Shown here: positions 1 through 64,000 of the stretch, piece after piece | How the letters are laid out: each line of letters starts with the position of its first letter | Numbering within the stretch: position 1 is the first letter of the stretch | NCBI RefSeq assembly: GCF_000025965.1 | Contig: NC_006513.1 | Span: forward strand, 2,914,001 to 2,978,000 | Length of the DNA: 64,000 nt | Reading direction: 5' to 3' | Source of the DNA: Aromatoleum aromaticum EbN1 | GTDB taxonomy: Bacteria; Pseudomonadota; Gammaproteobacteria; Burkholderiales; Rhodocyclaceae | Notes under the pieces: generated by a model | Told to the model about the DNA's origin: nothing | What the model saw: the letters and a program-made list of their open reading frames with translations, nothing else | Database searches by the model: none | Position numbers and translations under genes: made by a program

Positions 1-846
1 CTGCCACAGTACCGAGGCAAGGTTCACCGCGGCGAACACCCCGACCGCGACGGCGGCGAGAATCAGCGGCCGGCGCAATGCCTGGCGCCCGGCCGAGCCT
101 CGATGCGAGGGGGCGAACTCGCCGTGCAGCAGATCGGCACTCGCAGCCGGAGTTTCCCACCATCGATACGCCGCCCCGGCCTCGACTCTCAATCCGGGCA
201 CCGTCCCGGCAAGGGTTGCCGGTTCGATGCTTCCCGGCGCCGTGGGCGCGCGCCGGACTTCCAGGGCCTCCGGTCCGGCGCCGCTCGCGCAGGCCTGCAG
301 GAGCGCATGCGCGAGGATATCGGCGAGCGCACCGGCATCGGCGACGAACGCGTGCGTCGCGTCGAGGCGCAGGATGCATCCCCCAGTCGGGCCGAGCGCC
401 AGCGTCCAGCGCGATCCGGCATCGGGGACCGCCTGCAGTTCGGCGACTGCGCGCAGCGGCGGGCAGCCGACTTCGGCGAGTCCGGCGAGCACGGTGCGAA
501 GCCGCGCGCGGCTGATCACCAGCACTCCTGCCTCGAGCATTGCGCCATCAGCGTGCCGATGCGTCACCGCGAGGTGCTGTGCATCGACGTCCTTCAGCAG
601 CTGGGTTTCGAGCGCGTAGCGCAGCAGCCGCTCCTGTTCCCGCCGCGCGGCTTTCGGAATACGGGTCTCGAACATACTGCATTGGGGGCCGCCCAGTACG
701 AGTTCGCAGTGTGGCACGACCGGCCAGTGCGCAGGTTCCGACTGACCTTCCTGCACGATCCGATTGCGCTCGTCGAGCAGCATCCACGGCGCTGACGGGA
801 TGGCAGGCCAGGTTTCGTCGATATAGATGATGAGTCGTCGGGTCAT
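1..846 (-). CDS. gspL: Type II secretion protein GspL, C-terminus off the window
   Basis: Inner-membrane assembly protein of the type II secretion system; its cytoplasmic actin-like domain recruits the GspE ATPase. The frame is open from the ATG at 846 to the window edge (282 codons), so the periplasmic part is missing. The visible part begins MTRRLIIYIDE and ends in a hydrophobic stretch at about residues 261-280 (LILAAVAVGVFAAVNLASV), the expected single membrane segment between cytoplasmic and periplasmic domains. The start ATG overlaps the TGA stop of gspK (ATGA), indicating translational coupling. It is the last visible gene of a gspC-L operon; gspM would be expected beyond the edge. Assignment rests on position and architecture, since GspL sequences are poorly conserved. 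Confidence 0.85.
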   Translation of the reverse strand, partial: MTRRLIIYIDETWPAIPSAPWMLLDERNRIVQEGQSEPAHWPVVPHCELVLGGPQCSMFETRIPKAARREQERLLRYALETQLLKDVDAQHLAVTHRHADGAMLEAGVLVISRARLRTVLAGLAEVGCPPLRAVAELQAVPDAGSRWTLALGPTGGCILRLDATHAFVADAGALADILAHALLQACASGAGPEALEVRRAPTAPGSIEPATLAGTVPGLRVEAGAAYRWWETPAASADLLHGEFAPSHRGSAGRQALRRPLILAAVAVGVFAAVNLASVLWQ

Positions 847-1766
847 AGAATGCGTTGCCACAGGATGGTGGGCCAGGTTTCGCGGCGATCCAGCAATACT
901 TCCAGGCGGACCACGGCGCTGCCGAAACCGGATCGCCCGATGACGGCGAAGTAGCGGCTCCTGACGTCGAGCCCCGTCCCGGGGGGCTGCGCGCCGGCCG
1001 GCAGACGGGCCGAAAAACCGGCCAGATCGCGGAACCACGCGCGCTCGCGCCCGGCGACAAGGATGCGCGCGTTGCCGAGTTCGAGATCGGCGACGATCGC
1101 GGCCAGCACTTCGGCCGGCGCGGTGTTGACGTTGATCCGGCTCGGCGCCGGCAGCGCGCTGACGAAAGGGGCGAGCCGCTGGACGAGCGCTTCGTCGAAA
1201 CCGGCGACGAGGCGCAGCTCGGCTGCATCGAGCAGTGATCCGTTCGCGCCCGACGCCTCGCGCAGCCCGGATGACACGATTCCGTTTTTTTCCTGACCGG
1301 TCGTGCTGCCGCCGATCCAGTCGACAAGGGCGTGCGCGAGCCGGCCGGCATCTGCCGGCGCGACGCCGAGCGTTGCCAGCAGACGCCCGAACTGCGCCAG
1401 CGCGGCCGGGTCGGGCTTGCCGTCCGGCACCAGATTGTTCAGGTTGAAAAGCCCCGATCGGTCGCGGATCTCGCCGCCGACTTCGCCTTCGCCGACCGGT
1501 GTCGGCGGTACGCGCACCGCCCATATTTCCTGCGTGTGATCGACGTTCGTGCGCTTGAAGTCGTCGGCCAGCACGTTGCGCGCCCAGTCCACCGCCCCGC
1601 GAGCGAGCAGCCGCGCCTGAGCCTGGTCCTGGCGGCCGGCGACGCTGTCGAGCGAGCGGCCGAAATCGCCGAGTACCGCAGCCGCCAGTCCGGCGGCGAG
1701 CGCGACGCTGAGCAGCGCAAGGATCACGGCCGCGCCGCACTGGGAATCGGCGTTAGCGCAGCGCAT
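843..1766 (-). CDS. gspK: Type II secretion minor pseudopilin GspK
   Basis: Large minor pseudopilin that caps the tip of the T2SS pseudopilus together with GspI and GspJ. The protein has 307 aa. A short basic/polar leader is followed by a hydrophobic helix (AAVILALLSVALAAGLAA), and the usual Glu at +5 is absent, as is normal for GspK. The family signature LFNLNNL appears near residue 107, and helix-hairpin-helix-like text (INVNTAPAEVLAAI) occurs near residue 213. The gene overlaps gspJ upstream by 14 nt and gspL downstream by 4 nt, so it is translated as part of the gsp operon. Confidence 0.93.
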   Translation of the reverse strand: MRCANADSQCGAAVILALLSVALAAGLAAAVLGDFGRSLDSVAGRQDQAQARLLARGAVDWARNVLADDFKRTNVDHTQEIWAVRVPPTPVGEGEVGGEIRDRSGLFNLNNLVPDGKPDPAALAQFGRLLATLGVAPADAGRLAHALVDWIGGSTTGQEKNGIVSSGLREASGANGSLLDAAELRLVAGFDEALVQRLAPFVSALPAPSRINVNTAPAEVLAAIVADLELGNARILVAGRERAWFRDLAGFSARLPAGAQPPGTGLDVRSRYFAVIGRSGFGSAVVRLEVLLDRRETWPTILWQRIL

Positions 1767-2307
1767 ACAGGCGGGTCAGGGTGCCGGCCCCGGGCAGGTC
1801 GAGCTGCAGTTCGACGCCAGCAGGAATACTGTCGAGGCTGGAGCCGGGCGGCCAGTGGTCGAGCCACCCGGCGCTGCCGAGAAAGCGCCAGCGCACCGCG
1901 CCGACCGTATCGAGGAGGGTATCAATCTGCGGCGCTTCGTGCGCATCGCGTCCGGGCCAGCGCAGCCATTCGAGGCGTGCCCCGACATGGCGGAACGCGA
2001 TGCGGCGCGGCGTGTCTGCGGACGACAGGCTGAGGAGCCGCAGTTCGCTGTCGTCGCCGCTGCGGTGCAGTTCGATGGCCGCAGCCCTGCCCCCAACCGG
2101 CCGTGGCGCGGCGAGCTGCTGCAGGTCGGTCTCGATGAGATTCAGCGCGCGCTCGACTGCCCGCCAGCGCTCGAGTTCGCCACCGAGACGCTGCCGGCTG
2201 TCGATCAGTTGCGCCGTGCCGCGGTAAGTCAGCGTGCCGAGCACCGCGAACACCGCCAGCGCGACGATCAGCTCGATCAGCGTGAGTCCGTGCGGGCGAG
2301 GGGTCAT
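1753..2307 (-). CDS. gspJ: Type II secretion minor pseudopilin GspJ
   Basis: Minor pseudopilin of the T2SS tip complex. The protein has 184 aa from the ATG at 2307, with a type III signal peptide: a short leader MTPRPHG is cleaved before LTLIELIVALAVFAVL, with Glu at +5 of the mature protein. The frame stays open further upstream, but the prepilin leader and a 4-nt overlap with the gspI stop (ATGA at 2304-2307) fix this start. Downstream it overlaps gspK. The length fits GspJ (about 190-230 aa). Confidence 0.92.
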   Translation of the reverse strand: MTPRPHGLTLIELIVALAVFAVLGTLTYRGTAQLIDSRQRLGGELERWRAVERALNLIETDLQQLAAPRPVGGRAAAIELHRSGDDSELRLLSLSSADTPRRIAFRHVGARLEWLRWPGRDAHEAPQIDTLLDTVGAVRWRFLGSAGWLDHWPPGSSLDSIPAGVELQLDLPGAGTLTRLYALR

Positions 2308-2672
2308 CGCAGCGGCCTGACGACGAAACCGGAAAACTCTGCAAGGGCTGCGGGCCCGGCTTCGCCGAACACCCGCACTTCGACGCGGCGGAACAGCGGG
2401 TTCGGCGTCGCGTGGACTTCTTCGCGCCACCGGTAGCTGCGGCCGGCCTGTATTGCCTGTCCTTCGTTGCGCCCGAGCGCCGGCCACGCGGCGGTCGCGC
2501 GCAGTTCGGCGAGGCGGTTTTGCGCGACCCAGCCGGCCAGCGTGCGCTCCTTGAGCGCTGCGCTCGACTGCGCGGTATTGCCGACCGCGCGCAGCGCCGA
2601 AGTCATCGCGACCGCGAGAATCGCGAGTGCGATGACGCATTCGAGCAGCGTGAAGCCATCGATGCGCTTCAT
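2304..2672 (-). CDS. gspI: Type II secretion minor pseudopilin GspI
   Basis: Minor pseudopilin that starts pseudopilus assembly with GspJ and GspK. The protein has 122 aa. Prepilin peptidase site: MKRIDG followed by FTLLECVIALAILAVAM, with Glu at +5. The typical GspI text GWVAQNRLAELR follows at about residues 46-57. The start at 2672 overlaps the gspH stop by 4 nt. The open frame extends upstream, but the leader defines the start. Confidence 0.93.
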   Translation of the reverse strand: MKRIDGFTLLECVIALAILAVAMTSALRAVGNTAQSSAALKERTLAGWVAQNRLAELRATAAWPALGRNEGQAIQAGRSYRWREEVHATPNPLFRRVEVRVFGEAGPAALAEFSGFVVRPLR

Positions 2673-3196
2673 GCGCCGCGCTCCCCCGACTGCTGCTGGA
2701 CGACTGCCCCGGTTTCGCTGCCCGACAGCGTGATGTCGCCTTCGGGAGTGTGCAGCACCAGTTCGAAGCGCGGTGCGCGGGTGCCGAACACGAGGCGCTC
2801 GGCCGGCCGGCCCTCGATGCGCAATTCCCAATGCATCTGCTGCGGCAGGAGTTTTTCGGCGAACACGGGAGGTTCGTCGAACGCAACCCAGCGGCCGTCC
2901 GCGTCGAGCGCGCTGAAGCGATAGCCGTCCGCCAGCAACTCCATCGCGATCGGCCGGCCGCGCACCTGTGCGCGCTCGGCGCTGGCTTCCAGTACCCAGC
3001 GCAGGCGCTCGGCGGCGAGCGTCGAATCCCGACCGCGCAGCGCGTCGAGTCCGAGCGACGCGCCCGCGACGGCGATGCCGATGACGATCATCACCACCAG
3101 CAACTCGACGAGCGTGAAACCGCTCCTGGTGTGGTGGCCGGGCCGCCTCGCGGTGTGCCGTCCAGATTCAGAGATTCCAGGAGCCGATGTCGGCAT
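2669..3196 (-). CDS. gspH: Type II secretion minor pseudopilin GspH
   Basis: Minor pseudopilin of the T2SS. The protein has 175 aa with an unusually long 25-residue basic leader before the cleavage site (TRSG then FTLVELLVVMIVIGIAV, Glu at +5). No in-frame ATG, GTG or TTG lies closer to the cleavage site, so the start at 3196 is the best available. This makes the gene overlap the end of gspG by 29 nt, more than at the other junctions of the operon. A rare start codon inside the overlap cannot be excluded. Confidence 0.88.
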   Translation of the reverse strand: MPTSAPGISESGRHTARRPGHHTRSGFTLVELLVVMIVIGIAVAGASLGLDALRGRDSTLAAERLRWVLEASAERAQVRGRPIAMELLADGYRFSALDADGRWVAFDEPPVFAEKLLPQQMHWELRIEGRPAERLVFGTRAPRFELVLHTPEGDITLSGSETGAVVQQQSGERGA

Positions 3197-3611
3197 CGAA
3201 ACCTTCGCCTCCGGGTGTCCCGTCCGCGCCCAGGCTCATCACATCGGCGTCGCCCTGCAGCCCCGGGTTGAGGTACTGGTAAGGGGTACCCCACGGATCG
3301 TTCGGCAGGCGTTCGAGGTAGGATTTCCAGTTGTCCGGCTGCGGCCCCCCGGCCGGGCGCTCGACGAGTGCCCGCAGGCCCTGCTCATTGGTCGGGTAGC
3401 GGCGGTTGTCGAGCTTGTAGAGTTTCAGCGCCTGCATCAGCGAGGCGATGTCCTGCTTCGCAGCGACGACGCGGGCCTCGTCGGGCCGGCTCATGACGCG
3501 CGGCACGACCAGCGCGGCGAGCACGCCGAGGATGACGATGACGATCATCACTTCGATGAGCGTGAAGCCGCGGCGGCGGTGGCAGCGGGGGAGCGTGGAG
3601 CGGTGCGGCAT
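3168..3611 (-). CDS. gspG: Type II secretion major pseudopilin GspG
   Basis: Major subunit of the T2SS pseudopilus, which pushes folded exoproteins through the GspD channel. The protein has 147 aa. Leader MPHRSTLPRCHRRRG is followed by FTLIEVMIVIVILGVLAAL, then the typical KQDIASLMQALKLYKLDN and RYPTNEQGL motifs and a C-terminal DPWGTPYQY...GADG region that forms the calcium-binding loop of the family. It lies 7 nt downstream of gspF within the operon. Very confident. Confidence 0.97.
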   Translation of the reverse strand: MPHRSTLPRCHRRRGFTLIEVMIVIVILGVLAALVVPRVMSRPDEARVVAAKQDIASLMQALKLYKLDNRRYPTNEQGLRALVERPAGGPQPDNWKSYLERLPNDPWGTPYQYLNPGLQGDADVMSLGADGTPGGEGFDADIGSWNL

Positions 3612-3618
3612 TGTTCGC

Positions 3619-4821
3619 TTACCTCAGCAGGGTGTTGATTTCGATGATCGGCTGCATCACCGCGAGCACGATCGCGAGCACCAGCGCGCCCATCGCGAGC
3701 AGCAGTGCGGGTTCGAGCAGGCTCGTCAGCACGGCGGTGCGGTTTTCCAGTTCCTGCTGCTGCAGGCGTGCGGCGCGTTCGAGCAGTTCGTCGAGGCGCC
3801 CCGTGGCTTCGCCGTTCGCGATCATGTGGATCAGCAGCGGCGGAAATGCCGTGGTGGCGCCGAGCGCCCGGGCGAGGCCGTGACCTTCGCGCACGCGCTC
3901 GGCGGCGTCGCGCACGGCGTCCTGCAGCGGCAGGCGCGTCATGACTTCGCGCCCCGCGTCGAGCGCCGGCAGTAGCGACACGCCGCTGCCGGTGAGGATC
4001 GCCAGCGTGCTCGCGAAGCGCGTCGCGTCAAGCGTGCGCAGATGGCGGCCGAGCACCGGCAGGCGCAGCAGCCGCGCGTCCCAGCGCCGCTGCACCGAAG
4101 GATTGCGCAGCAGCATGCGGGCCCACAGCCCCAGGCCGCCGGTGGCGACGAGCACCAGCCAGCCCCACTCGCGCAGGAAAGCAGACAGGCCGATCATCGC
4201 GCGCGTCAGGAGCGGCAGCGCCTGCCGGCTGTGCTGGAACACCGTGACGACCTGCGGCACCACGTAAGTCATCAGGCCGACCACGACGAGCAGCGCGACG
4301 GCCGCGACGATCGCCGGGTACAGCAGCGCCTGCAGGGTTTTCTGGCGCAACGCGCTGCGCCGCTCGAGGTAGTCGGCGAGCTGCATCATCACGCCGGGTA
4401 GCTCGCCGGACTGTTCGCCGGCGGCGACCGAGGCGCGGTAGATCGCCGGGAACGCAGCCGGGTAGCGCTCGAGCGCGGCGCGCAGGCCGTAGCCGGCGAG
4501 GATCTCGGAGCGCACGCCGGCGAGGATCTGGCGCGTCGCTTCGCGCTCCGCCTGTTCGATCAGCGCAGCGAGCGACGCATCGACAGTGAGGCCGGAAGCG
4601 AGCAGCGTCGCCCATTGGCGCGACAGCAGCGTGAGCTCGGCGTCACGCAGCCGACCCGGTCTGCGTTGATGTCCGGTGGAGCCGCGCACGTTCGCCACGT
4701 CCAGCGGATACAGGCCGCGCTCGCGCAGCAGGCCGCGCGCAGCGCGTGCGGTATCGGCTTCGAGCACGCCGGCGTTTTCACGTCCGGCGTCATCAACGGC
4801 ACGGTAGCGGAACGCGGTCAT
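3619..4821 (-). CDS. gspF: Type II secretion inner-membrane platform protein GspF
   Basis: Polytopic inner-membrane platform of the T2SS that contacts GspE and GspL. The protein has 400 aa, normal for the family. Two GspF-type helical domains each precede hydrophobic segments. Membrane stretches are seen near residues 170-192 (AIVAAVALLVVVGLMTYVV), near 218-235 and at the C-terminus (LLLAMGALVLAIVLAVMQPI). Conserved ALLYP and LLEPALLL motifs are present. The gene begins 6 nt after gspE ends. Confidence 0.96.
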   Translation of the reverse strand: MTAFRYRAVDDAGRENAGVLEADTARAARGLLRERGLYPLDVANVRGSTGHQRRPGRLRDAELTLLSRQWATLLASGLTVDASLAALIEQAEREATRQILAGVRSEILAGYGLRAALERYPAAFPAIYRASVAAGEQSGELPGVMMQLADYLERRSALRQKTLQALLYPAIVAAVALLVVVGLMTYVVPQVVTVFQHSRQALPLLTRAMIGLSAFLREWGWLVLVATGGLGLWARMLLRNPSVQRRWDARLLRLPVLGRHLRTLDATRFASTLAILTGSGVSLLPALDAGREVMTRLPLQDAVRDAAERVREGHGLARALGATTAFPPLLIHMIANGEATGRLDELLERAARLQQQELENRTAVLTSLLEPALLLAMGALVLAIVLAVMQPIIEINTLLR

Positions 4822-4827
4822 GCGGCG

Positions 4828-6297
4828 TCAGTCCTTCGTCACCCGCAGCAGCTCTTCGGCCGACGTGAGGCCGTCCGTGACATACCGCAGGCCGTCGTCG
4901 CGCAGGCTGCGCGTGCCGGCGCGACGGGCGTGTCCGCGCAGCTGCGCTTCGTCCGCACCGTCGTGGATCAGCCGCGCGAGCGCCTCGTCGGTGACGAGCA
5001 GTTCGTAGAGGCCGCTGCGGCCGCTGTAGCCGCTGTGGCTGCAGGCGGGGCAGGCGCGCGCGGTCCACAGCGTCGTCGGGCAGGCGTCGCCGAAGACGGA
5101 CGCCACCTCTGCGGTGGCCGGCGCCGCATGGCGACACATCGGGCACAGGCGGCGCACCAGCCGTTGCGCGAGCACGCCACGCAAAGTCGAGGCGAGCAGA
5201 AACGGTTCGACGCCCATGTCGACGAGGCGCGTGACGGCCGACGGCGCGTCGTTGGTGTGCAGCGTCGCGAGCACAAGATGGCCGGTAAGGCTCGCCTGCA
5301 CCGCGATCTGCGCGGTTTCGAGGTCGCGGATCTCGCCGATCATGATGATGTCCGGGTCCTGGCGGAGGATCGCCCGCAGCGCCTTCGCGAACGTCAGGTC
5401 GATGCGCGGATTGGCCTGGATCTGGCCGACGCCGGGCAGGTCGTATTCGACCGGGTCCTCGACCGTGACGATGTTCATCCGCGCAGCGTCCATCGACTGG
5501 ATCGCCGCATACAGCGTCGTGCTCTTGCCGGAGCCGGTCGGTCCGGTCACCAGCACGATGCCATGCGGCTGGCCGAGCAGAGCGCCGAACGATGCGCGTG
5601 TGTCCGCAGCCATGCCCAGCGCGTCGAGCCCGAGCTGGGCGTTGCTCTTGTCCAGCAGGCGCAGCACGATGCGTTCGCCGTGCGTCGTCGGCAGCGTCGA
5701 CACGCGCACGTCGACCTGGCGGCCAGCGAGCCGCAGGCCGATCCGCCCGTCCTGCGGGAGGCGCTTTTCGGCGATGTCGAGGTTCGCCATGATCTTGATG
5801 CGCGACGCCATCGCCGCGTGCAGGCCGCGATGCACTTCGGCGATGTCGCGCAAGATGCCGTCGCGGCGCAGCCGCACCAGCGAGCGGCGCTCGTACGGTT
5901 CGATGTGGATGTCCGAAGCGCCGTCGCGCACCGCCTGCGTCAGCAGCGCATTGATCATGCGGATGATCGGTGCGTCGTCCTGGTTGTCGAGGAGATCGGC
6001 GACGGCCGGCAGTTCGGTGATCAATTTGGACAGATCGACGTCCTGCCCTGCGTCGGCGATGATTTCGGCGGCGCTGCTGTCGGTGCCGTTGTACGCGTCG
6101 GCGAGCCGTGCCTCGAACACCGTGCGCGCGACGCGCGTGATGGAAACCGGGACCCCGAGCGTGCGGCGCACTTCGGCGAGTGCGGCGAGGCTCGCGTCAT
6201 CGCGCAGCACGAGTTCGGCCGACGCCTCGCTGCGGGTGGCGACGAATATGCCGTGAGTGCTGGCAAAGCCGTAGGGCAGGGGGGCGGCGTCATTCAC
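4828..6297 (-). CDS. gspE: Type II secretion ATPase GspE
   Basis: Cytoplasmic hexameric ATPase that powers pseudopilus growth. The protein has 489 aa when started at the GTG at 6297, which overlaps the gspD stop codon (GTGA); the frame is open upstream but that extension lies inside gspD. It has an N-terminal GspE_N domain, Walker [11 protein letters not shown] near residue 245, an Asp box around [11 protein letters not shown], a Walker B-like region ([12 protein letters not shown]) and the tetracysteine zinc site CPMC...CPAC near residues 380-430. All hallmark motifs of the secretion ATPase are intact. Confidence 0.97.
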
Positions 6298-8453
6298 GGG
6301 TTGATCCGTGCCGGAATCCCGCCCGGCTGCGGTGCGGTTGTGACGAAGGGCGCCGGCGTGACGCGGGCGGGCGCGAGCGACACCGGGACGGCAGGGGCCG
6401 GGGTGCCGGGTGCGGGCAGCTCCGGCGGTCTGCGTTCGCCGTGCAGCAGTGCGTTCGGCGGGGCGACGTTGCGCTGCTGGCCGATGATGTAATCGTAGCG
6501 CGCGTTGGTGATCGTCGAGTAGCTGTCGCGGTCGCGCAGGATCACCGGGCGCAGGAACACGACGAGGTTCGTCTTCGTGCGCCGCCGCGTGTCGTAACGG
6601 AACAGGCTGCCGGCGAACGGGATGTCGCCCAGCAGCGGCACTTTTTCCTCGCCCGAGCTGTAGTCGTCCTCGACCAGCCCGCCGAGCGCGATGATCGCGC
6701 CGTCGTCGACGAGCACGGTCGACTGGATCGAGCGCTTGTTGGTCGTCGGTCCGGCCGAGTCGTCGAGGGTCGGCACGACCGACGAAGCTTCCTGGTAGAT
6801 GTCGAGCCGGATCGCGCCGCCTTCGGAAATCTGCGGCCGCACCTCGAGGGTCAGGCCGACGTCGCGGCGTTCGATCGTCTGGAATGGATTCGCCGGCGTC
6901 GTGCCGCCGCCGGTATTGGTATATTGGCCGGTGATGAACGGCAGGTTGCGGCCGACGACGATCTTCGCCCCTTCGTTGTCGAGCGTGACCAGGCTCGGCG
7001 TCGACAGGATGTTGGTGCGGCTGTCGGTTTCGAGAAAGCGCGCCAGCAGACTGAGGTTGAAGACTTCGACCATCTGCCCGTTGATCGGGACTTTCACCGT
7101 CCCGCCGCCGAGCAGGAAGTTCATCCCCTTGCCGACCGAACCGATGTTCTGCGCCGCGCCGATGATGTTCTGCCCGGCGCCGCCGAAATTTGTGCCACCG
7201 AAAAAAGTCGAACTGCTGCCCGCGCCCGGAGTGTTCGCGCTCTGCCACTGGATGCCGAACTCGGCGGCGCGCTCGGTCGAGATCTCGGCGATCAGCGCCT
7301 CGATATACACCTGCGCGCGGCGCCGGTCGAGCAGGTCGATGACATGACGCAGATTGCGGTAGATCGCTTCCGGCGCGACGATGATGAGCGCGTTATTGAC
7401 GGGATCGGCCTGAATCATGCCGCCACGATCGGACGCGTTGCCGGATTCCGGCGAGGGGCGGTACGTCGCCGGGGTGAGGCCTGCGCCCTGCGTCGTCATG
7501 CGATCCGGCGTCGATGCTCCGAGCGGGCTGGGCGAGGCAATGCTGTCGGTCGCGGAGGGTGCCGAACCGTCGCCGGCAAGCGCGCCGTTCAGCGTCTGCG
7601 CGACTTTCGTCGCCTCGGCGTTCTTCAGGTAGACGACATGGATGTTGCCGCCCGCGCCAGGACGGTCGAGCGACGCGACGAGCTGGCGCAGCGCGCTGAT
7701 GCGGGACGGATTTTCGGTCCTGACGAGCAGGCTGTTGGTACGCGCGTCAGGCACGACCTGCACGCGCTGACTCGCATCCGCGGTGTTCGCCGCGCTGCCG
7801 TTCCCGGTCCCGTCGTTCATCAGCCGGTTCAGCGTCGCGGCGAGGTCGACCGCTGCCGCGTGCCTGAGTTCGAGCACGTGGACGTCGCCCTGCGGAACAT
7901 CCACCGAATCGATGATGCGTGCGATGCGTGCGACGTTATCGGCATAATCGGTGACCACCAGCACGTTGTTCGACGGGAACGCGGTGACAGTGTTGTTCGG
8001 CGACACCAGCGGGCGCACGACAGCGAGCATCTGCGTGGCCGATTCGTTGCGCATCGCAAAGACCTGCGTGACGAGGCTGTCGCCCCGTCCGCGCAGTACC
8101 TCCTTGCCGACTGGCACGCCGTGCAGCTTGGCGTCGGCCTCCGGCACGATCTTCGTCACGCCCGGTCCCTCGACTGCGGTGTAGCCCTGCAGCCGCAGTG
8201 CCGACAGCAGGATCTGGTATGACAGGTCGCGTGACACCGGCGTGTTCGTGACGATGTTCAGCGTGCCCTTGACGCGCGGATCGATGAGGAAATTCTTCCC
8301 CGATATCTTGCCGATGGCCTTGATGACGGCGTCGATCTCGGCGTTCGCAAAATTCAGCGACACCGTGTCGTCCTGCGCGGCGACCGCAAGCGGGGAAAGG
8401 GAAAGCAGGCCGAGCGTCAACAGCAGGCCGCGCGCGCGAGTCATCAGGGTCAT
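6294..8453 (-). CDS. gspD: Type II secretion outer-membrane secretin GspD
   Basis: Secretin forming the outer-membrane channel of the T2SS. The protein has 719 aa from the ATG at 8453; the second ATG at 8444 is an alternative. A Sec signal peptide ([18 protein letters not shown]) is followed by N0-N3 domains ([20 protein letters not shown], the [14 protein letters not shown] type repeats) and the C-terminal secretin domain ([38 protein letters not shown]). A Gly/Ser-rich insert at about residues 380-410 resembles the loop in other secretins. It is followed directly by gspE with overlapping codons. Confidence 0.97.
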
Positions 8454-8466
8454 GGGCACGGGTTCG

Positions 8467-8976
8467 CTAGCGGTCCGGTTTTGCAGTTGCGGTTGCAGTT
8501 GTGGTTGCGGCAGCGAGCGAGCTGCCGGGTGATTGCGGTAGTTCCAGATGGAGCGTCCGGGTGATGCCGTTGCGTTCGATCTCGACGCGGTCGGCATGGA
8601 TCCTCGCGAGCCGGGTGTGCGGCGCAAGCGTTTCCCCTTCAGTTGCGGGGATGACACTGCCGCCTGCGGATTTCAGCAGGGCGAAACCCCGCTCGCTGCC
8701 GAATCCGGTCGCGACGCCGATGAGCGCGTACGCGGGGCTGTCGGCCGCCGGCTCCGAGGCTGAGCGCCTCTCGATGGCGAGCGGCGCGCTGTCGACGATC
8801 TTCTGCGCTGCCGTTGCCGGAGCGGCCGAGGAACGGAAGGTGGCCGAGATATTCCCGGGGGCAGCAAAAAGCAGGAATGAATCCGCTGCGACCCACGCCG
8901 AAACCGATAATGCAGCGATCCAGGCGAACGTCGCCGGCCCGCGGCCGAATCGCGTCGAGAAAAAGCGTTTGAGCAT
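8467..8976 (-). CDS. gspC: Type II secretion protein GspC (short form)
   Basis: Inner-membrane protein linking the platform to the secretin GspD through its periplasmic HR domain. The protein has 169 aa: a basic N-terminus, one membrane segment (FAWIAALSVSAWVAADSFLLF, about residues 17-37), then an HR-type domain (YALIGVATGFGSERGFALL...VIPATEGETL...VEIERNG). It ends in an Ala/Thr-rich tail with no PDZ domain, shorter than the 270-300 aa of E. coli or Vibrio GspC. It is the first gene of the operon, 13 nt upstream of gspD. Confidence 0.85.
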   Translation of the reverse strand: MLKRFFSTRFGRGPATFAWIAALSVSAWVAADSFLLFAAPGNISATFRSSAAPATAAQKIVDSAPLAIERRSASEPAADSPAYALIGVATGFGSERGFALLKSAGGSVIPATEGETLAPHTRLARIHADRVEIERNGITRTLHLELPQSPGSSLAAATTTATATAKPDR

Positions 8977-9056
8977 CGGGAGCGACGTACGGCCTTGAAC
9001 GAAGGGCGCATATTACTCCTTCGTTTGCGCGTGCAGGAATACGGTAGAGAATGGCG

Positions 9057-9082
9057 AAAAAAAAGCCGCCCTGCAGGGCGGC
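9057..9082 (-). terminator. Rho-independent terminator of the iron-binding-protein gene
   Basis: A perfect inverted repeat GCCGCCCTG/CAGGGCGGC at 9065-9082 is followed, on the minus strand, by eight T residues (A tract at 9057-9064). It lies 28 nt beyond the stop of the Fe(3+)-binding protein gene and upstream of gspC, so it isolates the monocistronic iron gene from the gsp operon. Confidence 0.9.
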
Positions 9083-9109
9083 TCTGGTAGCAGCGATACC
9101 GGATATCGT

Positions 9110-10129
9110 TTAGCGGAAACCGGCGCGGTCGTAGATGCGCTGGGCTTCGGCGGCGGTCTTCGCCAGATCGCCCACGGGCAGCGTGTCCGCCTTGAAGTCG
9201 CCGAGCGCCTCGAGTGCAGGGTTGGTGACCTTCACGCTCTGGACCACCGGCCATTCATTGTTGCCGTCGGCGAAATATTTCTGCGCACTGTCGGAAGCGA
9301 GGTATTCGAGGAACTTGACCGCGGCAGCCTTGTTCGGGGCGTGCTTCAGCATCCCGGCGCCGGAGATGTTGATATGCGTGCCCCAGGTCTTCTGGTTCGG
9401 CCACACCGCGCCGACCTTCGCGACGACTGCCTTGTCCTCTTCCTTCGTCGAGTTCATCAGCCGCGCGAGGTAGTAGCTGTTCGCGATCGCGACCCCGCAC
9501 TCGCCGGCGGCCACTGCCTTGATCTGGTCGGTGTCGCCGCCCTTCGGCGTGCGGGCGAAGTTGGCGACGAGGTCGCGCGCCCACTTCTCGGTCTTCTCGG
9601 CACCCTCGTGATTGATCAGCGCGGCGCCGAGAGAAATGTTGTACGGATGGCTGCCGGAGCGCGTGCAGACCTTGCCTTTCAGCTCGGGGCTGGCAAGGCT
9701 GGCGTAGGTCTGGACCTGTTCGGGTTTCACTGTTTCCTTGTTGTAGACGATCAGGCGCGCGCGAGTCGAATACGAGAACCAGTTGTCGGTGCGCAGGTGG
9801 GCGGGGATCCGCTCTTCGAGCACCTTCGACTTTACCGGGGCGAAAATGCCGAGCTCGTCGGCCTTCGCCAGGCGCGATGCGTCGACGGTGATGAACACGT
9901 CGGCCGGGCTGTTCGCGCCTTCGTTGCGGATCCGCTCCAGCAGCTCGTCTTCCTTGGCCTCGATGCGGTTGATCTTGATGCCGGTCTGCTTCGTGAAGTC
10001 CTGGTAGAGAGCTTCGTCGGTCTGGTAGTGGCGGGCAGAGTAGAGGTTCAGCTCATTGTCCGCCGCGTGCGCGTGGACCGCAGTCAGGCCGAGGCCGATC
10101 AGGACGGAGGCAAGGAGGGTCTTCTTCAT
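9110..10129 (-). CDS. Fe(3+) ABC transporter periplasmic substrate-binding protein (FbpA/FutA-like)
   Basis: Periplasmic iron-binding component of a ferric ABC importer. The protein has 339 aa with a clean Sec signal peptide (MKKTLLASVLIGLGLTAVHAHAA). The mature start NELNLYSARHYQTD, the VFITVDASRLAKADELG segment and the twin tyrosines in ANSYYLARLM (about residue 220) match the family; such paired tyrosines are iron ligands in FbpA proteins. No permease or ATPase gene adjoins it: it ends at its own terminator and starts at a divergent promoter region, so partners must be elsewhere. The Fur-like box just upstream fits iron-regulated expression. Confidence 0.92.
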   Translation of the reverse strand: MKKTLLASVLIGLGLTAVHAHAADNELNLYSARHYQTDEALYQDFTKQTGIKINRIEAKEDELLERIRNEGANSPADVFITVDASRLAKADELGIFAPVKSKVLEERIPAHLRTDNWFSYSTRARLIVYNKETVKPEQVQTYASLASPELKGKVCTRSGSHPYNISLGAALINHEGAEKTEKWARDLVANFARTPKGGDTDQIKAVAAGECGVAIANSYYLARLMNSTKEEDKAVVAKVGAVWPNQKTWGTHINISGAGMLKHAPNKAAAVKFLEYLASDSAQKYFADGNNEWPVVQSVKVTNPALEALGDFKADTLPVGDLAKTAAEAQRIYDRAGFR

Positions 10130-10165
10130 GACTTGGCGCCTTTATGTGTAGTTCGATGGCGGCAT

Positions 10166-10184
10166 GATAACGATAACAATTCGC
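10166..10184. promoter_or_regulatory. Fur-box-like operator between iron-binding protein and DUF2325 gene
   Basis: The 19-mer GATAACGATAACAATTCGC matches the classic Fur consensus (GATAATGATAATCATTATC) at 14 of 19 positions, including both GATAA repeats. It lies 37 nt upstream of the Fe(3+)-binding protein start and 64 nt upstream of the divergent DUF2325 gene, so it could control both. Binding by Fur is an inference. Confidence 0.65.
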
Positions 10185-10218
10185 AGTTGCAATCCATTCG
10201 TATTAGCGGCAATATGAA

Positions 10219-10233
10219 TGCGAATAATTCGCA
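10219..10233. promoter_or_regulatory. Perfect palindrome upstream of the DUF2325 gene
   Basis: TGCGAATAATTCGCA is a perfect 15-bp palindrome ending 14 nt before the DUF2325 start codon and just upstream of its AAGGAG ribosome-binding site. It contains AATAATT and may be a second Fur-family operator or belong to another regulator; the sequence alone does not decide. Confidence 0.5.
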
Positions 10234-10247
10234 ATAAGGAGATTCGC

Positions 10248-10583
10248 ATGAACGCGCTGATCGTCGGTGCCGACCGCCTCGGCAACATTCCGGACGTGCT
10301 CGCGGGGTTCGGCATCCGCATCGCGGCCCACGTCAGCGGGCGTGACAGCGCGCACCAGCGCCGCAGCGCGCCGCTGCCGGCCGGCATCCAGATGGTGATC
10401 CTGTTTACCGATTTTCTCGGGCACAACGTGATGCAGCGTTTTCGCGAGGCTGCCAGCCGCGAGGGAGTGATGCTGGTGTGTTGCCGCCGGTCGGTATGCG
10501 CGCTGCAGCAGGCGCTCGGGCGCCGCATCGAGCAGGCCGACTGCGAAGGCTGCCGGGGCGGTTGTGCGACGCGCAGGAAGTGA
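10248..10583 (+). CDS. DUF2325 domain protein
   Basis: Small cytoplasmic protein of 111 aa. The start at 10248 is chosen because AAGGAG sits 6 nt upstream; an in-frame ATG at 10218 lacks a comparable site. The sequence is typical of the DUF2325 family (ALIVGADRLGNIPDVLAGFG, ILFTDFLGHNVMQRF, CCRRSVCALQQAL) with a Cys-rich tail (CEGCRGGC). The molecular function is unknown. Family members often sit near iron or heme uptake genes in Proteobacteria, and here the gene diverges from an Fe(3+)-binding protein across a Fur-like box, so a role in iron homeostasis is plausible. Confidence 0.85.
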   Translation: MNALIVGADRLGNIPDVLAGFGIRIAAHVSGRDSAHQRRSAPLPAGIQMVILFTDFLGHNVMQRFREAASREGVMLVCCRRSVCALQQALGRRIEQADCEGCRGGCATRRK

Positions 10584-10596
10584 TGGCGGCTGAGTT

Positions 10597-11163
10597 CTAG
10601 CGGGGCAGCATCGCGTCGGCGTCTGGCAGCAGGCGGCGCGCGCCGTTGAAACGCTGGCTCCAGTAACGCTCCCCGATCTCGTCGATGCGCACCCGGCCGC
10701 CACTTGCCGGCGCATGCAGGAAGCGCCCCTCGCCCATGTAGATGCCGACGTGCGAGAACGTGCGCCGCATGGTGTTGAAGAACACCAGGTCGCCCGGTTT
10801 CAGGTCCTGCAGGCCCACCTTGTCGCCGAGGCGCGCCATTTCCCGCGCGGTGCGCGGAAGATTCAGCCCGAGCGCGTTGCGGAACACGTTCTGCACGAGG
10901 CCGCTGCAATCGAGCCCGGTCGCGGGGGAATTTCCGCCGAAGCGGTAGCGGATACCCAGATACTCCATCCCCTGGTTCATCAGTTCCTGGGCGGCGTTGC
11001 CGTAGCGCTCGATCAGGTCCATAGAGCCGTTTTCCGCAGGGGTATCGCTTTCTTCCGCCGCCGCAGGTGTCGTGGCAGCAAACGCGAGGGCGATCAGCAG
11101 CGCGGCGAGGACGCCGAGGCGGGACGGCACTCCGCGGCGAGCGGTGTTTGGGTGTTTCATCAT
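10597..11163 (-). CDS. Exported NlpC/P60 family cell-wall hydrolase
   Basis: Probable periplasmic peptidoglycan endopeptidase (gamma-D-Glu-diaminopimelate cleavage in the family). The protein has 188 aa from the ATG at 11163, which overlaps the exonuclease stop (ATGA); a second ATG follows immediately. The N-terminal region is basic then hydrophobic (LGVLAALLIALAFAATTPAAAEE), a signal peptide. The NlpC/P60 core shows YRFGGNSPATGLDCSGLV with the catalytic Cys, FSHVGIYMGEGRFLHA with the catalytic His, and a conserved PGDLVFF strand. The single domain is close to the Spr/MepS type. Confidence 0.93.
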   Translation of the reverse strand: MMKHPNTARRGVPSRLGVLAALLIALAFAATTPAAAEESDTPAENGSMDLIERYGNAAQELMNQGMEYLGIRYRFGGNSPATGLDCSGLVQNVFRNALGLNLPRTAREMARLGDKVGLQDLKPGDLVFFNTMRRTFSHVGIYMGEGRFLHAPASGGRVRIDEIGERYWSQRFNGARRLLPDADAMLPR

Positions 11164-11804
11164 GTCTGTCGTCTTAGATGGCGGTACGAGCGCTCCAGCT
11201 CTGCGAGGCTGCGCGCGGTGTTGAGCCCGAGTGCGAGCGCTCGCCCCTGGGCGGCGAGCATCAACTGGGCAATCGCCCACGCGTCGCCGAGTGCATGGTG
11301 GCGCTGGAAAGTCTCGATTCCGAGCGCTTTCATCCAGTCCGCGAGGCGGGCGGGACGGTCGATGAGTTCGCCGTACAGGGCCGGCAGCAGCCAGTGAAGA
11401 TCGAGCCAAGTCCATTCCGGCTTGATCCCCAGGTGTTCGCCGAGGGCGCGTTCGAGCAGGGTGCGGTTGAAGCCCGCATTGAAAACCACGACCGGACCGG
11501 CACCGGAGAAAGTCAGCAGGTTGATCAGCGCAGTCGCCGGGTCGGGTTCGAGTCGCGCGTAAAAACTCGCGGCCGGCGACAGCAGTCCGCCATCGACTGC
11601 GATGGCGCCGACCGCAAGGAGGCGGGCAGCGTCCAGATCCAGCCCGGTCGCCTCGGTATTGACGATGACGTAACGGGCTTCGAAGTGCGCGACGCTGAGG
11701 TCCGGCTCGGGCGCCGCCTGCCAGTGTGCAAGCGTCTCGCGCAGCGCGATGTCGAGCGCGGTGATGTCGGGCCGGTTCGAGAGCAGTCGCGTGAGCCAGT
11801 TCAT
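11160..11804 (-). CDS. DnaQ-like (DEDDh fold) exonuclease, probably inactive
   Basis: 214 aa from the ATG at 11804. The fold is that of the DnaQ/RNase T 3'-5' exonucleases, but motif I reads VIVNTEATGLD where the family has a DTE core, and motif II reads VVFNAGFNRTLL where Asp follows the second Phe. So two of the four metal-binding acidic residues are Asn. Motif III (RHHALGDAWAIAQ) keeps its His and Asp. This suggests loss of catalysis while binding may remain. The gene overlaps the NlpC/P60 gene by 4 nt. Its first codons lie in a repeat also found at 19907-19988, next to the DUF294 gene that was very likely its original upstream neighbour. Confidence 0.85.
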   Translation of the reverse strand: MNWLTRLLSNRPDITALDIALRETLAHWQAAPEPDLSVAHFEARYVIVNTEATGLDLDAARLLAVGAIAVDGGLLSPAASFYARLEPDPATALINLLTFSGAGPVVVFNAGFNRTLLERALGEHLGIKPEWTWLDLHWLLPALYGELIDRPARLADWMKALGIETFQRHHALGDAWAIAQLMLAAQGRALALGLNTARSLAELERSYRHLRRQT

Positions 11805-11819
11805 AGCTGGTAGTCGAGC
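11744..11819. repeat. Left copy of direct repeat flanking the mobile island
   Basis: 76 bp nearly identical to 19907-19988 (82 bp). The only differences are one substitution that is silent in the exonuclease frame and a 6-bp TAGCTA insertion in the right copy. The left copy contains the first 20 codons of the exonuclease plus the five codons LDYQL with a TGA overlapping the exonuclease ATG, which matches the C-terminus of the DUF294 protein. The two copies bracket the whole 11.8-19.9 kb island. Confidence 0.92.
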
Positions 11820-11870
11820 GAGATTTCGGTAAAACTCAATGTTTGCACGGCTTTCAGCGTCATCTTGTCG

Positions 11871-11922
11871 GGCCGAAATTTCGGCGTTACCCACACTGTT
11901 ATCCGAAAATTCCAGCGTTGCC
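11871..11922 (-). mobile_element. Probable terminal-repeat end of a decayed IS21-family element
   Basis: Two imperfect direct repeats of about 21 bp (11871-11891 and 11902-11922, sharing CCGAAA...GCGTT.CC) resemble the multiple terminal repeats of IS21-type elements; a third, weaker copy may begin at 11820. No istB remains beside it, but an istA fragment in the matching orientation survives at 19575-19824. The rest of 11820-12075 has no convincing gene. Confidence 0.4.
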
Positions 11923-12075
11923 CCTAGATGGAGCGCGGAATAATACCGTGATTAGAGGATGCGAGGTTTGCCGGAAGTGTTGAGTGGCTCGTGAGAGGGG
12001 GGCACTTTTTGCGCAGTGCTGCACGGTGAGCGCGGCGACCTTCCTTCGAGACCGTGACGAACTTTTGAAACTTTG

Positions 12076-13353
12076 GGACACCTCGAATAACCCGATGTTT
12101 TCAATGAATCCCGCCGCGCACCTATGACCGCGACCGAATCCGGTCCAATTTCTCAGGCGAATCCCCGCTTTTCCCGGCAGTGTCGCCCCGTTTCTGCTTC
12201 GAATCGCCTCAGGTTCCGGCGATGCGACCCATTTCGGGCGTCAGAAAGCCTCGATTCCGACCTTCCTGAAATAGACCAGCCGCTTCAAGTTGTAGCAGGC
12301 TGCCATCATCGTCATGGCAAAGTTCGCCCGCGCCTGACCGATGGTGCGCAGCAGCTTGCCGCCCATCTGGTCGATGGCTCCGAATACGTGCTCGACCCGC
12401 GCGCGCGTCTTGGCGATGCGCTGGTTGCGCCGTTGCTGGCACTCGGACAGCGGCTTGTTGCGCTTGCCCTTTCGCTGGATCTGGTTGCGAAAGCCGTTCT
12501 CCTTCAGCCAGGCTTCACGCTGCTCGGACGGGTAGCCCCGGTCGGCATAAACATCGCGGCTCGTGTTGCGCGTGTCGAAGACGTTGCCGAAGTGCTGGCT
12601 GTCGTGCATGGAGGCAGTGTCAGTCTCGAGTCTGCGGATGATCTTGTATTTCTTGTCGACGTTGATCGACAGCTTGTGGCCGAAATGGCTCTTGCCGTGC
12701 TTCCTGGTCCAGGTCGCATCGAGATCCTTGTGGCGCCGCTTCGCCGGCGCCACAAGGCGGGCATCGCGCCTTGCTCGATCAATTCCTTCTCGCCGCGGCG
12801 GTTGTGCTGCTTGGGCGCCGGCACCAAGGTGGCGTCGATGATCTGACCGCCGCGCGCGATGAAGCCCTTCTTGAGTAGCTGCGCCGAGACCCCATCAAAC
12901 AGGGCCTTCGCCCCCGCTTCGCCGATCCGATTCTCGAAGGTCCACACCGTGGTGCGGTCCGGAACGTTCGTCGCGTTCGCCAGTCCGCAGAAGCGCTTGT
13001 AGCTCATGCGGTCGAGCAACTGGTATTCCATCTGCTCGTCCGAGAGGTTGTAGAGGCGCTTCAGGACAAGGATGCGAACCATTGTCTCGGTCGGGTACGG
13101 CGGGCGCCCGCCCTGCGCACTCACCGGACGCGGCGCAATCATATCGACCCCGGAAGCCAGCGCCGCAAAGTCGATGTGCGATTCGATCTCGGCCAGCGGG
13201 TCGCCCAGCGAGTCGATCTTCTTGCGGTGAGCATCAAAGGCAAACAGGTCGGTCTTGATGGCGCTGCGCGGTTTCATCGATGTGGGCTGCCGCAAGGTTC
13301 AGGACGTCGTAATTTTACCAAGGGCGGGCGAGTCGAGGTTTTTCGAGGCGGCC
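12076..13353 (-). mobile_element. IS5-family insertion sequence with frameshifted transposase
   Basis: A transposase reading frame at 12241-13295 is bordered by imperfect inverted repeats: 12076-12095 (GGACACCTCGAATAACCCGA) and the complement of 13334-13353 (GGCCGCCTCGAAAAACCTCG) agree at 14 of 20 positions. This gives an element of about 1.28 kb. No clear target duplication was seen, so the ends are approximate. Confidence 0.75.
12241..13295 (-). pseudogene. IS5-family transposase, broken by a frameshift
   Basis: DDE transposase of the IS5 family in two overlapping frames. Residues from 13295 down to about 12740 read MRQPTSMKPRSAIKTDLF...RMSYKRFCGLANATNVPDRTT...RGGQIIDATLVPAPKQHNRRGEKELIEQGAMP. 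The continuation PAKRRHKDLDATWTRKHGKSHFGHK...DRGYPSEQREAWL...RARVEHVFGAIDQMGGK runs in another frame from about 12753 to 12241. Joined, the two give a normal full-length protein, so one indel near 12735-12753 has disabled it. Programmed frameshifting cannot be excluded, but no obvious slippery site was noticed. Confidence 0.85.
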
Positions 13354-13508
13354 TTCAGAGTTTCCTTGGGCTTCAGAGAGGGTTTCGGGCCATCAGAGCT
13401 TTCAACTTCCCATCCTGCAGGCTTCCATTAGACAACACGTTACAATTTGTAAAGACCAGCGACATTCGATACCATTCCCATTCTCATCACAAAAGAATAA
13501 AAATTCTA

Positions 13509-14453
13509 ATGAAATACTCGTCCTTCCTCGCGGCGGTCGCGACCCTTGCCCTATTCTCGATCTCGTCTCCCGTTTTGGCGGAGGACATCGACATTATCGA
13601 GTTCTACAATCCGGACCTCAATCACTACTTCATCACTAACCCTACAGAGGCCGCGATTGTTGACGGAGGTGCAGCCGGTCGCTGGAATAGAACCGGTCAG
13701 ACATTCAAAGGCTCGGACGTCATCGTGGAAGGGTTCAAACCCACCTGCCGCTTTTACACGACGGGGGCCAATTCGCACTTCTATGCCGCGGAGGCATCGG
13801 AGTGCGAGTACCTGAAGGCGCTCAACCCTAACGACATTTTGGGCGAAAGCTACTGGACCTACGAAGGAATTGCCTTCTATGCGCAGACCCCGACCGACGG
13901 TGCTTGTTCACCCGGCACAAAACCCGTCTTCCGGCTCTATAACAATGGTGCAGCCCAAGGAGATACGAATCATCGTTTTGCCACTGATGCCTCTATTGTA
14001 GAGGCGATGCAGTCGCAAGGGTGGGTACTTGAAGGCGTCGCAATGTGTGCGGACGACGCCCATGAGATTGCTAGCATCAGTCTCTATGAAAGTGGCGGAT
14101 TTTTTGGCGATCGTCAGATTTCTTTCCCGTATGATTCGTCGGGGGTGCTGAACAAGAGCAGTACATGTATAGGGAGCGGCTGTTCGACCACCGCTAAGAT
14201 CCAGGACTTTCGGTTGAAGGCGGAAGGGGAGAGCTTTACCGTCGTTGAACTTTCGGCAACCGATGCAACCGGACTTGTGCGCCCGAGTTTCTCTGGACTT
14301 AGGAATGGCCAGCGCATCTCGGCGGGTGACGAAGTGGTGTTCAGCTTGATGTCCCCTTACACTGGTGGCCGCCAAACGTCTCTCCTTTATCGCTTCAAGA
14401 TCCAAGAAACGGGAGACACGTTCAGCTACCGAGTGATATTCCGGACGTATTGA
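13509..14453 (+). CDS. Exported DUF5648-type repeat protein
   Basis: 314 aa with a Sec signal peptide (MKYSSFLAAVATLALFSISSPVLA). The N-terminal half has the DUF5648 pattern: IIEFYNPDLNHYFITNPTEA, W.RTGQTFKG, CRFYTTGANSHFYAAEASEC, YEGIAFYA, FRLYNNGAAQGDTNHRF. It is found in exported or cell-surface proteins of unknown function. The C-terminal half (from about residue 185, ISLYESGGFFGDRQISFPYD) resembles a small beta domain with paired cysteines; I do not recognise it. The frame extends upstream but the signal peptide sets the start. It lies between two IS elements and its base composition is lower in GC than the flanks, consistent with acquisition. Confidence 0.75.
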   Translation: MKYSSFLAAVATLALFSISSPVLAEDIDIIEFYNPDLNHYFITNPTEAAIVDGGAAGRWNRTGQTFKGSDVIVEGFKPTCRFYTTGANSHFYAAEASECEYLKALNPNDILGESYWTYEGIAFYAQTPTDGACSPGTKPVFRLYNNGAAQGDTNHRFATDASIVEAMQSQGWVLEGVAMCADDAHEIASISLYESGGFFGDRQISFPYDSSGVLNKSSTCIGSGCSTTAKIQDFRLKAEGESFTVVELSATDATGLVRPSFSGLRNGQRISAGDEVVFSLMSPYTGGRQTSLLYRFKIQETGDTFSYRVIFRTY

Positions 14454-14696
14454 ATCAAAGGGATTACCCTTGCATCCGTTGGCGTCGGTTTGGGGACGGC
14501 GTCCCGGCGGCCCCCGTGCTGTGCGCAGTCTCGAACTCGTATTCGCGGAATGGTGCCCACAGGGTGCGGACCCAGGGCTGCCGCAGCTACCCATTTGTCG
14601 TTGACCGCCCAGAAATGACGTTCACGATCAAGCACTTGCCGCGCCCCTGTTCACAAGCCGTTGCTTTGTGTAGCTTCCTGTCTTTTTGGGCGACCG

Positions 14697-15611
14697 ATGG
14701 ACATAGGGAAGCTGGCCGACATGGTGGAGGTTTTCGAGGGGCTCGAGGACTGGCGCAACGCGCAACAGACGCGGCACCGCTTGAGCGAACTGCTCACGGT
14801 GGCGGTGTGTGCGGTGCTCAGCGGCGCCGACGACTTCGAGGAGATCTCGCAGTGGGGGTGCGCCAAACTGCCGTGGCTGCGCGGCTTTCTGCAGCTCGAC
14901 TACGGCGTAGCCTCGCCCGACACCTTCGAGCGCGTGTTCGCGCTGCTCGATCCGAAGCAGTTCGAGCAGGCCTTTCGCATTTGGGTGGGAGGCATCATCC
15001 CGGCAGTGGGCAAAGACCAGGTCATCGCCATCGATGGCAAGTCGAGCCGACGCACCACGAGCAAGGCGGCCGCTGCCCCGCTGCATCTGGTCAGCGCGTT
15101 TGCGGCCAAGGTGGGCGTGGTGCTGGGCCAGACGGCGACGGCGGAGAAGTCCAACGAGATCACGGCGATCCCCGAACTGCTCAAGGTGCTCGACATCGAT
15201 GGCTGCATCGTCACCATCGATGCGATGGGCACGCAGACCAAGATCGCGCGCGCCATCCGTGAGCGGGGTGCACACTACGTGCTGTGCGTGAAGGACAACC
15301 ATCCGAAGCTGCTTGACTCGATCATCTTCGCCGACATCGATCCGCGCGGCCCGCTGACGCCGAGTTCGACGCACGAGAGCACGAGCACCGGCCACGGACG
15401 GACCGAAGTGCGACGCTGTACGGCGTATGACGCGACCGATCGGCTCCACAAAGCCGCGGCCTGGAAGGATGTGGCCAGTTTTGCCGTCGTCGAGCGCGTG
15501 CGTACGGTGGGCGAGCGCACCAGCACGGAGCGCGCCTACTACATCAGCAGTCTGCCGGCCGATGCCGAGCGCATTGCACTGGCGGTTAGAAGTCATTGGG
15601 AAGTCGAGAGT
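14697..15611 (+). CDS. ISAs1-family transposase, exon 1 (N-terminal 305 residues)
   Basis: Encodes the N-terminal H-repeat-associated domain (MDIGKLADMVEVFEGLEDWR, LTVAVCAVLSGADDFEEI) and most of the DDE domain (VIAIDGKSSRRT, IVTIDAMGTQTKIA, YVLCVKDNHPKL). It stops in mid-domain at HWEVES (codon ending 15611). The frame resumes exactly at 19094 with RLHWCLDVQFGDD, the expected continuation, giving a 383-aa protein of normal length. The intervening DNA is a group II intron. An upstream in-frame TTG at 14661 is a less likely start. Confidence 0.88.
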
Positions 15612-16139
15612 GTGCCGCAGGCACACAGCAAGGAGGTTCAGCATGAACCGACAAACTGTGTCGAAGCTGCACGGAAGATGAGGGTAGGTCCCTCGGAGTC
15701 GGCTTTCAGGAGCGGGCTTCAAACCACCCCAAGCTGCTGCGGTCAAGAGCCGTCGGTGGTGAGCGTTGGGGTCAAAGCGTCGGGGACGTACCCCGAGCAG
15801 GTAAGGATCAGAGAGACGAACGAAAGTGAACCCTCGATGACGCGTCGTTATCCAAAGAATTGTTGTCAAAACCAGGGGCGTTTCCACTTCCTGGAGAGGT
15901 GGCCCCGATTGTCTGGACAGGGAATCCGGTTCGATAAGTGGAGCCTTGCCGGTTAGGGCCGGGGGCCCGAGGTCTGGGTTGGTTTTGACTTTCTCATATT
16001 TTATAAAAATCGGTTCGAGCTCGGTGGAGCTTGTGGGCGAAGGGCTGCGCGGTGGGAAAGTCGTCAGACTTTTCCACGGCAAGCGGCCCGGTGCGCGAAG
16101 CGCATCGTCCATAAATCCACGGAGCCAGCCTTTGTGCCG

Positions 16140-16973
16140 TCATGCCGCCAGCGGCGTCTCATCGCGGAGCGCGCCGAAGTACGCCTGGTCGGGGGTGCGC
16201 CCGTCGTGAGCGCGGTGCGGCCGGCGTTCGTTGTAGAAGCGCAGGTAGGCGCCCAGGTGGGCCTTGGCCTCGGCGACGCTGTCATAGGCCTTGAGGTACA
16301 CCTCTTCGTATTTCACGCTCTTCCACAGCCGCTCGACGAAGACGTTGTCGCGCCAGCAGCCCTTGCCGTCCATGCTGATCTGGATGCCGTTGTCTTTGAG
16401 CAGGTCGGTGAAATCGGTGCTGGTGAACTGGCATCCCTGATCGGTGTTGAAGATCTCCGGGCGGCCGTAGCGATGCAGCGCTTCGCGCACCGCATCGAGG
16501 CAGAAGTCGGTGGTCAGCGTGTTCGACAGCCGCCACGCCAGCACTCGGCGCGAGGACCAATCGATGATGGCGAACAGATACACGAAACCCTTGCGCATCG
16601 GGATGTAGGTGATGTCGGCGGCCCACGCCTGGTTGGGGCGTTCGATCTTCAGATCCCGCAGCAGGTACGGATAGATCTCGTCACCGCGGCGGCGCCGGGA
16701 CGTGTTGGGCTTGCGATAGAGCGCCTCGATGCCCATGCGGCGCATCAGCGTGCCGACGTGCTTGCGCCCGATCGCATGCCCCTCGGCGCGCAGCAAATCC
16801 CGCAGCATCCGCGCTCCGGCAAACGGGTGCTCGAGATGCAGTTCGTCCATCCGGCGCATCAGCGCCAGATCGTGCGCCGACACTTCTCGCGGCGTGTAGT
16901 ACATCGACGAGCGCGCCAGACGCAGAATCCGGCATTGCTGCGTCAGCGGCAGTTCATGGGTGCGGTCGATCAT
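16140..16973 (-). CDS. IS3-family transposase OrfB (DDE integrase)
   Basis: 277 aa. It begins MIDRTHELPLTQQCRILRLARSSMYY, then the HTH_21 region (EHPFAGARMLRDLL...IGRKHVGTLMRRMGI) and the rve integrase core: WAADITYIPM (first Asp), FNTDQGCQFTS (second Asp) and DNVFVERLWKSVKYEEVY (Glu). All three catalytic acidic residues are present and the frame is uninterrupted. The start overlaps the orfA stop by 4 nt; IS3 elements usually make an OrfAB fusion by -1 frameshifting near this junction. Confidence 0.95.
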   Translation of the reverse strand: MIDRTHELPLTQQCRILRLARSSMYYTPREVSAHDLALMRRMDELHLEHPFAGARMLRDLLRAEGHAIGRKHVGTLMRRMGIEALYRKPNTSRRRRGDEIYPYLLRDLKIERPNQAWAADITYIPMRKGFVYLFAIIDWSSRRVLAWRLSNTLTTDFCLDAVREALHRYGRPEIFNTDQGCQFTSTDFTDLLKDNGIQISMDGKGCWRDNVFVERLWKSVKYEEVYLKAYDSVAEAKAHLGAYLRFYNERRPHRAHDGRTPDQAYFGALRDETPLAA

Positions 16974-17275
16974 TTTCTTGCGCTCAGCAGGCCCGCCTTG
17001 GTGAGCGCGCTTTCTAAAAAATCATTCTCCAGCGTCAGCTGCCCGATCTTGGCGTGCAGCTTCGTCAGATCCGGTGCGGCGGTCGCGGTCGCCGAGGCGT
17101 CACCGAACACGTGCGCGGCGCGCTCCATCAACTGGCTCTTCCAGTCGGCGATCTGGTTCGGATGGACGTCGAACTGCTGCGCCAGCTCGGCCAGCGTCTT
17201 GTCTCCTTTGAGCGCGGCCACCGCCACTTGCGCCTTGAACGCCGGCGAGTGGTTTCGCCGTTTCCTTCTCGTCAT
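16970..17275 (-). CDS. IS3-family transposase OrfA (helix-turn-helix)
   Basis: 101 aa. It begins MTRRKRRNHSPAFKAQVAVAAL with the helix-turn-helix text TLAELAQQFDVHPNQIADWK and a C-terminal leucine-zipper-like helix (LHAKIGQLTLENDFLESALTKAG) used for multimerisation. This is the DNA-binding partner of OrfB. Intact, so the element may still be active. Confidence 0.94.
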   Translation of the reverse strand: MTRRKRRNHSPAFKAQVAVAALKGDKTLAELAQQFDVHPNQIADWKSQLMERAAHVFGDASATATAAPDLTKLHAKIGQLTLENDFLESALTKAGLLSARK

Positions 17276-17642
17276 GCTCTTGCTCCATTTCAGGGCCGCT
17301 CACGCGGCCATCGCTGGGGCAAGGCTACCACCTATCCGGCTGTCCGAATTTCCGGGGCCCGCTCTTGGGACAAGCTTGCCGGGCACCTGATTACTGGGCA
17401 AGCGGCGGCCGGCGTATAGGGGGCGTGAAGCTGATCCAGGCTTCCGTGCGGAACTGCGGGAACCAGTCGTTGCGATGTCAAGGGAGAAGCACAAGTGGCA
17501 GAAACCACGAGGCGAGAGTACCGATGCGCAGCACTGGGACGGATCGACCCGTAGTAGTGGGGAAGGCCGGTAATGCGGCTGGAGCGAAGGGGTCGAGTCA
17601 AGCGGTTGCATTCGGCGTCCAACTGGCAACAGGAGGAGACGG

Positions 17643-19014
17643 ATGAGTGCAACAACAAAACCATTTGCCATCGACAAGTGGCAGGTGTACGAAGCGTATC
17701 AAGCGGTCAAAGCCAATGCGGGCGCGGCCGGTGTGGATCAGCAGTCGATCGAGGCGTTCGAGCAGGATCTGAAGGGCAATCTCTACAAGATCTGGAATCG
17801 GATGTCCTCGGGAAGCTACTTTCCGCCGCCGGTCAAAGCGGTCGCCATTCCGAAGAAGAATGGTGGGGTGCGCATATTGGGCGTTCCGACGGTGGCCGAT
17901 CGCGTGGCGCAGATGGTGGTCAAGCGGGTGATCGAGCCGGAACTCGAGGCGCGGTTTCTGCCGGACTCCTACGGGTATCGTCCCGGAAGATCGGCGTTGG
18001 AGGCCGTGGCGGTAACGCGGCAGCGTTGCTGGCAGTACCCCTGGGCGCTGGAATTCGATATCAAGGGCCTGTTCGACAACATCGACCACGCGCTGCTCCT
18101 TCGGGCGCTCGAGAAGCATGTCAAATGTGAGTGGGCCATGCTGTACATCAAGCGCTGGCTGACAGCGCCGCTGCAACATGCGGACGGAACCTTGGAGGAA
18201 CGTACCAAGGGCACGCCCCAGGGCGGTGTCGTCAGTCCGGTGCTGGCCAACCTGTTCCTGCACTACACCTTTGACGTCTGGATGACGAAGCACTATCCGG
18301 ACAACCCCTGGTGCCGGTATGCCGACGACGGGCTGGTGCATTGCCGGACTGAACAGGAAGCGCAGGCCCTGCGGGCGGCGCTCGATGCTTGACGTCTGGA
18401 TGACGAAGCACTATCCGGACAACCCCTGGTGCCGGTATGCCGACGACGGGTTGGTGCATTGCCGGACTGAACAGGAAGCGCAGGCCCTTCGGGCGGCGCT
18501 CGATGCGAGGTTCGCGCAGTGCGCGCTCACGATGCATCCGGACAAGACCAAGGTCATCTACTGCAAAGACGGCAGCCGCAAAGGTACGTATCCGAACACG
18601 CAGTTCGATTTCCTCGGATACACCTTTCGGGCGCGGACGGTGAAGAACAGCAAGAAGAACAGCCTGTTCGTCAGTTTCACCCCCGCGGTCAGCAGCAAGG
18701 CGGTCACGGCGATGCGGCAGAAGACACGCAAACTGAACTATCGGAATCGAACAGACCTGAGTCTGGCAGACATTGCCCGCCTGCATAACCCGCTCCTCAG
18801 GGGTTGGCTGGAGTATTACGGGAAATTCTGTCGCTCGGCGATGTACCCCGTGCTGCGGCACTTCAACAAAACGTTGGTGGCATGGGCGATGAAGAAGTAC
18901 AGACGGCTGAAGGGCCACAAGATCCGCGCGGCTCGCTTTCTCGAAGGTCTCGCCGAGAAGCAGTCGTACCTCTTCGTGCACTGGCAACGAGGGATGGTCG
19001 GTGCGTTCGCTTGA
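17643..19014 (+). pseudogene. ltrA: Group II intron reverse transcriptase/maturase, inactivated by a 118-bp duplication
   Basis: The intron-encoded protein starts MSATTKPFAIDKWQVYEAY at 17643, with RT motifs PIPKKNGG-type strand (VAIPKKNGGVRILGVPT), GYRPGRSALEAV, FDIKGLFDNIDH, KGTPQGGVVSPVLANLFLH and the catalytic YADD. After one pass through YADDGLVHC the frame hits a stop at 18390-18392. A second copy of the same 118 bp then restores the downstream frame: RFAQCALTMHPDKTKV, FDFLGYTF and the maturase domain X (IARLHNPLLRGWLEYYG), ending at 19014. No C-terminal endonuclease domain is seen. Deleting one repeat copy would recreate a continuous protein of about 418 aa. Confidence 0.92.
18271..18506 (+). 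repeat. 118-bp tandem duplication inside the intron RT gene
   Basis: Copies 18271-18388 and 18389-18506 differ at only two positions (C/T in GGCTGG versus GGTTGG, and G/T in CCTGCGG versus CCTTCGG). The unit encodes DVWMTKHYPDNPWCRYADD and onward to the AALDA region. Because 118 is not a multiple of three, the duplication shifts the reading frame. Confidence 0.97.
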
Positions 19015-19017
19015 TGG

Positions 19018-19051
19018 GAGCGGTGTGAATCGAGAGGTTCACGCACCGTTC
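19018..19051 (+). ncRNA. Group II intron domain V catalytic hairpin
   Basis: A 34-nt hairpin beginning GAGCGGTGTGAATCGAGAGG and ending CACCGTTC. The lower stem GAGCGGTG/CACCGTTC carries the AGC catalytic triad, and the upper stem is closed by a GAGA-type tetraloop. It lies 3 nt after the maturase stop codon, the standard position, and is followed by a domain VI hairpin. Confidence 0.9.
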
Positions 19052-19093
19052 TGTGAGAGGCTGGGGGTGCGACTCCCCCGGCCTACTCGCCAT

Positions 19094-19330
19094 CGGCTGC
19101 ACTGGTGTCTGGATGTTCAGTTCGGTGACGACTACGCAAGGGGCCGCATCGGCCACATTGCCCATAACCTGGCGCTGGTGCGCCACATGGTGCTCAATCT
19201 CATCCGGCTCGATAAGTCCATCAAGACGAGCATCAAGACCAAGCGGCTGCTGGCAGCAACATCCGATGAGTTTCGGGCCGCACTGCTCGGCTTCCAAGTG
19301 CCTGAAGAGGATGAGGATGACGACGAGTAA
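19094..19330 (+). CDS. ISAs1-family transposase, exon 2 (C-terminal 78 residues)
   Basis: Continues the transposase reading frame of 14697-15611 after intron removal: RLHWCLDVQFGDDYARGRIG, then the conserved HNLALVRHMVLNLIRLDKS and an acidic end EEDEDDDE. It supplies the last catalytic acidic region of the DDE domain. The inverted repeat end of the element follows 10 nt after the stop. Confidence 0.87.
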   Translation, partial: RLHWCLDVQFGDDYARGRIGHIAHNLALVRHMVLNLIRLDKSIKTSIKTKRLLAATSDEFRAALLGFQVPEEDEDDDE

Positions 19331-19368
19331 TGATGAGCGCGTAGCTGCGGGAGCCCTGGGTGCGGACC

Positions 19369-19574
19369 GCTTCAACAAGGGCAGCTTGCGTCACGTGCGC
19401 CGGGACGGAATAACGCTCCTCGAAGATGTCGGCGTAAAGTTCAGAGGCTTCGTGATAACCGGGCTCAGTGACGATACTTCCATTCGGGGTCACGATCGGA
19501 GCCTTGATGATTTGGCGGAGGAACTTTGCTTTCTGTTCCGGCAACTTCGCCCGCGCTGTCCGCAGCGTGGCGTC
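19369..19574 (-). pseudogene. Remnant of a phage/plasmid-type primase-like gene
   Basis: A minus-strand frame reads LPEQKAKFLRQIIKAPIVTP, then PNGSIVTEPGYHEASELYAD and VPAHVTQAALVEAV, and is cut at the ISAs1 inverted repeat. The APIVTPNGSIVTEPGY pattern resembles the segment found in bifunctional primase/polymerase and D5-type proteins of mobile elements (compare AP.LRPDGS...PGYD). Only about 60 residues remain, so the family call is tentative. It marks older mobile DNA into which ISAs1 inserted. Confidence 0.4.
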
Positions 19575-19824
19575 GTCGGCGGCGGCGTCGGCAGCAAGAG
19601 CGCAGTGCGCTCGATCGCCAGCCGCCGATCTGGGCGTTCGTCGGCCGTGCCGTGGTACGTGCGTTGGCGATTTCGCTCATCCAGCGCCCGATGTGCGCAT
19701 TGGCGGCCTCGACGTCGAGCGCGAGCCCACCCTGCTTGAGGTTCGCCGCCAGCGGCACGAGGAAGCTGCCCTTGAGATAACCGTTGAAGCGTTCGACCTT
19801 GCCCTTGGTCTTGGCGCGATACCC
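19575..19824 (-). pseudogene. IS21-family transposase IstA, C-terminal fragment with frameshift
   Basis: Minus-strand text GYRAKTKGKVERFNGYLKGS and then VPLAANLKQGGLALDVEAAN and HIGRWMSEIANAR is characteristic of the region after the integrase core of IstA. After ANAR the homology continues in another frame (YHGTADERPDRRLAIERTAL), so the piece is frameshifted as well as truncated at both ends. Beyond 19824 to 19906 nothing was recognised. Confidence 0.75.
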
Positions 19825-19906
19825 ACAAAAAAATGAGATGCCAAGAAGGGTCTTGTTGCCGTGAATAGTACAGCCTTGTTTCAATGCGTTGTTATACAAA
19901 GGGTTT

Positions 19907-19988
19907 GCGCGATGTCGAGCGCAGTGATGTCGGGCCGGTTCGAGAGCAGTCGCGTGAGCCAGTTCATAGCTATAGCTGGTAGTCGAGC
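19907..19988. repeat. Right copy of direct repeat flanking the mobile island (contains truncated exonuclease 5' end)
   Basis: 82 bp matching 11744-11819 with a 6-bp insertion and one silent substitution. It holds a 20-codon fragment of the exonuclease gene (ATG at 19967, reading MNWLTRLLSNRPDITALDIA) that stops at the island, and the last codons of the intact DUF294 gene. In a strain without the island the exonuclease would sit immediately after the DUF294 gene. Confidence 0.92.
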
Positions 19989-21883
19989 TTCAGCCGGAGC
20001 TGGAGCTTGCGAGCCTGGCGAAACGCTTCCTTGAGGATGCGACGGTCGAGTTCATTGAGTTCGTCGGGATTGATGCGGTTGTCGCCCGGCGCATCGTGTT
20101 CGGTTTCGAGATGCTGCGAGCGCAGGCGCAGCAACTGGATGAAGTGGAAGCCATCGATCAGCGCCGCGATTTCCTCGGCCTGCATGCCCATCTTCGCGCC
20201 GGCCTGGCGCAGGCGCTGGACAGTGCTGCTCGAAGCGACGCCGGTGCGCAGCGCGAGGATGCGGGCGACGTCGACGAACAGGCGGGCGCCGCATTTCTTC
20301 AAGTCGATCGTGTCGTCGTCGTCGACCACGAAATCGCGAATGCGGCCGAGCGGCGGGGCGACCTGAAGGGCGTTCACGGCCATCATGCGCAGGAAAGCCG
20401 TATTCGCTCGCGCGGTATTGTTCAGCCAGGTGCGCAACTGGTCGCCCAGCCGTTCGTTGCCGCACAGCACGCGGTAATCGAAGAAAATCGATGCATTGAG
20501 CAGCGCCTGTGGGTCCGGTTCGCGGATCCAGTCGCCGAAACGTCCTCGCCATTCCTCTACTGTCAGGCACAGCTCCGGGTTGCTCGCCATGATGTTGCCC
20601 TTGCACAGCGGAAAACCGCAGGCCGCGAGGTTTTCGTTCACCTCCCTGCCGAACGCGAGCAGAGGCTTGCGCAAGGCTTCCCTGTCGGCGCCTGGCGGGC
20701 TGACGAAGATCACGCCATTGTCCTGGTCCGAGGACAGGGTCTGTTCATGCCGTCCTTCGGAGCCGAACGCGAGCCAAGCGTAATCGATGCCGTGGATGTC
20801 GTGTCTGGCGGCGGCGAGGTCGATGATGCGGCGGGTGAGCGCATCGTTGAGCGCGGAGATGAACTGGGTCAGCTGTTCGGCGCCGACGCCCTGGGCGATC
20901 AGGTTCAGCGCGAGCTGGCGAATGTCGCGGCTCGCCCGCTGCAGCCCGTCCACGTCCACCGCGCCCTCGATGCCGGCGCGAACCTGGCGCAGGCTGATGC
21001 GCTGCAGCGAGAACAGGTCGCGCTCGGACACGACTCCCTTGAGCCTGTCGTCGCTGTCGGTGACGAGCAGGTGGCGCACGCCATGCGTCGCCATTTCGAG
21101 CGCCGCGTCGTACGCGGACGCCGAGGCCGGCATCCGGTGCGGATCGCGGGTCATCACCTCGCTCACCGGACGCTGCAGGTCGATCGCCGGCAAAACGATG
21201 CGCGACAGCAGGTCGCTCTGCGTGAGGATGCCGACCGGGCGCTGTTCGGCGTCGACGATCACCATGCAGCCGAGGCGCATTTCGGACATCTTTTCGAGCG
21301 CCGCGCGGATCGACGTTCCGGGTGTGACGAAGATCGCTTCCTTCTTCACGAGTTCGCCGAGCGGCGTCGTCATCGTTTGCTGCTCGGCGGCGCGCTGCGC
21401 GAAGCTGGTCTGCAACTGCTGGCGCGACTGGTTCAGCAGGCTGGCGATGTACTGGGTGCAGAACAGGTGGAACACCGGGCTCATCTGCATGAGCTTGAGA
21501 AAGTCCTCGGCCGGCAACTGGTAGATGAAGCTGTCCTCGACGGCGACGTAGCTGTTCGTCGACGGGTGCTGCGACGAAATCGCGCCGATCGGGAAGCATT
21601 CGCCCGGCCCGAGCGTCATCGTCGTGTAATCCGTGACGGTTGCGGGGCCGAACTGGCGCGCCTGCACCTTGCCGCGCTGGATGATATGAAAATGTCGCGG
21701 TTGCCCCATCTCGGGCGTCAGGATCTCGCTGCCCCGCGCATGAAACGCCAGCACTGCGCGCTCGGCGAGGAAGTCGAGCGCGGGGGGCTCCATCCGGTTG
21801 AAGGGCGAGAAGCGCTTGAGAAAATCCGAGCTGGCGCCGATCAGCATCCCGGCGGCGGTGGCGGTCATGGGGCTCTTCCGCAC
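19970..21883 (-). CDS. cNMP-binding/CBS/DUF294 nucleotidyltransferase-like signalling protein
   Basis: 637 aa, cytoplasmic, with four modules. A cyclic-nucleotide-binding-like domain (about 20-140, LGPGECFPIGAIS) is followed by two CBS domains (about 180-300, GCMVIVDAEQRPVGILTQSD and VRHLLVTDSDDRLKGVVSERD). Next is a DUF294 nucleotidyltransferase core (about 340-470) with YAWLAFGSEGRHEQTLSSDQ and following DN, then a DUF294_C helical domain. Such proteins are thought to sense nucleotides and transfer a nucleotidyl group to unknown partners. The start is ambiguous between 21883 and 21868. It normally precedes a DnaQ-like exonuclease, from which it is here separated by the island. Confidence 0.92.
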   Translation of the reverse strand: MRKSPMTATAAGMLIGASSDFLKRFSPFNRMEPPALDFLAERAVLAFHARGSEILTPEMGQPRHFHIIQRGKVQARQFGPATVTDYTTMTLGPGECFPIGAISSQHPSTNSYVAVEDSFIYQLPAEDFLKLMQMSPVFHLFCTQYIASLLNQSRQQLQTSFAQRAAEQQTMTTPLGELVKKEAIFVTPGTSIRAALEKMSEMRLGCMVIVDAEQRPVGILTQSDLLSRIVLPAIDLQRPVSEVMTRDPHRMPASASAYDAALEMATHGVRHLLVTDSDDRLKGVVSERDLFSLQRISLRQVRAGIEGAVDVDGLQRASRDIRQLALNLIAQGVGAEQLTQFISALNDALTRRIIDLAAARHDIHGIDYAWLAFGSEGRHEQTLSSDQDNGVIFVSPPGADREALRKPLLAFGREVNENLAACGFPLCKGNIMASNPELCLTVEEWRGRFGDWIREPDPQALLNASIFFDYRVLCGNERLGDQLRTWLNNTARANTAFLRMMAVNALQVAPPLGRIRDFVVDDDDTIDLKKCGARLFVDVARILALRTGVASSSTVQRLRQAGAKMGMQAEEIAALIDGFHFIQLLRLRSQHLETEHDAPGDNRINPDELNELDRRILKEAFRQARKLQLRLKLDYQL

Positions 21884-21979
21884 AAAAAAACCCGCGCATT
21901 ATAGGCCGCGTACCGGTTAATCGGGATGATCCGGACCCTCTTTCACAGGCGTGCGCCCGCCGCTCCGGCGAGCGTCCGC

Positions 21980-23386
21980 CTACAGTACTTCGGCCGCGTG
22001 GTCCGCGAGCCGCGAACGTTCGCCGCGCTGCAGCGTGATGTGGCCTGAATGCAGCCAGTCCTTGAAGCGATCGACGACGAAAGTCAGGCCCGAGCTGCCT
22101 TCGGTGAGATAGGGCGTGTCGATCTGTGCGATGTTGCCGAGGCATACGACTTTGGTGCCGGGGCCCGCGCGCGTGATCAGCGTCTTCATCTGCTTCGGCG
22201 TGAGGTTCTGCGCCTCGTCGATGATCAGGAACTTGTTGATGAACGTGCGCCCGCGCATGAAGTTCAGGCTCTTGATCTTGATGCGGCTGCGGATCAGGTC
22301 GCGTGTCGCGGCGCGGCCCCAGTCGCCGCCTTCGCCGGCCGTGCCGTTCAATACGTCGAGGTTGTCCTCGAGCGCGCCCATCCACGGCGCCATCTTCTCT
22401 TCCTCGGTGCCGGGCAAAAAGCCGATGTCCTCGCCGACCGGCACGGTCACGCGCGTCATGATGATTTCGGAATAGCGCTTGGCTTCGAGCACCTGGGTGA
22501 GACCGGCGGCCAGCGTCAGCAGTGTCTTGCCGGTGCCGGCCTGGCCGAGCAGCGTGACGAAGTCGATTTCCGGGTTCATCAGCAGGTTGAACGCGAAATT
22601 CTGCTCGCGATTGCGTGCCGTGATGCCCCACACGTTGTTCTTGGCGTGCGCGTAGTCGACCAGCGTTTCGAGCAGCACGCTGCGGCCGTTGCGCTCCTTC
22701 ACCCACGCCTGCAGCGGCGCCTCGCCGTTCTGGAACAGGAACTCATTGACCAGCAGCTCCGGGGCCAGCGGCCCGCTGAGGCGGTAATAGGTGCGGCTTT
22801 CCTCCTTCCAGGATTCCATGCCCTTGCCGTGGGTGTCCCAGAAGTCTGGCGGCAGCTCGCGCCAGCCGCTGTAGAGGAGGTCGGTATCCTCGAGCACCTT
22901 GTCGTTGAAGTAGTCCTGCGCGTCGAGGCCCAGCGCGCGGGCCTTGATGCGCATGTTGATGTCCTTGGAGACGAGGATCACCGGGCGCTGCGAGAAGCGC
23001 TCGGCCAAGTGCATCACGACCGCGAGGATATGGTTGTCGCCTTTCGCCGTGGGCAGCGCAGCGGGCAGCGCGACGTTGATCGCTTCGGTCTGCAGGAACA
23101 GTTTGCCGGTCGCCAGTCCGCGCGACGGGCCGTCGAGGGCGATGCCCGCATGGATGTCGTCCGGGCTCCCGCTGACGATGTCGTCCATCATGCGGCTCGC
23201 CTGGCGGGCGTTACGCGCGACTTCGGACATCCCTTTCTTGTTCGCGTCGAGCTCCTCGAGCGTCATGATCGGGACGAAGAGGTCGTGTTCCTCGAAGCGA
23301 TAGAGGCTCGTCGGATCGTGCATCAGCACGTTGGTGTCGAGGACGAACAGCTTGGTCTTCTGGGTGCGGGGTGCGCGTTTGGTCAT
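21980..23386 (-). CDS. PIN domain-PhoH family ATPase
   Basis: 468 aa from the ATG at 23386; the frame extends upstream without support. An N-terminal PIN nuclease domain (about 12-160: LFVLDTNVLMHDPTS with acidic metal ligands, DNHILAV, VILVSKDINMRIKA) is fused to a C-terminal PhoH ATPase/helicase domain (about 245-440: Walker A LGQAGTGKTLLTL, Walker B FLIIDEAQNLTPKQM). PhoH2-type fusions act on RNA in a sequence-dependent way in characterised homologues. It is 35 nt downstream of bcp on the same strand and may be cotranscribed. Confidence 0.94.
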   Translation of the reverse strand: MTKRAPRTQKTKLFVLDTNVLMHDPTSLYRFEEHDLFVPIMTLEELDANKKGMSEVARNARQASRMMDDIVSGSPDDIHAGIALDGPSRGLATGKLFLQTEAINVALPAALPTAKGDNHILAVVMHLAERFSQRPVILVSKDINMRIKARALGLDAQDYFNDKVLEDTDLLYSGWRELPPDFWDTHGKGMESWKEESRTYYRLSGPLAPELLVNEFLFQNGEAPLQAWVKERNGRSVLLETLVDYAHAKNNVWGITARNREQNFAFNLLMNPEIDFVTLLGQAGTGKTLLTLAAGLTQVLEAKRYSEIIMTRVTVPVGEDIGFLPGTEEEKMAPWMGALEDNLDVLNGTAGEGGDWGRAATRDLIRSRIKIKSLNFMRGRTFINKFLIIDEAQNLTPKQMKTLITRAGPGTKVVCLGNIAQIDTPYLTEGSSGLTFVVDRFKDWLHSGHITLQRGERSRLADHAAEVL

Positions 23387-23421
23387 GGAGTGCGGAGCAG
23401 GTGGGAGGAGTGCGGCCGGAT

Positions 23422-23886
23422 CTAGAGGGTGGTGACGAAGTCGAGCACTTCCTGGACGTGTCCGGGCACCTTGACGCCGCGCCATTCGTGCCGGATCGCG
23501 CCCTCGGCGTCGAGGACGAAAGTGCTGCGCTCGATGCCGCGCACCGCTTTGCCGTACATATTCTTCATCTTGATGACGCCAAAGGCGTTGCACGCGACTT
23601 CATCGGTATCGGAGATCAGCTCGAACGGCAGCGCGAGCTTGGCCTTGAAGTTTTCGTGAGACTTGAGGCTGTCGCGCGAGATGCCGAACACTTCGCAGCC
23701 GGCGGCACGAAACGCCGCGTGGTGATCGCGGAAGTCCGCCGTTTCATTGGTGCATCCGGGCGTGCTGTCCTTAGGATAGAAGTACAGCACGACCTTGCTG
23801 CCGCGCAGGGCGGGCAGCGCAACGGTGGTTCCGCCCGTGGCGGGCAGGCTGAATTCGGGGGTGGACGAAGTGGCGCTTGCAGTCAT
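23422..23886 (-). CDS. bcp: Thiol peroxidase Bcp (peroxiredoxin Q)
   Basis: 154 aa; cytoplasmic peroxiredoxin reducing hydroperoxides with thioredoxin. The start at 23886 gives the usual N-terminus (MTASATSSTPEFSLPATGG). The peroxidatic Cys lies in YPKDSTPGCTNETADF near residue 45. The resolving Cys found five residues later in E. coli Bcp is absent (Ala there); other Cys occur at AAGCEVFG and EVACNAFG, so a different resolving Cys or a 1-Cys mechanism is likely. Confidence 0.95.
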   Translation of the reverse strand: MTASATSSTPEFSLPATGGTTVALPALRGSKVVLYFYPKDSTPGCTNETADFRDHHAAFRAAGCEVFGISRDSLKSHENFKAKLALPFELISDTDEVACNAFGVIKMKNMYGKAVRGIERSTFVLDAEGAIRHEWRGVKVPGHVQEVLDFVTTL

Positions 23887-23970
23887 GGACTCTCCAGCGA
23901 AAATGGATGACCGCAGCGTAGCGGACAAATGTTGCAGCTGACAATGCGCGCCGGAAGGCGGGCGCGGTGT

Positions 23971-24345
23971 TCAGGGCGCGTCGAAAATCAGTGCGGCGGC
24001 GACGGCGCGACCTTCGGTGGCCAGGATATTGTAGGTGCGGCATGCCGCCGCGAGGTCCATGACTTCGTAGCCGATACCGGCGTCGATCAGCGGGCGCAGC
24101 ACGCGTGGCGACGGAAAGCGCAGCCGCGAACCGGTGCCGAGGAGGACGACCTCGGGTGCGAGTTCGCGCAGGGCGACGAAGTCGTCGGCGGCAAGATCGT
24201 CGAATCCGGCCGCTGCCCACACCAGCACACGCTCGCTCGTCACGATGAGGTTGCCCTCGTGGCGCACCTTGTTGACCATCACGTGATCGGCGGCATAGCC
24301 GGTGAAGAGGTTGAGGTTCGGGTTCTGTTCGAGATTCAGCTTCAT
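23971..24345 (-). CDS. Mth938-like domain protein (DUF498)
   Basis: 124 aa from the ATG at 24345 (MKLNLEQNPNLNLFTGYAAD); the long upstream open frame overlaps the start region of alaA and is rejected. It shows the Mth938/NDUFAF3-like pattern LIVTSERVLVWAAAGFDDLA, PEVVLLGTGSRLRFPSP and GIGYEVMDLAAACRTYNILA. Biochemical function in bacteria is unknown; the eukaryotic relative NDUFAF3 helps assemble complex I. It is divergent from alaA. Confidence 0.9.
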   Translation of the reverse strand: MKLNLEQNPNLNLFTGYAADHVMVNKVRHEGNLIVTSERVLVWAAAGFDDLAADDFVALRELAPEVVLLGTGSRLRFPSPRVLRPLIDAGIGYEVMDLAAACRTYNILATEGRAVAAALIFDAP

Positions 24346-24514
24346 GACGGTTCGCTCGGTCGGCAAAATTGCCGGGGGGGGCGGGCTTGGATAAGATAGC
24401 TTCTTTTGGCTCGCCGGTCCGGCACGAAGCATTCTACCCCGGCGAGCGAAAACCTTGCGCGCCGCTGCCGCGGTGCGGAGTATCCAGATCATGCGAAAGA
24501 AAGGACGGATTGCG

Positions 24515-25813
24515 ATGAGCGTCGAGCCGAAACTGCGTGTTGCCCCCCTGATGGCGGAAACGCAAGCATCCCCGCTGGACCCCGACGCGAGGATGGTGCG
24601 CAAGTCCGCGAAACTCGCCAATGTCTGCTACGACATTCGCGGGCCGGTGCTGATCAAGGCCAAGCAGATGGAGGACGAGGGGCACAAGATCATCAAGCTG
24701 AACATCGGCAATCTCGCCGCGTTCGGCTTCGACGCGCCGGAAGAGATCCAGCTCGACATGATCCGCAACCTGCCGAACTCGGCCGGCTACTCGGAATCGA
24801 AAGGCATTTTCGCCGCGCGCAAGGCGGTGATGCATTACACGCAGCAAAAGCACATCAAGGGCGTGACGCTCGAGGACATCTACATCGGCAACGGGGTGTC
24901 GGAGCTGATCGTGATGGCGATGAACGCGCTGCTGAACATCGGCGACGAGGTGCTCGTGCCGGCGCCCGATTACCCGTTGTGGACCGCTGCGGTGAGCCTG
25001 TCGGGTGGCACGCCGGTGCATTACATCTGCGACGAAGCCAACGAATGGCTGCCCGACCTCGACGACATGCGCGCGCGTATCACCCCGAACACGCGCGCAA
25101 TCGTCGTCATCAACCCCAACAACCCGACCGGCGCGCTGTATCCGGACCACATCCTGCAGGGCATCGTCGACATCGCCCGGGAGCACGGCCTGATCGTCTA
25201 CGCGGACGAGGTGTACGACAAGGTGTTGTACGACGGTGCGACGCACCGGTCGATGGGCTCGTTCTCCGAGGACGTGCTGACGATCCTCTTCAACGGCCTG
25301 TCGAAAAACTACCGCTCGTGCGGCTACCGCGCCGGATGGATGGTCGTGTGCGGCGACAAGCGCCACGCGCAGGACTACATCGAAGGGCTCAACATGCTCG
25401 CGTCGATGCGGCTGTGCGCGAACGTGCCGGGGCAGTACGCGATCCAGACCGCGCTCGGCGGCTACCAGAGCATCGACGATCTGGTCGCGGAAGGCGGGCG
25501 CATGCGCCGTCAGCGCGACCTCGCGCACGAGCTGATCAGCGCGATCCCGGGCGTCAGCTGCGTCAAGCCGAAAGCGACGCTGTACATGTTTCCGAAGCTC
25601 GACCCGAAGCTTTACCCGATCGAGGACGACCAGGCGTTCATCGCCGAACTGCTCGAAGAAGAGCGCGTGCTGCTCGTGCAGGGCAGCGGCTTCAACTGGC
25701 CGCACCCGGATCATTTCCGGCTCGTGTTCCTGCCGCACGAGGACGACCTGCGCGACGCGATCGGACGGATCGCGCGCTTTCTCGAGCAGTATCGCAAGCG
25801 GCACGCCGCCTGA
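24515..25813 (+). CDS. alaA: Alanine-synthesising aminotransferase AlaA-like
   Basis: 432 aa PLP-dependent class I/II aminotransferase, probably glutamate-pyruvate. The ATG at 24515 follows AAGGACGG by 6 nt. The sequence closely follows the AlaA (YfbQ) pattern: SAKLANVCYDIRGPVL, HKIIKLNIGNLAAFGFDAPE, GNGVSELIVMAMNALLN, APDYPLWTAAVSLSGG, VINPNNPTGALY. The PLP lysine is in FNGLSKNYRSCGYRAGW near residue 265 and the substrate-carboxylate Arg is near FRLVFLP. The N-terminus has about 25 extra residues relative to E. coli AlaA. It is followed 81 nt later by hom, so alanine and threonine/methionine synthesis genes are side by side, a common betaproteobacterial arrangement. Confidence 0.92.
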   Translation: MSVEPKLRVAPLMAETQASPLDPDARMVRKSAKLANVCYDIRGPVLIKAKQMEDEGHKIIKLNIGNLAAFGFDAPEEIQLDMIRNLPNSAGYSESKGIFAARKAVMHYTQQKHIKGVTLEDIYIGNGVSELIVMAMNALLNIGDEVLVPAPDYPLWTAAVSLSGGTPVHYICDEANEWLPDLDDMRARITPNTRAIVVINPNNPTGALYPDHILQGIVDIAREHGLIVYADEVYDKVLYDGATHRSMGSFSEDVLTILFNGLSKNYRSCGYRAGWMVVCGDKRHAQDYIEGLNMLASMRLCANVPGQYAIQTALGGYQSIDDLVAEGGRMRRQRDLAHELISAIPGVSCVKPKATLYMFPKLDPKLYPIEDDQAFIAELLEEERVLLVQGSGFNWPHPDHFRLVFLPHEDDLRDAIGRIARFLEQYRKRHAA

Positions 25814-25894
25814 GCGCGTCCCGCCTCATTTAACCGGCGTCAACCGGCCCACTCAACCGAATTTCCAACCGAATCTTCAATCGAACGAGCTTTT

Positions 25895-27205
25895 ATGAAA
25901 CCGATCAATGTTGGCCTGCTGGGCATCGGTACCGTCGGCGGCGGTACCTTCACCGTTCTGAAGCGCAACGAGGAAGAAATCACCCGTCGCGCCGGTCGCC
26001 CGATCCGCATCACCGCAGTGGCCGACAAGAATCTCGAACTCGCGCGCAAGGTCGCGGGCGCCGACGCGCGACTGACCGACGACGCATTCTCGGTCGTCGC
26101 CGACCCGGAAATCGACATCGTCGTCGAACTGATCGGCGGCTACGGCGTCGCGAAGGAACTGGTGCTGGCCGCGATCGAGAACGGCAAGCATGTCGTTACC
26201 GCGAACAAGGCGCTGCTCGCGGTGCACGGCAACGAGATCTTCGCCGCCGCGCAATCGAGGGGCGTCATGGTCGCGTTCGAGGCGGCGGTTGCCGGCGGCA
26301 TCCCGATCATCAAGGCGCTGCGCGAAGGCCTGTCGGCGAACCGCATCCAGTGGCTCGCCGGCATCATCAACGGCACGACGAACTTCATCCTGTCGGAGAT
26401 GCGCGACAAGGGCCTGCCGTTCGCCGATGTGCTCAAGGAGGCGCAGGCGCTCGGCTACGCCGAGGCCGATCCGACTTTCGATATCGAAGGCGTCGACGCC
26501 GCGCACAAGGCGACGATCATGAGCGCGATCGCGTTCGGCGTGCCGATGCAGTTCGACGCCGCGCACGTCGAAGGCATCACGAAGCTCGACAGCATCGACA
26601 TCCAGTACGTGGAGCAGCTCGGCTACCGCATCAAGCTGCTCGGCATTTCGCGGATGCGCCCGGAAGGCATCGAGCTGCGCGTGCATCCGACGCTGATCCC
26701 GGCCAAGCGGCTGATCGCGAACGTCGAAGGCGCGATGAACGCCGTCGTCGTCCATGGCGACGCCGTCGGCGCGACGCTGTATTACGGCAAGGGCGCAGGT
26801 GCCGAGCCGACCGCGAGCGCGGTGATCGCCGACCTCGTCGACGTCACCCGCCTGCACACTGCAGACCCCGAGCACCGCGTGCCGCATCTCGCGTTCCAGC
26901 CGGACCAGGTACGCGACCTCAAGGTGCTGCCGATCGAAGAGGTCGTGACCTCGTATTACCTGCGCATGCGCGTCGAGGACAAGCCGGGCGTGCTGGCCGA
27001 CATCACGCGGATACTGGCCGATAGCGGCATCTCGATCGAAGCGATGATCCAGAAGGAAGCGCCGGAAGGCGCGTCGCAGACCGACATCATCATGCTGACC
27101 CACAGCACGATCGAGAAGAACGCCAACGCGGCGATCGCGAAGATCGAGGCCTTGCCGGTCGTGCAGGGCAGGATCACGCGCCTGCGCATGGAAAGCCTGC
27201 AGTAA
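25895..27205 (+). CDS. hom: Homoserine dehydrogenase with ACT domain
   Basis: 436 aa; reduces aspartate semialdehyde to homoserine with NAD(P)H for threonine and methionine synthesis. N-terminal Rossmann motif NVGLLGIGTVGGG, then VTANKALLAVHG, the catalytic-domain signature GGIPIIKALREGLSANRI and INGTTNFILSEM, and a C-terminal ACT domain from about residue 350 (YYLRMRVEDKPGVLADITRI), the usual site of threonine feedback inhibition. The monofunctional form lacks an aspartokinase domain. thrC lies 2 kb away beyond the aldehyde dehydrogenase gene. Confidence 0.97.
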   Translation: MKPINVGLLGIGTVGGGTFTVLKRNEEEITRRAGRPIRITAVADKNLELARKVAGADARLTDDAFSVVADPEIDIVVELIGGYGVAKELVLAAIENGKHVVTANKALLAVHGNEIFAAAQSRGVMVAFEAAVAGGIPIIKALREGLSANRIQWLAGIINGTTNFILSEMRDKGLPFADVLKEAQALGYAEADPTFDIEGVDAAHKATIMSAIAFGVPMQFDAAHVEGITKLDSIDIQYVEQLGYRIKLLGISRMRPEGIELRVHPTLIPAKRLIANVEGAMNAVVVHGDAVGATLYYGKGAGAEPTASAVIADLVDVTRLHTADPEHRVPHLAFQPDQVRDLKVLPIEEVVTSYYLRMRVEDKPGVLADITRILADSGISIEAMIQKEAPEGASQTDIIMLTHSTIEKNANAAIAKIEALPVVQGRITRLRMESLQ

Positions 27206-27216
27206 GCGCGCCCGGC

Positions 27217-27243
27217 AAAAAAAACGCCCCGGTTGCCGGGGCG
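27217..27243 (-). terminator. Rho-independent terminator for the aldehyde dehydrogenase gene
   Basis: Stem CGCCCCGG/CCGGGGCG (27225-27243, loop TTG) is followed on the minus strand by eight T (A tract 27217-27224). It lies 12 nt after the hom stop and 143 nt beyond the aldehyde dehydrogenase stop, so it ends minus-strand transcription; the stem may also slow transcription from hom. Confidence 0.85.
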
Positions 27244-27386
27244 CAAGCGGATCGTCCCGGGCCAGGTGGAGGAGACCGGGCCCGTCAGGGGCGACCCGCG
27301 CAACAGCGTCCGCGCGAACTGGCTGAATGCGGAACCGGGAGGTTTCCCGGTCGTCGCACCTCCATCCGGCCAGCCGCGGAGCCCCG

Positions 27387-28811
27387 CTAAGCCTTCATGA
27401 TCTTCAGCGTCTGGATCGACGTGTATTCCTCGAGCCCGTAGCGGCCGAACTCGACGCCCAGGCCCGACTGCTTGACCCCGCCGAACGGCGCGTCGGGCTG
27501 CACGGCGCCGTGCTCGTTCACCCACGCGGTGCCGCATTCGAGGCGCAACGCGAGCTCCGCGGCTTTCGCGTGGTCTTTCGACCAGATCGAGCCGCCCAGC
27601 CCGTTTTCATTGTTGTTCGCGCGCGCGATCACTTCCTCGATGTCCGAGTAGCGGATCACCGGCAGCACCGGGCCGAACTGCTCCTCGTCGACGACGCGCA
27701 TGCCGTCCTTCGCGTCCGCGATCACCGTCGGCTCGAAGAAGAAGCCGCCGCCGCTGCGGGCCTTGCCGCCGGACAGGATGCGTGCGCCATGCGCCCGTGC
27801 GTCCTCGACGAGTTCCTGCACGAAGTCCAGCTGCGCCTTGTTCTGCACCGGTCCGAGCTCGGTGCCTTCGACCAGTCCGTCGCCGACGACCGTCTCCTTG
27901 GCGATACGTGCCAGCTCGGCGCACACTTTCTCGTAGATGCTGTCGTGCACGTAGAGGCGCTTGAGGCACGCGCAGGTCTGGCCATTGTTGTGGAAGCCGA
28001 CGCCGAAAAGTTTCGGCGCGATCGCTTTCGGATCGACGTCCGGCAGCACGATGCCGGCATCATTGCCGCCGAGCTCGAGCGTGAGCCGCTTCAGGTTGCC
28101 GGCAGCGTTCTGCATGATGTTCTTGCCGGTCGGCGTCGAACCGGTAAACACGATCTTGTTGATGTCCGGGTGCTTCGCGATCGCCGAGCCGACGCCGGAT
28201 TCGCCGGTGACGATGTTCAGCACGCCCGGCGGCAGGATCGCATTGGCGAGCTCGACGAAACGGATCGTCGCGGTCGGCGTCATGCCCGACGGCTTGATGA
28301 CGACCGTGTTGCCTGCACGCAGCGCCGGGATCACGTGCCAGATCGCGATCATCAGCGGCCAGTTCCACGGCGTGATCGAGCCGACCACGCCGAGCGGCTT
28401 GCGATGCACTTCGATGCGCGCATCGTCATTGTCCTGGATCACCTCGACGGGCAGTTCGAGGTCGGCGGTGACGTGCGTCCACGCGATCGCGCCCCCGACT
28501 TCCATCCCCGACCCGACGCCGTTCAACCCGCCGAGCGGCTTGCCGGCCTCTTTTGTGACCAGCTCCATCAGCTCCGGCATGTGCGCTTCGAGCGCCGCAC
28601 CGAGCGCGTGCATCAGGCGCTTGCGCTCGGCGTCCGGAGTGCGGCTCCAGCCGGGGAACGCCGCGCGCGCCGCTGCGACGGCTTGGTCGACGTGCGAGGC
28701 GTCGCCCGCCTGCACGCGCGCGAACACTTCCCCTGTCGCTGGATTCACGACGTCGAAGGTGCTGCCGGCACGCACCGGCTTGCCGTTGATGATCATGTCG
28801 AAAACCTGCAT
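27387..28811 (-). CDS. NAD(P)-dependent aldehyde dehydrogenase family protein
   Basis: 474 aa; oxidises an aldehyde to the acid. The start at 28811 follows GGAGACGAG; the frame continues upstream without need. Family motifs: PWNWPLMIAIWHVIPALRAG, Rossmann VFTGSTPTGKNIM, catalytic Glu in LTLELGGNDAGIV and catalytic Cys in NNGQTCACLKRLYVHD, C-terminal EEQFGPVLPVI and PFGGVKQSGLG. Substrate is not evident from sequence; in this type of organism aromatic aldehydes (benzaldehyde, phenylacetaldehyde) are possible. It stands alone between hom and thrC. Confidence 0.93.
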   Translation of the reverse strand: MQVFDMIINGKPVRAGSTFDVVNPATGEVFARVQAGDASHVDQAVAAARAAFPGWSRTPDAERKRLMHALGAALEAHMPELMELVTKEAGKPLGGLNGVGSGMEVGGAIAWTHVTADLELPVEVIQDNDDARIEVHRKPLGVVGSITPWNWPLMIAIWHVIPALRAGNTVVIKPSGMTPTATIRFVELANAILPPGVLNIVTGESGVGSAIAKHPDINKIVFTGSTPTGKNIMQNAAGNLKRLTLELGGNDAGIVLPDVDPKAIAPKLFGVGFHNNGQTCACLKRLYVHDSIYEKVCAELARIAKETVVGDGLVEGTELGPVQNKAQLDFVQELVEDARAHGARILSGGKARSGGGFFFEPTVIADAKDGMRVVDEEQFGPVLPVIRYSDIEEVIARANNNENGLGGSIWSKDHAKAAELALRLECGTAWVNEHGAVQPDAPFGGVKQSGLGVEFGRYGLEEYTSIQTLKIMKA

Positions 28812-29181
28812 CTCGTCTCCTTCACGCTTGCATTGAAGCGAATTGTCGTAAGTCACCGGCCATCGCGGCGGGCGATGGTCGCAAGCCTATGGGACGCGGC
28901 GTGCACAGCGTTATCCGAGATCGGCAAGAGCGTATTTGCAACAGCAGGATACGTGCCACTCGCAACCAGGGATGGCGAACCCATCCTGTTCGCTCAGACA
29001 TGTGACGGGCAGCGAACGTTGCTGCAGGATTGAAGCGGGCGAGCGGTGCGGTCGTGGCGCATGGACTGGGTGCGCCCGCTGGCGGATAATGCGGCCCTTG
29101 TGCCGCCGGGAAGCTCGTGCGCCGGCGCTGCAGTGGCCCGCCGCCCGTTCCATTCGAATCTGCTCATCTGAAGGACCCACC
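28812..29181. other. 370-bp divergent intergenic region, no gene recognised
   Basis: Lies between the divergently transcribed aldehyde dehydrogenase and thrC genes and must hold both promoters. No convincing reading frame, RNA gene or strong hairpin was seen. The thrC ribosome-binding site AAGGACC is at 29171. Confidence 0.6.
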
Positions 29182-30621
29182 GTGAAGTATCTCTCCACTC
29201 GCGGCCACGCCGCGCGACCCGAGTTCTGCGACATTCTGCTGGGCGGTCTTGCGCCGGATGGCGGGCTGTATCTCCCCGAAAGTTATCCGCAGATCTCGCG
29301 CGCCGAACTCGACGCTTGGCGCTCGCTGTCGTATGCGGATCTCGCGTTCGCGATCCTGTCGAAGTTCATCACCGACATTCCCGCAGCCGACCTGAAGACG
29401 ATCTGCGACCGGACCTACACTGCCGAGGTTTATCGCTTTGCGCGTCCGGGCGACGATGCCGCCGAGATCACGCCGGTGCATTGGCTCGAAGCCGGCAAGT
29501 TCGGTCTGCTGGAATTGTCGAACGGCCCGACGCTGGCGTTCAAGGACATGGCGATGCAGCTGCTCGGCAACCTGTTCGAGTACGTCCTCGAGCGCCGTGG
29601 CGAGACCATCAACATCCTCGGTGCGACGTCGGGCGATACCGGCTCGGCGGCCGAATACGCAATGCGCGGCAAGCACGCCGTGCGCGTCTTCATGCTGTCG
29701 CCGCACGGCAAGATGAGCGCGTTCCAGCGCGCGCAGATGTATTCCCTGCAGGACGAGAACATCCACAACATCGCCGTCACCGGCATGTTCGACGACGCGC
29801 AGGACATCGTGAAAGCGGTGTCGAACGACGCCGCGTTCAAGGCGAAATATAAGATCGGTGCGGTCAATTCGATCAACTGGGCGCGCGTGGCGGCGCAGAT
29901 CGTCTATTACTTCAAAGGCTATTTCGCCGCGACGAAGTCGAACGACGAACAGGTCGCCTTCTGCGTGCCGTCAGGCAATTTCGGCAACATCTGCGCCGGC
30001 CATATCGCCCGCCAGATGGGGCTGCCGGTCGCGCGGCTGATCCTCGCGACGAACGAAAACGACGTGCTCGACGAGTTCTTCCGCACCGGCGTCTATCGTC
30101 CGCGCAAGGCTGCCGAAACCCACGTCACGTCGAGCCCGTCGATGGACATTTCCAAGGCGTCGAATTTCGAGCGCTTCGTGTTCGATCTCGTCGGGCGCAA
30201 CCCCGAGCGCGTCGCTGAACTCTGGAAGGCGGTCGATGCGGGCGGCGCCTTCGACCTGTCGGCGTCTGCCGATTTCGCCCGCATCGGCGATTTCGCGTTC
30301 GTGTCCGGCGGCAGCTCGCATGCGGGGCGCGTCGCGACGATCCGCAAGGTGTTCGAGCAATACGGCACGATGATCGACACGCACACCGCCGACGGCGTCA
30401 AGGTCGCGTGGGACTGCGCCGGCAGCGTCCCGGCGGGCGTGCCGCTGCTGGTGCTCGAAACCGCATTGCCGGCGAAGTTCGCCGAAACGATCCGCGAAGC
30501 GCTCGGGCGCGAGCCGGAGCGTCCGGCCGAGCTCGAAGGCATCGAGAAACTGCCGCAGCGTGTCGAACTCATGGCTCCGGACGTCGAGGCAGTCAAGCGC
30601 TTCATTGCCGAACGCGTGTAG
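29182..30621 (+). CDS. thrC: Threonine synthase
   Basis: 479 aa; PLP enzyme converting O-phosphohomoserine to threonine. The GTG at 29182 follows AAGGACCCACC; the protein opens with VKYLSTRGHAARPEFCDILL, the classic ThrC N-terminus. The PLP-binding Lys is in LSNGPTLAFKDMAMQLLG near residue 113; ILGATSGDTGSAAEYAMRGK and VPSGNFGNICAGHIA contact the cofactor phosphate. Length and motifs fit the enterobacterial/yeast-type ThrC. Longer upstream frames are excluded by codon content and the ribosome-binding site. Confidence 0.96.
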   Translation: MKYLSTRGHAARPEFCDILLGGLAPDGGLYLPESYPQISRAELDAWRSLSYADLAFAILSKFITDIPAADLKTICDRTYTAEVYRFARPGDDAAEITPVHWLEAGKFGLLELSNGPTLAFKDMAMQLLGNLFEYVLERRGETINILGATSGDTGSAAEYAMRGKHAVRVFMLSPHGKMSAFQRAQMYSLQDENIHNIAVTGMFDDAQDIVKAVSNDAAFKAKYKIGAVNSINWARVAAQIVYYFKGYFAATKSNDEQVAFCVPSGNFGNICAGHIARQMGLPVARLILATNENDVLDEFFRTGVYRPRKAAETHVTSSPSMDISKASNFERFVFDLVGRNPERVAELWKAVDAGGAFDLSASADFARIGDFAFVSGGSSHAGRVATIRKVFEQYGTMIDTHTADGVKVAWDCAGSVPAGVPLLVLETALPAKFAETIREALGREPERPAELEGIEKLPQRVELMAPDVEAVKRFIAERV

Positions 30622-30627
30622 CGCCGG

Positions 30628-30668
30628 CGACGGAGGCCGCGAACGGGAGTTCGTCGCGGCCTCCGTCG
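30628..30668. terminator. Strong hairpin between convergent thrC and nadC
   Basis: A perfect 15-bp stem (CGACGGAGGCCGCGA with TCGCGGCCTCCGTCG, 11-nt loop) begins 7 nt after the thrC stop and ends 49 nt before the nadC stop. There is no T run on either side, so it is a hairpin-type rather than canonical intrinsic terminator, probably serving both strands. Confidence 0.6.
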
Positions 30669-30717
30669 GGCGGTCCGTGGCGTGTTAGGAGAGCCGCTGG
30701 CTACGCTGAAGCGGCCA

Positions 30718-31566
30718 TCATTCCTCGACGTGGCGCAGCGACAGGTCGATCGCCCGGACGTCCTTCGTCAGACTGCCGATCGAAATACGGTCCACGCCCG
30801 TTTCGGCGATCGCGCGCACTTTTTCCAGATTCACCCCGCCCGATGCTTCGAGCTCGGCCCGCCCGTCTGCGATGCGCACTGCTTCGCGCATCGTCTCGAG
30901 GCTCATGTTGTCGAGCAGGATCATCTTCGCGCCGGCATCGAGCGCTTCATGGAGTTCTTCGAGCGTCTCGACTTCGATCTCGATGAACACGTTCGACGGT
31001 GCGATCGCCTGTGCCTGCTCGATGACACGGGCGATGCTGCCGGCGGCGATGATGTGGTTTTCCTTGACCAGGATGCCGTCGTAGAGTCCGACGCGGTGGT
31101 TCACGCCGCCGCCCACCGTCACCGCGTATTTCTGCGCCAGGCGCAGCCCGGGCAACGTCTTGCGGGTGTCGACGATCTTCGCCCGGGTGCCGGCGATCGC
31201 GTCGACGAAACGCCGGGTCGCAGTCGCCGTTGCTGAAAGCAACTGCAGAAAATTCAACGCAGTGCGCTCGGCGGTGAGCAGCACGCGGGCGCTTGCGACG
31301 ACTTCGCACAGCACTTGGCCCGGTTCGATCCGGTCACCGTCGCGGACGTGCCAGACGACCGCCGCGGCGGGGCTCATCACCTCGAACGCGGCGTCGAACC
31401 ACGCGGTGCCGCACAGGACCGCCGCTTCGCGCGTGATGACGCGACCGCGCGCGTCGGTTTCCCACGGGATCAGACGCGCGGTGAGGTCGCCCGTGCCGAC
31501 ATCTTCCGCCAGCGAGGCGGCGACGTTGCGCTGGATTTCGATGCGTAGCTGTTGTGACAGATTCAT
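30718..31566 (-). CDS. nadC: Nicotinate-nucleotide pyrophosphorylase (carboxylating)
   Basis: 282 aa; quinolinate phosphoribosyltransferase, forming nicotinate mononucleotide in de novo NAD synthesis. The start at 31566 (MNLSQQLRIEIQRNVAASL) is preferred over the 33-residue longer frame. Signature motifs: LAEDVGTGDLTARLIP, ERTALNFLQLLSATAT, IVDTRKTLPGLR, YAVTVGGGVNHRVGLYDGIL, IEIEVETLEEL, ILLDNMSLETM, LEASGGVNLEKV and ISIGSLTKDV. It is convergent with thrC. Confidence 0.97.
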   Translation of the reverse strand: MNLSQQLRIEIQRNVAASLAEDVGTGDLTARLIPWETDARGRVITREAAVLCGTAWFDAAFEVMSPAAAVVWHVRDGDRIEPGQVLCEVVASARVLLTAERTALNFLQLLSATATATRRFVDAIAGTRAKIVDTRKTLPGLRLAQKYAVTVGGGVNHRVGLYDGILVKENHIIAAGSIARVIEQAQAIAPSNVFIEIEVETLEELHEALDAGAKMILLDNMSLETMREAVRIADGRAELEASGGVNLEKVRAIAETGVDRISIGSLTKDVRAIDLSLRHVEE

Positions 31567-31597
31567 TGGCGTCGGCCTTCGAAGTGGAGCGGGGATT

Positions 31598-32554
31598 CTA
31601 GCGGTTCCGTCCCTTCGATGGCGCGAATCTGGTTTGTGCCGGCGCAGGTTCGGCCGCCGTCGCAAGCGCCTCGTGCCGGCGCTGGGCGGTACGACGGCCG
31701 TCGATGGCGATCAGCACGCCTGCGCCGCCAATCGTCAGGATGCCGACCAGTCCCCAGCCATCCGGCAACTGGCCGAAGCCGAACCAGCCGATCAGGGTCG
31801 CCCACAGCAGCTGCACATACAGGATCGGTGACAGCATCGAAGCCGGGGCGTCGCGGAAGGCGCGGATCAGCAGGAAATGCCCGCAGCCGCCGTAGATGCC
31901 GAGCGATGCGATGAGCAGCGCATCCAGCGGTCCGGGCATCGGGCCCTGCCACAACCACGGCAGTGCGAGGCTCGTCGCGGCAGTACCGACCAGTGCCGTG
32001 TAGAACAGCATGTTGACCGGGGTTTCGGTCGGGGAAAGCTGGCGGGTGAGAATCTGGTAGGCCGCGTAGCTCACCGCCGCGCCGAGGGCGAGGGCGACAC
32101 CTTCGGCCACCAGGGCGCCGCCGGGCCGGGCAATCAGCAGGACGCCGACGAAACCGGTCACGACGGCCACCCAGCGCAGCGGACCGATGCGTTCGCCGAG
32201 CAGCGGTCCCGCCATCAGCGTGACCATCAGCGGCGCGGCGAAGACGATTGCGGTGGTCTCGGCCAACGGCATCACCTGCAGCGCGGTGATATTGAAGAAC
32301 GTCACGGCGAGCAGACAGGTGGCGCGGACGATCTGTCGGCCCGGCCGCCTCGTCGTAACGAGTTTGAGCCGCATCGACGGCGCCAGGAGCACCACCATCA
32401 GCAGGAAGTGCAGCGCGTAGCGCGACCACACCAGCATCGGGACCGGATAGGTCGCGGCGAGGCGTTTGGCGGTGGCGTCGAGGAGCACGAACAGGAACAG
32501 CGCGCCGAGGAGCAGCAGAATGCTGCGCAGCGCATGAGGGTGAGTGTCGGACAT
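31598..32554 (-). CDS. EamA/DMT-family transporter
   Basis: 318 aa with about ten hydrophobic segments, in two EamA repeats (first from LRSILLLLGALFLFVLLDATAK, second from GVALALGAAVSYAAYQILTR). Members of the drug/metabolite transporter superfamily usually export amino acids, metabolites or drugs; the substrate is not predictable. The gene is 31 nt upstream of nadC on the same strand, so cotranscription is likely. A polar C-terminal tail of about 30 residues is cytoplasmic. Confidence 0.9.
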   Translation of the reverse strand: MSDTHPHALRSILLLLGALFLFVLLDATAKRLAATYPVPMLVWSRYALHFLLMVVLLAPSMRLKLVTTRRPGRQIVRATCLLAVTFFNITALQVMPLAETTAIVFAAPLMVTLMAGPLLGERIGPLRWVAVVTGFVGVLLIARPGGALVAEGVALALGAAVSYAAYQILTRQLSPTETPVNMLFYTALVGTAATSLALPWLWQGPMPGPLDALLIASLGIYGGCGHFLLIRAFRDAPASMLSPILYVQLLWATLIGWFGFGQLPDGWGLVGILTIGGAGVLIAIDGRRTAQRRHEALATAAEPAPAQTRFAPSKGRNR

Positions 32555-32820
32555 GGGGCGGGGGCTCGATTGTTGTGGAGGCAGACGAAGCCCGGAAGTC
32601 CCGAGTCGAAGCGCGCGCAGTATTTCCCGCCGGTTTCCTGATTCCCGCTGCCTCGACAAGGTAGTCAGACGACCGCGAGAGGCGAGGTATTCGACGGTTT
32701 CGATCGGAGGTTTGCGGCGCTCAACGTCGATTCGATGATCAGCTCGGCGTCATGCAGGTCGATGCGATTCTAGCAGCGCCCGGGCGCGCTTCCGACATCG
32801 CATCAAGCCCGACGAGACTT

Positions 32821-34326
32821 TCAGCGCCCCCGCGCAGCCTTCACGATCCAGCCGTTGAATACGCCGCGCGCGGCTTCGGCGACTTCGCTCGCGGTCAGTC
32901 CGATCGGGCCGATGCCTTCGCGGGCCAGGCGGTCGGCGGCCGCGCCATGCAGATGCACCGCTGCAAGCAGCGCCGAACGGGCGGGCCAGCCCTGGGCGAG
33001 CAGGCTGGCGATCAGGCCGGTCAGCACGTCTCCCATGCCCGCGCTCGCCATGCCCGGGTGGCCGGTGGTGTTGATGAACCATTGTCCTGTCGTTGTCGCA
33101 ATGACGCTGCCGCCTCCTTTCAGAACGATATCGGCGCCAAAGCGCGTCGACAGTTCGAGCGCCGAGGCAATGCGGTCAGCTTGCACGCGAGGAGTGCCGA
33201 TGCCGAGGAGGCGACCGGCCTCGCCGGGGTGGGGGGTGAGCAAGGTCGGGGCCTCGCGTGCGGCGACCTGCGCTTTCAGGTGTGGCGCGTCGGCCAGCAG
33301 GTTGAGCGCGTCGGCATCGAGCAGCAGGGGGCGATCGGATCGGGCCGCACGCTCGAGCAGCGCAAGAGCAGTTGCGCTGGTGCCCAGGCCCGGCCCGAGC
33401 GCGAGGACGCTGGCCTGTTCGAGAACCTGTTCCGGCCGCTTCAGCATCAGTTCAGGCTGGGTGTGGTCGACCGGGAGCGCGTAATCGTCGACGAGGCCGA
33501 CATACACCCGGCCGCTCCCGAGTTTCAGCGCCGCCCGGCCGGCGAGCAGCGCCGCGCCGGTCATCCCAGGCGCCCCGCCGATGATGCCGACGTCGCCATA
33601 GCTGCCTTTGTGCGTGTTTTGCCGTCGCGGCCGCATGAACTCCCGCACCATTGCGGGGCGGATCTCGAATCCCGGGGGCGAAAGCCAGGCAGCGGGGTCG
33701 ATGTCGAGCCGATGGACGTGGACCGTGCCGGCGTAGTCCGGCCCGTCGAGCGTGAGCAGCCCGGGCTTGAGCGCGATGAAGGTCAGCGTTGCGGTCGCCT
33801 GGAACGCCATGCCGAGGATCGCGCCGGTGTCGGCGTCGAGGCCGCTCGGGATGTCGATCGCGAGCCGCGGCGCCTGCTGCGCGTTCATCGTGTCGATCCA
33901 GCGGGCGTAGCGACCTTCGACCGGCCGGCGCAGGCCGATACCGAACAGTGCGTCGACGACGAGTGCCCAGCCGTTCGCCGGTGCGCCGGGAAAATCCGAA
34001 ACCGTTTCACCGCCGGCTGCACGCCACGCCGCGAACGCCGCCGCAGCGTCGGGCGGCAGACTGTCCGGATTTTCGGCGAACGCCACCGTCACCGACCGCC
34101 CGGCCTGCAGGAGCCGGCGGGCCATGACCAGCCCGTCGCCGCCGTTGTTGCCCGGCCCGCACACGATAAGCACGTGTCCTGTACGGTCCTGCGTCAGGCG
34201 CACGGCTTCTTCCGCCGCCGCGCGGCCGGCACGCTCCATCAGCGTCGGCTGGGCGAGCGGTGCTACGTGCGCTTCGATGGCGCGGATGTCGGCAACCGGA
34301 TAAATCGGACTGGGCGGCTGGAACAT
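32821..34326 (-). CDS. nnr: Bifunctional NAD(P)HX epimerase/ADP-dependent dehydratase
   Basis: 501 aa; repairs hydrated NADH/NADPH. The N-terminal YjeF epimerase domain (about 1-215) has HVLIVCGPGNNGGDGLVMAR and VVDALFGIG; the C-terminal carbohydrate-kinase-like dehydratase domain (about 225-495) has GSYGDVGIIGGAPGMTGAALL, LLDADALNLLA, LLTPHPGEAGRLL, IVLKGGGSVIA and NTTGHPGMASAGMGDVLTGL. The length matches E. coli Nnr (515 aa). The 266 nt between it and the EamA gene show nothing recognisable. Confidence 0.96.
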   Translation of the reverse strand: MFQPPSPIYPVADIRAIEAHVAPLAQPTLMERAGRAAAEEAVRLTQDRTGHVLIVCGPGNNGGDGLVMARRLLQAGRSVTVAFAENPDSLPPDAAAAFAAWRAAGGETVSDFPGAPANGWALVVDALFGIGLRRPVEGRYARWIDTMNAQQAPRLAIDIPSGLDADTGAILGMAFQATATLTFIALKPGLLTLDGPDYAGTVHVHRLDIDPAAWLSPPGFEIRPAMVREFMRPRRQNTHKGSYGDVGIIGGAPGMTGAALLAGRAALKLGSGRVYVGLVDDYALPVDHTQPELMLKRPEQVLEQASVLALGPGLGTSATALALLERAARSDRPLLLDADALNLLADAPHLKAQVAAREAPTLLTPHPGEAGRLLGIGTPRVQADRIASALELSTRFGADIVLKGGGSVIATTTGQWFINTTGHPGMASAGMGDVLTGLIASLLAQGWPARSALLAAVHLHGAAADRLAREGIGPIGLTASEVAEAARGVFNGWIVKAARGR

Positions 34327-34481
34327 GGGGTCTCCGGAGGACGAAGGAAAGGCCCGATTCTACCGTCCGGCGATTCGTCGATGATGCGAGCGGGGTGATT
34401 CGTGCGATGTCGCAAAGGGTCGGCAGCCGGGCCGGCTGTCGTCACGCTCCCCTCTCTACGGATCCCCGTCCGTCGTGACCC

Positions 34482-36020
34482 TCAGTTGTCCGGATGCCCG
34501 CGGCGCTTCTCGATCCTCGTCTCCTGCACGAGTTCGACGCTGCCGTCCTCATGCTGCGTCTCGAGGCGTACGGTAAACCCCCACAGCCGCGCCATGTGCT
34601 TCATGACTTCGTCGATGGTGCCGCCAAGGGGGCGCCGCCGGTATTCCTGATGGCGCAACGTCAACGAGCGGTCGCCCCTGAGATCCACGTTCCAGACCTG
34701 GATGTTCGGCTCGCGGCTGCCGAGGTTGTACTGGTCGGACAGGATCTCGCGCACGCGACGATAACCGCGCTCGTCGTGTATCGCCGACACCTTGAGCTTG
34801 GACTCGTGCTCGTCGTCGAGAATCGCAAACAGCCGGAGATCACGGATCACCTTCGGTGACAGGTACTGGGCAACGAAGCTCTCGTCCTTGAAGTTCTTCA
34901 TCGCGAATTCGAGGGTTTCGCGCCAGTCGCTGCCGGCGATGTCCGGAAACCAGGTTCGATCCTCCTCCGTCGGCGATTCACAGATGCGGCGGATGTCCTG
35001 CCACATCATGAAACCCAGCGCATAGGGGTTGATGCCGTTGTACCAGCGTTCGTTATAGGCGGGCTGATACACCACGTTGGTGTGCGACTGGAGGAATTCG
35101 AGCATGAAGCTGTCGGCCAGCAACCCCTCGTCGTAGAGCCGGTTGAGGAGCGTGTAGTGCCAGAAGCACGCCCAGCCTTCGTTCATCACCTGCGTCTGGC
35201 GTTGAGGAAAGAAGTACTGCGCGATCTTGCGCACGATGCGCACGATCTCGCGCTGCCATGGTTCGAGGAGCGGGGCATGCTTTTCGACGAAATACAGCAG
35301 GTTCTCCTCGGATTCGGGCGGGAAGCGGGGCCGCAGCGCCCGGCCGGGTTTGGCGTCATGAACCGGCAACGTCCGCCACAATTCGTTCACCTGGCTTTGC
35401 AGATATTCGGTGCGTTCGCTCTGGCGCAGTTTCTCCTTCGCCAGCGAGAGCTTCGGCGGGCGTTTGTAGCGGTCCACTCCCAGGTTCATCAGCGCATGGC
35501 ACGAATCGAGCAGCAGCTCGACTTCTTCCTCGCCGTGGCGCTCCTCGCATTCGGCGATGTAATGCCGCGCGAAGATCAGGTAGTCGACGATCGCGTCGGC
35601 GTTGGTCCAGGTGCGGAAGAGGTAATTGCCCTTGAAAAAGCTGTTGTGGCCATAAGCAGCGTGGGCGATCACCAGCGCCTGCATCGTCAGCGTGTTCTCC
35701 TCCATCAGGTACGCGATGCAAGGGTTGGAGTTGATGACGATCTCGTACGCGAGACCCATCTGGCCGCGCCGATAGCCCTTTTCCGTGGTCAGGAAGTGCT
35801 TGCCGAAAGACCAGTGGTGATAGTTCACCGGCATGCCCACGGATGCATAGGCGTCCATCATCTGCTCGGCGGTGATCAGCTCGATCTGCGGCGGGTACAC
35901 ATCGAGGCCGAATTCGCCGGCGACCCGTGCGATTTCAGTGTGGTAGGTATCGATCGCCTCGAACGTCCATTCGGATGTCGCGGGCAGCTGCTTGAGCTTT
36001 TTCACGGCGGCACGTTTCAT
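34482..36020 (-). CDS. spoVR: SpoVR/YcgB family protein
   Basis: 512 aa from the ATG at 36020, which overlaps the yeaH stop by 4 nt. The SpoVR pattern is clear: WTFEAIDTYHTEIARVAGEF, MPVNYHHWSFGKHF, IVINSNPCIAYLMEENT, VIAHAAYGHNSFFKGNYLF, QVMNEGWACFWHYTLLNRL, NPYALGFMMWQDIRRI, LRHQEYRRRPL. The biochemical role is unresolved; the family is widely kept with prkA and yeaH and linked to stationary phase and stress. Third gene of the operon. Confidence 0.95.
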   Translation of the reverse strand: MKRAAVKKLKQLPATSEWTFEAIDTYHTEIARVAGEFGLDVYPPQIELITAEQMMDAYASVGMPVNYHHWSFGKHFLTTEKGYRRGQMGLAYEIVINSNPCIAYLMEENTLTMQALVIAHAAYGHNSFFKGNYLFRTWTNADAIVDYLIFARHYIAECEERHGEEEVELLLDSCHALMNLGVDRYKRPPKLSLAKEKLRQSERTEYLQSQVNELWRTLPVHDAKPGRALRPRFPPESEENLLYFVEKHAPLLEPWQREIVRIVRKIAQYFFPQRQTQVMNEGWACFWHYTLLNRLYDEGLLADSFMLEFLQSHTNVVYQPAYNERWYNGINPYALGFMMWQDIRRICESPTEEDRTWFPDIAGSDWRETLEFAMKNFKDESFVAQYLSPKVIRDLRLFAILDDEHESKLKVSAIHDERGYRRVREILSDQYNLGSREPNIQVWNVDLRGDRSLTLRHQEYRRRPLGGTIDEVMKHMARLWGFTVRLETQHEDGSVELVQETRIEKRRGHPDN

Positions 36021-37282
36021 ACGAGCGTCTTCTTGAACAGTTCGCGGAATACCGGATAGATGTCGGCCGGCGCTTCGATTCTCTGCATGGCGAAGTTCTT
36101 GTGAGCCCCCATCAGCTTCTCGTATTCGCGCCAGAGGTTCTGCGGCTCGCCGGGAGTGATCTCGATGTACGAGAAGTACTGGCAGTAGGGCAGGATCTGG
36201 GCGTCGAGCAAGTCGCGGCAGATCGGCGAATCGTTGTCCCAGTTGTCCCCGTCGGAAGCCTGGGCACCGTAGATGTTCCAGCTGCCGCGCATGTACCGCG
36301 AAGCGATGACTTCGTGCATCAGCTTGAGCGCGCTCGACACGACCGTGCCCCCCGACTCGCGCGAGTGAAAGAACTCGTCCTCGTCGACTTCCTTGGCGAT
36401 CGTATGGTGACGGATGAACACCACCTCGATGTGTTCGTAGGTGCGATTGAGGAACAGGTAGAGCAGCATGAAGAAGCGCTTGGCAGTGGCCTTCTTCTCT
36501 TCGTCCATCGAGCCGGAGACATCCATCACGCAGAACATCACCGCCTGCGTGGTCGGCTTCGGCACCTTGATGCGGTTGTTGTAGCGCAGGTCGAAGCTGT
36601 CGATGAACGGGATCGCCTCGATCTTGGCGCGCACCCGGGCGATTTCCTCCCGCAGCGCGATCGCTTCCGGGCTGTCCTCGCCGTGGTCCTCGATGACAGC
36701 GTCGAGTTCCTTCTGCAGTTCCCGCAGCCGTGTCGTAAACGGGGAACCGAGTGCGAGCCTGCGTCCCAGCGCCCCGCGCATCGAGCGGATGATGTTGATG
36801 TTCGCCGGCGAGCCGTCGGCGGTGAAACCGGCCCGCTGCGTCTTGTAGTCGGTGATCTTGGCCAGTTGCGTGCGGATCAGGTTCGGCAACGCGAGGTCGT
36901 CGAAGAAAATGTCGAGGAACTCCTCGCGCGACAGGTGGAAAACGAAGTCGTCCTCCCCTTCGCCCTCGTTGCTGGCCTTGCCCTGGCCGCGACCTCCGCC
37001 GCCTGCTGGCGGGCGGTTGATCAGGTCGCCGCTCGAGAACTGGTCGTTGCCTGAAAAAACCTGCTCCCACACTCCGCCGCGGCCGTGCTGGAACTGCGGT
37101 TCACTCAGATCCTTCGACGGGATCGATATCTGTTCGCCATTGTCCAGATCGCGAATCGAGCGATCCTGGATCGCATCGCTGACCGCGCGGCGAATCTGCT
37201 GCTTGAAGCGGCGCATGAAGCGCTGGCGATTGACCGCGCTTTTCTTCTTGCTGTCAAACCGACGATCGATGATGCGGGTCAT
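36017..37282 (-). CDS. yeaH: YeaH/DUF444 family VWA-domain protein
   Basis: 421 aa. N-terminal basic region (RRFKQQIRRAVSDAIQD), a low-complexity acidic/Gly stretch (about residues 85-112), and a C-terminal von Willebrand A domain with MIDAS motif MFCVMDVSGSMDEEKK and later SGGTVVSSALKLMHEVI and YFSYIEITPGEP. It acts with the PrkA kinase in the E. coli counterpart (YeaG-YeaH); precise activity is unknown. Middle gene of prkA-yeaH-spoVR. Confidence 0.95.
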   Translation of the reverse strand: MTRIIDRRFDSKKKSAVNRQRFMRRFKQQIRRAVSDAIQDRSIRDLDNGEQISIPSKDLSEPQFQHGRGGVWEQVFSGNDQFSSGDLINRPPAGGGGRGQGKASNEGEGEDDFVFHLSREEFLDIFFDDLALPNLIRTQLAKITDYKTQRAGFTADGSPANINIIRSMRGALGRRLALGSPFTTRLRELQKELDAVIEDHGEDSPEAIALREEIARVRAKIEAIPFIDSFDLRYNNRIKVPKPTTQAVMFCVMDVSGSMDEEKKATAKRFFMLLYLFLNRTYEHIEVVFIRHHTIAKEVDEDEFFHSRESGGTVVSSALKLMHEVIASRYMRGSWNIYGAQASDGDNWDNDSPICRDLLDAQILPYCQYFSYIEITPGEPQNLWREYEKLMGAHKNFAMQRIEAPADIYPVFRELFKKTLV

Positions 37283-37336
37283 GGGTTCCTCCCGTGTTGG
37301 ACTCCGCCCGGCGCCGCGCGCCGGGCGGGACGTCGC

Positions 37337-39259
37337 TTACGACGACTTACGGACCCGCAGATACCATTCGCACAGCAGGCGAACCTGCTTCTCGGTGTAG
37401 CCCTTTTCGATCATCCGGTTGACGAAGTCCTGGTGCTTCTTCTGTTCGTCGCCGCTTGCCTTCGCGTTGAAGCTGATCACCGGCAGCAGTTCCTCGGTAT
37501 TCGAGAACATCTTCTTCTCGATGACCGCGCGCAGTTTCTCGTAGCTGGTCCAGCTCGGATTCTTGCCATCGTTCTTGGCCCGTGCACGCAGCACGAAGTT
37601 CACCACCTCGTTGCGGAAATCCTTCGGATTGCTGATGCCAGCCGGCTTCTCGATCTTTTCGAGCTCGTCGTTGAGCGCCGAACGGTCGAGGATCTCGCCG
37701 GTATTGGGATCGCGGAATTCCTGGTCCTGGATCCAGAAGTCGGCGTAGGTCACGTAGCGGTCGAAGATATTCTGGCCGTACTCCGAATAGCTCTCGAGGT
37801 AAGCGGTCTGGATCTCCTTGCCGATGAACTCGGCGTAGCGCGGGGCGAGGAACTCCTTGATGAAGCCCATGTAGCGGGCCTCGACCTCGGGCGGGTACTG
37901 CTCCTGTTCGATCTGCTGTTCAAGCACATACATCAGGTGCACCGGGTTGGCTGCGACTTCACGGTGGTCGAAGTTGAACACCTTCGACAGCGCCTTGAAT
38001 GCGAACCGCGTGGACAGACCCGTCATTCCCTCGTCGACGCCGGCGTAGTCGCGGTATTCCTGGTAACTCTTCGCCTTCGGATCGGTGTCCTTGAGGTTCT
38101 CGCCATCGTACACCCTCATCTTCGAATAGATGCTCGAGTTCTCGGGCTCCTTGAGCCGCGACAGCGTCGCGAACTGCGCCATCATCCGCAGCGTGTCGGG
38201 CGCGCACGGCGCAGCTGCGAGCGAACTCTCGGTAAGCAGTTTCTCGTAGATGTGTATTTCGTCCGACACTCGCAGGCAGTACGGCACTTTCACCGTGTAG
38301 ATGCGGTCGAGGAACGCTTCATTGTTGCGGTTGTTCTTGAACGCGACCCACTCCGACTCGTTCGAGTGCGCCATCACGATGCCGTCGAACGGGATCGCAC
38401 CGAAACCTTCGGTGCCCTTGTAGTTGCCTTCCTGTGTCGCGGTCAGCAGCGGATGCAGCACCTTGATCGGCGCCTTGAACATCTCGACGAATTCGAGCAG
38501 GCCGCGGTTGGCGAGGCACAGGCCACCGGAATAGCTGTACGCGTCGGGGTCGTCCTGCGAATATTCCTCGAGCTTGCGAATGTCGATTTTGCCGACCAGT
38601 GAAGAAATGTCCTGATTGTTCTCGTCGCCCGGTTCGGTCTTCGCGACCGCGATCTGTTTCAGGACCGACGGGCGCAGCTTGACGACGCGGAAACGGGTGA
38701 TGTCGCCGCCGAATTCATGCAGGCGCTTCACGGCCCACGGACTCATGATCGTGTTGACGTAGCGGCTCGGGATACCGAAGTCGTCTTCCAGCAGGCGGCC
38801 ATCCTCCTTCACGTCGAACAAGCCGAGCGGCGATTCGTGCACCGGCGATCCCTTGATCGCGTAGAACGGCACTTTTTCGATCAGTGACTTCAGTTTTTCG
38901 GCCAGCGAGGACTTGCCGCCGCCGACCGGGCCGAGCAGGTAAAGGATCTGTTTCTTCTCTTCCAGACCCTGCGCTGCGTGGCGAAAGTAGGAAACGATGT
39001 GCTCGATGACCTCTTCCATGCCGTAAAAGTCACGGAAGGCCGGATACAGCTTGAGCATCTTGTTGGAAAAGATGCGTGACAGTCGCGGGTCCACGCGCGT
39101 ATCCACCAGTTCGGGTTCCCCGATGGCCATCAGCATTCTTTCCGCGGAGGTGGCATACGCCGAGCGGTCCGACTTGCACAGCTCGAGATACTCCTGAATC
39201 GACATCTCTTCTTCGCGGGCTGCCTCGAATCGCGCCTGGTAGGCATTGAAGATGGTCAT
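37337..39259 (-). CDS. prkA: PrkA family serine protein kinase
   Basis: 640 aa from the ATG at 39259, preceded by AGGGAGAT; the protein opens MTIFNAYQARFEAAREEEMS, matching E. coli YeaG. An N-terminal AAA+ domain (Walker A LLGPVGGGKSSLAEKL near residue 105) and the C-terminal PrkA kinase-like domain (after about residue 390) are both present; GIVMAHSNESEWVAFKNN and RIYTVKVPYCLRVSDE are highly conserved family text. In E. coli it is induced by nitrogen starvation and stationary phase. It heads the operon. Confidence 0.96.
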   Translation of the reverse strand: MTIFNAYQARFEAAREEEMSIQEYLELCKSDRSAYATSAERMLMAIGEPELVDTRVDPRLSRIFSNKMLKLYPAFRDFYGMEEVIEHIVSYFRHAAQGLEEKKQILYLLGPVGGGKSSLAEKLKSLIEKVPFYAIKGSPVHESPLGLFDVKEDGRLLEDDFGIPSRYVNTIMSPWAVKRLHEFGGDITRFRVVKLRPSVLKQIAVAKTEPGDENNQDISSLVGKIDIRKLEEYSQDDPDAYSYSGGLCLANRGLLEFVEMFKAPIKVLHPLLTATQEGNYKGTEGFGAIPFDGIVMAHSNESEWVAFKNNRNNEAFLDRIYTVKVPYCLRVSDEIHIYEKLLTESSLAAAPCAPDTLRMMAQFATLSRLKEPENSSIYSKMRVYDGENLKDTDPKAKSYQEYRDYAGVDEGMTGLSTRFAFKALSKVFNFDHREVAANPVHLMYVLEQQIEQEQYPPEVEARYMGFIKEFLAPRYAEFIGKEIQTAYLESYSEYGQNIFDRYVTYADFWIQDQEFRDPNTGEILDRSALNDELEKIEKPAGISNPKDFRNEVVNFVLRARAKNDGKNPSWTSYEKLRAVIEKKMFSNTEELLPVISFNAKASGDEQKKHQDFVNRMIEKGYTEKQVRLLCEWYLRVRKSS

Positions 39260-39609
39260 CTGGATATCTCCCTTCATGATCGAATCAGTTGAAACACAGA
39301 GCAATCAGGATGCTCTTGGACGTTCGGCGAACGGTCCGGCGCCTTCAGCCCGGCGCCTCTCCGACCCCTGCAGTCACCCGTGAGAGGCACATCGGGTGCA
39401 GCAAGTTCCATGCAATGTGCACCCTGCGGGGAAAGATTATTCGTGCCATTTTGCGACCGAAAGGCGGCTGGAAGGAAGGTCCGGAGGCTGTGTTAGAATT
39501 AAACTTTTACTTCTAACATGCCCGTCGAACTCCCCTTGATCCGCATCGCGCCGCTTGCTGGTCGGGAGTCGATTTTCGGGGCAAACTTTGACTTGTCAGG
39601 GATCACTTA
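39260..39609. promoter_or_regulatory. Divergent promoter region prkA/tig, with extended -10 for tig
   Basis: 350 bp without a gene. On the plus strand TGTTAGAAT at 39491-39499 fits an extended -10 (TGnTANAAT) about 110 nt before the tig ATG; a clear -35 is not evident. On the minus strand a partial sigma-54-like element was seen but is weak. The region is A/T-richer at 39480-39520 than its surroundings. Confidence 0.5.
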
Positions 39610-40914
39610 ATGCAGACCACCCAGGAAACGCAGGGCGCGCTCGAGCGCCGCATCGACATGTCCGTGCCCATGGCGGAGATCGACAAGGAAGTCGATTCTC
39701 GGTTGAAGCGGATGGCCCGCACCGTGAAGATGCCGGGTTTCCGGCCAGGCAAGGTTCCGATGAAGATCGTCGCGCAAACCTACGGCTCGCAAGCTCGTTC
39801 CGAAGCGATCGGCGCAGCGGTGGAAAAAGCGTTCGGCGACAAGGTGCGGGAACAGAATTTGCGCGTCGCAGGCTACCCGCGGATCGAGCCACGCGAAGCG
39901 GCAGTCGAAGGAGCGCTGGAATTCAGCGCGGTGTTCGAAGTCTATCCCCAGGTGCCGCTGGGCGACCTGTCGGGACAGAAGGTGGAGCGGCCGGTGCTAA
40001 CGGTGGGCGACGCCGAAGTCGACAAGACGATCGAAGTGCTGCGCAAGCAGCGCACAACGTTCGAGGCGGTGGATCGGCCCGCTCAGGACGGCGATCGCGT
40101 GGTGATCGACTTCGCGGGACGCAAGGACGGGGAACTGTTCGAAGGCGGAAAGGCGCAGGATTTCCCGTTCGTGATCGGCGCCGGTTCGATGCTCAAGGAT
40201 TTCGAGAGCGCGGTGGGGGGGCTCAAGGTCGGCGAAACGAAGACCTTTGAAATGACGTTCCCCGAGGACTATCACGCAGCTGATCTTGCCGGACAGAAAG
40301 TGGAGTTCGAGATCACGGTCAAAGGGGTCGAGGCCCCGATCCTGCCCGCCGTGGATGCGGATCTCGCTCGCGCGCTCGGAGTGGCCGACGGTGACGTGAC
40401 GAAGCTGCGTGACGAAGTCCGGGCGAACCTGGAGCGCGAAGTGAAACGTCGCATCCAGGGCAAGGTCAAGGAACAGGTGATGGAGGCGCTGCTGGTGGCG
40501 AATCCGATCGAGGTGCCGAAAGCGCTGGTCGAGGCGGAGTCGAGGCAACTCGCCGAGAACGCGAAGCGCGATCTCGAGATGCGCGGCATGAACACCAAGG
40601 ACATCCCGGTGGAGCCCACGTGGTTTGCCGATCAGGCTGTTCGTCGCGTCAAGCTCGGTCTCATCATGGCAGAGCTGGTGAACGCGAAGGAACTGTACGC
40701 AAAACCGGAGCAGGTCCGCGCGATGATCGACGAAATGGCGCAAAGTTACGAGGATCCAGCGGAACTGGTGCGCTGGTACTACGCTCAACCGGAACGTTTG
40801 GGTCAAGCCGAAGCGGTCGTGATCGAGGACAACGTTGTTGCATGGGTGCTGTCCCAGACTCAAACTGAAGACAAGACGGTGACTTTCGACGAATTGATGG
40901 GTAACGCGGCCTGA
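39610..40914 (+). CDS. tig: Trigger factor (ribosome-associated chaperone, PPIase)
   Basis: 434 aa; binds the ribosome exit tunnel and helps nascent chains fold. The N-terminal ribosome-binding domain contains the signature region [14 protein letters not shown] (near residue 39), followed by the FKBP-like PPIase domain (about 160-245: [44 protein letters not shown]) and the C-terminal helical arms. The usual tig-clpP-clpX-lon order follows, with clpP starting 19 nt downstream. Confidence 0.97.
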
Positions 40915-40933
40915 TGCCGCAAGGGGCAAAGCG

Positions 40934-41572
40934 ATGAACAGTGCAGCGCCACATGGAAGCAGCAACTGGGATCCGGTCGGCCTCGGACTGGTCCCGATGG
41001 TGGTCGAACAAAGCGGTCGGGGCGAGCGCGCCTACGACATCTACTCGCGTCTGCTGAAGGAACGGGTGATCTTTCTGGTCGGGCCGGTCAACGACGTGAC
41101 CGCGAACCTGATCGTGGCGCAGCTGCTGTTCCTCGAATCCGAGAACCCGGACAAGGATGTTTACTTCTACATCAATTCGCCGGGCGGTTCAGTGTCGTCG
41201 GGGATGGCGATCTACGACACGATGCAGTTCATCAAGCCGAGCGTGAGCACCTTGTGCATCGGCCAGGCGGCGAGCATGGGTTCGTTCCTGCTCGCGGCCG
41301 GCGAAAAAGGAAAGCGCTTCTGCCTGCCCAATTCGCGCGTGATGATCCATCAGCCGCTCGGCGGGTTCCAGGGGCAGGCTTCCGATATCGAAATCCACGC
41401 CCGCGAGATTCTCGGCATCCGCGCGAAACTGAACGAGATGCTGGCCAAGCACACCGGCCAGCCGATCGAGCAGATCGAGAAGGACACCGACCGGGACCGG
41501 TTCATGTCGGCTGCCGATGCCGTGGAGTACGGCATTGTCGACAAGGTGCTGACCAATCGCGCCGACAGTTGA
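40934..41572 (+). CDS. clpP: ATP-dependent Clp protease proteolytic subunit
   Basis: 212 aa; barrel-forming serine protease working with ClpX or ClpA. The catalytic triad is visible: Ser114 in [14 protein letters not shown], His139 in [11 protein letters not shown] and Asp188 in [13 protein letters not shown] short N-terminal propeptide-like extension precedes [10 protein letters not shown]. It lies between tig and clpX with short gaps, indicating cotranscription. Confidence 0.98.
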
Positions 41573-41589
41573 TATAAGAGAGGAAGACC

Positions 41590-42858
41590 ATGACGGATAA
41601 AAAGGCGGGTGGCGAAAAGCTGCTGTACTGCTCGTTTTGCGGGAAGAGCCAGCATGAGGTTCGCAAACTCATTGCGGGGCCGTCGGTCTTTATCTGCGAC
41701 GAGTGCATCGAACTGTGCAACGACATCATCCGCGACGAGATTGCCGAAACCGTCGACGCGGAAGGGACTCGCACGACGTTGCCTACCCCGCAGGAAATCT
41801 GCGAAATCCTTAATCAGTATGTGATCGGGCAGACCCAGGCCAAGCGCAACCTGTCGGTCGCTGTCTACAACCATTACAAGCGTCTGCGCCACCTCTCCGG
41901 CCGCAAGGAAGAGGTCGAGCTGTCGAAGAGCAACATCCTGCTGATCGGTCCGACCGGTTCGGGCAAGACGCTGCTCGCGCAGACTCTGGCGCGCCTGCTC
42001 AATGTGCCTTTCGTCATGGCCGATGCGACGACGCTCACCGAAGCCGGATACGTCGGCGAGGACGTCGAGAACATCATCCAGAAGTTGCTGCAGAAATGCG
42101 ACTACGACGTCGACAAGGCGCAGCACGGCATCGTCTACATCGACGAAATCGACAAGATTTCGCGCAAGTCGGACAATCCGTCGATTACGCGCGATGTCTC
42201 CGGCGAAGGCGTGCAACAGGCGTTGCTGAAGCTGATCGAAGGCACGGTCGCGTCGATTCCGCCTCAGGGCGGGCGCAAGCATCCCAATCAGGATTTCATC
42301 CAGATCGACACGACGAACATCCTGTTCATTTGCGGTGGCGCATTCGACGGCCTTGAAAAAGTGATCCGCAACCGTACCGAAAAAATCGGTATCGGTTTCG
42401 GCGCCGAGATCAAGAGCCGCGAGGGAAAGAACGTCTCGGAGTCGTTCCGTCAGGTCGAACCCGAGGATCTCATCAAATTCGGTCTGATCCCGGAATTCGT
42501 CGGTCGGTTGCCGGTTGTCGCCACGTTGCAGGAACTTGACGAAGAAGCGCTGATCCAGATTCTGGTCGAGCCGAAAAACGCACTCGTCAAGCAGTACCAG
42601 AAGCTTTTTTCGATGGAAGGCGTCGACCTCGAGATTCGTCCCGCGGCGCTTCATGCGGTCGCTCGCAAGGCGATCCGGCGCAAGACCGGGGCACGTGGCT
42701 TGCGTTCGATTCTCGAGTCGGCTTTGCTCGATATCATGTATGACCTGCCCACGCTGGAAGGGGTGGAAAAGGTGGTGGTGGATGAAGGCACCATCGAAGA
42801 GGGCGCTCAGCCCCTTCTGATGTATGCCGAGCAGCCGAAGGTTTCGGGCTCGAACTAG
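41590..42858 (+). CDS. clpX: Clp protease ATP-binding unfoldase ClpX
   Basis: 422 aa; AAA+ hexamer that unfolds substrates for ClpP. N-terminal zinc-binding domain ([17 protein letters not shown]...[11 protein letters not shown], four Cys), Walker [18 protein letters not shown] near residue 120, Walker [12 protein letters not shown], sensor region and the [13 protein letters not shown] sensor-2 motif near residue 365. The loop IGF (IGIGFGAEI) that docks into ClpP is present. Preceded by AGAGAGGAAGACC as ribosome-binding site. Confidence 0.98.
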
Positions 42859-42945
42859 CCCGGGCGAATCGGTCGCGCGCCGCTTGATTTTTTCCGGTCG
42901 GGCCCCCATGTGGGCTCGACACGTCCCATCGAGGTAACAACAATC

Positions 42946-45375
42946 ATGTCAGGCCCGCTCGACCTCCCCAACGAACAAATGGAACTGCCGCTTCTGCCGT
43001 TGCGCGACGTGGTGGTGTTTCCCCATATGGTGATCCCGCTCTTCGTCGGGCGTCCGAAGTCGATCAAGGCTCTCGAGAACGCGATGGAAGCGGGCAAGGG
43101 CATCCTGCTGGTGGCGCAGAAGTCGGCTGCCAAGGACGAGCCGTCGGCCGAAGATTTGTACGAAATCGGCTGCATCGCGAACATCCTGCAGATGCTCAAG
43201 CTTCCGGATGGCACGATCAAGGTGCTCGTGGAAGGCGTGCAGCGCGGCCGTGTGGACTCGGTCGAAGACCAGCGCAGTGTCTTCGTCGCGAAAGTCACGC
43301 CGGTTCCGGTTCCCGAAACCGACACCAACGAACTCGAGGCGATGCGCAGGGCGATCGTCGCGCAGTTCGACCAGTACGTGAAACTCAACAAGAAGATCCC
43401 GCCCGAGATCCTCGCGTCGCTCGCCGGCATCGAGGATCCGGGCCGGCTTGCGGACACGATCGCTGCGCATCTGCCGCTCAAGCTCGAGCAGAAGCAGGAA
43501 GTGCTGGAAATGTTCGGCGCTGGCGAACGGCTCGAGCGCTTGCTGACGCAGCTCGAAACCGAACTGGATATCCTGCAGGTCGAAAAGCGCATCCGCGGCC
43601 GTGTCAAGCGCCAGATGGAAAAGAGCCAGCGCGAGTACTATCTCAACGAGCAGGTCAAGGCGATCCAGAAGGAACTCGGCGAAGGCGAGGAAGGTGCCGA
43701 TCTCGAGGAGATGGACCGCAAGATCAAGTCCGCTGGCATGCCGAAGGACGCCCTCGCGAAAGCGCAGGCGGAATTCAAGAAGCTGCGACTGATGTCGCCG
43801 ATGTCCGCCGAAGCGACGGTGGTGCGCAACTATATCGAGACGCTGATCGGGTTGCCGTGGAAGAAGAGGTCGCGCGTCAGTCGTGACCTGACGGAAGCCG
43901 AAAAGGTCCTCGACAAGGACCACTACGGTTTGGAGCGGGTCAAGGAACGCATCCTCGAGTACCTCGCAGTCCAGCAGCGCGTCGACAAGGTGAAAGCGCC
44001 GATCCTGTGCCTCGTCGGGGCGCCGGGTGTCGGCAAGACGTCGCTCGGACAGTCGATCGCCAAGGCGACGAACCGCAAGTTCGTGCGCATGGCGCTGGGT
44101 GGGGTCAGGGACGAGGCCGAAATCCGCGGGCATCGCCGCACTTACATCGGTTCGATGCCAGGCAAGATCCTGCAGAACATGCAGAAGGTCGGCGTCAAGA
44201 ACCCGCTGTTCCTGCTCGACGAAGTCGACAAGCTGGGTCAGGATTTCCGCGGGGACCCGAGTTCCGCCTTGCTCGAAGTGCTCGATCCCGAGCAGAACCA
44301 CACGTTCCAGGATCATTACATCGAGGTGGATTTCGACCTCTCCGACGTGATGTTCGTGGCGACGGCGAATACTTTGAACATTCCCCCCGCGCTGCTCGAC
44401 CGGATGGAAGTGATCCGGCTGTCCGGCTATACGGAAGACGAAAAGGTCAACATCGCGCAGCGTTACCTGCTGCCGAAGCAGATGAAGAATAACGGCCTCA
44501 AGCGCGACGAGCTGTCCGTGACGGAAGAGGCGTTGCGCGACGTATGCAGGTATTACACGCGCGAGGCAGGTGTGCGCGGCATGGAACGCGAAATCTCGAA
44601 AATATGCCGCAAAGTCGTCAAATCGCTGGTGTTGCGCAAGCGCGCGAGCAAAATCATCGTCAATGCGCGCAATCTCGACAAGTATCTCGGCGTGCGTCGC
44701 TACTCCTTCGGCATGGCGGAAAAGGAAAACCAGGTCGGGCAGGTGACGGGACTGGCATGGACGGAAGTGGGTGGCGAATTGCTGACTGTCGAGGCGGTGG
44801 CGTTGCCCGGCAAGGGCAAGATCATGACCACCGGCAAGCTCGGCGAAGTGATGCAGGAGTCGATACAGGCGGCGTTGTCGGTAGTGCGCAAACGTGCTCG
44901 CTCGCTCGGCGTTCATGAGGACTTCTACCAGAAGAGCGACATTCACATCCATTTGCCGGAAGGCGCAATTCCGAAAGACGGACCTTCGGCGGGCACGGCG
45001 ATTTGCACGGCGCTGGTGTCGGTGTTGACCGGCATTCCGGTGCGCTGCGACGTCGCGATGACCGGCGAGATCACGCTGCGGGGTGAAGTTCTGCCGATCG
45101 GGGGCTTGAAGGAAAAGCTGCTTGCGGCGGTTCGCGGTGGTATCCGGATTGCGCTGATCCCTGAGGAAAACGTCAAGGATCTGGCCGAGATTCCGGAGAA
45201 CATCAAGAATACGCTAGAGCTGATCCCGGTACGGTGGATCGACCAGGTGCTCGAACACGCACTCGAGCGACAGCCACAGCCGCTGACCGAAGCCGAACTC
45301 GCGCAGGAGACGACGGCGGCGGTAGCGGAGCCGGCCGAAGGCGCCGCTGGGAAGAGCAGCGCAAGAGCGCACTGA
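42946..45375 (+). CDS. lon: ATP-dependent protease Lon
   Basis: 809 aa from the ATG at 42946 after GAGGTAAC; the N-terminal text [20 protein letters not shown] is standard. The substrate-binding LonN domain is followed by a coiled region, the AAA+ domain (Walker [15 protein letters not shown] near residue 360, Walker [13 protein letters not shown]) and the Ser-Lys protease domain with catalytic Ser in [16 protein letters not shown] near residue 685 and the Lys in [14 protein letters not shown] short Ala/Glu-rich tail follows. hupB, often next to lon, is absent here; a tRNA gene follows instead. Confidence 0.98.
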
Positions 45376-45400
45376 ACGCCCTCCGTTTCACGCCCCCGAC

Positions 45401-45431
45401 GCGGCGCAGCTTGATTTTCACGCTGCGCCGC
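45401..45431 (+). terminator. Hairpin downstream of lon
   Basis: Perfect 10-bp stem GCGGCGCAGC/GCTGCGCCGC with an 11-nt loop, 25 nt after the lon stop. No T run follows, so termination here is plausible but not certain; it lies between lon and the tRNA-Val gene. Confidence 0.45.
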
Positions 45432-45536
45432 GGTCGTGACCGGAGCGGCTGCGTCGGAACGAGTCAGCGCGAAATTGCACTGGCAAAGCCGCGAAGGATG
45501 GTTTAAAGTCCTCGGCTTCCTCGAGTCTCCGGCTAC

Positions 45537-45612
45537 GGGTGCTTAGCTCAGTTGGTAGAGCGCCGCCCTTACAAGGCGGATGTCGGCGGTTCGAGCCCGT
45601 CAGCACCTACCA
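45537..45612 (+). tRNA. tRNA-Val (anticodon UAC)
   Basis: 76-nt cloverleaf: acceptor GGGTGCT/AGCACCT (first pair G-U), D-arm GCTCAGTTGGTAGAGC, anticodon stem CCGCC/GGCGG with loop CTTACAA (anticodon TAC), variable ATGTC, T-arm GGCGG TTCGAGC CCGTC, discriminator A and encoded CCA. A terminator follows 34 nt later. Confidence 0.98.
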
Positions 45613-45646
45613 GATACGAACAATAACCAGTGTCACGCAGTACCAT

Positions 45647-45679
45647 AACCCGCACGGCTCAAGGCTTTGCGGGTTTTTT
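45647..45679 (+). terminator. Rho-independent terminator after tRNA-Val
   Basis: Stem AACCCGCA/TGCGGGTT with a 13-nt loop, then a run of T (GGGTTTTTTG). It ends the tRNA transcript. Confidence 0.9.
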
Positions 45680-45712
45680 GTTATGTCAGGCAGTGCCACC
45701 AGGAAGCACGCC

Positions 45713-45767
45713 ATACCGTCACAGTTGGGGGGTACACATGACGGTATTGCCATACCCTTGACGGTAT
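45713..45767. repeat. Three copies of a 9-bp motif downstream of tRNA-Val
   Basis: TGACGGTAT occurs at 45739-45747 and 45759-45767, and its exact complement ATACCGTCA at 45713-45721. No gene overlaps the motif. The sequence GGGGGGTACACATGACGG here resembles the regions just ahead of tRNA-associated integrase genes, but no integrase is present; the motif could be an operator or a scar of an excised element. The remainder of 45680-45899 shows nothing else. Confidence 0.5.
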
Positions 45768-45899
45768 ATCGCCTGAAGCGGCGCCCAAGGGGAGGCCCGA
45801 TGCCATCGAAACACCCTGCTGTGAGGCAGGTTGATTCATCTTCCGTTCAGGCAACAAAACCTAGACTCGGTCACACGTTTCCAACTACCGGGTCTTGTC

Positions 45900-46361
45900 A
45901 TGAATCGTCGCCTCGTAACTTTCATCCTGCTTGTTCCGGCGCTGCTTGTCACGCCTCCGTTGGCATTTGCCGACGTCGAACCGGCGCGTTCCGAACGTCT
46001 CGCGGATCGTGTCGCCGCGCCCGAGCCCTTACAGCAGCGCATGGAGGTGATCCGCGCGACGCTCGTCAAGTCCATGAATGCTCACCCCGACCTGCGCCTG
46101 ACGCGAGCTGAGGGCGAAGCGCTTGCGCTGGAGGTGGGCAGGGAACTTGACTCGATTCTGGCGGACAAGGCGATTTCCCGCGCGGCGGGCAGGCAGGCGA
46201 GCTTCCTGCTCGGTGACATGCGTGACGGGCTCGATCTCATGCGCACGGCAAACCACGATGACGCGCGGCGCGTCGGGCTGATGAAGGTGGTTCAGGACCT
46301 GAGACTCTACGGGTGGCTGTTCGAACATCCGGGATGGCAGGGCGTGCCGGAAACCCGCTGA
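45900..46361 (+). CDS. Exported protein of unknown function upstream of a ferric-reductase-like gene
   Basis: 153 aa with a signal peptide (MNRRLVTFILLVPALLVTPPLAFA). The mature part is helical and charged (LADRVAAPEPLQQRMEVIRA, LMRTANHDDARRVGLMKVVQ) and I do not recognise a family. The start at 45900 is set by the signal peptide. It is followed within 174 nt by a membrane ferric-reductase-like flavoprotein on the same strand, with one tiny frame between, so it may be a periplasmic partner. Confidence 0.65.
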   Translation: MNRRLVTFILLVPALLVTPPLAFADVEPARSERLADRVAAPEPLQQRMEVIRATLVKSMNAHPDLRLTRAEGEALALEVGRELDSILADKAISRAAGRQASFLLGDMRDGLDLMRTANHDDARRVGLMKVVQDLRLYGWLFEHPGWQGVPETR

Positions 46362-46460
46362 ATGCCGAAACGCCTTTCGGACCTCCTCGACATCCTCCGG
46401 CGTTACTTCTTCATCCTGACGACCCCGATGTCCTACATTCCGGTACGCCAGGGGGCGTAG
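46362..46460 (+). CDS. Possible 32-residue small protein
   Basis: An ATG one base pair after the previous stop opens a 32-codon frame (MPKRLSDLLDILRRYFFILT, then TPMSYIPVRQGA). It has a basic, amphipathic start and an aromatic centre. The tight spacing after the preceding stop suggests reinitiation, but coding status is unproven; it could be chance sequence in the leader of the reductase gene. Confidence 0.3.
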   Translation: MPKRLSDLLDILRRYFFILTTPMSYIPVRQGA

Positions 46461-46534
46461 ACGCAGGGCATGATCCTGCCCAGCCCGCAGCGTCGGCGCC
46501 TGCCCCGGTCCCTGCACACACCTGAGTTTTTATC

Positions 46535-47863
46535 ATGAAACGAATCAAGTTCGGACTCATCTTCATCCTCGTCTCGCTCAGCCTGCTGTGGTGGCAGGCC
46601 GATCCGCTGTTGCTACAGGGCGACCGATTCTTCGCCATTCGCAAGCTGGTGGTTAACTACACCGGCGTGCTTGCCATGGGTGTGATGAGCTTCGCCATGG
46701 TGCTGGCTTTGCGACCGGTGATCCTGGAGCCGCTGCTGGGCGGGCTGGACAAGGGTTATCGACTGCACAAGTGGCTCGGCATTTCCGGGCTGGTGCTGGG
46801 CATCACGCATTGGCTCTGGGGCAAGGGGCCGAAATGGGCGGTGGGCTGGGGGTGGCTCGAGCGTCCGCAGCGCGGTCCGCGCCCGGAGCAGACCGTGGAA
46901 ATCTTCCGCTTCTTTCAGGAGCAGCGCGGTCTGGCCGAGACCATCGGCGAGTGGGCGTTCTACGCGTTTGTCGTCGCAGCTGCGATCGCGCTGACGAAGC
47001 GCTTTCCCTACCGTCGCTTCTTCCAGATACACCGCGTCCTGGCAGTTGTGTACCTGGCGCTCGTGGCGCACAGCGTGATCCTGCTGCCGTTCTCGTACTG
47101 GGGCACTGCCGTCGGCGTGGTGATGGGGGTGTTGATGGCGGCCGGCAGCTACGCGGCAGTCAAATCCCTGCGCGGCCAGATCGGCCGCAGTCATCGAGCC
47201 GCAGCCGAGATCGAGACGCTCGTGCGCCATCCGGGCAATCAGGTGCTCGAAGTCGGGCTCAGGCTGAAGAGCCCCTGGCGTGGCCACGACGCCGGTCAGT
47301 TCGCCTTCGTCACCTTCGACCGGCGCGAGGGGCCGCATCCCTTCACGATTTCGTCGGCGTGGAAAGGGGACGGGCGGCTTGTGTTCATGATCAAGGCGCT
47401 GGGCGACTACACGAAGACCCTGCCGGAGACACTCAGCGTCGGGAGCCCGGTTGAAGTGGAAGGCCCGTACGGCCGCTTCGACTTCAGCGGCGACCAGGCG
47501 CACCAGATCTGGGTCGCGGGCGGTATCGGCATCACGCCCTTCATCGCCCGTCTGCAGGGGCTGGCGGGGGAACCGTCCCATCCGCCGGTCGATCTTTTCT
47601 ACAGCACCAGTGCGCCGGACGAAAATTTCATCGCGAGCATCCGGGAACTCGCCGAGCGTGCAAGGGTACGGCTGCATGTCCTGGCTGCCGACCGGGACGG
47701 CCGCCTAGATGCGGACGGAATCTGCCGCCATGTGCCGGACTGGCAAGCCGCTGGGTTGTGGTTCTGCGGACCGGCCGGGTTCGGGCAGGCATTGCGTCGG
47801 GGGTTCAGCGCGAAAGGGCTCGCCGGGGAGAGGTTTCACCAGGAGTTGTTCGAGATGCGGTGA
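46535..47863 (+). CDS. Ferric-reductase-like transmembrane protein with FAD/NAD(P)H oxidoreductase domain
   Basis: 442 aa. The N-terminal half has about six membrane segments with paired heme-ligand His candidates: HKWLGISGLVLGITH and HRVLAVVYLALVAH, each pair 12-14 residues apart as in the FRE/NOX fold. The C-terminal half (from about residue 215) is a ferredoxin-NADP reductase module: FAD motif HPFTISSAW, nucleotide motif VWVAGGIGITPF-like (IWVAGGIGITPFIARL) and terminal LWFCGPAGFGQALR. It would move electrons from cytosolic NAD(P)H across the inner membrane; the acceptor (ferric iron, methionine sulfoxide reductase-like partner or other) is unknown. Confidence 0.9.
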   Translation: MKRIKFGLIFILVSLSLLWWQADPLLLQGDRFFAIRKLVVNYTGVLAMGVMSFAMVLALRPVILEPLLGGLDKGYRLHKWLGISGLVLGITHWLWGKGPKWAVGWGWLERPQRGPRPEQTVEIFRFFQEQRGLAETIGEWAFYAFVVAAAIALTKRFPYRRFFQIHRVLAVVYLALVAHSVILLPFSYWGTAVGVVMGVLMAAGSYAAVKSLRGQIGRSHRAAAEIETLVRHPGNQVLEVGLRLKSPWRGHDAGQFAFVTFDRREGPHPFTISSAWKGDGRLVFMIKALGDYTKTLPETLSVGSPVEVEGPYGRFDFSGDQAHQIWVAGGIGITPFIARLQGLAGEPSHPPVDLFYSTSAPDENFIASIRELAERARVRLHVLAADRDGRLDADGICRHVPDWQAAGLWFCGPAGFGQALRRGFSAKGLAGERFHQELFEMR

Positions 47864-47971
47864 GAGAACCTGCAGGTGCTGGCTCCCGGCGCGGCGGAAA
47901 GAGTGCTTTGGTGCGTTGCAGCAAAATGCTAGTCTTCAATGCACGGAATAACGCATTGGAGCGAAAACGGT

Positions 47972-50296
47972 ATGAGCGAAGCTGACCTGAAGAGGTTTTT
48001 CCTCGAGCAGGTACGCCTGTTCGAAAGTTTCCCTGCGGGCAAGGTCGAGGAGATCCTCGCCAGATCCCGCATGGCGACTTTCGAGGGCAACGAAGCGGTC
48101 CTCGAAACCGGTGACGAGGGCCGCTATATCGGAGTGGTGGTCAGCGGCCACGCCGAGATCTCGATCACCGACAATACCGGCACGCGCTCGGTGGTCAGCC
48201 AACTCGGCGCGGGTGATGTGTTCGGCGTGATGTCGCTGCTTACGGGCGATCGCATCATTGCCGACGTCATCGCCGGCAACCGCTGCTTCGTGCTGATGAT
48301 CCCGCGGGAAGTCTTCGAAGCCTGCATCCTGGCCAACCCGAAGGCTGTCGCCTACCTCTCGCGCCTGCTGGCCGAACGGAGCCGGGCGATGTCGGTGGAT
48401 CTCGCGACCGCCCGCAGCCGCGCCATCGCCAGATCGGATGATCCCTATGCGCTGTCGCTCGGTACCAGCACGCCGGGCAAGGTCCTGGTGCTCAACGTCG
48501 GAATCAGCCAGATTCATTTTGGCATCTACGACACCCGGGATCTCGGTTCCGACATCCACGGCATCATCGACAACATCGACGAGGACGTTGCCCGCATCAG
48601 CGTCGCAGTCGGTCCGCATGTCCGCAACATGGAGCGTGCGCGGTTTCCGCTGTCCGAGCTGTTCGCGGTGATGCAGGCGGCCACCGGACTGCTCGGCGAT
48701 GCGTTCGCCTTTCACCCGCAGGAGGTCGGGGCGGTTGGCCATCGCGTGGTGCATGGCGGGAGCAGGTTTTCCAGTGCGGCGGTCATCACGCCGGCGGTCA
48801 TCGCCGACATCGAGGCGCTGTCGGTATTCGCGCCGCTGCACAACCCGGTAAACGTCGAAGGCATCCGCGAGGCAATGAGGCAGCTGCCCGCGGTGCCGCA
48901 TGTCGCGGTGTTCGACACCGCCTTCCACCAGACTCTGCCGCCCTACGCGTATCTGTACGGGTTGCCCTACGAGCTGTACAAGCAGGGCGGCATCCGCCGC
49001 TACGGGTTCCACGGCACCTCGCACCGCTACGTGTCGCTGAAGGCGGCCGAAGTGCTCAGGCGTCCGCTGGGCGAGCTGGAGATCGTGTCCTGCCATCTCG
49101 GGATCGGCGCCTCGCTGTGTGCAATCGACCACGGCCGCTCGGTCGATACCACGATGGGGATGACGCCTGCCGACGGCCTGATCATGCCAAGTCGCTCCGG
49201 CAGCGTCGATCCGGCGGTGATGATCCATCTGTTGCAGGACTGCGGGATGTCGCCGGAGCAGCTCTCGAATATGATCAACACCGAGAGCGGCATGAAAGGC
49301 ATTTCCGGCATCTCCGGTGATATCCACGAGATCGAGGCCGCGGCCGGCGAAGGACATCATCGCGCGCTGCTTGCGCACAAGGCGTTCTGCTATCAGGTGC
49401 GCAAGAACATCGGCGCCTGCGTCGCGGCGATGGGGGGCATCGATGTGCTGACTTTCACCGGCGACGTCGGCGAAACCAGTGCCGCCGTGCGCAGCCTGGC
49501 CTGCCAGGGCCTCGGTTACATGGGCATCAGGCTCGACGAGGAAAAGAACCGCAACCTCGGCAAGGTGAACGCCTGCAACGTCATCTCGGCTGCTGATTCA
49601 CCGGTCACCATTCTTGTCATTGCCAATGACGACGAGCGTCTGGTGGCTTGGGAAACCCTGCGCGCGATCGAGCGCAATGACCTGACGGTGGCGATGAAGG
49701 AAGGCCATCCCGAGGCGCCGATCCCGATCGAGGTCTCGGCCCACCACGTGCACCTGTCGCAAGCCGACGTGGAAAAACTGTTCGGACCCGGGCACCAGCT
49801 GACGCCGGAACACGAGCTTTCCCAGCCTGGCCAGTTCGCCTGCAGCGAAAAGGTTCACCTGGTGGGTCCCAAGGGGCGGATCGCCAACATGCGCGTTCTC
49901 GGACCCACGCGCAAGGAAACCCAGGTGGAGATCGCCATGACCGAGCAGTTCAAGGTCGGCATCCAGCCTCCGATCCGCCAGTCCGGCGACCTCGCCAATA
50001 CTCCCGGCGTGACTCTCGAAGGCCCGTACGGCAGCACGACGCTCGAGCGCGGCGTGATTTGCGCGCAACGGCATATTCATATGGCTCCAGAGGACGCGCT
50101 GCGCTTTCGCGTGCGCGACAACTACGTCGTGCGCGTACGTGTGGGCGGTGACCGCGAAATGATCTTCGGCGATGTCGTGGTGCGGGTGAATCCCGCCTAT
50201 CGCCTGGCAATGCATATCGATACCGACGAGGGCAATGCGGCAAATATCCGGACCGGCATGATCGGCTACATCGAGGAGATCCAGAGCCGGCACTAG
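47972..50296 (+). CDS. Trifunctional fusion: cyclic-nucleotide-binding domain, acetate kinase, PduL phosphotransacylase
   Basis: 774 aa from the ATG at 47972 (GGAG 10 nt upstream). Residues about 10-130 form a cNMP-binding domain (VLETGDEGRYIGVVVSGHAE, GAGDVFGVMSLLTGDRIIA). Residues about 165-565 are an acetate/propionate kinase: VLVLNVGISQIHFGIYD, GHRVVHGGSRF, FDTAFHQTLPPYAY, RYGFHGTSHRYVS, IMPSRSGSVDP, TFTGDVGETSAAVR, with the catalytic Arg, Asp, His and Glu retained. Residues about 590-765 are a PduL-type phosphotransacylase: VSAHHVHLSQADVEKLFGPG, ELSQPGQFACSEKV, QRHIHMAPEDALRFRV, AMHIDTDEGNAA, with the zinc-binding His motifs. One chain could therefore interconvert acyl-CoA and acid plus ATP, gated by a ligand-binding domain. 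Confidence 0.93.
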   Translation: MSEADLKRFFLEQVRLFESFPAGKVEEILARSRMATFEGNEAVLETGDEGRYIGVVVSGHAEISITDNTGTRSVVSQLGAGDVFGVMSLLTGDRIIADVIAGNRCFVLMIPREVFEACILANPKAVAYLSRLLAERSRAMSVDLATARSRAIARSDDPYALSLGTSTPGKVLVLNVGISQIHFGIYDTRDLGSDIHGIIDNIDEDVARISVAVGPHVRNMERARFPLSELFAVMQAATGLLGDAFAFHPQEVGAVGHRVVHGGSRFSSAAVITPAVIADIEALSVFAPLHNPVNVEGIREAMRQLPAVPHVAVFDTAFHQTLPPYAYLYGLPYELYKQGGIRRYGFHGTSHRYVSLKAAEVLRRPLGELEIVSCHLGIGASLCAIDHGRSVDTTMGMTPADGLIMPSRSGSVDPAVMIHLLQDCGMSPEQLSNMINTESGMKGISGISGDIHEIEAAAGEGHHRALLAHKAFCYQVRKNIGACVAAMGGIDVLTFTGDVGETSAAVRSLACQGLGYMGIRLDEEKNRNLGKVNACNVISAADSPVTILVIANDDERLVAWETLRAIERNDLTVAMKEGHPEAPIPIEVSAHHVHLSQADVEKLFGPGHQLTPEHELSQPGQFACSEKVHLVGPKGRIANMRVLGPTRKETQVEIAMTEQFKVGIQPPIRQSGDLANTPGVTLEGPYGSTTLERGVICAQRHIHMAPEDALRFRVRDNYVVRVRVGGDREMIFGDVVVRVNPAYRLAMHIDTDEGNAANIRTGMIGYIEEIQSRH

Positions 50297-50556
50297 CTCC
50301 TTGAAAGTGACGTTCGCCCATTTGACGATGTTCTGCCAAGGCCCAGCCAAGGTGTCAGGCGACGAGCCCCGCGAGGGCCGCCCTACGCCCCATCGTGGTG
50401 AAAATCGAGAGGCGGCACTATCATCAAGATTCACGCAGCTGCGCGCCGGCAGGACGGGCTGTTTCTTCATCTCCGGAAGCAGAGTTCGGCGCAACGCGGT
50501 TTTCCCTGCGGCCCGGCCTGGGCCGGCTGCGTAACCATCCCTACAGGAGCAAGCAC
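50297..50556. other. 260-bp intergenic region, no gene recognised
   Basis: Separates the kinase fusion from the DUF937 gene. No RNA gene, strong terminator or convincing reading frame was seen; it should contain the promoter for the DUF937-DUF3617 pair. Confidence 0.5.
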
Positions 50557-51159
50557 ATGCAGATCACGGACATCCTTGCGCAAACAGGCGGGCTGCAGTC
50601 GCTCGCGCGCGAACTGGGCCTCAGCGAGACGCAGGCTGCGAAGGGCGCCGAGGCGCTCGTTCCGGCAATCCTCGGCGGATTCAAGAAGCAGGCGCAGTCA
50701 CAGCCTGCCGGGGCCCAAGGACTCGATGGACTGCTTGGGCAACTGGGCGGCGGTGCGCTTCTCGATCAGGTGCTGGCGCCGCAACCCACGGACGTGAGCC
50801 GGGGCGACAACGTGCTCGGCGAGATATTCGGCTCGAAGGACGTAAGTCGCGCAGTCGCCCAGAACGCATCTAGCCAGTCGGGCCTCGATCCCTCGCTGTT
50901 GAAGAAGATGCTGCCGATGCTCGCAATGCTCGTCGCAGGCTATCTGGCGAAACAGCGGGGGGCCGGCGACGAGGGGAACTCCTCTCCGATGGGCGGCGGG
51001 CTCGGTGGCCTGGGAGGCCTGTTCGGCGACCGGCCGGCAGGCGCTGCCGGCGATGCCCCTGGCCGCGCCGCTCCGGGACTCGCTTCGATGCTCGACCTCG
51101 ACGGCGACGGCAACATGCTCGACGACATCCTGCGTATGGCCGGCAAGGTAATGCGCTGA
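50557..51159 (+). CDS. DUF937/YidB-like protein
   Basis: 200 aa. Start ATG at 50557 after ACAGGAGCAAG. The N-terminal text MQITDILAQTGGLQSLAREL and ELGLSETQAAKGAEALVPAI are typical of DUF937, followed by LGGFKKQAQ, a Gly-rich middle and a C-terminal segment LASMLDLDGDGNMLDDILRM that looks like an Asp-rich (possibly calcium-binding) loop. Function unknown. The stop TGA overlaps the start ATG of the next gene by one base (TGATG), so the two are coupled. Confidence 0.88.
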   Translation: MQITDILAQTGGLQSLARELGLSETQAAKGAEALVPAILGGFKKQAQSQPAGAQGLDGLLGQLGGGALLDQVLAPQPTDVSRGDNVLGEIFGSKDVSRAVAQNASSQSGLDPSLLKKMLPMLAMLVAGYLAKQRGAGDEGNSSPMGGGLGGLGGLFGDRPAGAAGDAPGRAAPGLASMLDLDGDGNMLDDILRMAGKVMR

Positions 51160-51704
51160 TGAGTACGGCACGTTCGCTGGTTCTCGGTCTTTCGGCGCTG
51201 TGCGTGACTGCGGCCGGGCACGCGGCGGATATTCGCCCCGGGGTGTGGGAATTTCGCTCGACGCGGATGAACATCGGCGGGCTGCCCGACATGTCGTCGC
51301 AGATGGCGCAGATGCAGCAGCATCTGAAGAGTCTTCCGCCGGACATGCGGCGCATCGTCGAGCAGCAGATGACGGAACGCGGCGTGACCCTGGGTCAGGA
51401 TGGCGCCGTGCGCAGCTGCATCTCGCCGGAACAGGCGAAGGAGGACAACATTTACTCCGGCAAGATCGAAGGCAGCTGCACGTTGGGCAACGTGACAAAG
51501 ACTGGCGACAGCGTGACGGGACGACTGACCTGCACGCAGCCGCAAGCTACCGGCGACTTCGCGGCGCGGGTCAGTAGTCCCGAACACTTCACGACGCGCG
51601 TCAATATGAAGTCGGCGCACGGCGACATGCAGATGGAAACCGAAGCCCGCTGGCTTTCCGAGCACTGCGAAGTTCCACAGCGCGTGCCGCCCATAGCGCG
51701 CTAG
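51159..51704 (+). CDS. DUF3617 family exported protein
   Basis: 181 aa. Signal peptide (LVLGLSALCVTAAGHAA), then the DUF3617 pattern: IRPGVWEFRSTRMNIGGLPD, VRSCISPEQA, CTLGNVTKTGDSVTGRLTC, MEMTEARW-like METEARWLSEHC. Four conserved Cys suggest two disulphides in the periplasm. Function unknown; coupled to the DUF937 gene. Confidence 0.88.
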   Translation: MSTARSLVLGLSALCVTAAGHAADIRPGVWEFRSTRMNIGGLPDMSSQMAQMQQHLKSLPPDMRRIVEQQMTERGVTLGQDGAVRSCISPEQAKEDNIYSGKIEGSCTLGNVTKTGDSVTGRLTCTQPQATGDFAARVSSPEHFTTRVNMKSAHGDMQMETEARWLSEHCEVPQRVPPIAR

Positions 51705-51741
51705 GGTCGGGCGGCAGGCACTGGGGGTTTCGGGCGAAGGA

Positions 51742-53862
51742 ATGGCGCGGATGGGCCGGTGCGCAGGGCTTGCCGCCACGAAGTTTGTGTCGTTATTGAC
51801 CGAGTCGAACAAATTGGAAGAGAACTTCTTCATCGATCCCGAAGCGATCGTTCCGGCCGGGCAGGACCCGGAAGGCGACGACGCGCTGCTCGACGTCGCC
51901 CGCGAGTTGCACGCCTACCTGCAGGGATTCGGCGCCCGGCTGGTGCACAACGAAGGCGCGGTCGCGATCGAGGTCGCCGGCAATGTCGAGGTCGATGGTC
52001 GCCGTTATCCGTTCCGCCTCGTGCCCGAGCGCGGCGTCCTCGCCCGTGTCCAGAAGTGGCGCAAGCTCGCTGCCGAGCGTCATCTGGCGCTGGTCCGCGA
52101 GCGGCTCAACGAGGCTTCGGTCGCCGAGTTCGAAAGCGAGGTGCACCGTTTTGTCGCGCGTGTGCTGCGCGAGGCCGAAGCCGAGGGGCTGGCCGGAGCG
52201 CGCTTTCTGCGCGCGCTCGAAACCGGCAAGGAGCTGGCGAGCCGGCGCTTTCGCATCGTCGAGGACCGGCTCGCCGAAGCGTCGTCGCGCCGTCGCGCCG
52301 AGACGCTTGCCGAAGTCGCGCGCGGCACGGTCCAGCTCACCCGCTACCCCGAGTCGTTCGAGACCGCCTTCATGATGCGGCGGCGCTTCGTCGCGATCCT
52401 CGGGCCGACGAACTCCGGCAAGACGCACCAGGCGATGGAAGCGCTCGCGCAGGCGGCGACGGGAGTGTACCTCGCGCCGCTGCGCCTGCTCGCGCTGGAG
52501 AACTACGAGCGTCTCGCCGACCGCGGCGTCGCGGTGAGCCTGGTGACCGGCGAGGAACGCCGCCTCACGCCCGGCGCGACGCACGTCGCGAGCACGATCG
52601 AGATGCTCGACACATCGCGCGCGGTCGAAGTCGCGGTGATCGACGAGATCCAGATGCTCGAGGACCTCGAGCGCGGCTCCGCCTGGACCGCTGCCGTGTG
52701 CGGGGCGGCGGCGAAGACCGTGTATCTGCTCGGCGCGCTGTCGGCGCGTCCGGCGGTCGAGGCGCTCGCGGAGCGCCTGGGCTGCGAGCTCGAAGTGACC
52801 ACGCTCGCGCGCAAGTCGCCGCTCGAGATGGCGCCACGCGCCGTGGGCAGCATCGGCCAGCTGCGCCGCGGCGACGCCGTCATCGCGTTCTCGCGCCGTG
52901 ACGTGCTCAACTGGGCGACGAACATCGCCGCGGCCGGGTTTCGCGTCGCGACGATCTACGGCAACCTCTCGCCCGAGGTCCGTCGCGCGCAGGCGCAGCG
53001 CTTTCGCGACGGCGAGGCCGACATCGTCGTCGCGACCGACGCGATCGGCATGGGACTCAATCTTCCGGTCGCGCGGGTCGTGTTCTCCACCGCGAAGAAG
53101 TTCGACGGCATCTCCGAGGACATCCTGGCGCCGTGGCTCACGCACCAGATCGCCGGCCGGGCGGGGCGTTTCGGCCTGCATGAGGCGGGGCTCGTGGCCG
53201 GATTTGACGACCATACGCACCGCATCATCTCGCGCCTGATGCGAACGCCGGCCGACCCGTTGTCGAACCGCGGCTTCTACGTCACTCCATCGCTACGGCA
53301 TGTGAAGAGCATCGCCGCGGCAACCGGGGAGCACACGCTGGCGCGGCTGCTCGAACTGTTCTCGCGCAACATCGACCTCACCGACGACTTCTTTCTCCCC
53401 GGCGACCTCAGCGAGCAGACCGAGCGCGCGCAATGGCTCGACTCCCTGCCGCTGTCGCTCGAGCACCGCTTCACGCTGTCGCTCGTGCCGGTGTCGACGC
53501 GGGTCGAAACGCTCAATCAGGCGTGGCAGGGATGGGCGCGGGCGCTGGCGAAGGAGCGTAGTTCGCATCTGTCGATCGAACCGGTCGGCGACATGCGCTA
53601 CGCGCTGCAGGCGGCCGAGGACGCGTGCAAGAAGTACTCGGCGTATGCGTGGCTCGGCTACCGCCTGCCCGATTACTACCCCGATGCCGAAGCGGCGGTG
53701 GCGCTCGCGCGCAGCATGTCGGAGACGGTGGACGAGATGCTCGCCCGCCAGCACGGCCGGCGGCGCGACGAGAAACGCACTCCGACTCCCGCCCGGCGCG
53801 TTCGCCGCGGCCTCGCATCGCGAGGCGATCGACGAGAGGGGCGCACGCGCACCGGAGGATGA
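51742..53862 (+). CDS. SUV3-like DEAD/DEAH-family RNA helicase
   Basis: 706 aa superfamily 2 helicase close to the mitochondrial degradosome helicase SUV3. Walker A FVAILGPTNSGKTHQAMEAL near residue 220, motif Ia VYLAPLRLLALENYERL, motif II VIDEIQMLEDLERG (DEIQ instead of DEAD), motif III region LLGALSARPA, helicase C motifs VATIYGNLSPEVRR, IVVATDAIGMGLNLPV and QIAGRAGRFG. The C-terminal SUV3-type domain follows from about residue 520, then an Arg-rich tail. An N-terminal helical region of about 200 residues is unassigned. A role in RNA turnover is inferred from the family. Confidence 0.9.
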   Translation: MARMGRCAGLAATKFVSLLTESNKLEENFFIDPEAIVPAGQDPEGDDALLDVARELHAYLQGFGARLVHNEGAVAIEVAGNVEVDGRRYPFRLVPERGVLARVQKWRKLAAERHLALVRERLNEASVAEFESEVHRFVARVLREAEAEGLAGARFLRALETGKELASRRFRIVEDRLAEASSRRRAETLAEVARGTVQLTRYPESFETAFMMRRRFVAILGPTNSGKTHQAMEALAQAATGVYLAPLRLLALENYERLADRGVAVSLVTGEERRLTPGATHVASTIEMLDTSRAVEVAVIDEIQMLEDLERGSAWTAAVCGAAAKTVYLLGALSARPAVEALAERLGCELEVTTLARKSPLEMAPRAVGSIGQLRRGDAVIAFSRRDVLNWATNIAAAGFRVATIYGNLSPEVRRAQAQRFRDGEADIVVATDAIGMGLNLPVARVVFSTAKKFDGISEDILAPWLTHQIAGRAGRFGLHEAGLVAGFDDHTHRIISRLMRTPADPLSNRGFYVTPSLRHVKSIAAATGEHTLARLLELFSRNIDLTDDFFLPGDLSEQTERAQWLDSLPLSLEHRFTLSLVPVSTRVETLNQAWQGWARALAKERSSHLSIEPVGDMRYALQAAEDACKKYSAYAWLGYRLPDYYPDAEAAVALARSMSETVDEMLARQHGRRRDEKRTPTPARRVRRGLASRGDRREGRTRTGG

Positions 53863-54147
53863 GCGGTATCCGGCCACGCGGTCGGATGCGCCCGTCCGCA
53901 TTCAGTCTGCAGTGAATGCCGGGGTGCCCGCTACCCTGCATTTCCGCTGTGACGGCAAAAAAGTTGTATCTGCAACTGCTTGATTCCCACCAAACCAACT
54001 GCTATTGTTCCGCCCGTTTTGGGCCGTCCCATCCGGGCTGCTTCCAGCGAGGCCTCCCGATGGAGGTCGTGCGGCGCGCTGCGAGCGCACGCGGCGGAGC
54101 ATGAAATCAAAACGGCACGCGATCAGGAATTCAACGGAGACAAGTTC

Positions 54148-55551
54148 ATGCTGCAGAAATCGTCGCCCGGCGGGGCGCCCGTCGACATCGGCCGGATCCT
54201 CGATCACGGCCCCTTCACGTCGATGCAGATGCTCGCGGTCATGCTCGCTGCGTTCGCGATCGTCATGGACGGATTCGACGGACAGCTGATCGGGTTTGCA
54301 ATCCCGGCGCTGATCAAGGAGTGGGGCATCACCCGCGCGGCGTTTGCGCCGGCGGTGGCGGCGGGGCTCGTCGGCATGGCGGTCGGCAGCGCCTGCGCCG
54401 GAATCGTCGCCGACCGGATCGGCCGGCGGCTGGTCGTCGCCGCGAGCGTGTTCCTGTTCGGCATCGCGACCTGTGCGATCGGTTTCGCGCCCGACGTGGT
54501 CACGATCTCGTTGCTGCGATTCATCGCGGGCCTGGGGATCGGCGGTGCATTGCCGAGCGCCTCGACGATGACGGCCGAGTTCACGCCCGCGCGTCATCGG
54601 ACTCTCGCAGTCACCTCGACGATCGTGTGCTACCCGCTCGGCGGCATGCTCGCGGGCCTGTTCGCGAGCGCAATCCTTCCGGTGTTCGGCTGGCGCGGGC
54701 TGTTCTGGATCGGCGGCGCATTGCCGATCGCGTATAGTTTCGTGCTGCTCGCAACGCTTCCCGAGTCGCCCCGTTATCTCGCCCGCAAGCCGAATCACTG
54801 GCCCGCGCTGAAGAAACTGCTCGCCCGCATGGCCCGTCCGACCAGCCCCGACACGACTTTCGTCGATGCGGCAGAGCGGGCGGCTGAACAGCGCGCCGGA
54901 TTCGCTTCGCTGTTCGCCGGGGGACTGGCACGCGACACGCTCGCGATCTGGTGCGGATTCTTCATGGTCATGCTGGCGACCTATACCGCGTTCAGCTGGC
55001 TGCCCGCGATGCTTGCGTCCGAAGGGCTTCCCGCGGCGTTGGCCAGTTCCGGTCTGACTGCCTACAACCTTGGCGGCGTCGTCGGCTCGCTGGGCTGCGC
55101 GGTCGCGATCACGCGCTTCGGCTCGCGCTGGCCGCTGATCCTGTGCTCCATCGGCGCCGCCGCGAGCGCGTTCCTGCTCAAGTACGTCGATATCGCCGAG
55201 AACGGAACCTGGCTGATGATCGGCCTCGGGGTGCACGGCATGTTCGTCATCGCCGTGCAGGCAACGATGTATGCGCTGTGCGCGTATGTTTACCCGACGA
55301 TCGTGCGCGCCACCGGCACTGCGTCGGCGCTGTCCTTCGGCCGGCTTGGTGCGATCCTGAGCTCGTTCGCGGGGGCCGCGGTCATCACCTCCGGCGGCGC
55401 GTCGTCCTACCTGTCGATGCTCGGCTTCACGATGGTCTTGACGCTGGTCGCGCTGGCGCTCGTCAAACGCCATATCCCGAGCGTGAACGCACAGCCGCCT
55501 GTCGCCGCGCCTGCCGCGCCTGCCGCGGCGACGGCAAAAGGCTACGCCTGA
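54148..55551 (+). CDS. MFS transporter, aromatic acid:H+ symporter (AAHS) type
   Basis: 467 aa with twelve predicted membrane segments. Start ATG at 54148 after ACGGAGAC. Key AAHS text: AIVMDGFDGQLIGFAIPALI in helix 1 with two Asp, the loop 2-3 motif GIVADRIGRRLVVAAS, helix 4-5 RFIAGLGIGGALPSASTMTAEF, and the PESPRYL motif after helix 6. The family imports benzoate derivatives such as 4-hydroxybenzoate or protocatechuate; the exact substrate is not evident. It fits the aromatic-degrading lifestyle suggested by other genes here. Confidence 0.88.
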   Translation: MLQKSSPGGAPVDIGRILDHGPFTSMQMLAVMLAAFAIVMDGFDGQLIGFAIPALIKEWGITRAAFAPAVAAGLVGMAVGSACAGIVADRIGRRLVVAASVFLFGIATCAIGFAPDVVTISLLRFIAGLGIGGALPSASTMTAEFTPARHRTLAVTSTIVCYPLGGMLAGLFASAILPVFGWRGLFWIGGALPIAYSFVLLATLPESPRYLARKPNHWPALKKLLARMARPTSPDTTFVDAAERAAEQRAGFASLFAGGLARDTLAIWCGFFMVMLATYTAFSWLPAMLASEGLPAALASSGLTAYNLGGVVGSLGCAVAITRFGSRWPLILCSIGAAASAFLLKYVDIAENGTWLMIGLGVHGMFVIAVQATMYALCAYVYPTIVRATGTASALSFGRLGAILSSFAGAAVITSGGASSYLSMLGFTMVLTLVALALVKRHIPSVNAQPPVAAPAAPAAATAKGYA

Positions 55552-55650
55552 TCGTATAAGGCCGGGCCCGGACTTCGCCTTCCGGCGGGGCCGGGTCTTC
55601 CTGCTGTTGCGGAAGCTGCCGGTCACAGGCAGGGCGTTTCCTCGCCGCCT

Positions 55651-55850
55651 TCACCCTTTGTCCCGGATGTAATACACGCCCGGCCTGGTGCCGAGTGCCT
55701 CGTGTATCCGACGATTGCCTCTCGGCGAGCAGCCCGCTCACGTTGCTGTTGGGGCCGTCGACGTCGCCGAAGCTCCGCGCGCCCGACATGCAAACTTCGC
55801 CTCGTGAACGATAGCGCGCGCCTCGTGCGGACAGGCCATCACCACGGCAG
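55651..55850 (-). pseudogene. Decayed fragment of a ferredoxin-like [4Fe-4S] subunit (NrfC/PhsB/DmsB type)
   Basis: In three different minus-strand frames, in order: VVMACPHEARAIVHEAKF (about 55846-55793), SGARSFGDVDGPNSNVSGLL followed by AERQ (about 55785-55712), and RIHEALGTRPGVYYIRDKG plus stop (ending 55651). Together they reproduce the C-terminal half of iron-sulfur electron-transfer subunits, which read ACP..AR..GDL.DP.S.V..LL...R...L...LGT.P.VYYI. Two frameshifts and lack of the N-terminal cluster motifs show it is a pseudogene. The rest of 55552-56117 holds no recognisable gene. Confidence 0.7.
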
Positions 55851-56117
55851 ATACCCGGCCCCGGCTCGCATGACGTTCTGAATGGTAGTACCTGAAGGGT
55901 TGCCGTCAATCGCGTTTGACAACTTTCAATGAGTGAACCATCATTCGCACCCATTGGCCGACAGGCCATCGTCGGTGCGAACCTTTCGCGGATGTGGGGC
56001 GGGGAGCGGCCGATCCGCAGTTCTTTTGCTGCTGTTTCCCTGGTCGTTCCGCTGCACCCGGTTCGGACGGTCGGCCACGGCCGAAGCCGGTTATCCCACC
56101 TGTAGAAAGGAAAAACG

Positions 56118-57149
56118 ATGAAGACTCGCAACGTGCTCACACCGCTTTTCGCATCCGTCCTGATGACGTTCGGCGCCGCCCACGCGCAAGGGGACAACGT
56201 CGTCACGCTGCGCCTGCACCACTTTCTGCCGCCGTCGTCGAATGCCCAGGTGAAACTCATCGAGCCGTGGTGTGCAAAGATCGGCGCGGAATCCGCAGGC
56301 CGGCTGAAATGCCAGATCTATCCGGCCATGCAGATGGGGGGAACGCCAGCGCAACTGTTCGATCAGGCCAAGGATGGCGTCGCCGACATCGTCTGGGCGG
56401 TTCCCGGGTACCAGGCGGGGCGCTTCCTCGTGTCCGAGGTGTTCGAACTGCCGTTCATGGGTATTTCGGGTGAAAAGTCGAGCCGGGCGTTGTGGGCCTA
56501 TGCGACGAAAAACGCGACGGACGAATATCGTGGCATACGGCCGCTGATGTTCCATGTCATTGCCGGAATGGCGCTGCACACGACGAAGAAGCAGATCAGG
56601 ACGATGGAGGATTTCAATGGCATGAAACTGCGTGCCCCGACCCGTCTCGCCACCCGGATGGTGACCGCATTCGGCGGGACGCCGGTGCCGATGCCGATGC
56701 CCCAGGTCTCGGAGAGCCTGGCCAAAGGTGTCATCGATGGTGCCATGATGCCGTGGGAAGTGGTGCCGGCGATCAAGGCGCAGGAGATCGTGAAGTATCA
56801 CAGCGAGACCGACCCGACGATGCCGCTGTTGTCGACGACGACCTTCGTGCTGGCGATGAATCCGGCGAAATACGACAGCCTGCCGACGGAACTGAAGAAA
56901 GTCATCGACGCCAACAGCGGGGCCGACATGTCCGCGTGGGCGGGCAAGGTTTTTGACGAGGCGACGCTGACCGGGCGCCAGTCGGGCGTGGATCACAAGA
57001 ACACGTTCTACATGGTGCCTGCGGACGAAGTGAAGAAGTGGCAGAAGGCGTCGGACGGGGTCGCGATGGAGTGGGTCAGCGAAGTCACGGCGAAAGGCCA
57101 CGATGGGCAGAGGCTCCTTGCGGAAGCCAGGGCGCTTCTCGACAACTGA
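56118..57149 (+). CDS. TRAP transporter periplasmic solute-binding protein (DctP family)
   Basis: 343 aa with signal peptide MKTRNVLTPLFASVLMTFGAAHA. DctP hallmarks: LRLHHFLPPSSNAQVKLIEPW, YPAMQMGGTPAQLFDQAKDG, VADIVWAVPGYQAGRF, FELPFM, and the carboxylate-contacting region MKLRAPTRLATRMVTAFGGT with its conserved Arg, then MPMPQVSESLAKGVIDGAM. Such proteins bind organic acids for a DctQM membrane pair; none is present next to it, so the permease lies elsewhere or is lost. Preceded by GTAGAAAGGAAAAACG as ribosome-binding site. Confidence 0.93.
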   Translation: MKTRNVLTPLFASVLMTFGAAHAQGDNVVTLRLHHFLPPSSNAQVKLIEPWCAKIGAESAGRLKCQIYPAMQMGGTPAQLFDQAKDGVADIVWAVPGYQAGRFLVSEVFELPFMGISGEKSSRALWAYATKNATDEYRGIRPLMFHVIAGMALHTTKKQIRTMEDFNGMKLRAPTRLATRMVTAFGGTPVPMPMPQVSESLAKGVIDGAMMPWEVVPAIKAQEIVKYHSETDPTMPLLSTTTFVLAMNPAKYDSLPTELKKVIDANSGADMSAWAGKVFDEATLTGRQSGVDHKNTFYMVPADEVKKWQKASDGVAMEWVSEVTAKGHDGQRLLAEARALLDN

Positions 57150-57303
57150 GGAGCCTGCCGTGCGTGCGCAAGCGCGGCAGTAAGCAGTCGCCGACGCAGC
57201 CGAAACGAAGGCCGTTGATCCGGACGGGCAGGGAGCCAGCTCCTTGCCCTTTTCATGCTGATCCGTTCCCGAATTGACGGCTCGCCATTCGCTGCTCTAC
57301 AAT

Positions 57304-57313
57304 GTTTCGAAAC
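57304..57313. promoter_or_regulatory. Candidate ArsR operator
   Basis: The palindrome GTTTCGAAAC lies 18 nt before the arsR start codon and is followed by a further half-match (GTGGAAATG). ArsR proteins usually bind an imperfect dyad close to their own promoter; assignment is by position only. Confidence 0.4.
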
Positions 57314-57331
57314 TAGTGGAAATGTAGAACC

Positions 57332-57706
57332 ATGGACCAGAAATCAGCGCTTGCAGTGTTCGAGAGTCTCTCGTCCGGAGTGCGGCTGGATGTGTTTCGA
57401 CTGCTCGTCAAGGCGGAGCCGACAGGTGTTGTCGCCGGCGAGATCGCGTCGGCACTGGACGTCGCCCCGAGCAGCCTGTCTTTCCACCTGCGCACGCTCA
57501 CCCAGGCAGGCCTGCTCACCGTGGAACAGGAGGGGCGTTTTCTGCGCTACCGGGCGAATCTTTCGCTGATGGCCGAAGTCATCGGTTTCCTCACCGAAAA
57601 CTGCTGCGCCGGCGTCCCCGAGCGCTGTGCGGCGGTATGTGATGTCGAGGCGCAGCTTGCGGACTGCTCCGGCAGCCGGGGCACCGGTACGGAGCCCCGG
57701 GCATGA
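57332..57706 (+). CDS. arsR: ArsR-family metalloregulator of the arsenic operon
   Basis: 124 aa winged-helix repressor. HTH core: LSSGVRLDVFRLLVKAEPTG, VAGEIASALDVAPSSLSFHL (recognition helix) and RTLTQAGLLTVEQEGRFLRY (wing). The classic ELCVCDL arsenic site in the DNA-binding helix is missing; instead cysteines cluster at the C-terminus (ENCCAGVPERCAAVCDVEAQ), as in the CC-type ArsR of some Proteobacteria. The stop overlaps arsC by 4 nt. It should repress the operon until As(III) binds. Confidence 0.94.
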   Translation: MDQKSALAVFESLSSGVRLDVFRLLVKAEPTGVVAGEIASALDVAPSSLSFHLRTLTQAGLLTVEQEGRFLRYRANLSLMAEVIGFLTENCCAGVPERCAAVCDVEAQLADCSGSRGTGTEPRA

Positions 57707-58182
57707 AAGTGCTGTTCCTGTGCACCGGCAACTCGTGCCGCTCGATTCTCGCGGAAGCCACGTTCAACGCGCTCGCCCCGCACGGGCTGGAAGCGATCAG
57801 CGCGGGTAGCCGCCCTGCCGGGTATGTCCACCCGCGCGCGCTCGCGCTGCTGGCGCGCGAAGGGATCTCGACCGAAGGGCTGTCGAGCAAGTCGTGGGAC
57901 GGCCTTCCGGTTACGCCCGACATCGTCATTACCGTGTGTGGCAGCGCAGCCAGTGAAACGTGTCCCGCCTATCTCGGACCGGTCGTGCGTGCGCACTGGG
58001 GCGTCGAGGATCCCGCCCAGGCGAGCGGCAGCGATGCCCGGATCGACGCCGCCTTCGAACATGCCTACCGCACGCTGCGTGCCCGCATCGAAGCGTTTTT
58101 CGCGCTTCCCGAAAACCTTGCCCGACGCGATCCGCCCGCCTTCCGCGCGGGGCTCGAGCGCATCGGGCACATCGCTGCCTGA
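57703..58182 (+). CDS. arsC: Arsenate reductase, low-molecular-weight phosphatase type
   Basis: 159 aa; reduces arsenate to arsenite. The P-loop KVLFLCTGNSCRSILAEA carries the nucleophilic Cys and Arg of the LMW-PTPase fold, and VCGSAASETCPAYLG supplies the later redox Cys residues, as in thioredoxin-coupled ArsC. The C-terminal helix RARIEAFFALPENLARRD follows. Translationally coupled to arsR. Confidence 0.95.
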   Translation: MKVLFLCTGNSCRSILAEATFNALAPHGLEAISAGSRPAGYVHPRALALLAREGISTEGLSSKSWDGLPVTPDIVITVCGSAASETCPAYLGPVVRAHWGVEDPAQASGSDARIDAAFEHAYRTLRARIEAFFALPENLARRDPPAFRAGLERIGHIAA

Positions 58183-58209
58183 CCCCGTTCAACTTTCAAG
58201 GAATTCGTC

Positions 58210-58566
58210 ATGACCACGATCCAGATCTTCGATCCCGCGCTGTGCTGCAGTTCCGGTGTGTGCGGCACCGATGTCGACCAGCAGCTCGTGAACTTCGCCA
58301 CCGACGTCGAGTGGGCGAAGCAGGAGGGCATCGCGATCGAGCGCTACAACCTCGCCCAGCAGCCGCTCGCGTTCGCCGGGAACGCGGTGGTGAAAGGCTT
58401 CCTTGAGCGTTCGGGCGCCGACGCGCTGCCGCTGGTGCTCGTCGACGGCGAGATGGCGCTCGCAGGGCGCTACCCGACTCGCAGCGAGTTGGCGCGCTGG
58501 GCGGGAGTGGCGAAGCTCACGCCGTTGCCGGCGAGCGAGTGCTGCAGCGGCGGCCGCTGCTGCTGA
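58210..58566 (+). CDS. arsD: Arsenic metallochaperone ArsD
   Basis: 118 aa; delivers As(III) to the ArsA ATPase. ArsD pattern: IQIFDPALCCSSGVCGTDVD with the three conserved Cys (CC...C), FATDVEWAKQEGIAIERYNL, LPLVLVDGEMALAGRYPTRS and a Cys-rich tail ECCSGGRCC. Lies 27 nt after arsC and 14 nt before arsA. Confidence 0.96.
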   Translation: MTTIQIFDPALCCSSGVCGTDVDQQLVNFATDVEWAKQEGIAIERYNLAQQPLAFAGNAVVKGFLERSGADALPLVLVDGEMALAGRYPTRSELARWAGVAKLTPLPASECCSGGRCC

Positions 58567-58580
58567 GCGCGGGAATCGCG

Positions 58581-60359
58581 ATGCGTTTCCTCGACCAGCC
58601 TCCGCGTTACCTGTTTTTCACCGGCAAGGGCGGCGTCGGCAAGACTTCGCTCGCGTGTGCGACCGCGATCCACCTTGCGGCGACCGGACGCAGCGTGCTG
58701 CTCGTCAGCACCGACCCCGCGTCGAACGTTGCGCAGGTATTCGAACAGGAAATCGGCAACCGCATAACGCCGCTGACGGCGGTGCCCGGCCTGTCGGCGC
58801 TCGAGATCGACCCGCAGGCCGCTGCGCAGGCTTATCGGGAGCGCATCGTCGGTCCGGTGCGCGACGTGCTGCCCGAGGCCGTCGTGCGCGGTATCGAGGA
58901 ACAGTTGTCCGGCGCGTGCACGACCGAGATCGCGGCGTTCGACGAGTTCACCGGCCTGCTCACGGATGCGGCCTTGACGGCCGGATTCGACCACGTCGTG
59001 TTCGACACCGCACCGACCGGCCACACGATCCGCCTGTTGCAATTGCCAGGCGCATGGTCGGGTTTCCTGCAGAACAATACCGACGGAGCGTCCTGCCTCG
59101 GCCCGTTGGCCGGGCTCGACAAGCAGCGCGAGCAGTACGGCGCGGCGGTCAGCGCGCTCGCCGACCCGGCGCGCACGCGGCTGGTGCTCGTCGCGCGCGC
59201 CCAGGCTTCGACGCTGCGCGAAGTCGCCCGCACGCATGTCGAGCTCGCGGCGATCGGTCTCGCACGGCAGTTCCTCGTCATCAACGGGGTATTGCCCGCC
59301 GCGGAAGCGGCTGCGGACGACGCGTTGGCGGCGGCGGTGCTGCGGCGCGAAGCGGCGGCGCTCGACGAGCTGCCTGCCGGGTTGCGCGATCTGCCGACCG
59401 ACCGCGTGCCGCTGATGCCGTTCAACCTGGTCGGCCTGCCGGCGCTGCGGGCCTTGCTCGGCAGCACCGAGGCGGCAGCGCAGGCCTCGGCCCCCGCCGC
59501 TGCGCCGGACGATCGCCCCGCCTTGCCGGACTTGGCGAGCCTCGTCGATGAACTGGCCACCGATCGTCATGGGCTGGTGATGCTGATGGGCAAGGGCGGT
59601 GTCGGCAAGACGACGCTGGCGGCGGCGATCGCCGTGGAGCTTGCGCAGCGCGGCTTCCCGGTGCATCTGACGACGTCGGACCCGGCAGCGCACCTCGCGG
59701 ACACGCTCGACGGCTCGCTGGCGAACCTCACCGTCAGCCGCATCGATCCGCAGGCGGAGACGGAACGCTACCGTCGCGATGTGCTCGATACCCGCGGCGC
59801 GAGCCTCGACGCCCAAGGCAGGGCGCTGCTCGAAGAAGAGTTGCGTTCGCCCTGCACCGAAGAGATCGCGGTGTTCCAGGCGTTTTCGCGCGTCATCGGC
59901 GAGGCCGGGCGCAAGTTCGTGATCATGGACACGGCGCCGACCGGCCACACGCTGCTGCTGCTCGACGCGGCCGGGGCGTATCACCGCGAAGTGGCGCGCC
60001 ACATGGACAAGAGCGGCGTTGCGCAATTCACGACGCCGATGATGCAACTGCAGGACCCCGCGCAGACGAAAGTGCTGGTCGTGACCCTCGCCGAGACGAC
60101 CCCGGTGCTCGAGGCCGCGAGCCTGCAGGCCGATCTGCGCCGCGCCGGTATCGAGCCGTGGGCGTGGATCATCAACAACAGTCTGGCCGCGACGACGACC
60201 GCGGCACCGATGCTGCGCCGGCGCGCCGGGCAGGAATGGGCGCAGATCGAGGCGGTGCGCGAGCATCACGCGAAGCGGCTCGCGCTCGTTGCGATGCAAG
60301 CCGACGAGCCGACCGGAATCGGGCGGCTGCGGGCGCTGGCGGGAAATCATGCGAATTGA
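58581..60359 (+). CDS. arsA: Arsenite-activated ATPase ArsA (two ATPase halves)
   Basis: 592 aa. Two homologous halves, each with a deviant Walker A: YLFFTGKGGVGKTSLACATA (near residue 12) and MLMGKGGVGKTTLAAAIAVE (near residue 335), each followed by the DTAPTGHT signal-transduction motif. The metal-site Cys are seen in GACTTEIAAF and SPCTEEIAVF. It energises arsenite export with the membrane pump. The start at 58581 (MRFLDQPPRYLFF) is preferred over a frame extension into arsD. Confidence 0.96.
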   Translation: MRFLDQPPRYLFFTGKGGVGKTSLACATAIHLAATGRSVLLVSTDPASNVAQVFEQEIGNRITPLTAVPGLSALEIDPQAAAQAYRERIVGPVRDVLPEAVVRGIEEQLSGACTTEIAAFDEFTGLLTDAALTAGFDHVVFDTAPTGHTIRLLQLPGAWSGFLQNNTDGASCLGPLAGLDKQREQYGAAVSALADPARTRLVLVARAQASTLREVARTHVELAAIGLARQFLVINGVLPAAEAAADDALAAAVLRREAAALDELPAGLRDLPTDRVPLMPFNLVGLPALRALLGSTEAAAQASAPAAAPDDRPALPDLASLVDELATDRHGLVMLMGKGGVGKTTLAAAIAVELAQRGFPVHLTTSDPAAHLADTLDGSLANLTVSRIDPQAETERYRRDVLDTRGASLDAQGRALLEEELRSPCTEEIAVFQAFSRVIGEAGRKFVIMDTAPTGHTLLLLDAAGAYHREVARHMDKSGVAQFTTPMMQLQDPAQTKVLVVTLAETTPVLEAASLQADLRRAGIEPWAWIINNSLAATTTAAPMLRRRAGQEWAQIEAVREHHAKRLALVAMQADEPTGIGRLRALAGNHAN

Positions 60360-60377
60360 AGGGAGGCAGCGCTTGTC

Positions 60378-61493
60378 ATGTCCGCGCAAGGTGAAGTGAT
60401 GGCGCAAAACGAGGCATGCGTTCCGCTCGGACGATTCGAGCGTTACCTCAGCGTCTGGGTGTTCCTGTGCATCGTCGCAGGCACGGTGCTGGGGCAGGTC
60501 CTGCCGGCGGCGGCCCAAGCGGTGGGACGGCTCGAAATGGCGCACGTCAATATCCCGGTCGGGGTGCTGATCTGGGTGATGATCGTGCCGATGCTGATGA
60601 AGATCGACTTCGCCTCACTGCACGAAGTGCGCGCACAGGGGCGCAGCATCGGCGTGACGCTGTTCGTCAACTGGGCGGTCAAGCCGTTCACGATGGCGCT
60701 GCTCGGCTGGATCTTCATCCGCCATGTGTTCGCGCCGTGGCTGCCGGCCGAACAGCTGGACAGCTACGTCGCCGGGCTGATCCTGCTCGGCGCGGCGCCC
60801 TGCACGGCGATGGTTTTCGTCTGGAGCAACCTGTGCCGGGGCGATGCGAACTTCACGATCAGCCAGGTCGCGCTCAACGACCTGGTGATGGTGTTCGCCT
60901 TTGCGCCGATCGTCGCGCTGCTGCTGGGCGTGTCATCGATTCCGGTGCCGTGGGAGACGCTGTTCCTGTCGGTCGTGATGTATATCGTCATCCCTCTGGC
61001 GATCGCGCAGTTCGTGCGTCGGCGGCTTCTCGCCCGCGGTGAGCCGGCTTTCCGTCACGCGATGGAGCGCATCGGCCCGGTTTCGATCGTTGCACTGCTG
61101 GCGACGCTGGTGTTGCTGTTCTCGTTCCAGGGACAGGCGATCATCGAGCAGCCGCTCGTCATCGCGATGCTGGCGGTGCCGATCCTGCTGCAGGCAATAT
61201 TCATCGCCGCGCTCGGCTACTGGCTGAACCGCAGGCTGGGAGTCGCGCACAGGGTGGCAGGTCCTTCGACGATGATCGGCGCGTCGAACTTTTTCGAACT
61301 GGCGGTCGCGGTCGCGATCGTCCTCTACGGCTTCGATTCGGGCGCAGCGCTGGCGACCGTTGTCGGCGTGCTGATCGAGGTGCCGGTCATGCTGTGGCTG
61401 GTGCGCATGGTCAATGCGAGCAAGGGCTGGTACGAAGCGGGCGCCGGGGCCGCCAGCCTCGCCGTCGTGGTGCCTCGTCGCCCATCGCGTTGA
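60378..61493 (+). CDS. acr3: Arsenite efflux permease, ACR3 family
   Basis: 371 aa with ten membrane segments. ACR3 signatures: FLCIVAGTVLGQVLPAAAQA, VPMLMKIDFASLHEVR, VNWAVKPFTMALLGWIFI, LLGAAPCTAMVFVWSNLCRG with the essential Cys in helix 4, VALNDLVMVFAFAPIVALLLG and STMIGASNFFELAVAVAI. It exports As(III), here with ArsA. The start is either 60378 or the ATG at 60399. It is the last gene of arsRCDA-acr3. Confidence 0.95.
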   Translation: MSAQGEVMAQNEACVPLGRFERYLSVWVFLCIVAGTVLGQVLPAAAQAVGRLEMAHVNIPVGVLIWVMIVPMLMKIDFASLHEVRAQGRSIGVTLFVNWAVKPFTMALLGWIFIRHVFAPWLPAEQLDSYVAGLILLGAAPCTAMVFVWSNLCRGDANFTISQVALNDLVMVFAFAPIVALLLGVSSIPVPWETLFLSVVMYIVIPLAIAQFVRRRLLARGEPAFRHAMERIGPVSIVALLATLVLLFSFQGQAIIEQPLVIAMLAVPILLQAIFIAALGYWLNRRLGVAHRVAGPSTMIGASNFFELAVAVAIVLYGFDSGAALATVVGVLIEVPVMLWLVRMVNASKGWYEAGAGAASLAVVVPRRPSR

Positions 61494-61638
61494 ATCGCGC
61501 TGGATTCGCGCCACTCCCCAGGATGCCGATTGTCGCCGGGGTGGTGGGGCCGCATAGTTTCGCCGCTGCACGAATCTTCGTTGCGCCGCCCGCGACCGCT
61601 CGGGTTCGATGCATGATGCGGTTTTTCCGAGGCAATCC

Positions 61639-61824
61639 ATGAGAGCGATCCTGCTGGCTGCGCTGACCGCGGCTGTTTTGCTGACCGGCGGCTGCGCTGT
61701 CTTCGCTGTTGCCGACGCAGCGGTGTCGGTCGTCGCGACGACGGTGAAAGTCGGCGCCAAGGTCGTCGGCGCTGGCGTCGAAGCAGTGCTGCCCGATGGC
61801 GACGACGAGGACGATGACGATTGA
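61639..61824 (+). CDS. Small lipoprotein with acidic tail
   Basis: 61 aa. Signal peptide with lipobox: MRAILLAALTAAVLLTGGCA, Cys at position 19, followed by Ala after the Cys. The remainder is a hydrophobic Val/Ala-rich stretch (VVATTVKVGAKVVGAGVEAV) and a C-terminal run of Asp/Glu (DGDDEDDDD). The pattern resembles small NF038104-type lipoproteins; function unknown. It is preceded by CCGAGGCAATCC. The 243 nt after it, to aorA, contain no gene that I recognise. Confidence 0.7.
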   Translation: MRAILLAALTAAVLLTGGCAVFAVADAAVSVVATTVKVGAKVVGAGVEAVLPDGDDEDDDD

Positions 61825-62067
61825 AGGGCCGGCGCCGGGCGTCCTGACGCGGGCCCCGGAGTCTGGGCAGGAACGTCGTGCACTCCCTTGCGCGGCGTCG
61901 GGAAAACAGATTGCTTAGGCCCCGCCCCGGTGCTACTTTCGGGAAAGCAAAAGCCGGATCGGCGAACGGAAGCGCCCGCAGCCGGACCGCTCGGCGCCAG
62001 GCAGTCGAAAGCCCGTTGGCGATGCTCGTAGTCCCGAAAACGTGTCCCAGCCCGGAGGAAATCCTCG

Positions 62068-62544
62068 ATGTGGAAATCGCTTCACATTGACCCCGCCAAG
62101 TGTACCGGCTGCCTGCAGTGCGAAATGGCATGCTCTTACGAACACACCGGCGTCATCAATCCCAGCAAGTCGCGCATCAAGGTCTTCAGCTTCGAACACG
62201 AAGGGCGCAAAGTGCCCTACACCTGTACGCAGTGCACCGAAGCGTGGTGCCTGCACTCCTGTCCGGTCGATGCGATCCGGCTCGACCTGACGACCGGTGC
62301 GAAGATGGTGTTCGAAGACACCTGCGTCGGCTGCAAGGTCTGCACGATCGCCTGTCCGTTCGGCACGATCAACTACAACCAGGACACCGGCAAGGTGCAG
62401 AAATGCGACCTGTGCGAGGGGGATCCGGCGTGCGCGAAAGCCTGTCCGACCGCGGCGATCACCTACATCGATGCCGACTGGACGGGCCTCGCGCGGATGC
62501 AGGCCTGGGCGGCGAAAGCCAACACGCCGGCCTCGGCGGCTTGA
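62068..62544 (+). CDS. aorA: Aldehyde oxidoreductase electron-transfer subunit (four [4Fe-4S])
   Basis: 158 aa ferredoxin-like subunit. Four cysteine groups are visible: CTGCLQCEMAC (near 12), CTQCTEAWCLHSC (near 53), CVGCKVCTIAC (near 87) and CDLCEGDPACAKAC (near 112), enough for four [4Fe-4S] clusters. The ATG follows GGAGGAAATCC. It lies 14 nt upstream of the tungsten AOR large subunit, the order known for the multi-subunit AOR of Aromatoleum, where AorA wires AorB to the FAD subunit AorC (beyond this window). Confidence 0.9.
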   Translation: MWKSLHIDPAKCTGCLQCEMACSYEHTGVINPSKSRIKVFSFEHEGRKVPYTCTQCTEAWCLHSCPVDAIRLDLTTGAKMVFEDTCVGCKVCTIACPFGTINYNQDTGKVQKCDLCEGDPACAKACPTAAITYIDADWTGLARMQAWAAKANTPASAA

Positions 62545-62558
62545 GAGGAGCGGACATC

Positions 62559-64000
62559 ATGGGATGGAATCGCAAGGTCCTGCGGGTGAACCTCGCCGAA
62601 GGCACGTGCACGCCTGAGCCGCTGAACATGCAGTGGGCCGACGAATACCTCGGGTCGCGCGGTCTGGCAACGAAATACCTCGTCTCCGAAACCGATCCGA
62701 AAGTCGATCCGTTGTCGCCCGACAACAAGATGATCATGGCGACCGGCCCCTTGACCGGCACGATGGCCTCGACCGGCGGGCGCTACACGGTAGTCACGAA
62801 AGGACCGCTGACCGGCGCGATCGCCTGTTCGAACTCGGGCGGTTTCTTCGGCGCCGAGATGAAGTTCGCCGGCTGGGACATGGTGATCTTCGAAGGCCGC
62901 TCGCCGACGCCGGTGTACCTCTTCATCGAGAACGAGCGCGCCGAACTGCGCGATGCATCGTACCTGTGGGGCAGGAGCTGCTGGGAGACCGAGGAGAGCA
63001 TCCGCGCGCAGCACCAGGACCCGCTGATCCGCGTATCGTCGATCGGTCGCGCGGGCGAGAACCAGGTGATGTTCGCGTGCATCGTCAATGACCTCCACCG
63101 CGCGGCGGGGCGTTCGGGCGTCGGGGCGGTGATGGGTTCGAAGAACCTCAAGGCGGTCGCGATCCGTGGCACGAAAGGTGTTTCGGGCATCCGCGACTTT
63201 CCCGGGTTCGTCAGGGCGACGAGCGAGGCGAAGAAAGTGCTCGCCGGCAACCCGGTGACGAGCGAGGGCCTGCCGAAATTCGGCACCCAGGTGCTGATGA
63301 ACGTCATCAACGAGATGGGCGCGCTGCCGACGCGCAACCATCGCGACGTGCAGTTCGAGGACGCGTCGAAGATCTCGGCCGAGGCGATGCACGAAAAGCG
63401 CCCGAGCGACGGCAAGCCGCAGCTCGTGACGAACGCCGCATGCTTCGGCTGCACGATCGCGTGCGGCCGCATCTCGGCAATCGACAAGACGCACTTCACG
63501 GTAAAGAACAACCCGAAATACTGGGGTGCATCCGGCGGGCTCGAATACGAGGCGGCGTGGGCGCTCGGTGCGGCGAACGGGGTCGGTGACCTCGAAGCGC
63601 TGCAGTACGCGAACCTGCTGTGCAACGAGCAGGGCATGGACCCGATCTCGTTCGGCGCGACGGTCGGCGCGGCGATGGAGCTGTACGAGACGGGCGTGCT
63701 GACGAAGGAGAGAATCGGCCTCGACGCGCCGTTCGGCTCGGCCGATGCGCTCGCGAAGCTCGCCGAGATGACCGCGACCGGCGAAGGTTTCGGCAAGGAG
63801 ATCGGCCTCGGCTCGAAGCGCCTGTGCGAGAAATACGGTCACCCCGAGCTGTCGATGAGCGTCAAGGGCCAGGAATTCCCCGCCTACGACTCGCGCGGCA
63901 TCCAGGGCATGGGCCTCGCGTACGCGACGTCGAACCGCGGCGCGTGCCACCTGCGCGGCTACACGGTCGCCTCCGAAGTGCTCGGCGTGCCGGTCAAGAC
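62559..64000 (+). CDS. aorB: Tungsten-dependent aldehyde:ferredoxin oxidoreductase large subunit, truncated by window end
   Basis: 480 codons visible, open at the window end (family length about 615). It begins MGWNRKVLRVNLAEGTCTPE at the ATG at 62559 after GAGAGGAGCGGAC. N-terminal AOR domain: GSRGLATKYL, MATGPLTGTMASTGGRY, SNSGGFFGAEMKFAGWD, VSSIGRAGENQVMFACIVND, RAAGRSGVGAVMGSKNLKAV. Cluster motif CFGCTIACGR near residue 290 (CxxCxxxC), then YEAAWALGAANGVGDLEAL and VKGQEFPAYDSRGIQGMGLA. It oxidises aldehydes to acids at a W-bis-tungstopterin centre. Confidence 0.95.
   Translation, partial: MGWNRKVLRVNLAEGTCTPEPLNMQWADEYLGSRGLATKYLVSETDPKVDPLSPDNKMIMATGPLTGTMASTGGRYTVVTKGPLTGAIACSNSGGFFGAEMKFAGWDMVIFEGRSPTPVYLFIENERAELRDASYLWGRSCWETEESIRAQHQDPLIRVSSIGRAGENQVMFACIVNDLHRAAGRSGVGAVMGSKNLKAVAIRGTKGVSGIRDFPGFVRATSEAKKVLAGNPVTSEGLPKFGTQVLMNVINEMGALPTRNHRDVQFEDASKISAEAMHEKRPSDGKPQLVTNAACFGCTIACGRISAIDKTHFTVKNNPKYWGASGGLEYEAAWALGAANGVGDLEALQYANLLCNEQGMDPISFGATVGAAMELYETGVLTKERIGLDAPFGSADALAKLAEMTATGEGFGKEIGLGSKRLCEKYGHPELSMSVKGQEFPAYDSRGIQGMGLAYATSNRGACHLRGYTVASEVLGVPVK

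Follow-up and report, generated by a model that had tools for sequence, protein, structure and literature searches.

We describe a gene of Aromatoleum aromaticum EbN1 that encodes, on a single chain, a domain resembling cyclic-nucleotide-binding (cNMP) proteins, an acetate-kinase-like domain and a PduL-type domain. It belongs to a class of fusions in which the PduL ligands are intact, the acyl site of the kinase is retained and its nucleotide site is consistently remodeled, all under strong constraint. We favor, at about an even chance, the reading that these proteins are working PduL phosphotransacylases carrying a repurposed, non-ATP acetate-kinase fold that binds acyl phosphate.

The fusion gene and its domains

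The gene lies on the forward strand of the window, by which we mean the whole 64,000-nucleotide stretch of DNA that was analyzed (Table 1). Its single open frame has no internal stops. We prefer the start at 47972 to an upstream ATG at 47939, because the GGAG lies 10 nt before it and because a Met is aligned with it in all eight other Rhodocyclaceae rows of one alignment. A scan for promoters and terminators around the gene yielded nothing above the level of shuffled sequence.

Table 1. Features of the fusion gene and its product; positions are those of the window, and in the kinase rows Asn211, Gly239-Thr240-Arg241, Gly331, Asn335 and Glu384 follow the numbering of M. thermophila acetate kinase.
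Feature	Position	Strand	Basis
GGAG, Shine-Dalgarno-like, 10 nt before ATG	47958..47961	+	Read from sequence
Fusion gene (cNMP-like, acetate-kinase-like and PduL parts), 774 aa; position includes the stop	47972..50296	+	ORF and Pfam/NCBIfam
cNMP_binding domain, residues 36-120	48077..48331	+	Pfam E 1.4e-16
Degenerate phosphate-binding cassette, residues 85-97; Val86 at Glu, Ile95 at Arg	48224..48262	+	Alignment
Acetate_kinase domain, residues 170-559	48479..49648	+	Pfam E 4.8e-124
Altered PHOSPHATE1 motif, residues 175-182, NVGISQIH replacing NxGSSSxK	48494..48517	+	Alignment
Asn211 position, residue 378 = Ile	49103..49105	+	Alignment
LOOP3, residues 406-408, Pro-Ser-Arg replacing Gly239-Thr240-Arg241	49187..49195	+	Alignment
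ADENOSINE motif FTGDVGET, residues 495-502; Asp498 at Gly331 position, Thr502 at Asn335 position	49454..49477	+	Alignment
Glu384 position, residue 554 = Asp	49631..49633	+	Alignment
PTAC / PduL domain, residues 585-759	49724..50248	+	Pfam E 1.8e-76; 5cuo match
HVH zinc-ligand motif, residues 592-594	49745..49753	+	Alignment/motif
HIH zinc-ligand motif, residues 701-703	50072..50080	+	Alignment/motif

A preliminary description of this DNA had read the locus as one uninterrupted cNMP-kinase-PduL chain of 774 residues, and that reading holds. All three Pfam profiles scored above their curated cut-offs: PF00871 (Acetate_kinase) at 414.4 bits against 22, PF06130 (PduL/PTAC) at 256.3 against 25, and PF00027 (cyclic-nucleotide-binding domain) at 60.7 against 27.5. 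The NCBIfam models TIGR00016 (ackA; 398.8 against 293.4) and NF011652 (phosphate propanoyltransferase; 260.6 against 209) were likewise exceeded. A frameshift or misassembly is ruled out by 61 further distinct copies that cover all three domains, one of which (L036) is cut at residue 735. The copy of genome G553, from the same genus, is 97.5% identical to the 774-residue protein over its entire length, and a PTAC match within an open frame of at least 777 aa was present in 59 of 297 sampled genomes of the same family, the Rhodocyclaceae. An AlphaFold2 model of the fusion (mean pLDDT 76.8, pTM 0.59; kinase blocks at pLDDT 63 to 95, the majority above 80) supports the expected fold, with Foldseek matches to acetate kinases and to the PduL of R. 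palustris. A phage or defense origin was rejected: PHROGs gave zero matches for the fusion protein, and PADLOC four weak ones, all to the cNMP part.

The PduL domain is, as had been proposed, of the phosphotransacylase type and apparently an intact enzyme. We placed its key residues by motif rather than by structure, taking the zinc ligands and the phosphate arginine from PMC4784909. The equivalents of R. palustris His48, His50, Glu109, His157, His159 and Arg103 are present in all 62 fusions that we compared, and that of His204 in 61, the remaining copy ending before the site. The R. palustris protein (5cuo) is 46% identical to the fusion in the Foldseek match and differs in its setting, since PduL here sits behind a kinase-like domain.

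Fusions of Ack and PduL, annotated as acetate kinases, were already described by Erbilgin et al. in 2016 (PMC4784909), where PduL (two PF06130 barrels) occurs in multidomain proteins, as here, and where the fusions are said to be without encapsulation peptides. The section of that paper in which they appear mentions neither an N-terminal cNMP domain nor a remodeled nucleotide site, whereas all 62 copies of the present class have a replaced ATP site. In the literature that we searched, which covered a minority of subscription papers, there was no report of a remodeled-kinase fusion class.

Remodeled and retained residues

Residues of the kinase domain are numbered after M. thermophila acetate kinase and were mapped onto the fusion protein through an alignment. 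The 62 fusions comprise 59 of the 60 same-family copies (that of G359 was left out) together with L035, L036 and L038; L034 was excluded as identical to L154, and alignment A1 does not include L089, whose stretch was interrupted by a stop.

The preliminary description had called the first kinase motif altered, which is correct, and had stated that the other catalytic residues remain. The latter is true of the acyl site and the catalytic residues: Arg91, His123, Asp148, His180 and Arg241 are found in 62 of 62 fusions, as are Val93, Phe179 and Pro232. It is not true of the 774-residue protein at the positions of Asn211, Gly239, Thr240, Arg285, Gly331, Asn335 and Glu384, all of which are changed. 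Across the class, none of the 62 has the nucleotide site made up of the PHOSPHATE1 SSSxK, Asn211, Gly239 and Gly331. Every fusion lacks Ser10, Lys14, Asn211, Gly239, Gly331 and Glu384. Any one of these residues is retained by 88 or more of 90 other AckA proteins, a comparison set that consists mostly of best hits of sequence searches and hence leans canonical. Of the residues that we took as equivalents of the metal-ion list for S. typhimurium AckA (PMC3475010), Lys14 and Glu384 are likewise lost, while Asn7 is present in 59 of 62 and Asp148 in all. Position 12 is Gln in 61 fusions, position 14 is His or Arg in all 62, and the Glu384 position is Asp in 60; the residues at 10, 211, 239 and 331 differ from copy to copy.

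Single changes at some of the replaced positions lower the activity of the M. thermophila kinase 6- to about 200-fold, and Gly331 is described as completely conserved among ACKs, with E. histolytica excepted (both PMC4390882). Because nucleotide-site residues are replaced in all 62 copies, the ATP formation that had been proposed for the fusion is unsupported, and the protein is probably not an ATP-making enzyme. We note that automatic naming through TIGR00016, whose cut-off the protein exceeds, may assign to these genomes an ATP-forming step that they do not have.

In the N-terminal domain, the phosphate-binding arginine of the cassette is present in 0 of 62 fusions. The conserved cassette glutamate, which has a ribose-binding role, is kept in 23 and absent from 39, the 774-residue protein (Val) among the latter. 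With these residues missing, cAMP sensing was rejected, and the proposed gating by cAMP or cGMP is unsupported. There is some likeness to the PKA regulatory subunits of trypanosomatids, whose ligands are nucleosides and in which the cassette arginine is replaced too (PMC10959531): this arginine is Thr in 20 of 62 fusions, and the Ala next to it is Val in 36. The glutamate that nucleosides need in those proteins (PMC10959531) is, however, Ser or Ala in 62 of 62, and sensing of the trypanosome type was therefore rejected as well.

Constraint, genomic setting and candidate functions

The PduL domain is the most constrained part of the protein (mean identity 87%, median dN/dS 0.11), followed by the kinase domain (75%, 0.24) and the cNMP part (62%, 0.37). 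Of 45 pairs drawn from ten genomes, 40 show the kinase domain of the fusion to be better conserved than the stand-alone AckA of the same genomes, on the assumption that the stand-alone kinases are orthologous, and it is therefore not junk; possible horizontal transfer and the sporadic distribution of the fusion could inflate the measured conservation.

Another AckA accompanies the fusion in 55 of 59 fusion genomes, and ten stand-alone copies from such genomes, one per genome, are all canonical. The genome of the 774-residue protein (G000) has its separate AckA at C1:1319476-1320624. At least one AckA is present in 280 of 297 genomes of the family, hence in 221 of the 238 that lack a fusion; having a second AckA is usual in the family and is not linked to the fusion. 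No second AckA was found in four fusion genomes (G341, G350, G429 and G480) that are in 250 to 730 contigs each, one of them 98% complete, nor in the Zoogloea MAG G1109.

The preliminary description had also appealed to a neighboring redox gene and an aor operon. We compared neighborhoods by longest ORFs in 59 stretches (a section of the window and 58 further loci, some of them near-duplicates), and the fusion cluster itself was recovered in 47. Recurring neighbors were not found: among the 45 largest clusters listed, the largest non-fusion cluster covered 8 of 59 stretches and the next 6. The cluster of 8, whose starting frame runs antisense to the fusion gene, takes the place of the fusion there. 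With gene calling this crude, weak conservation of the neighborhood could be missed. The AFOR_C match starts 12.9 kb downstream of the fusion, at the right edge of the window, and this distance, together with the lack of recurrent neighbors, leaves the redox/aor context unsupported.

On the reading that we favor, PduL would reversibly convert acyl-CoA and Pi to acyl phosphate and CoA. Since its acyl pocket is kept and its ATP site lost, the kinase fold would most likely bind either acyl phosphate or free acid and synthesize no ATP, and it may act on PduL as an acyl-phosphate-responsive gate or holder. Alternatively, it may be a dimer partner that recruits the separate canonical acetate kinase of the genome to PduL; the stable dimer formed by AckA of S. 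typhimurium (PMC3475010) makes such a mixed dimer conceivable. The N-terminal CRP-like domain no longer has the residues for holding cyclic nucleotides and would respond to some other ligand or have a role in assembly. The near-fixed new residues at 12 and 14 fit a new catalytic specificity and a non-catalytic role equally well.

The boldest rival still alive, though in our view an unlikely one, is that the kinase is catalytic but uses PPi/Pi, like the acetate kinase of Entamoeba histolytica (4h0o; PMC5517563), and that with PduL it converts acyl-CoA and 2 Pi to acid, PPi and CoA, or the reverse. The positions of Asn211, Gly239 and Gly331, which are changed in the PPi-using enzyme and whose part in nucleotide use has been investigated (PMC4390882), are changed in 62 of 62 fusions, and one copy (L160) even has the Gln of E. 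histolytica at 331; the invariant acyl-site residues and the new Gln12 and His/Arg14 would also suit such an enzyme. The replacements, however, are mostly Ile/Val, Pro and Asp rather than the amoebal Thr, Ser and Gln, they vary among copies at 10, 211, 239 and 331, and Asp stands at 384 in 60 of 62. The PHOSPHATE2 loop of the amoebal kinase is longer by one residue, Gly203 (PMC5517563), whereas HLGIG of the fusion aligns gap-free with the canonical HLGNG and has no such glycine, and the double change Gly331Gln-Ile332Met in M. thermophila AckA gave no PPi use (PMC5517563). The amoebal kinase, unlike the present protein, is not fused to PduL. Harvesting of PPi by an H+-pyrophosphatase was rejected, because this enzyme is not associated with the fusion (found in 35 of 59 genomes with the fusion and in 153 of 238 without it; Fisher p 0.55) and was not found in the genome of the 774-residue protein.

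That the Rhodocyclaceae class, family-wide, carries a second and independently evolved non-ATP acetate kinase, PPi/Pi-dependent and covalently paired with PduL, we regard as doubtful; if it were so, a single chain would turn acyl-CoA + 2 Pi into acid + PPi + CoA and back. These 62 distinct bacterial proteins, without Gly331 and other ATP-contacting residues and with the acyl pocket kept, would represent either an unreported class of non-ATP or non-catalytic acetate kinases or a second acetate kinase of the PPi type.

The model of the preliminary description, a bifunctional enzyme that channels acyl-CoA to acid and ATP under the control of cAMP or cGMP, is improbable. The enzymes are consecutive and share a chain, channeling is possible and was proposed for Ack-PduL fusions by Erbilgin et al. 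(PMC4784909), and ATP could be made in this manner by relatives whose nucleotide site is canonical (L037 and L208); the fusions themselves have lost the ATP-site residues and the cNMP arginine in every copy, and 55 of 59 genomes have another AckA. We give an outside chance to the kinase domain passing the acyl-phosphate group to some other acceptor (protein, nucleotide or metabolite) or hydrolyzing acyl phosphate, for which the retained acyl-phosphate pocket, the remodeled ADP site and the near-fixed positions 12 and 14 would speak, but the neighbors, which are non-recurrent, point to no acceptor. Decay of the fusion, with PduL alone of consequence, is very improbable: in three Nitrospirota genomes (L262, L267 and L268) only about 145 aa stand before PduL, and these resemble a kinase remnant by eye and, in L262, match no kinase profile by Pfam, but the constraint on the kinase domain (median dN/dS 0.24, and the 40 of 45 pairs) argues against it.

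Relatives with other kinase sites

L208 and L037 have cNMP_binding, Acetate_kinase and PTAC in identical order by Pfam, and they differ from the fusion class in that Ser10, Lys14, Asn211, Gly239, Gly331 and Glu384 are all present, although in L208 Glu334 is replaced by Gln and Val93 by Thr. Because three-domain relatives with a canonical site exist elsewhere, the site was remodeled in the fusion class. G861 and G1111, by contrast with most genomes of that class, have no AckA other than their canonical-site fusions.

Five Nitrospirota genomes have a kinase copy that was altered separately and lies next to a paralogue whose kinase is canonical. As one example, the kinase-intact copy of the G1285 pair has lost 5 of 6 PduL zinc ligands and the arginine, all of which its altered-kinase partner keeps. 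The altered kinases of the Nitrospirota retain Gly239 and Gly331 in 8 of 8 cases and Lys14 and Glu384 in 7 of 8, so that it is less certain that they have lost ATP use. A first tree was built by a quick method and came with a long-branch warning; repeat trees, on 31 of 80 rows, were built from the kinase with 17 key columns removed and, separately, from PduL. Both altered groups were recovered in the repeat trees, that of the Nitrospirota in 98% and 94% of bootstrap trees, and in the PduL-only tree the Nitrospirota proteins as a whole did not form one group.

Two AckA-PduL proteins of two domains each, one from Rhodobacter sp. NTK016B (L040) and one from a Polaromonas plasmid (L279), have Acetate_kinase followed by PTAC, like the fusion, but unlike it no cNMP domain by Pfam. 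The kinase site of the Rhodobacter protein is canonical, in contrast to that of the fusion class. The Polaromonas protein carries the annotation acetate/propionate family kinase.

The fusion gene and its domains

The fusion is encoded by a frame of 774 codons that is open throughout. The start at 47972 proposed in the preliminary description is the better choice, because a GGAG lies 10 nt upstream of the ATG and aligned family members also have Met at that place. The same description had joined a cyclic-nucleotide sensor, an acetate kinase and a PduL phosphotransacylase in one chain, and this architecture is real: all three domains are clear in a Pfam search of the translated protein, and NCBIfam concurs on the kinase and PduL parts. 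In its own genome the fusion is the sole match to PTAC (the PduL profile) and one of two acetate kinases.

Coordinates of the fusion, its domains and other features mentioned in the text
Feature	Location	Strand	Content or support
Fusion gene	window 47972-50296	+	774 codons
cNMP_binding	residues 36-120	+	Pfam E 1.4e-16
Acetate_kinase	residues 170-559	+	Pfam E 4.8e-124
PTAC	residues 585-759	+	Pfam E 1.8e-76
637-aa frame	window 19970-21883	-	cNMP_binding, CBS pair, DUF294 nucleotidyltransferase
Two-gene pair	window 58539-61490	+	ArsA-type ATPase, then sodium/bile-acid symporter family transporter
AFOR_C match	window, from 63216		runs off right edge
Second AFOR_C match	G000:C1:3182012-3183346
Second acetate kinase locus, own genome	L212 4059-6652		MaoC / PTA_PTB gene, then kinase (Pfam)
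Polaromonas plasmid gene	L279 4026-6572		two-domain kinase-PduL (Pfam)

The kinase nucleotide site

We compared 62 distinct fusions (our own and 61 relatives) with 90 other AckA proteins, a set leaning canonical, carrying over Methanosarcina thermophila numbering through a HMMER alignment to 1g99. The fusions lack Ser10 (0/62 versus 90/90), Asn211 (0/62 versus 88/90), Gly239 (0/62 versus 89/90) and Gly331 (0/62 versus 90/90; Asp 50, Glu 5, Arg 5, Ala 1, Gln 1). Ser12, present in 89/90 others, is Gln in 61 fusions and Arg in one; Lys14 (90/90) is His in 47 and Arg in 15; Glu384 (90/90) is never kept and is Asp in 60. Thr240 and Arg285, both 90/90 elsewhere, survive in four and six fusions respectively, with His in place of Arg285 in 53, and the Asn335 position holds Thr in 52, Ser in 7 and Asn in none. 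Kept in all 62 are Gly9, Arg91, Val93, His123, Asp148, Phe179, His180, Gly212, Pro232, Arg241 and Glu334; Asn7 (59/62, Asp in three), His208 (61/62) and Leu122 (55/62) are mostly kept.

According to two reports (PMC4390882; PMC5517563), single changes at Asn211, Gly239 or Gly331 lower the activity of the M. thermophila enzyme 6-fold to 200-fold, and the PPi-using Entamoeba histolytica enzyme has other residues at these three positions. Because several nucleotide-site changes occur together, ATP-dependent activity of the fusion kinase, as the preliminary description envisaged, appears improbable. The PduL ligands named in PMC4784909 are intact, and median dN/dS (pairwise Nei-Gojobori, our own script, pairs with dS 0.1-1.2) is 0.11 for PduL, 0.24 for the kinase and 0.37 for the cNMP part. 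The reading we favour, at about even probability, is that an active PduL may carry the kinase domain as a module repurposed for binding acyl phosphate. Its main rival, a kinase using PPi or Pi, we consider rather unlikely; no association of the fusion with H+-pyrophosphatase was found.

None of the 62 fusions has the cassette arginine in its cNMP domain, and 23 have the cassette glutamate. The nucleoside-binding PKA of trypanosomes has an extra glutamate (PMC10959531), whereas the fusions have Ser or Ala there in 62/62.

What is unusual is a family-wide class that combines a remodelled kinase ATP site with a preserved acyl pocket and PduL, a class for which we found no paper in the literature searched for prior description; the fusion itself is in print in outline.

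Distribution and origin

In an order-level sample of 300 genomes, the full-length matches listed came from five genomes including our own, against nine same-family genomes in the sample. Relatives that carry a name are MAGs of Azonexaceae, Zoogloea, Rhodocyclales and an uncultured beta proteobacterium. PTAC matched in 74 of 297 Rhodocyclaceae genomes: in 59 it lies inside an open frame of at least 777 aa (60 copies in total), 14 have frames of 191-327 aa and one has a fragment. Within the window's genus, 2 of 12 genomes carry the fusion. Two of the 60 copies stand in tandem in one genome (G435); in both genes Asn7 is replaced by Asp and Ser11 by Arg (L144), and at Gly239-Thr240 one has Ser-Ala and the other Pro-Thr.

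Phylum-wide, PTAC occurs in 5/349 genomes, our own included; G861, from another class, encodes a three-domain protein by Pfam, and G895 and G904 encode kinase-PduL proteins. The order of G861 has PTAC in 3/199 genomes, G861 among them. Among Nitrospirota PTAC occurs in 9/198 genomes, eight of them with more than one match, and Ca. Magnetominusculus has the three-domain type by Pfam (L037). A Polaromonas plasmid encodes a two-domain protein, its gene adjoining fabI with ppk2 and a metal P-type ATPase near; a Paracoccus plasmid matches both kinase and PduL parts, and in Sinorhizobium meliloti a kinase gene is followed by a short PduL/EutD gene.

A canonical nucleotide site is found in the three-domain proteins of G861 (L208, in which Gln replaces Glu334 and Thr replaces Val93) and in five from Nitrospirota (L274-L278). 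Remodelling seems to have happened twice, because the 62 fusions form one group adjoining L208 in the tree and a differently altered group of eight falls among the Nitrospirota proteins (Gly9 to Arg 8/8, Asn211 to His 7/8, Asp283 to Tyr 8/8). Five Nitrospirota genomes (G1107, G1245, G1261, G1265, G1285) carry one altered and one canonical-kinase copy each; G1210, G1173 and G1194 pair an altered copy with a PduL bearing a short leader. In L262, L267 and L268, also from Nitrospirota, about 145 aa before PduL resemble by eye what would remain of the C-terminal half of an acetate kinase; Pfam found no domain other than PTAC in L262. Within G1285, L277 (canonical kinase site) has lost 5/6 zinc ligands and the arginine of PduL, and L269 (altered kinase) keeps them, so that the losses in these paralogues are complementary. 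L276 and L277 have long PduL branches.

Other acetate kinases and neighbouring genes

Another acetate kinase is present in 55 of 59 fusion genomes; the assemblies of the other four are fragmented, and one of these is 98% complete. AckA is also found in 221/238 genomes without a fusion, and therefore the fusion is added to the family's usual AckA and is not a substitute for it. Against this pattern, no other AckA was found in G1109, a Zoogloea MAG with an altered fusion; none was found in G861 or G1111, whose fusions are canonical. Ten stand-alone copies, one per genome, are canonical at every listed position; in our own genome the canonical second kinase lies behind a gene with MaoC and PTA_PTB domains. 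Over ten genomes the fusion kinase domains are more alike than the stand-alone AckA in 40/45 pairs (mean identity 75.1% versus 65.9%), to which horizontal spread could contribute.

A neighbourhood comparison found no recurring genes around the fusions. In the window, a match to the aldehyde ferredoxin oxidoreductase C-terminal domain (AFOR_C) begins 12.9 kb past the fusion stop; a second lies elsewhere in the genome. The 637-aa frame is a second cNMP-type multidomain protein, and the ATPase-transporter pair resembles an arsenic-resistance pair.
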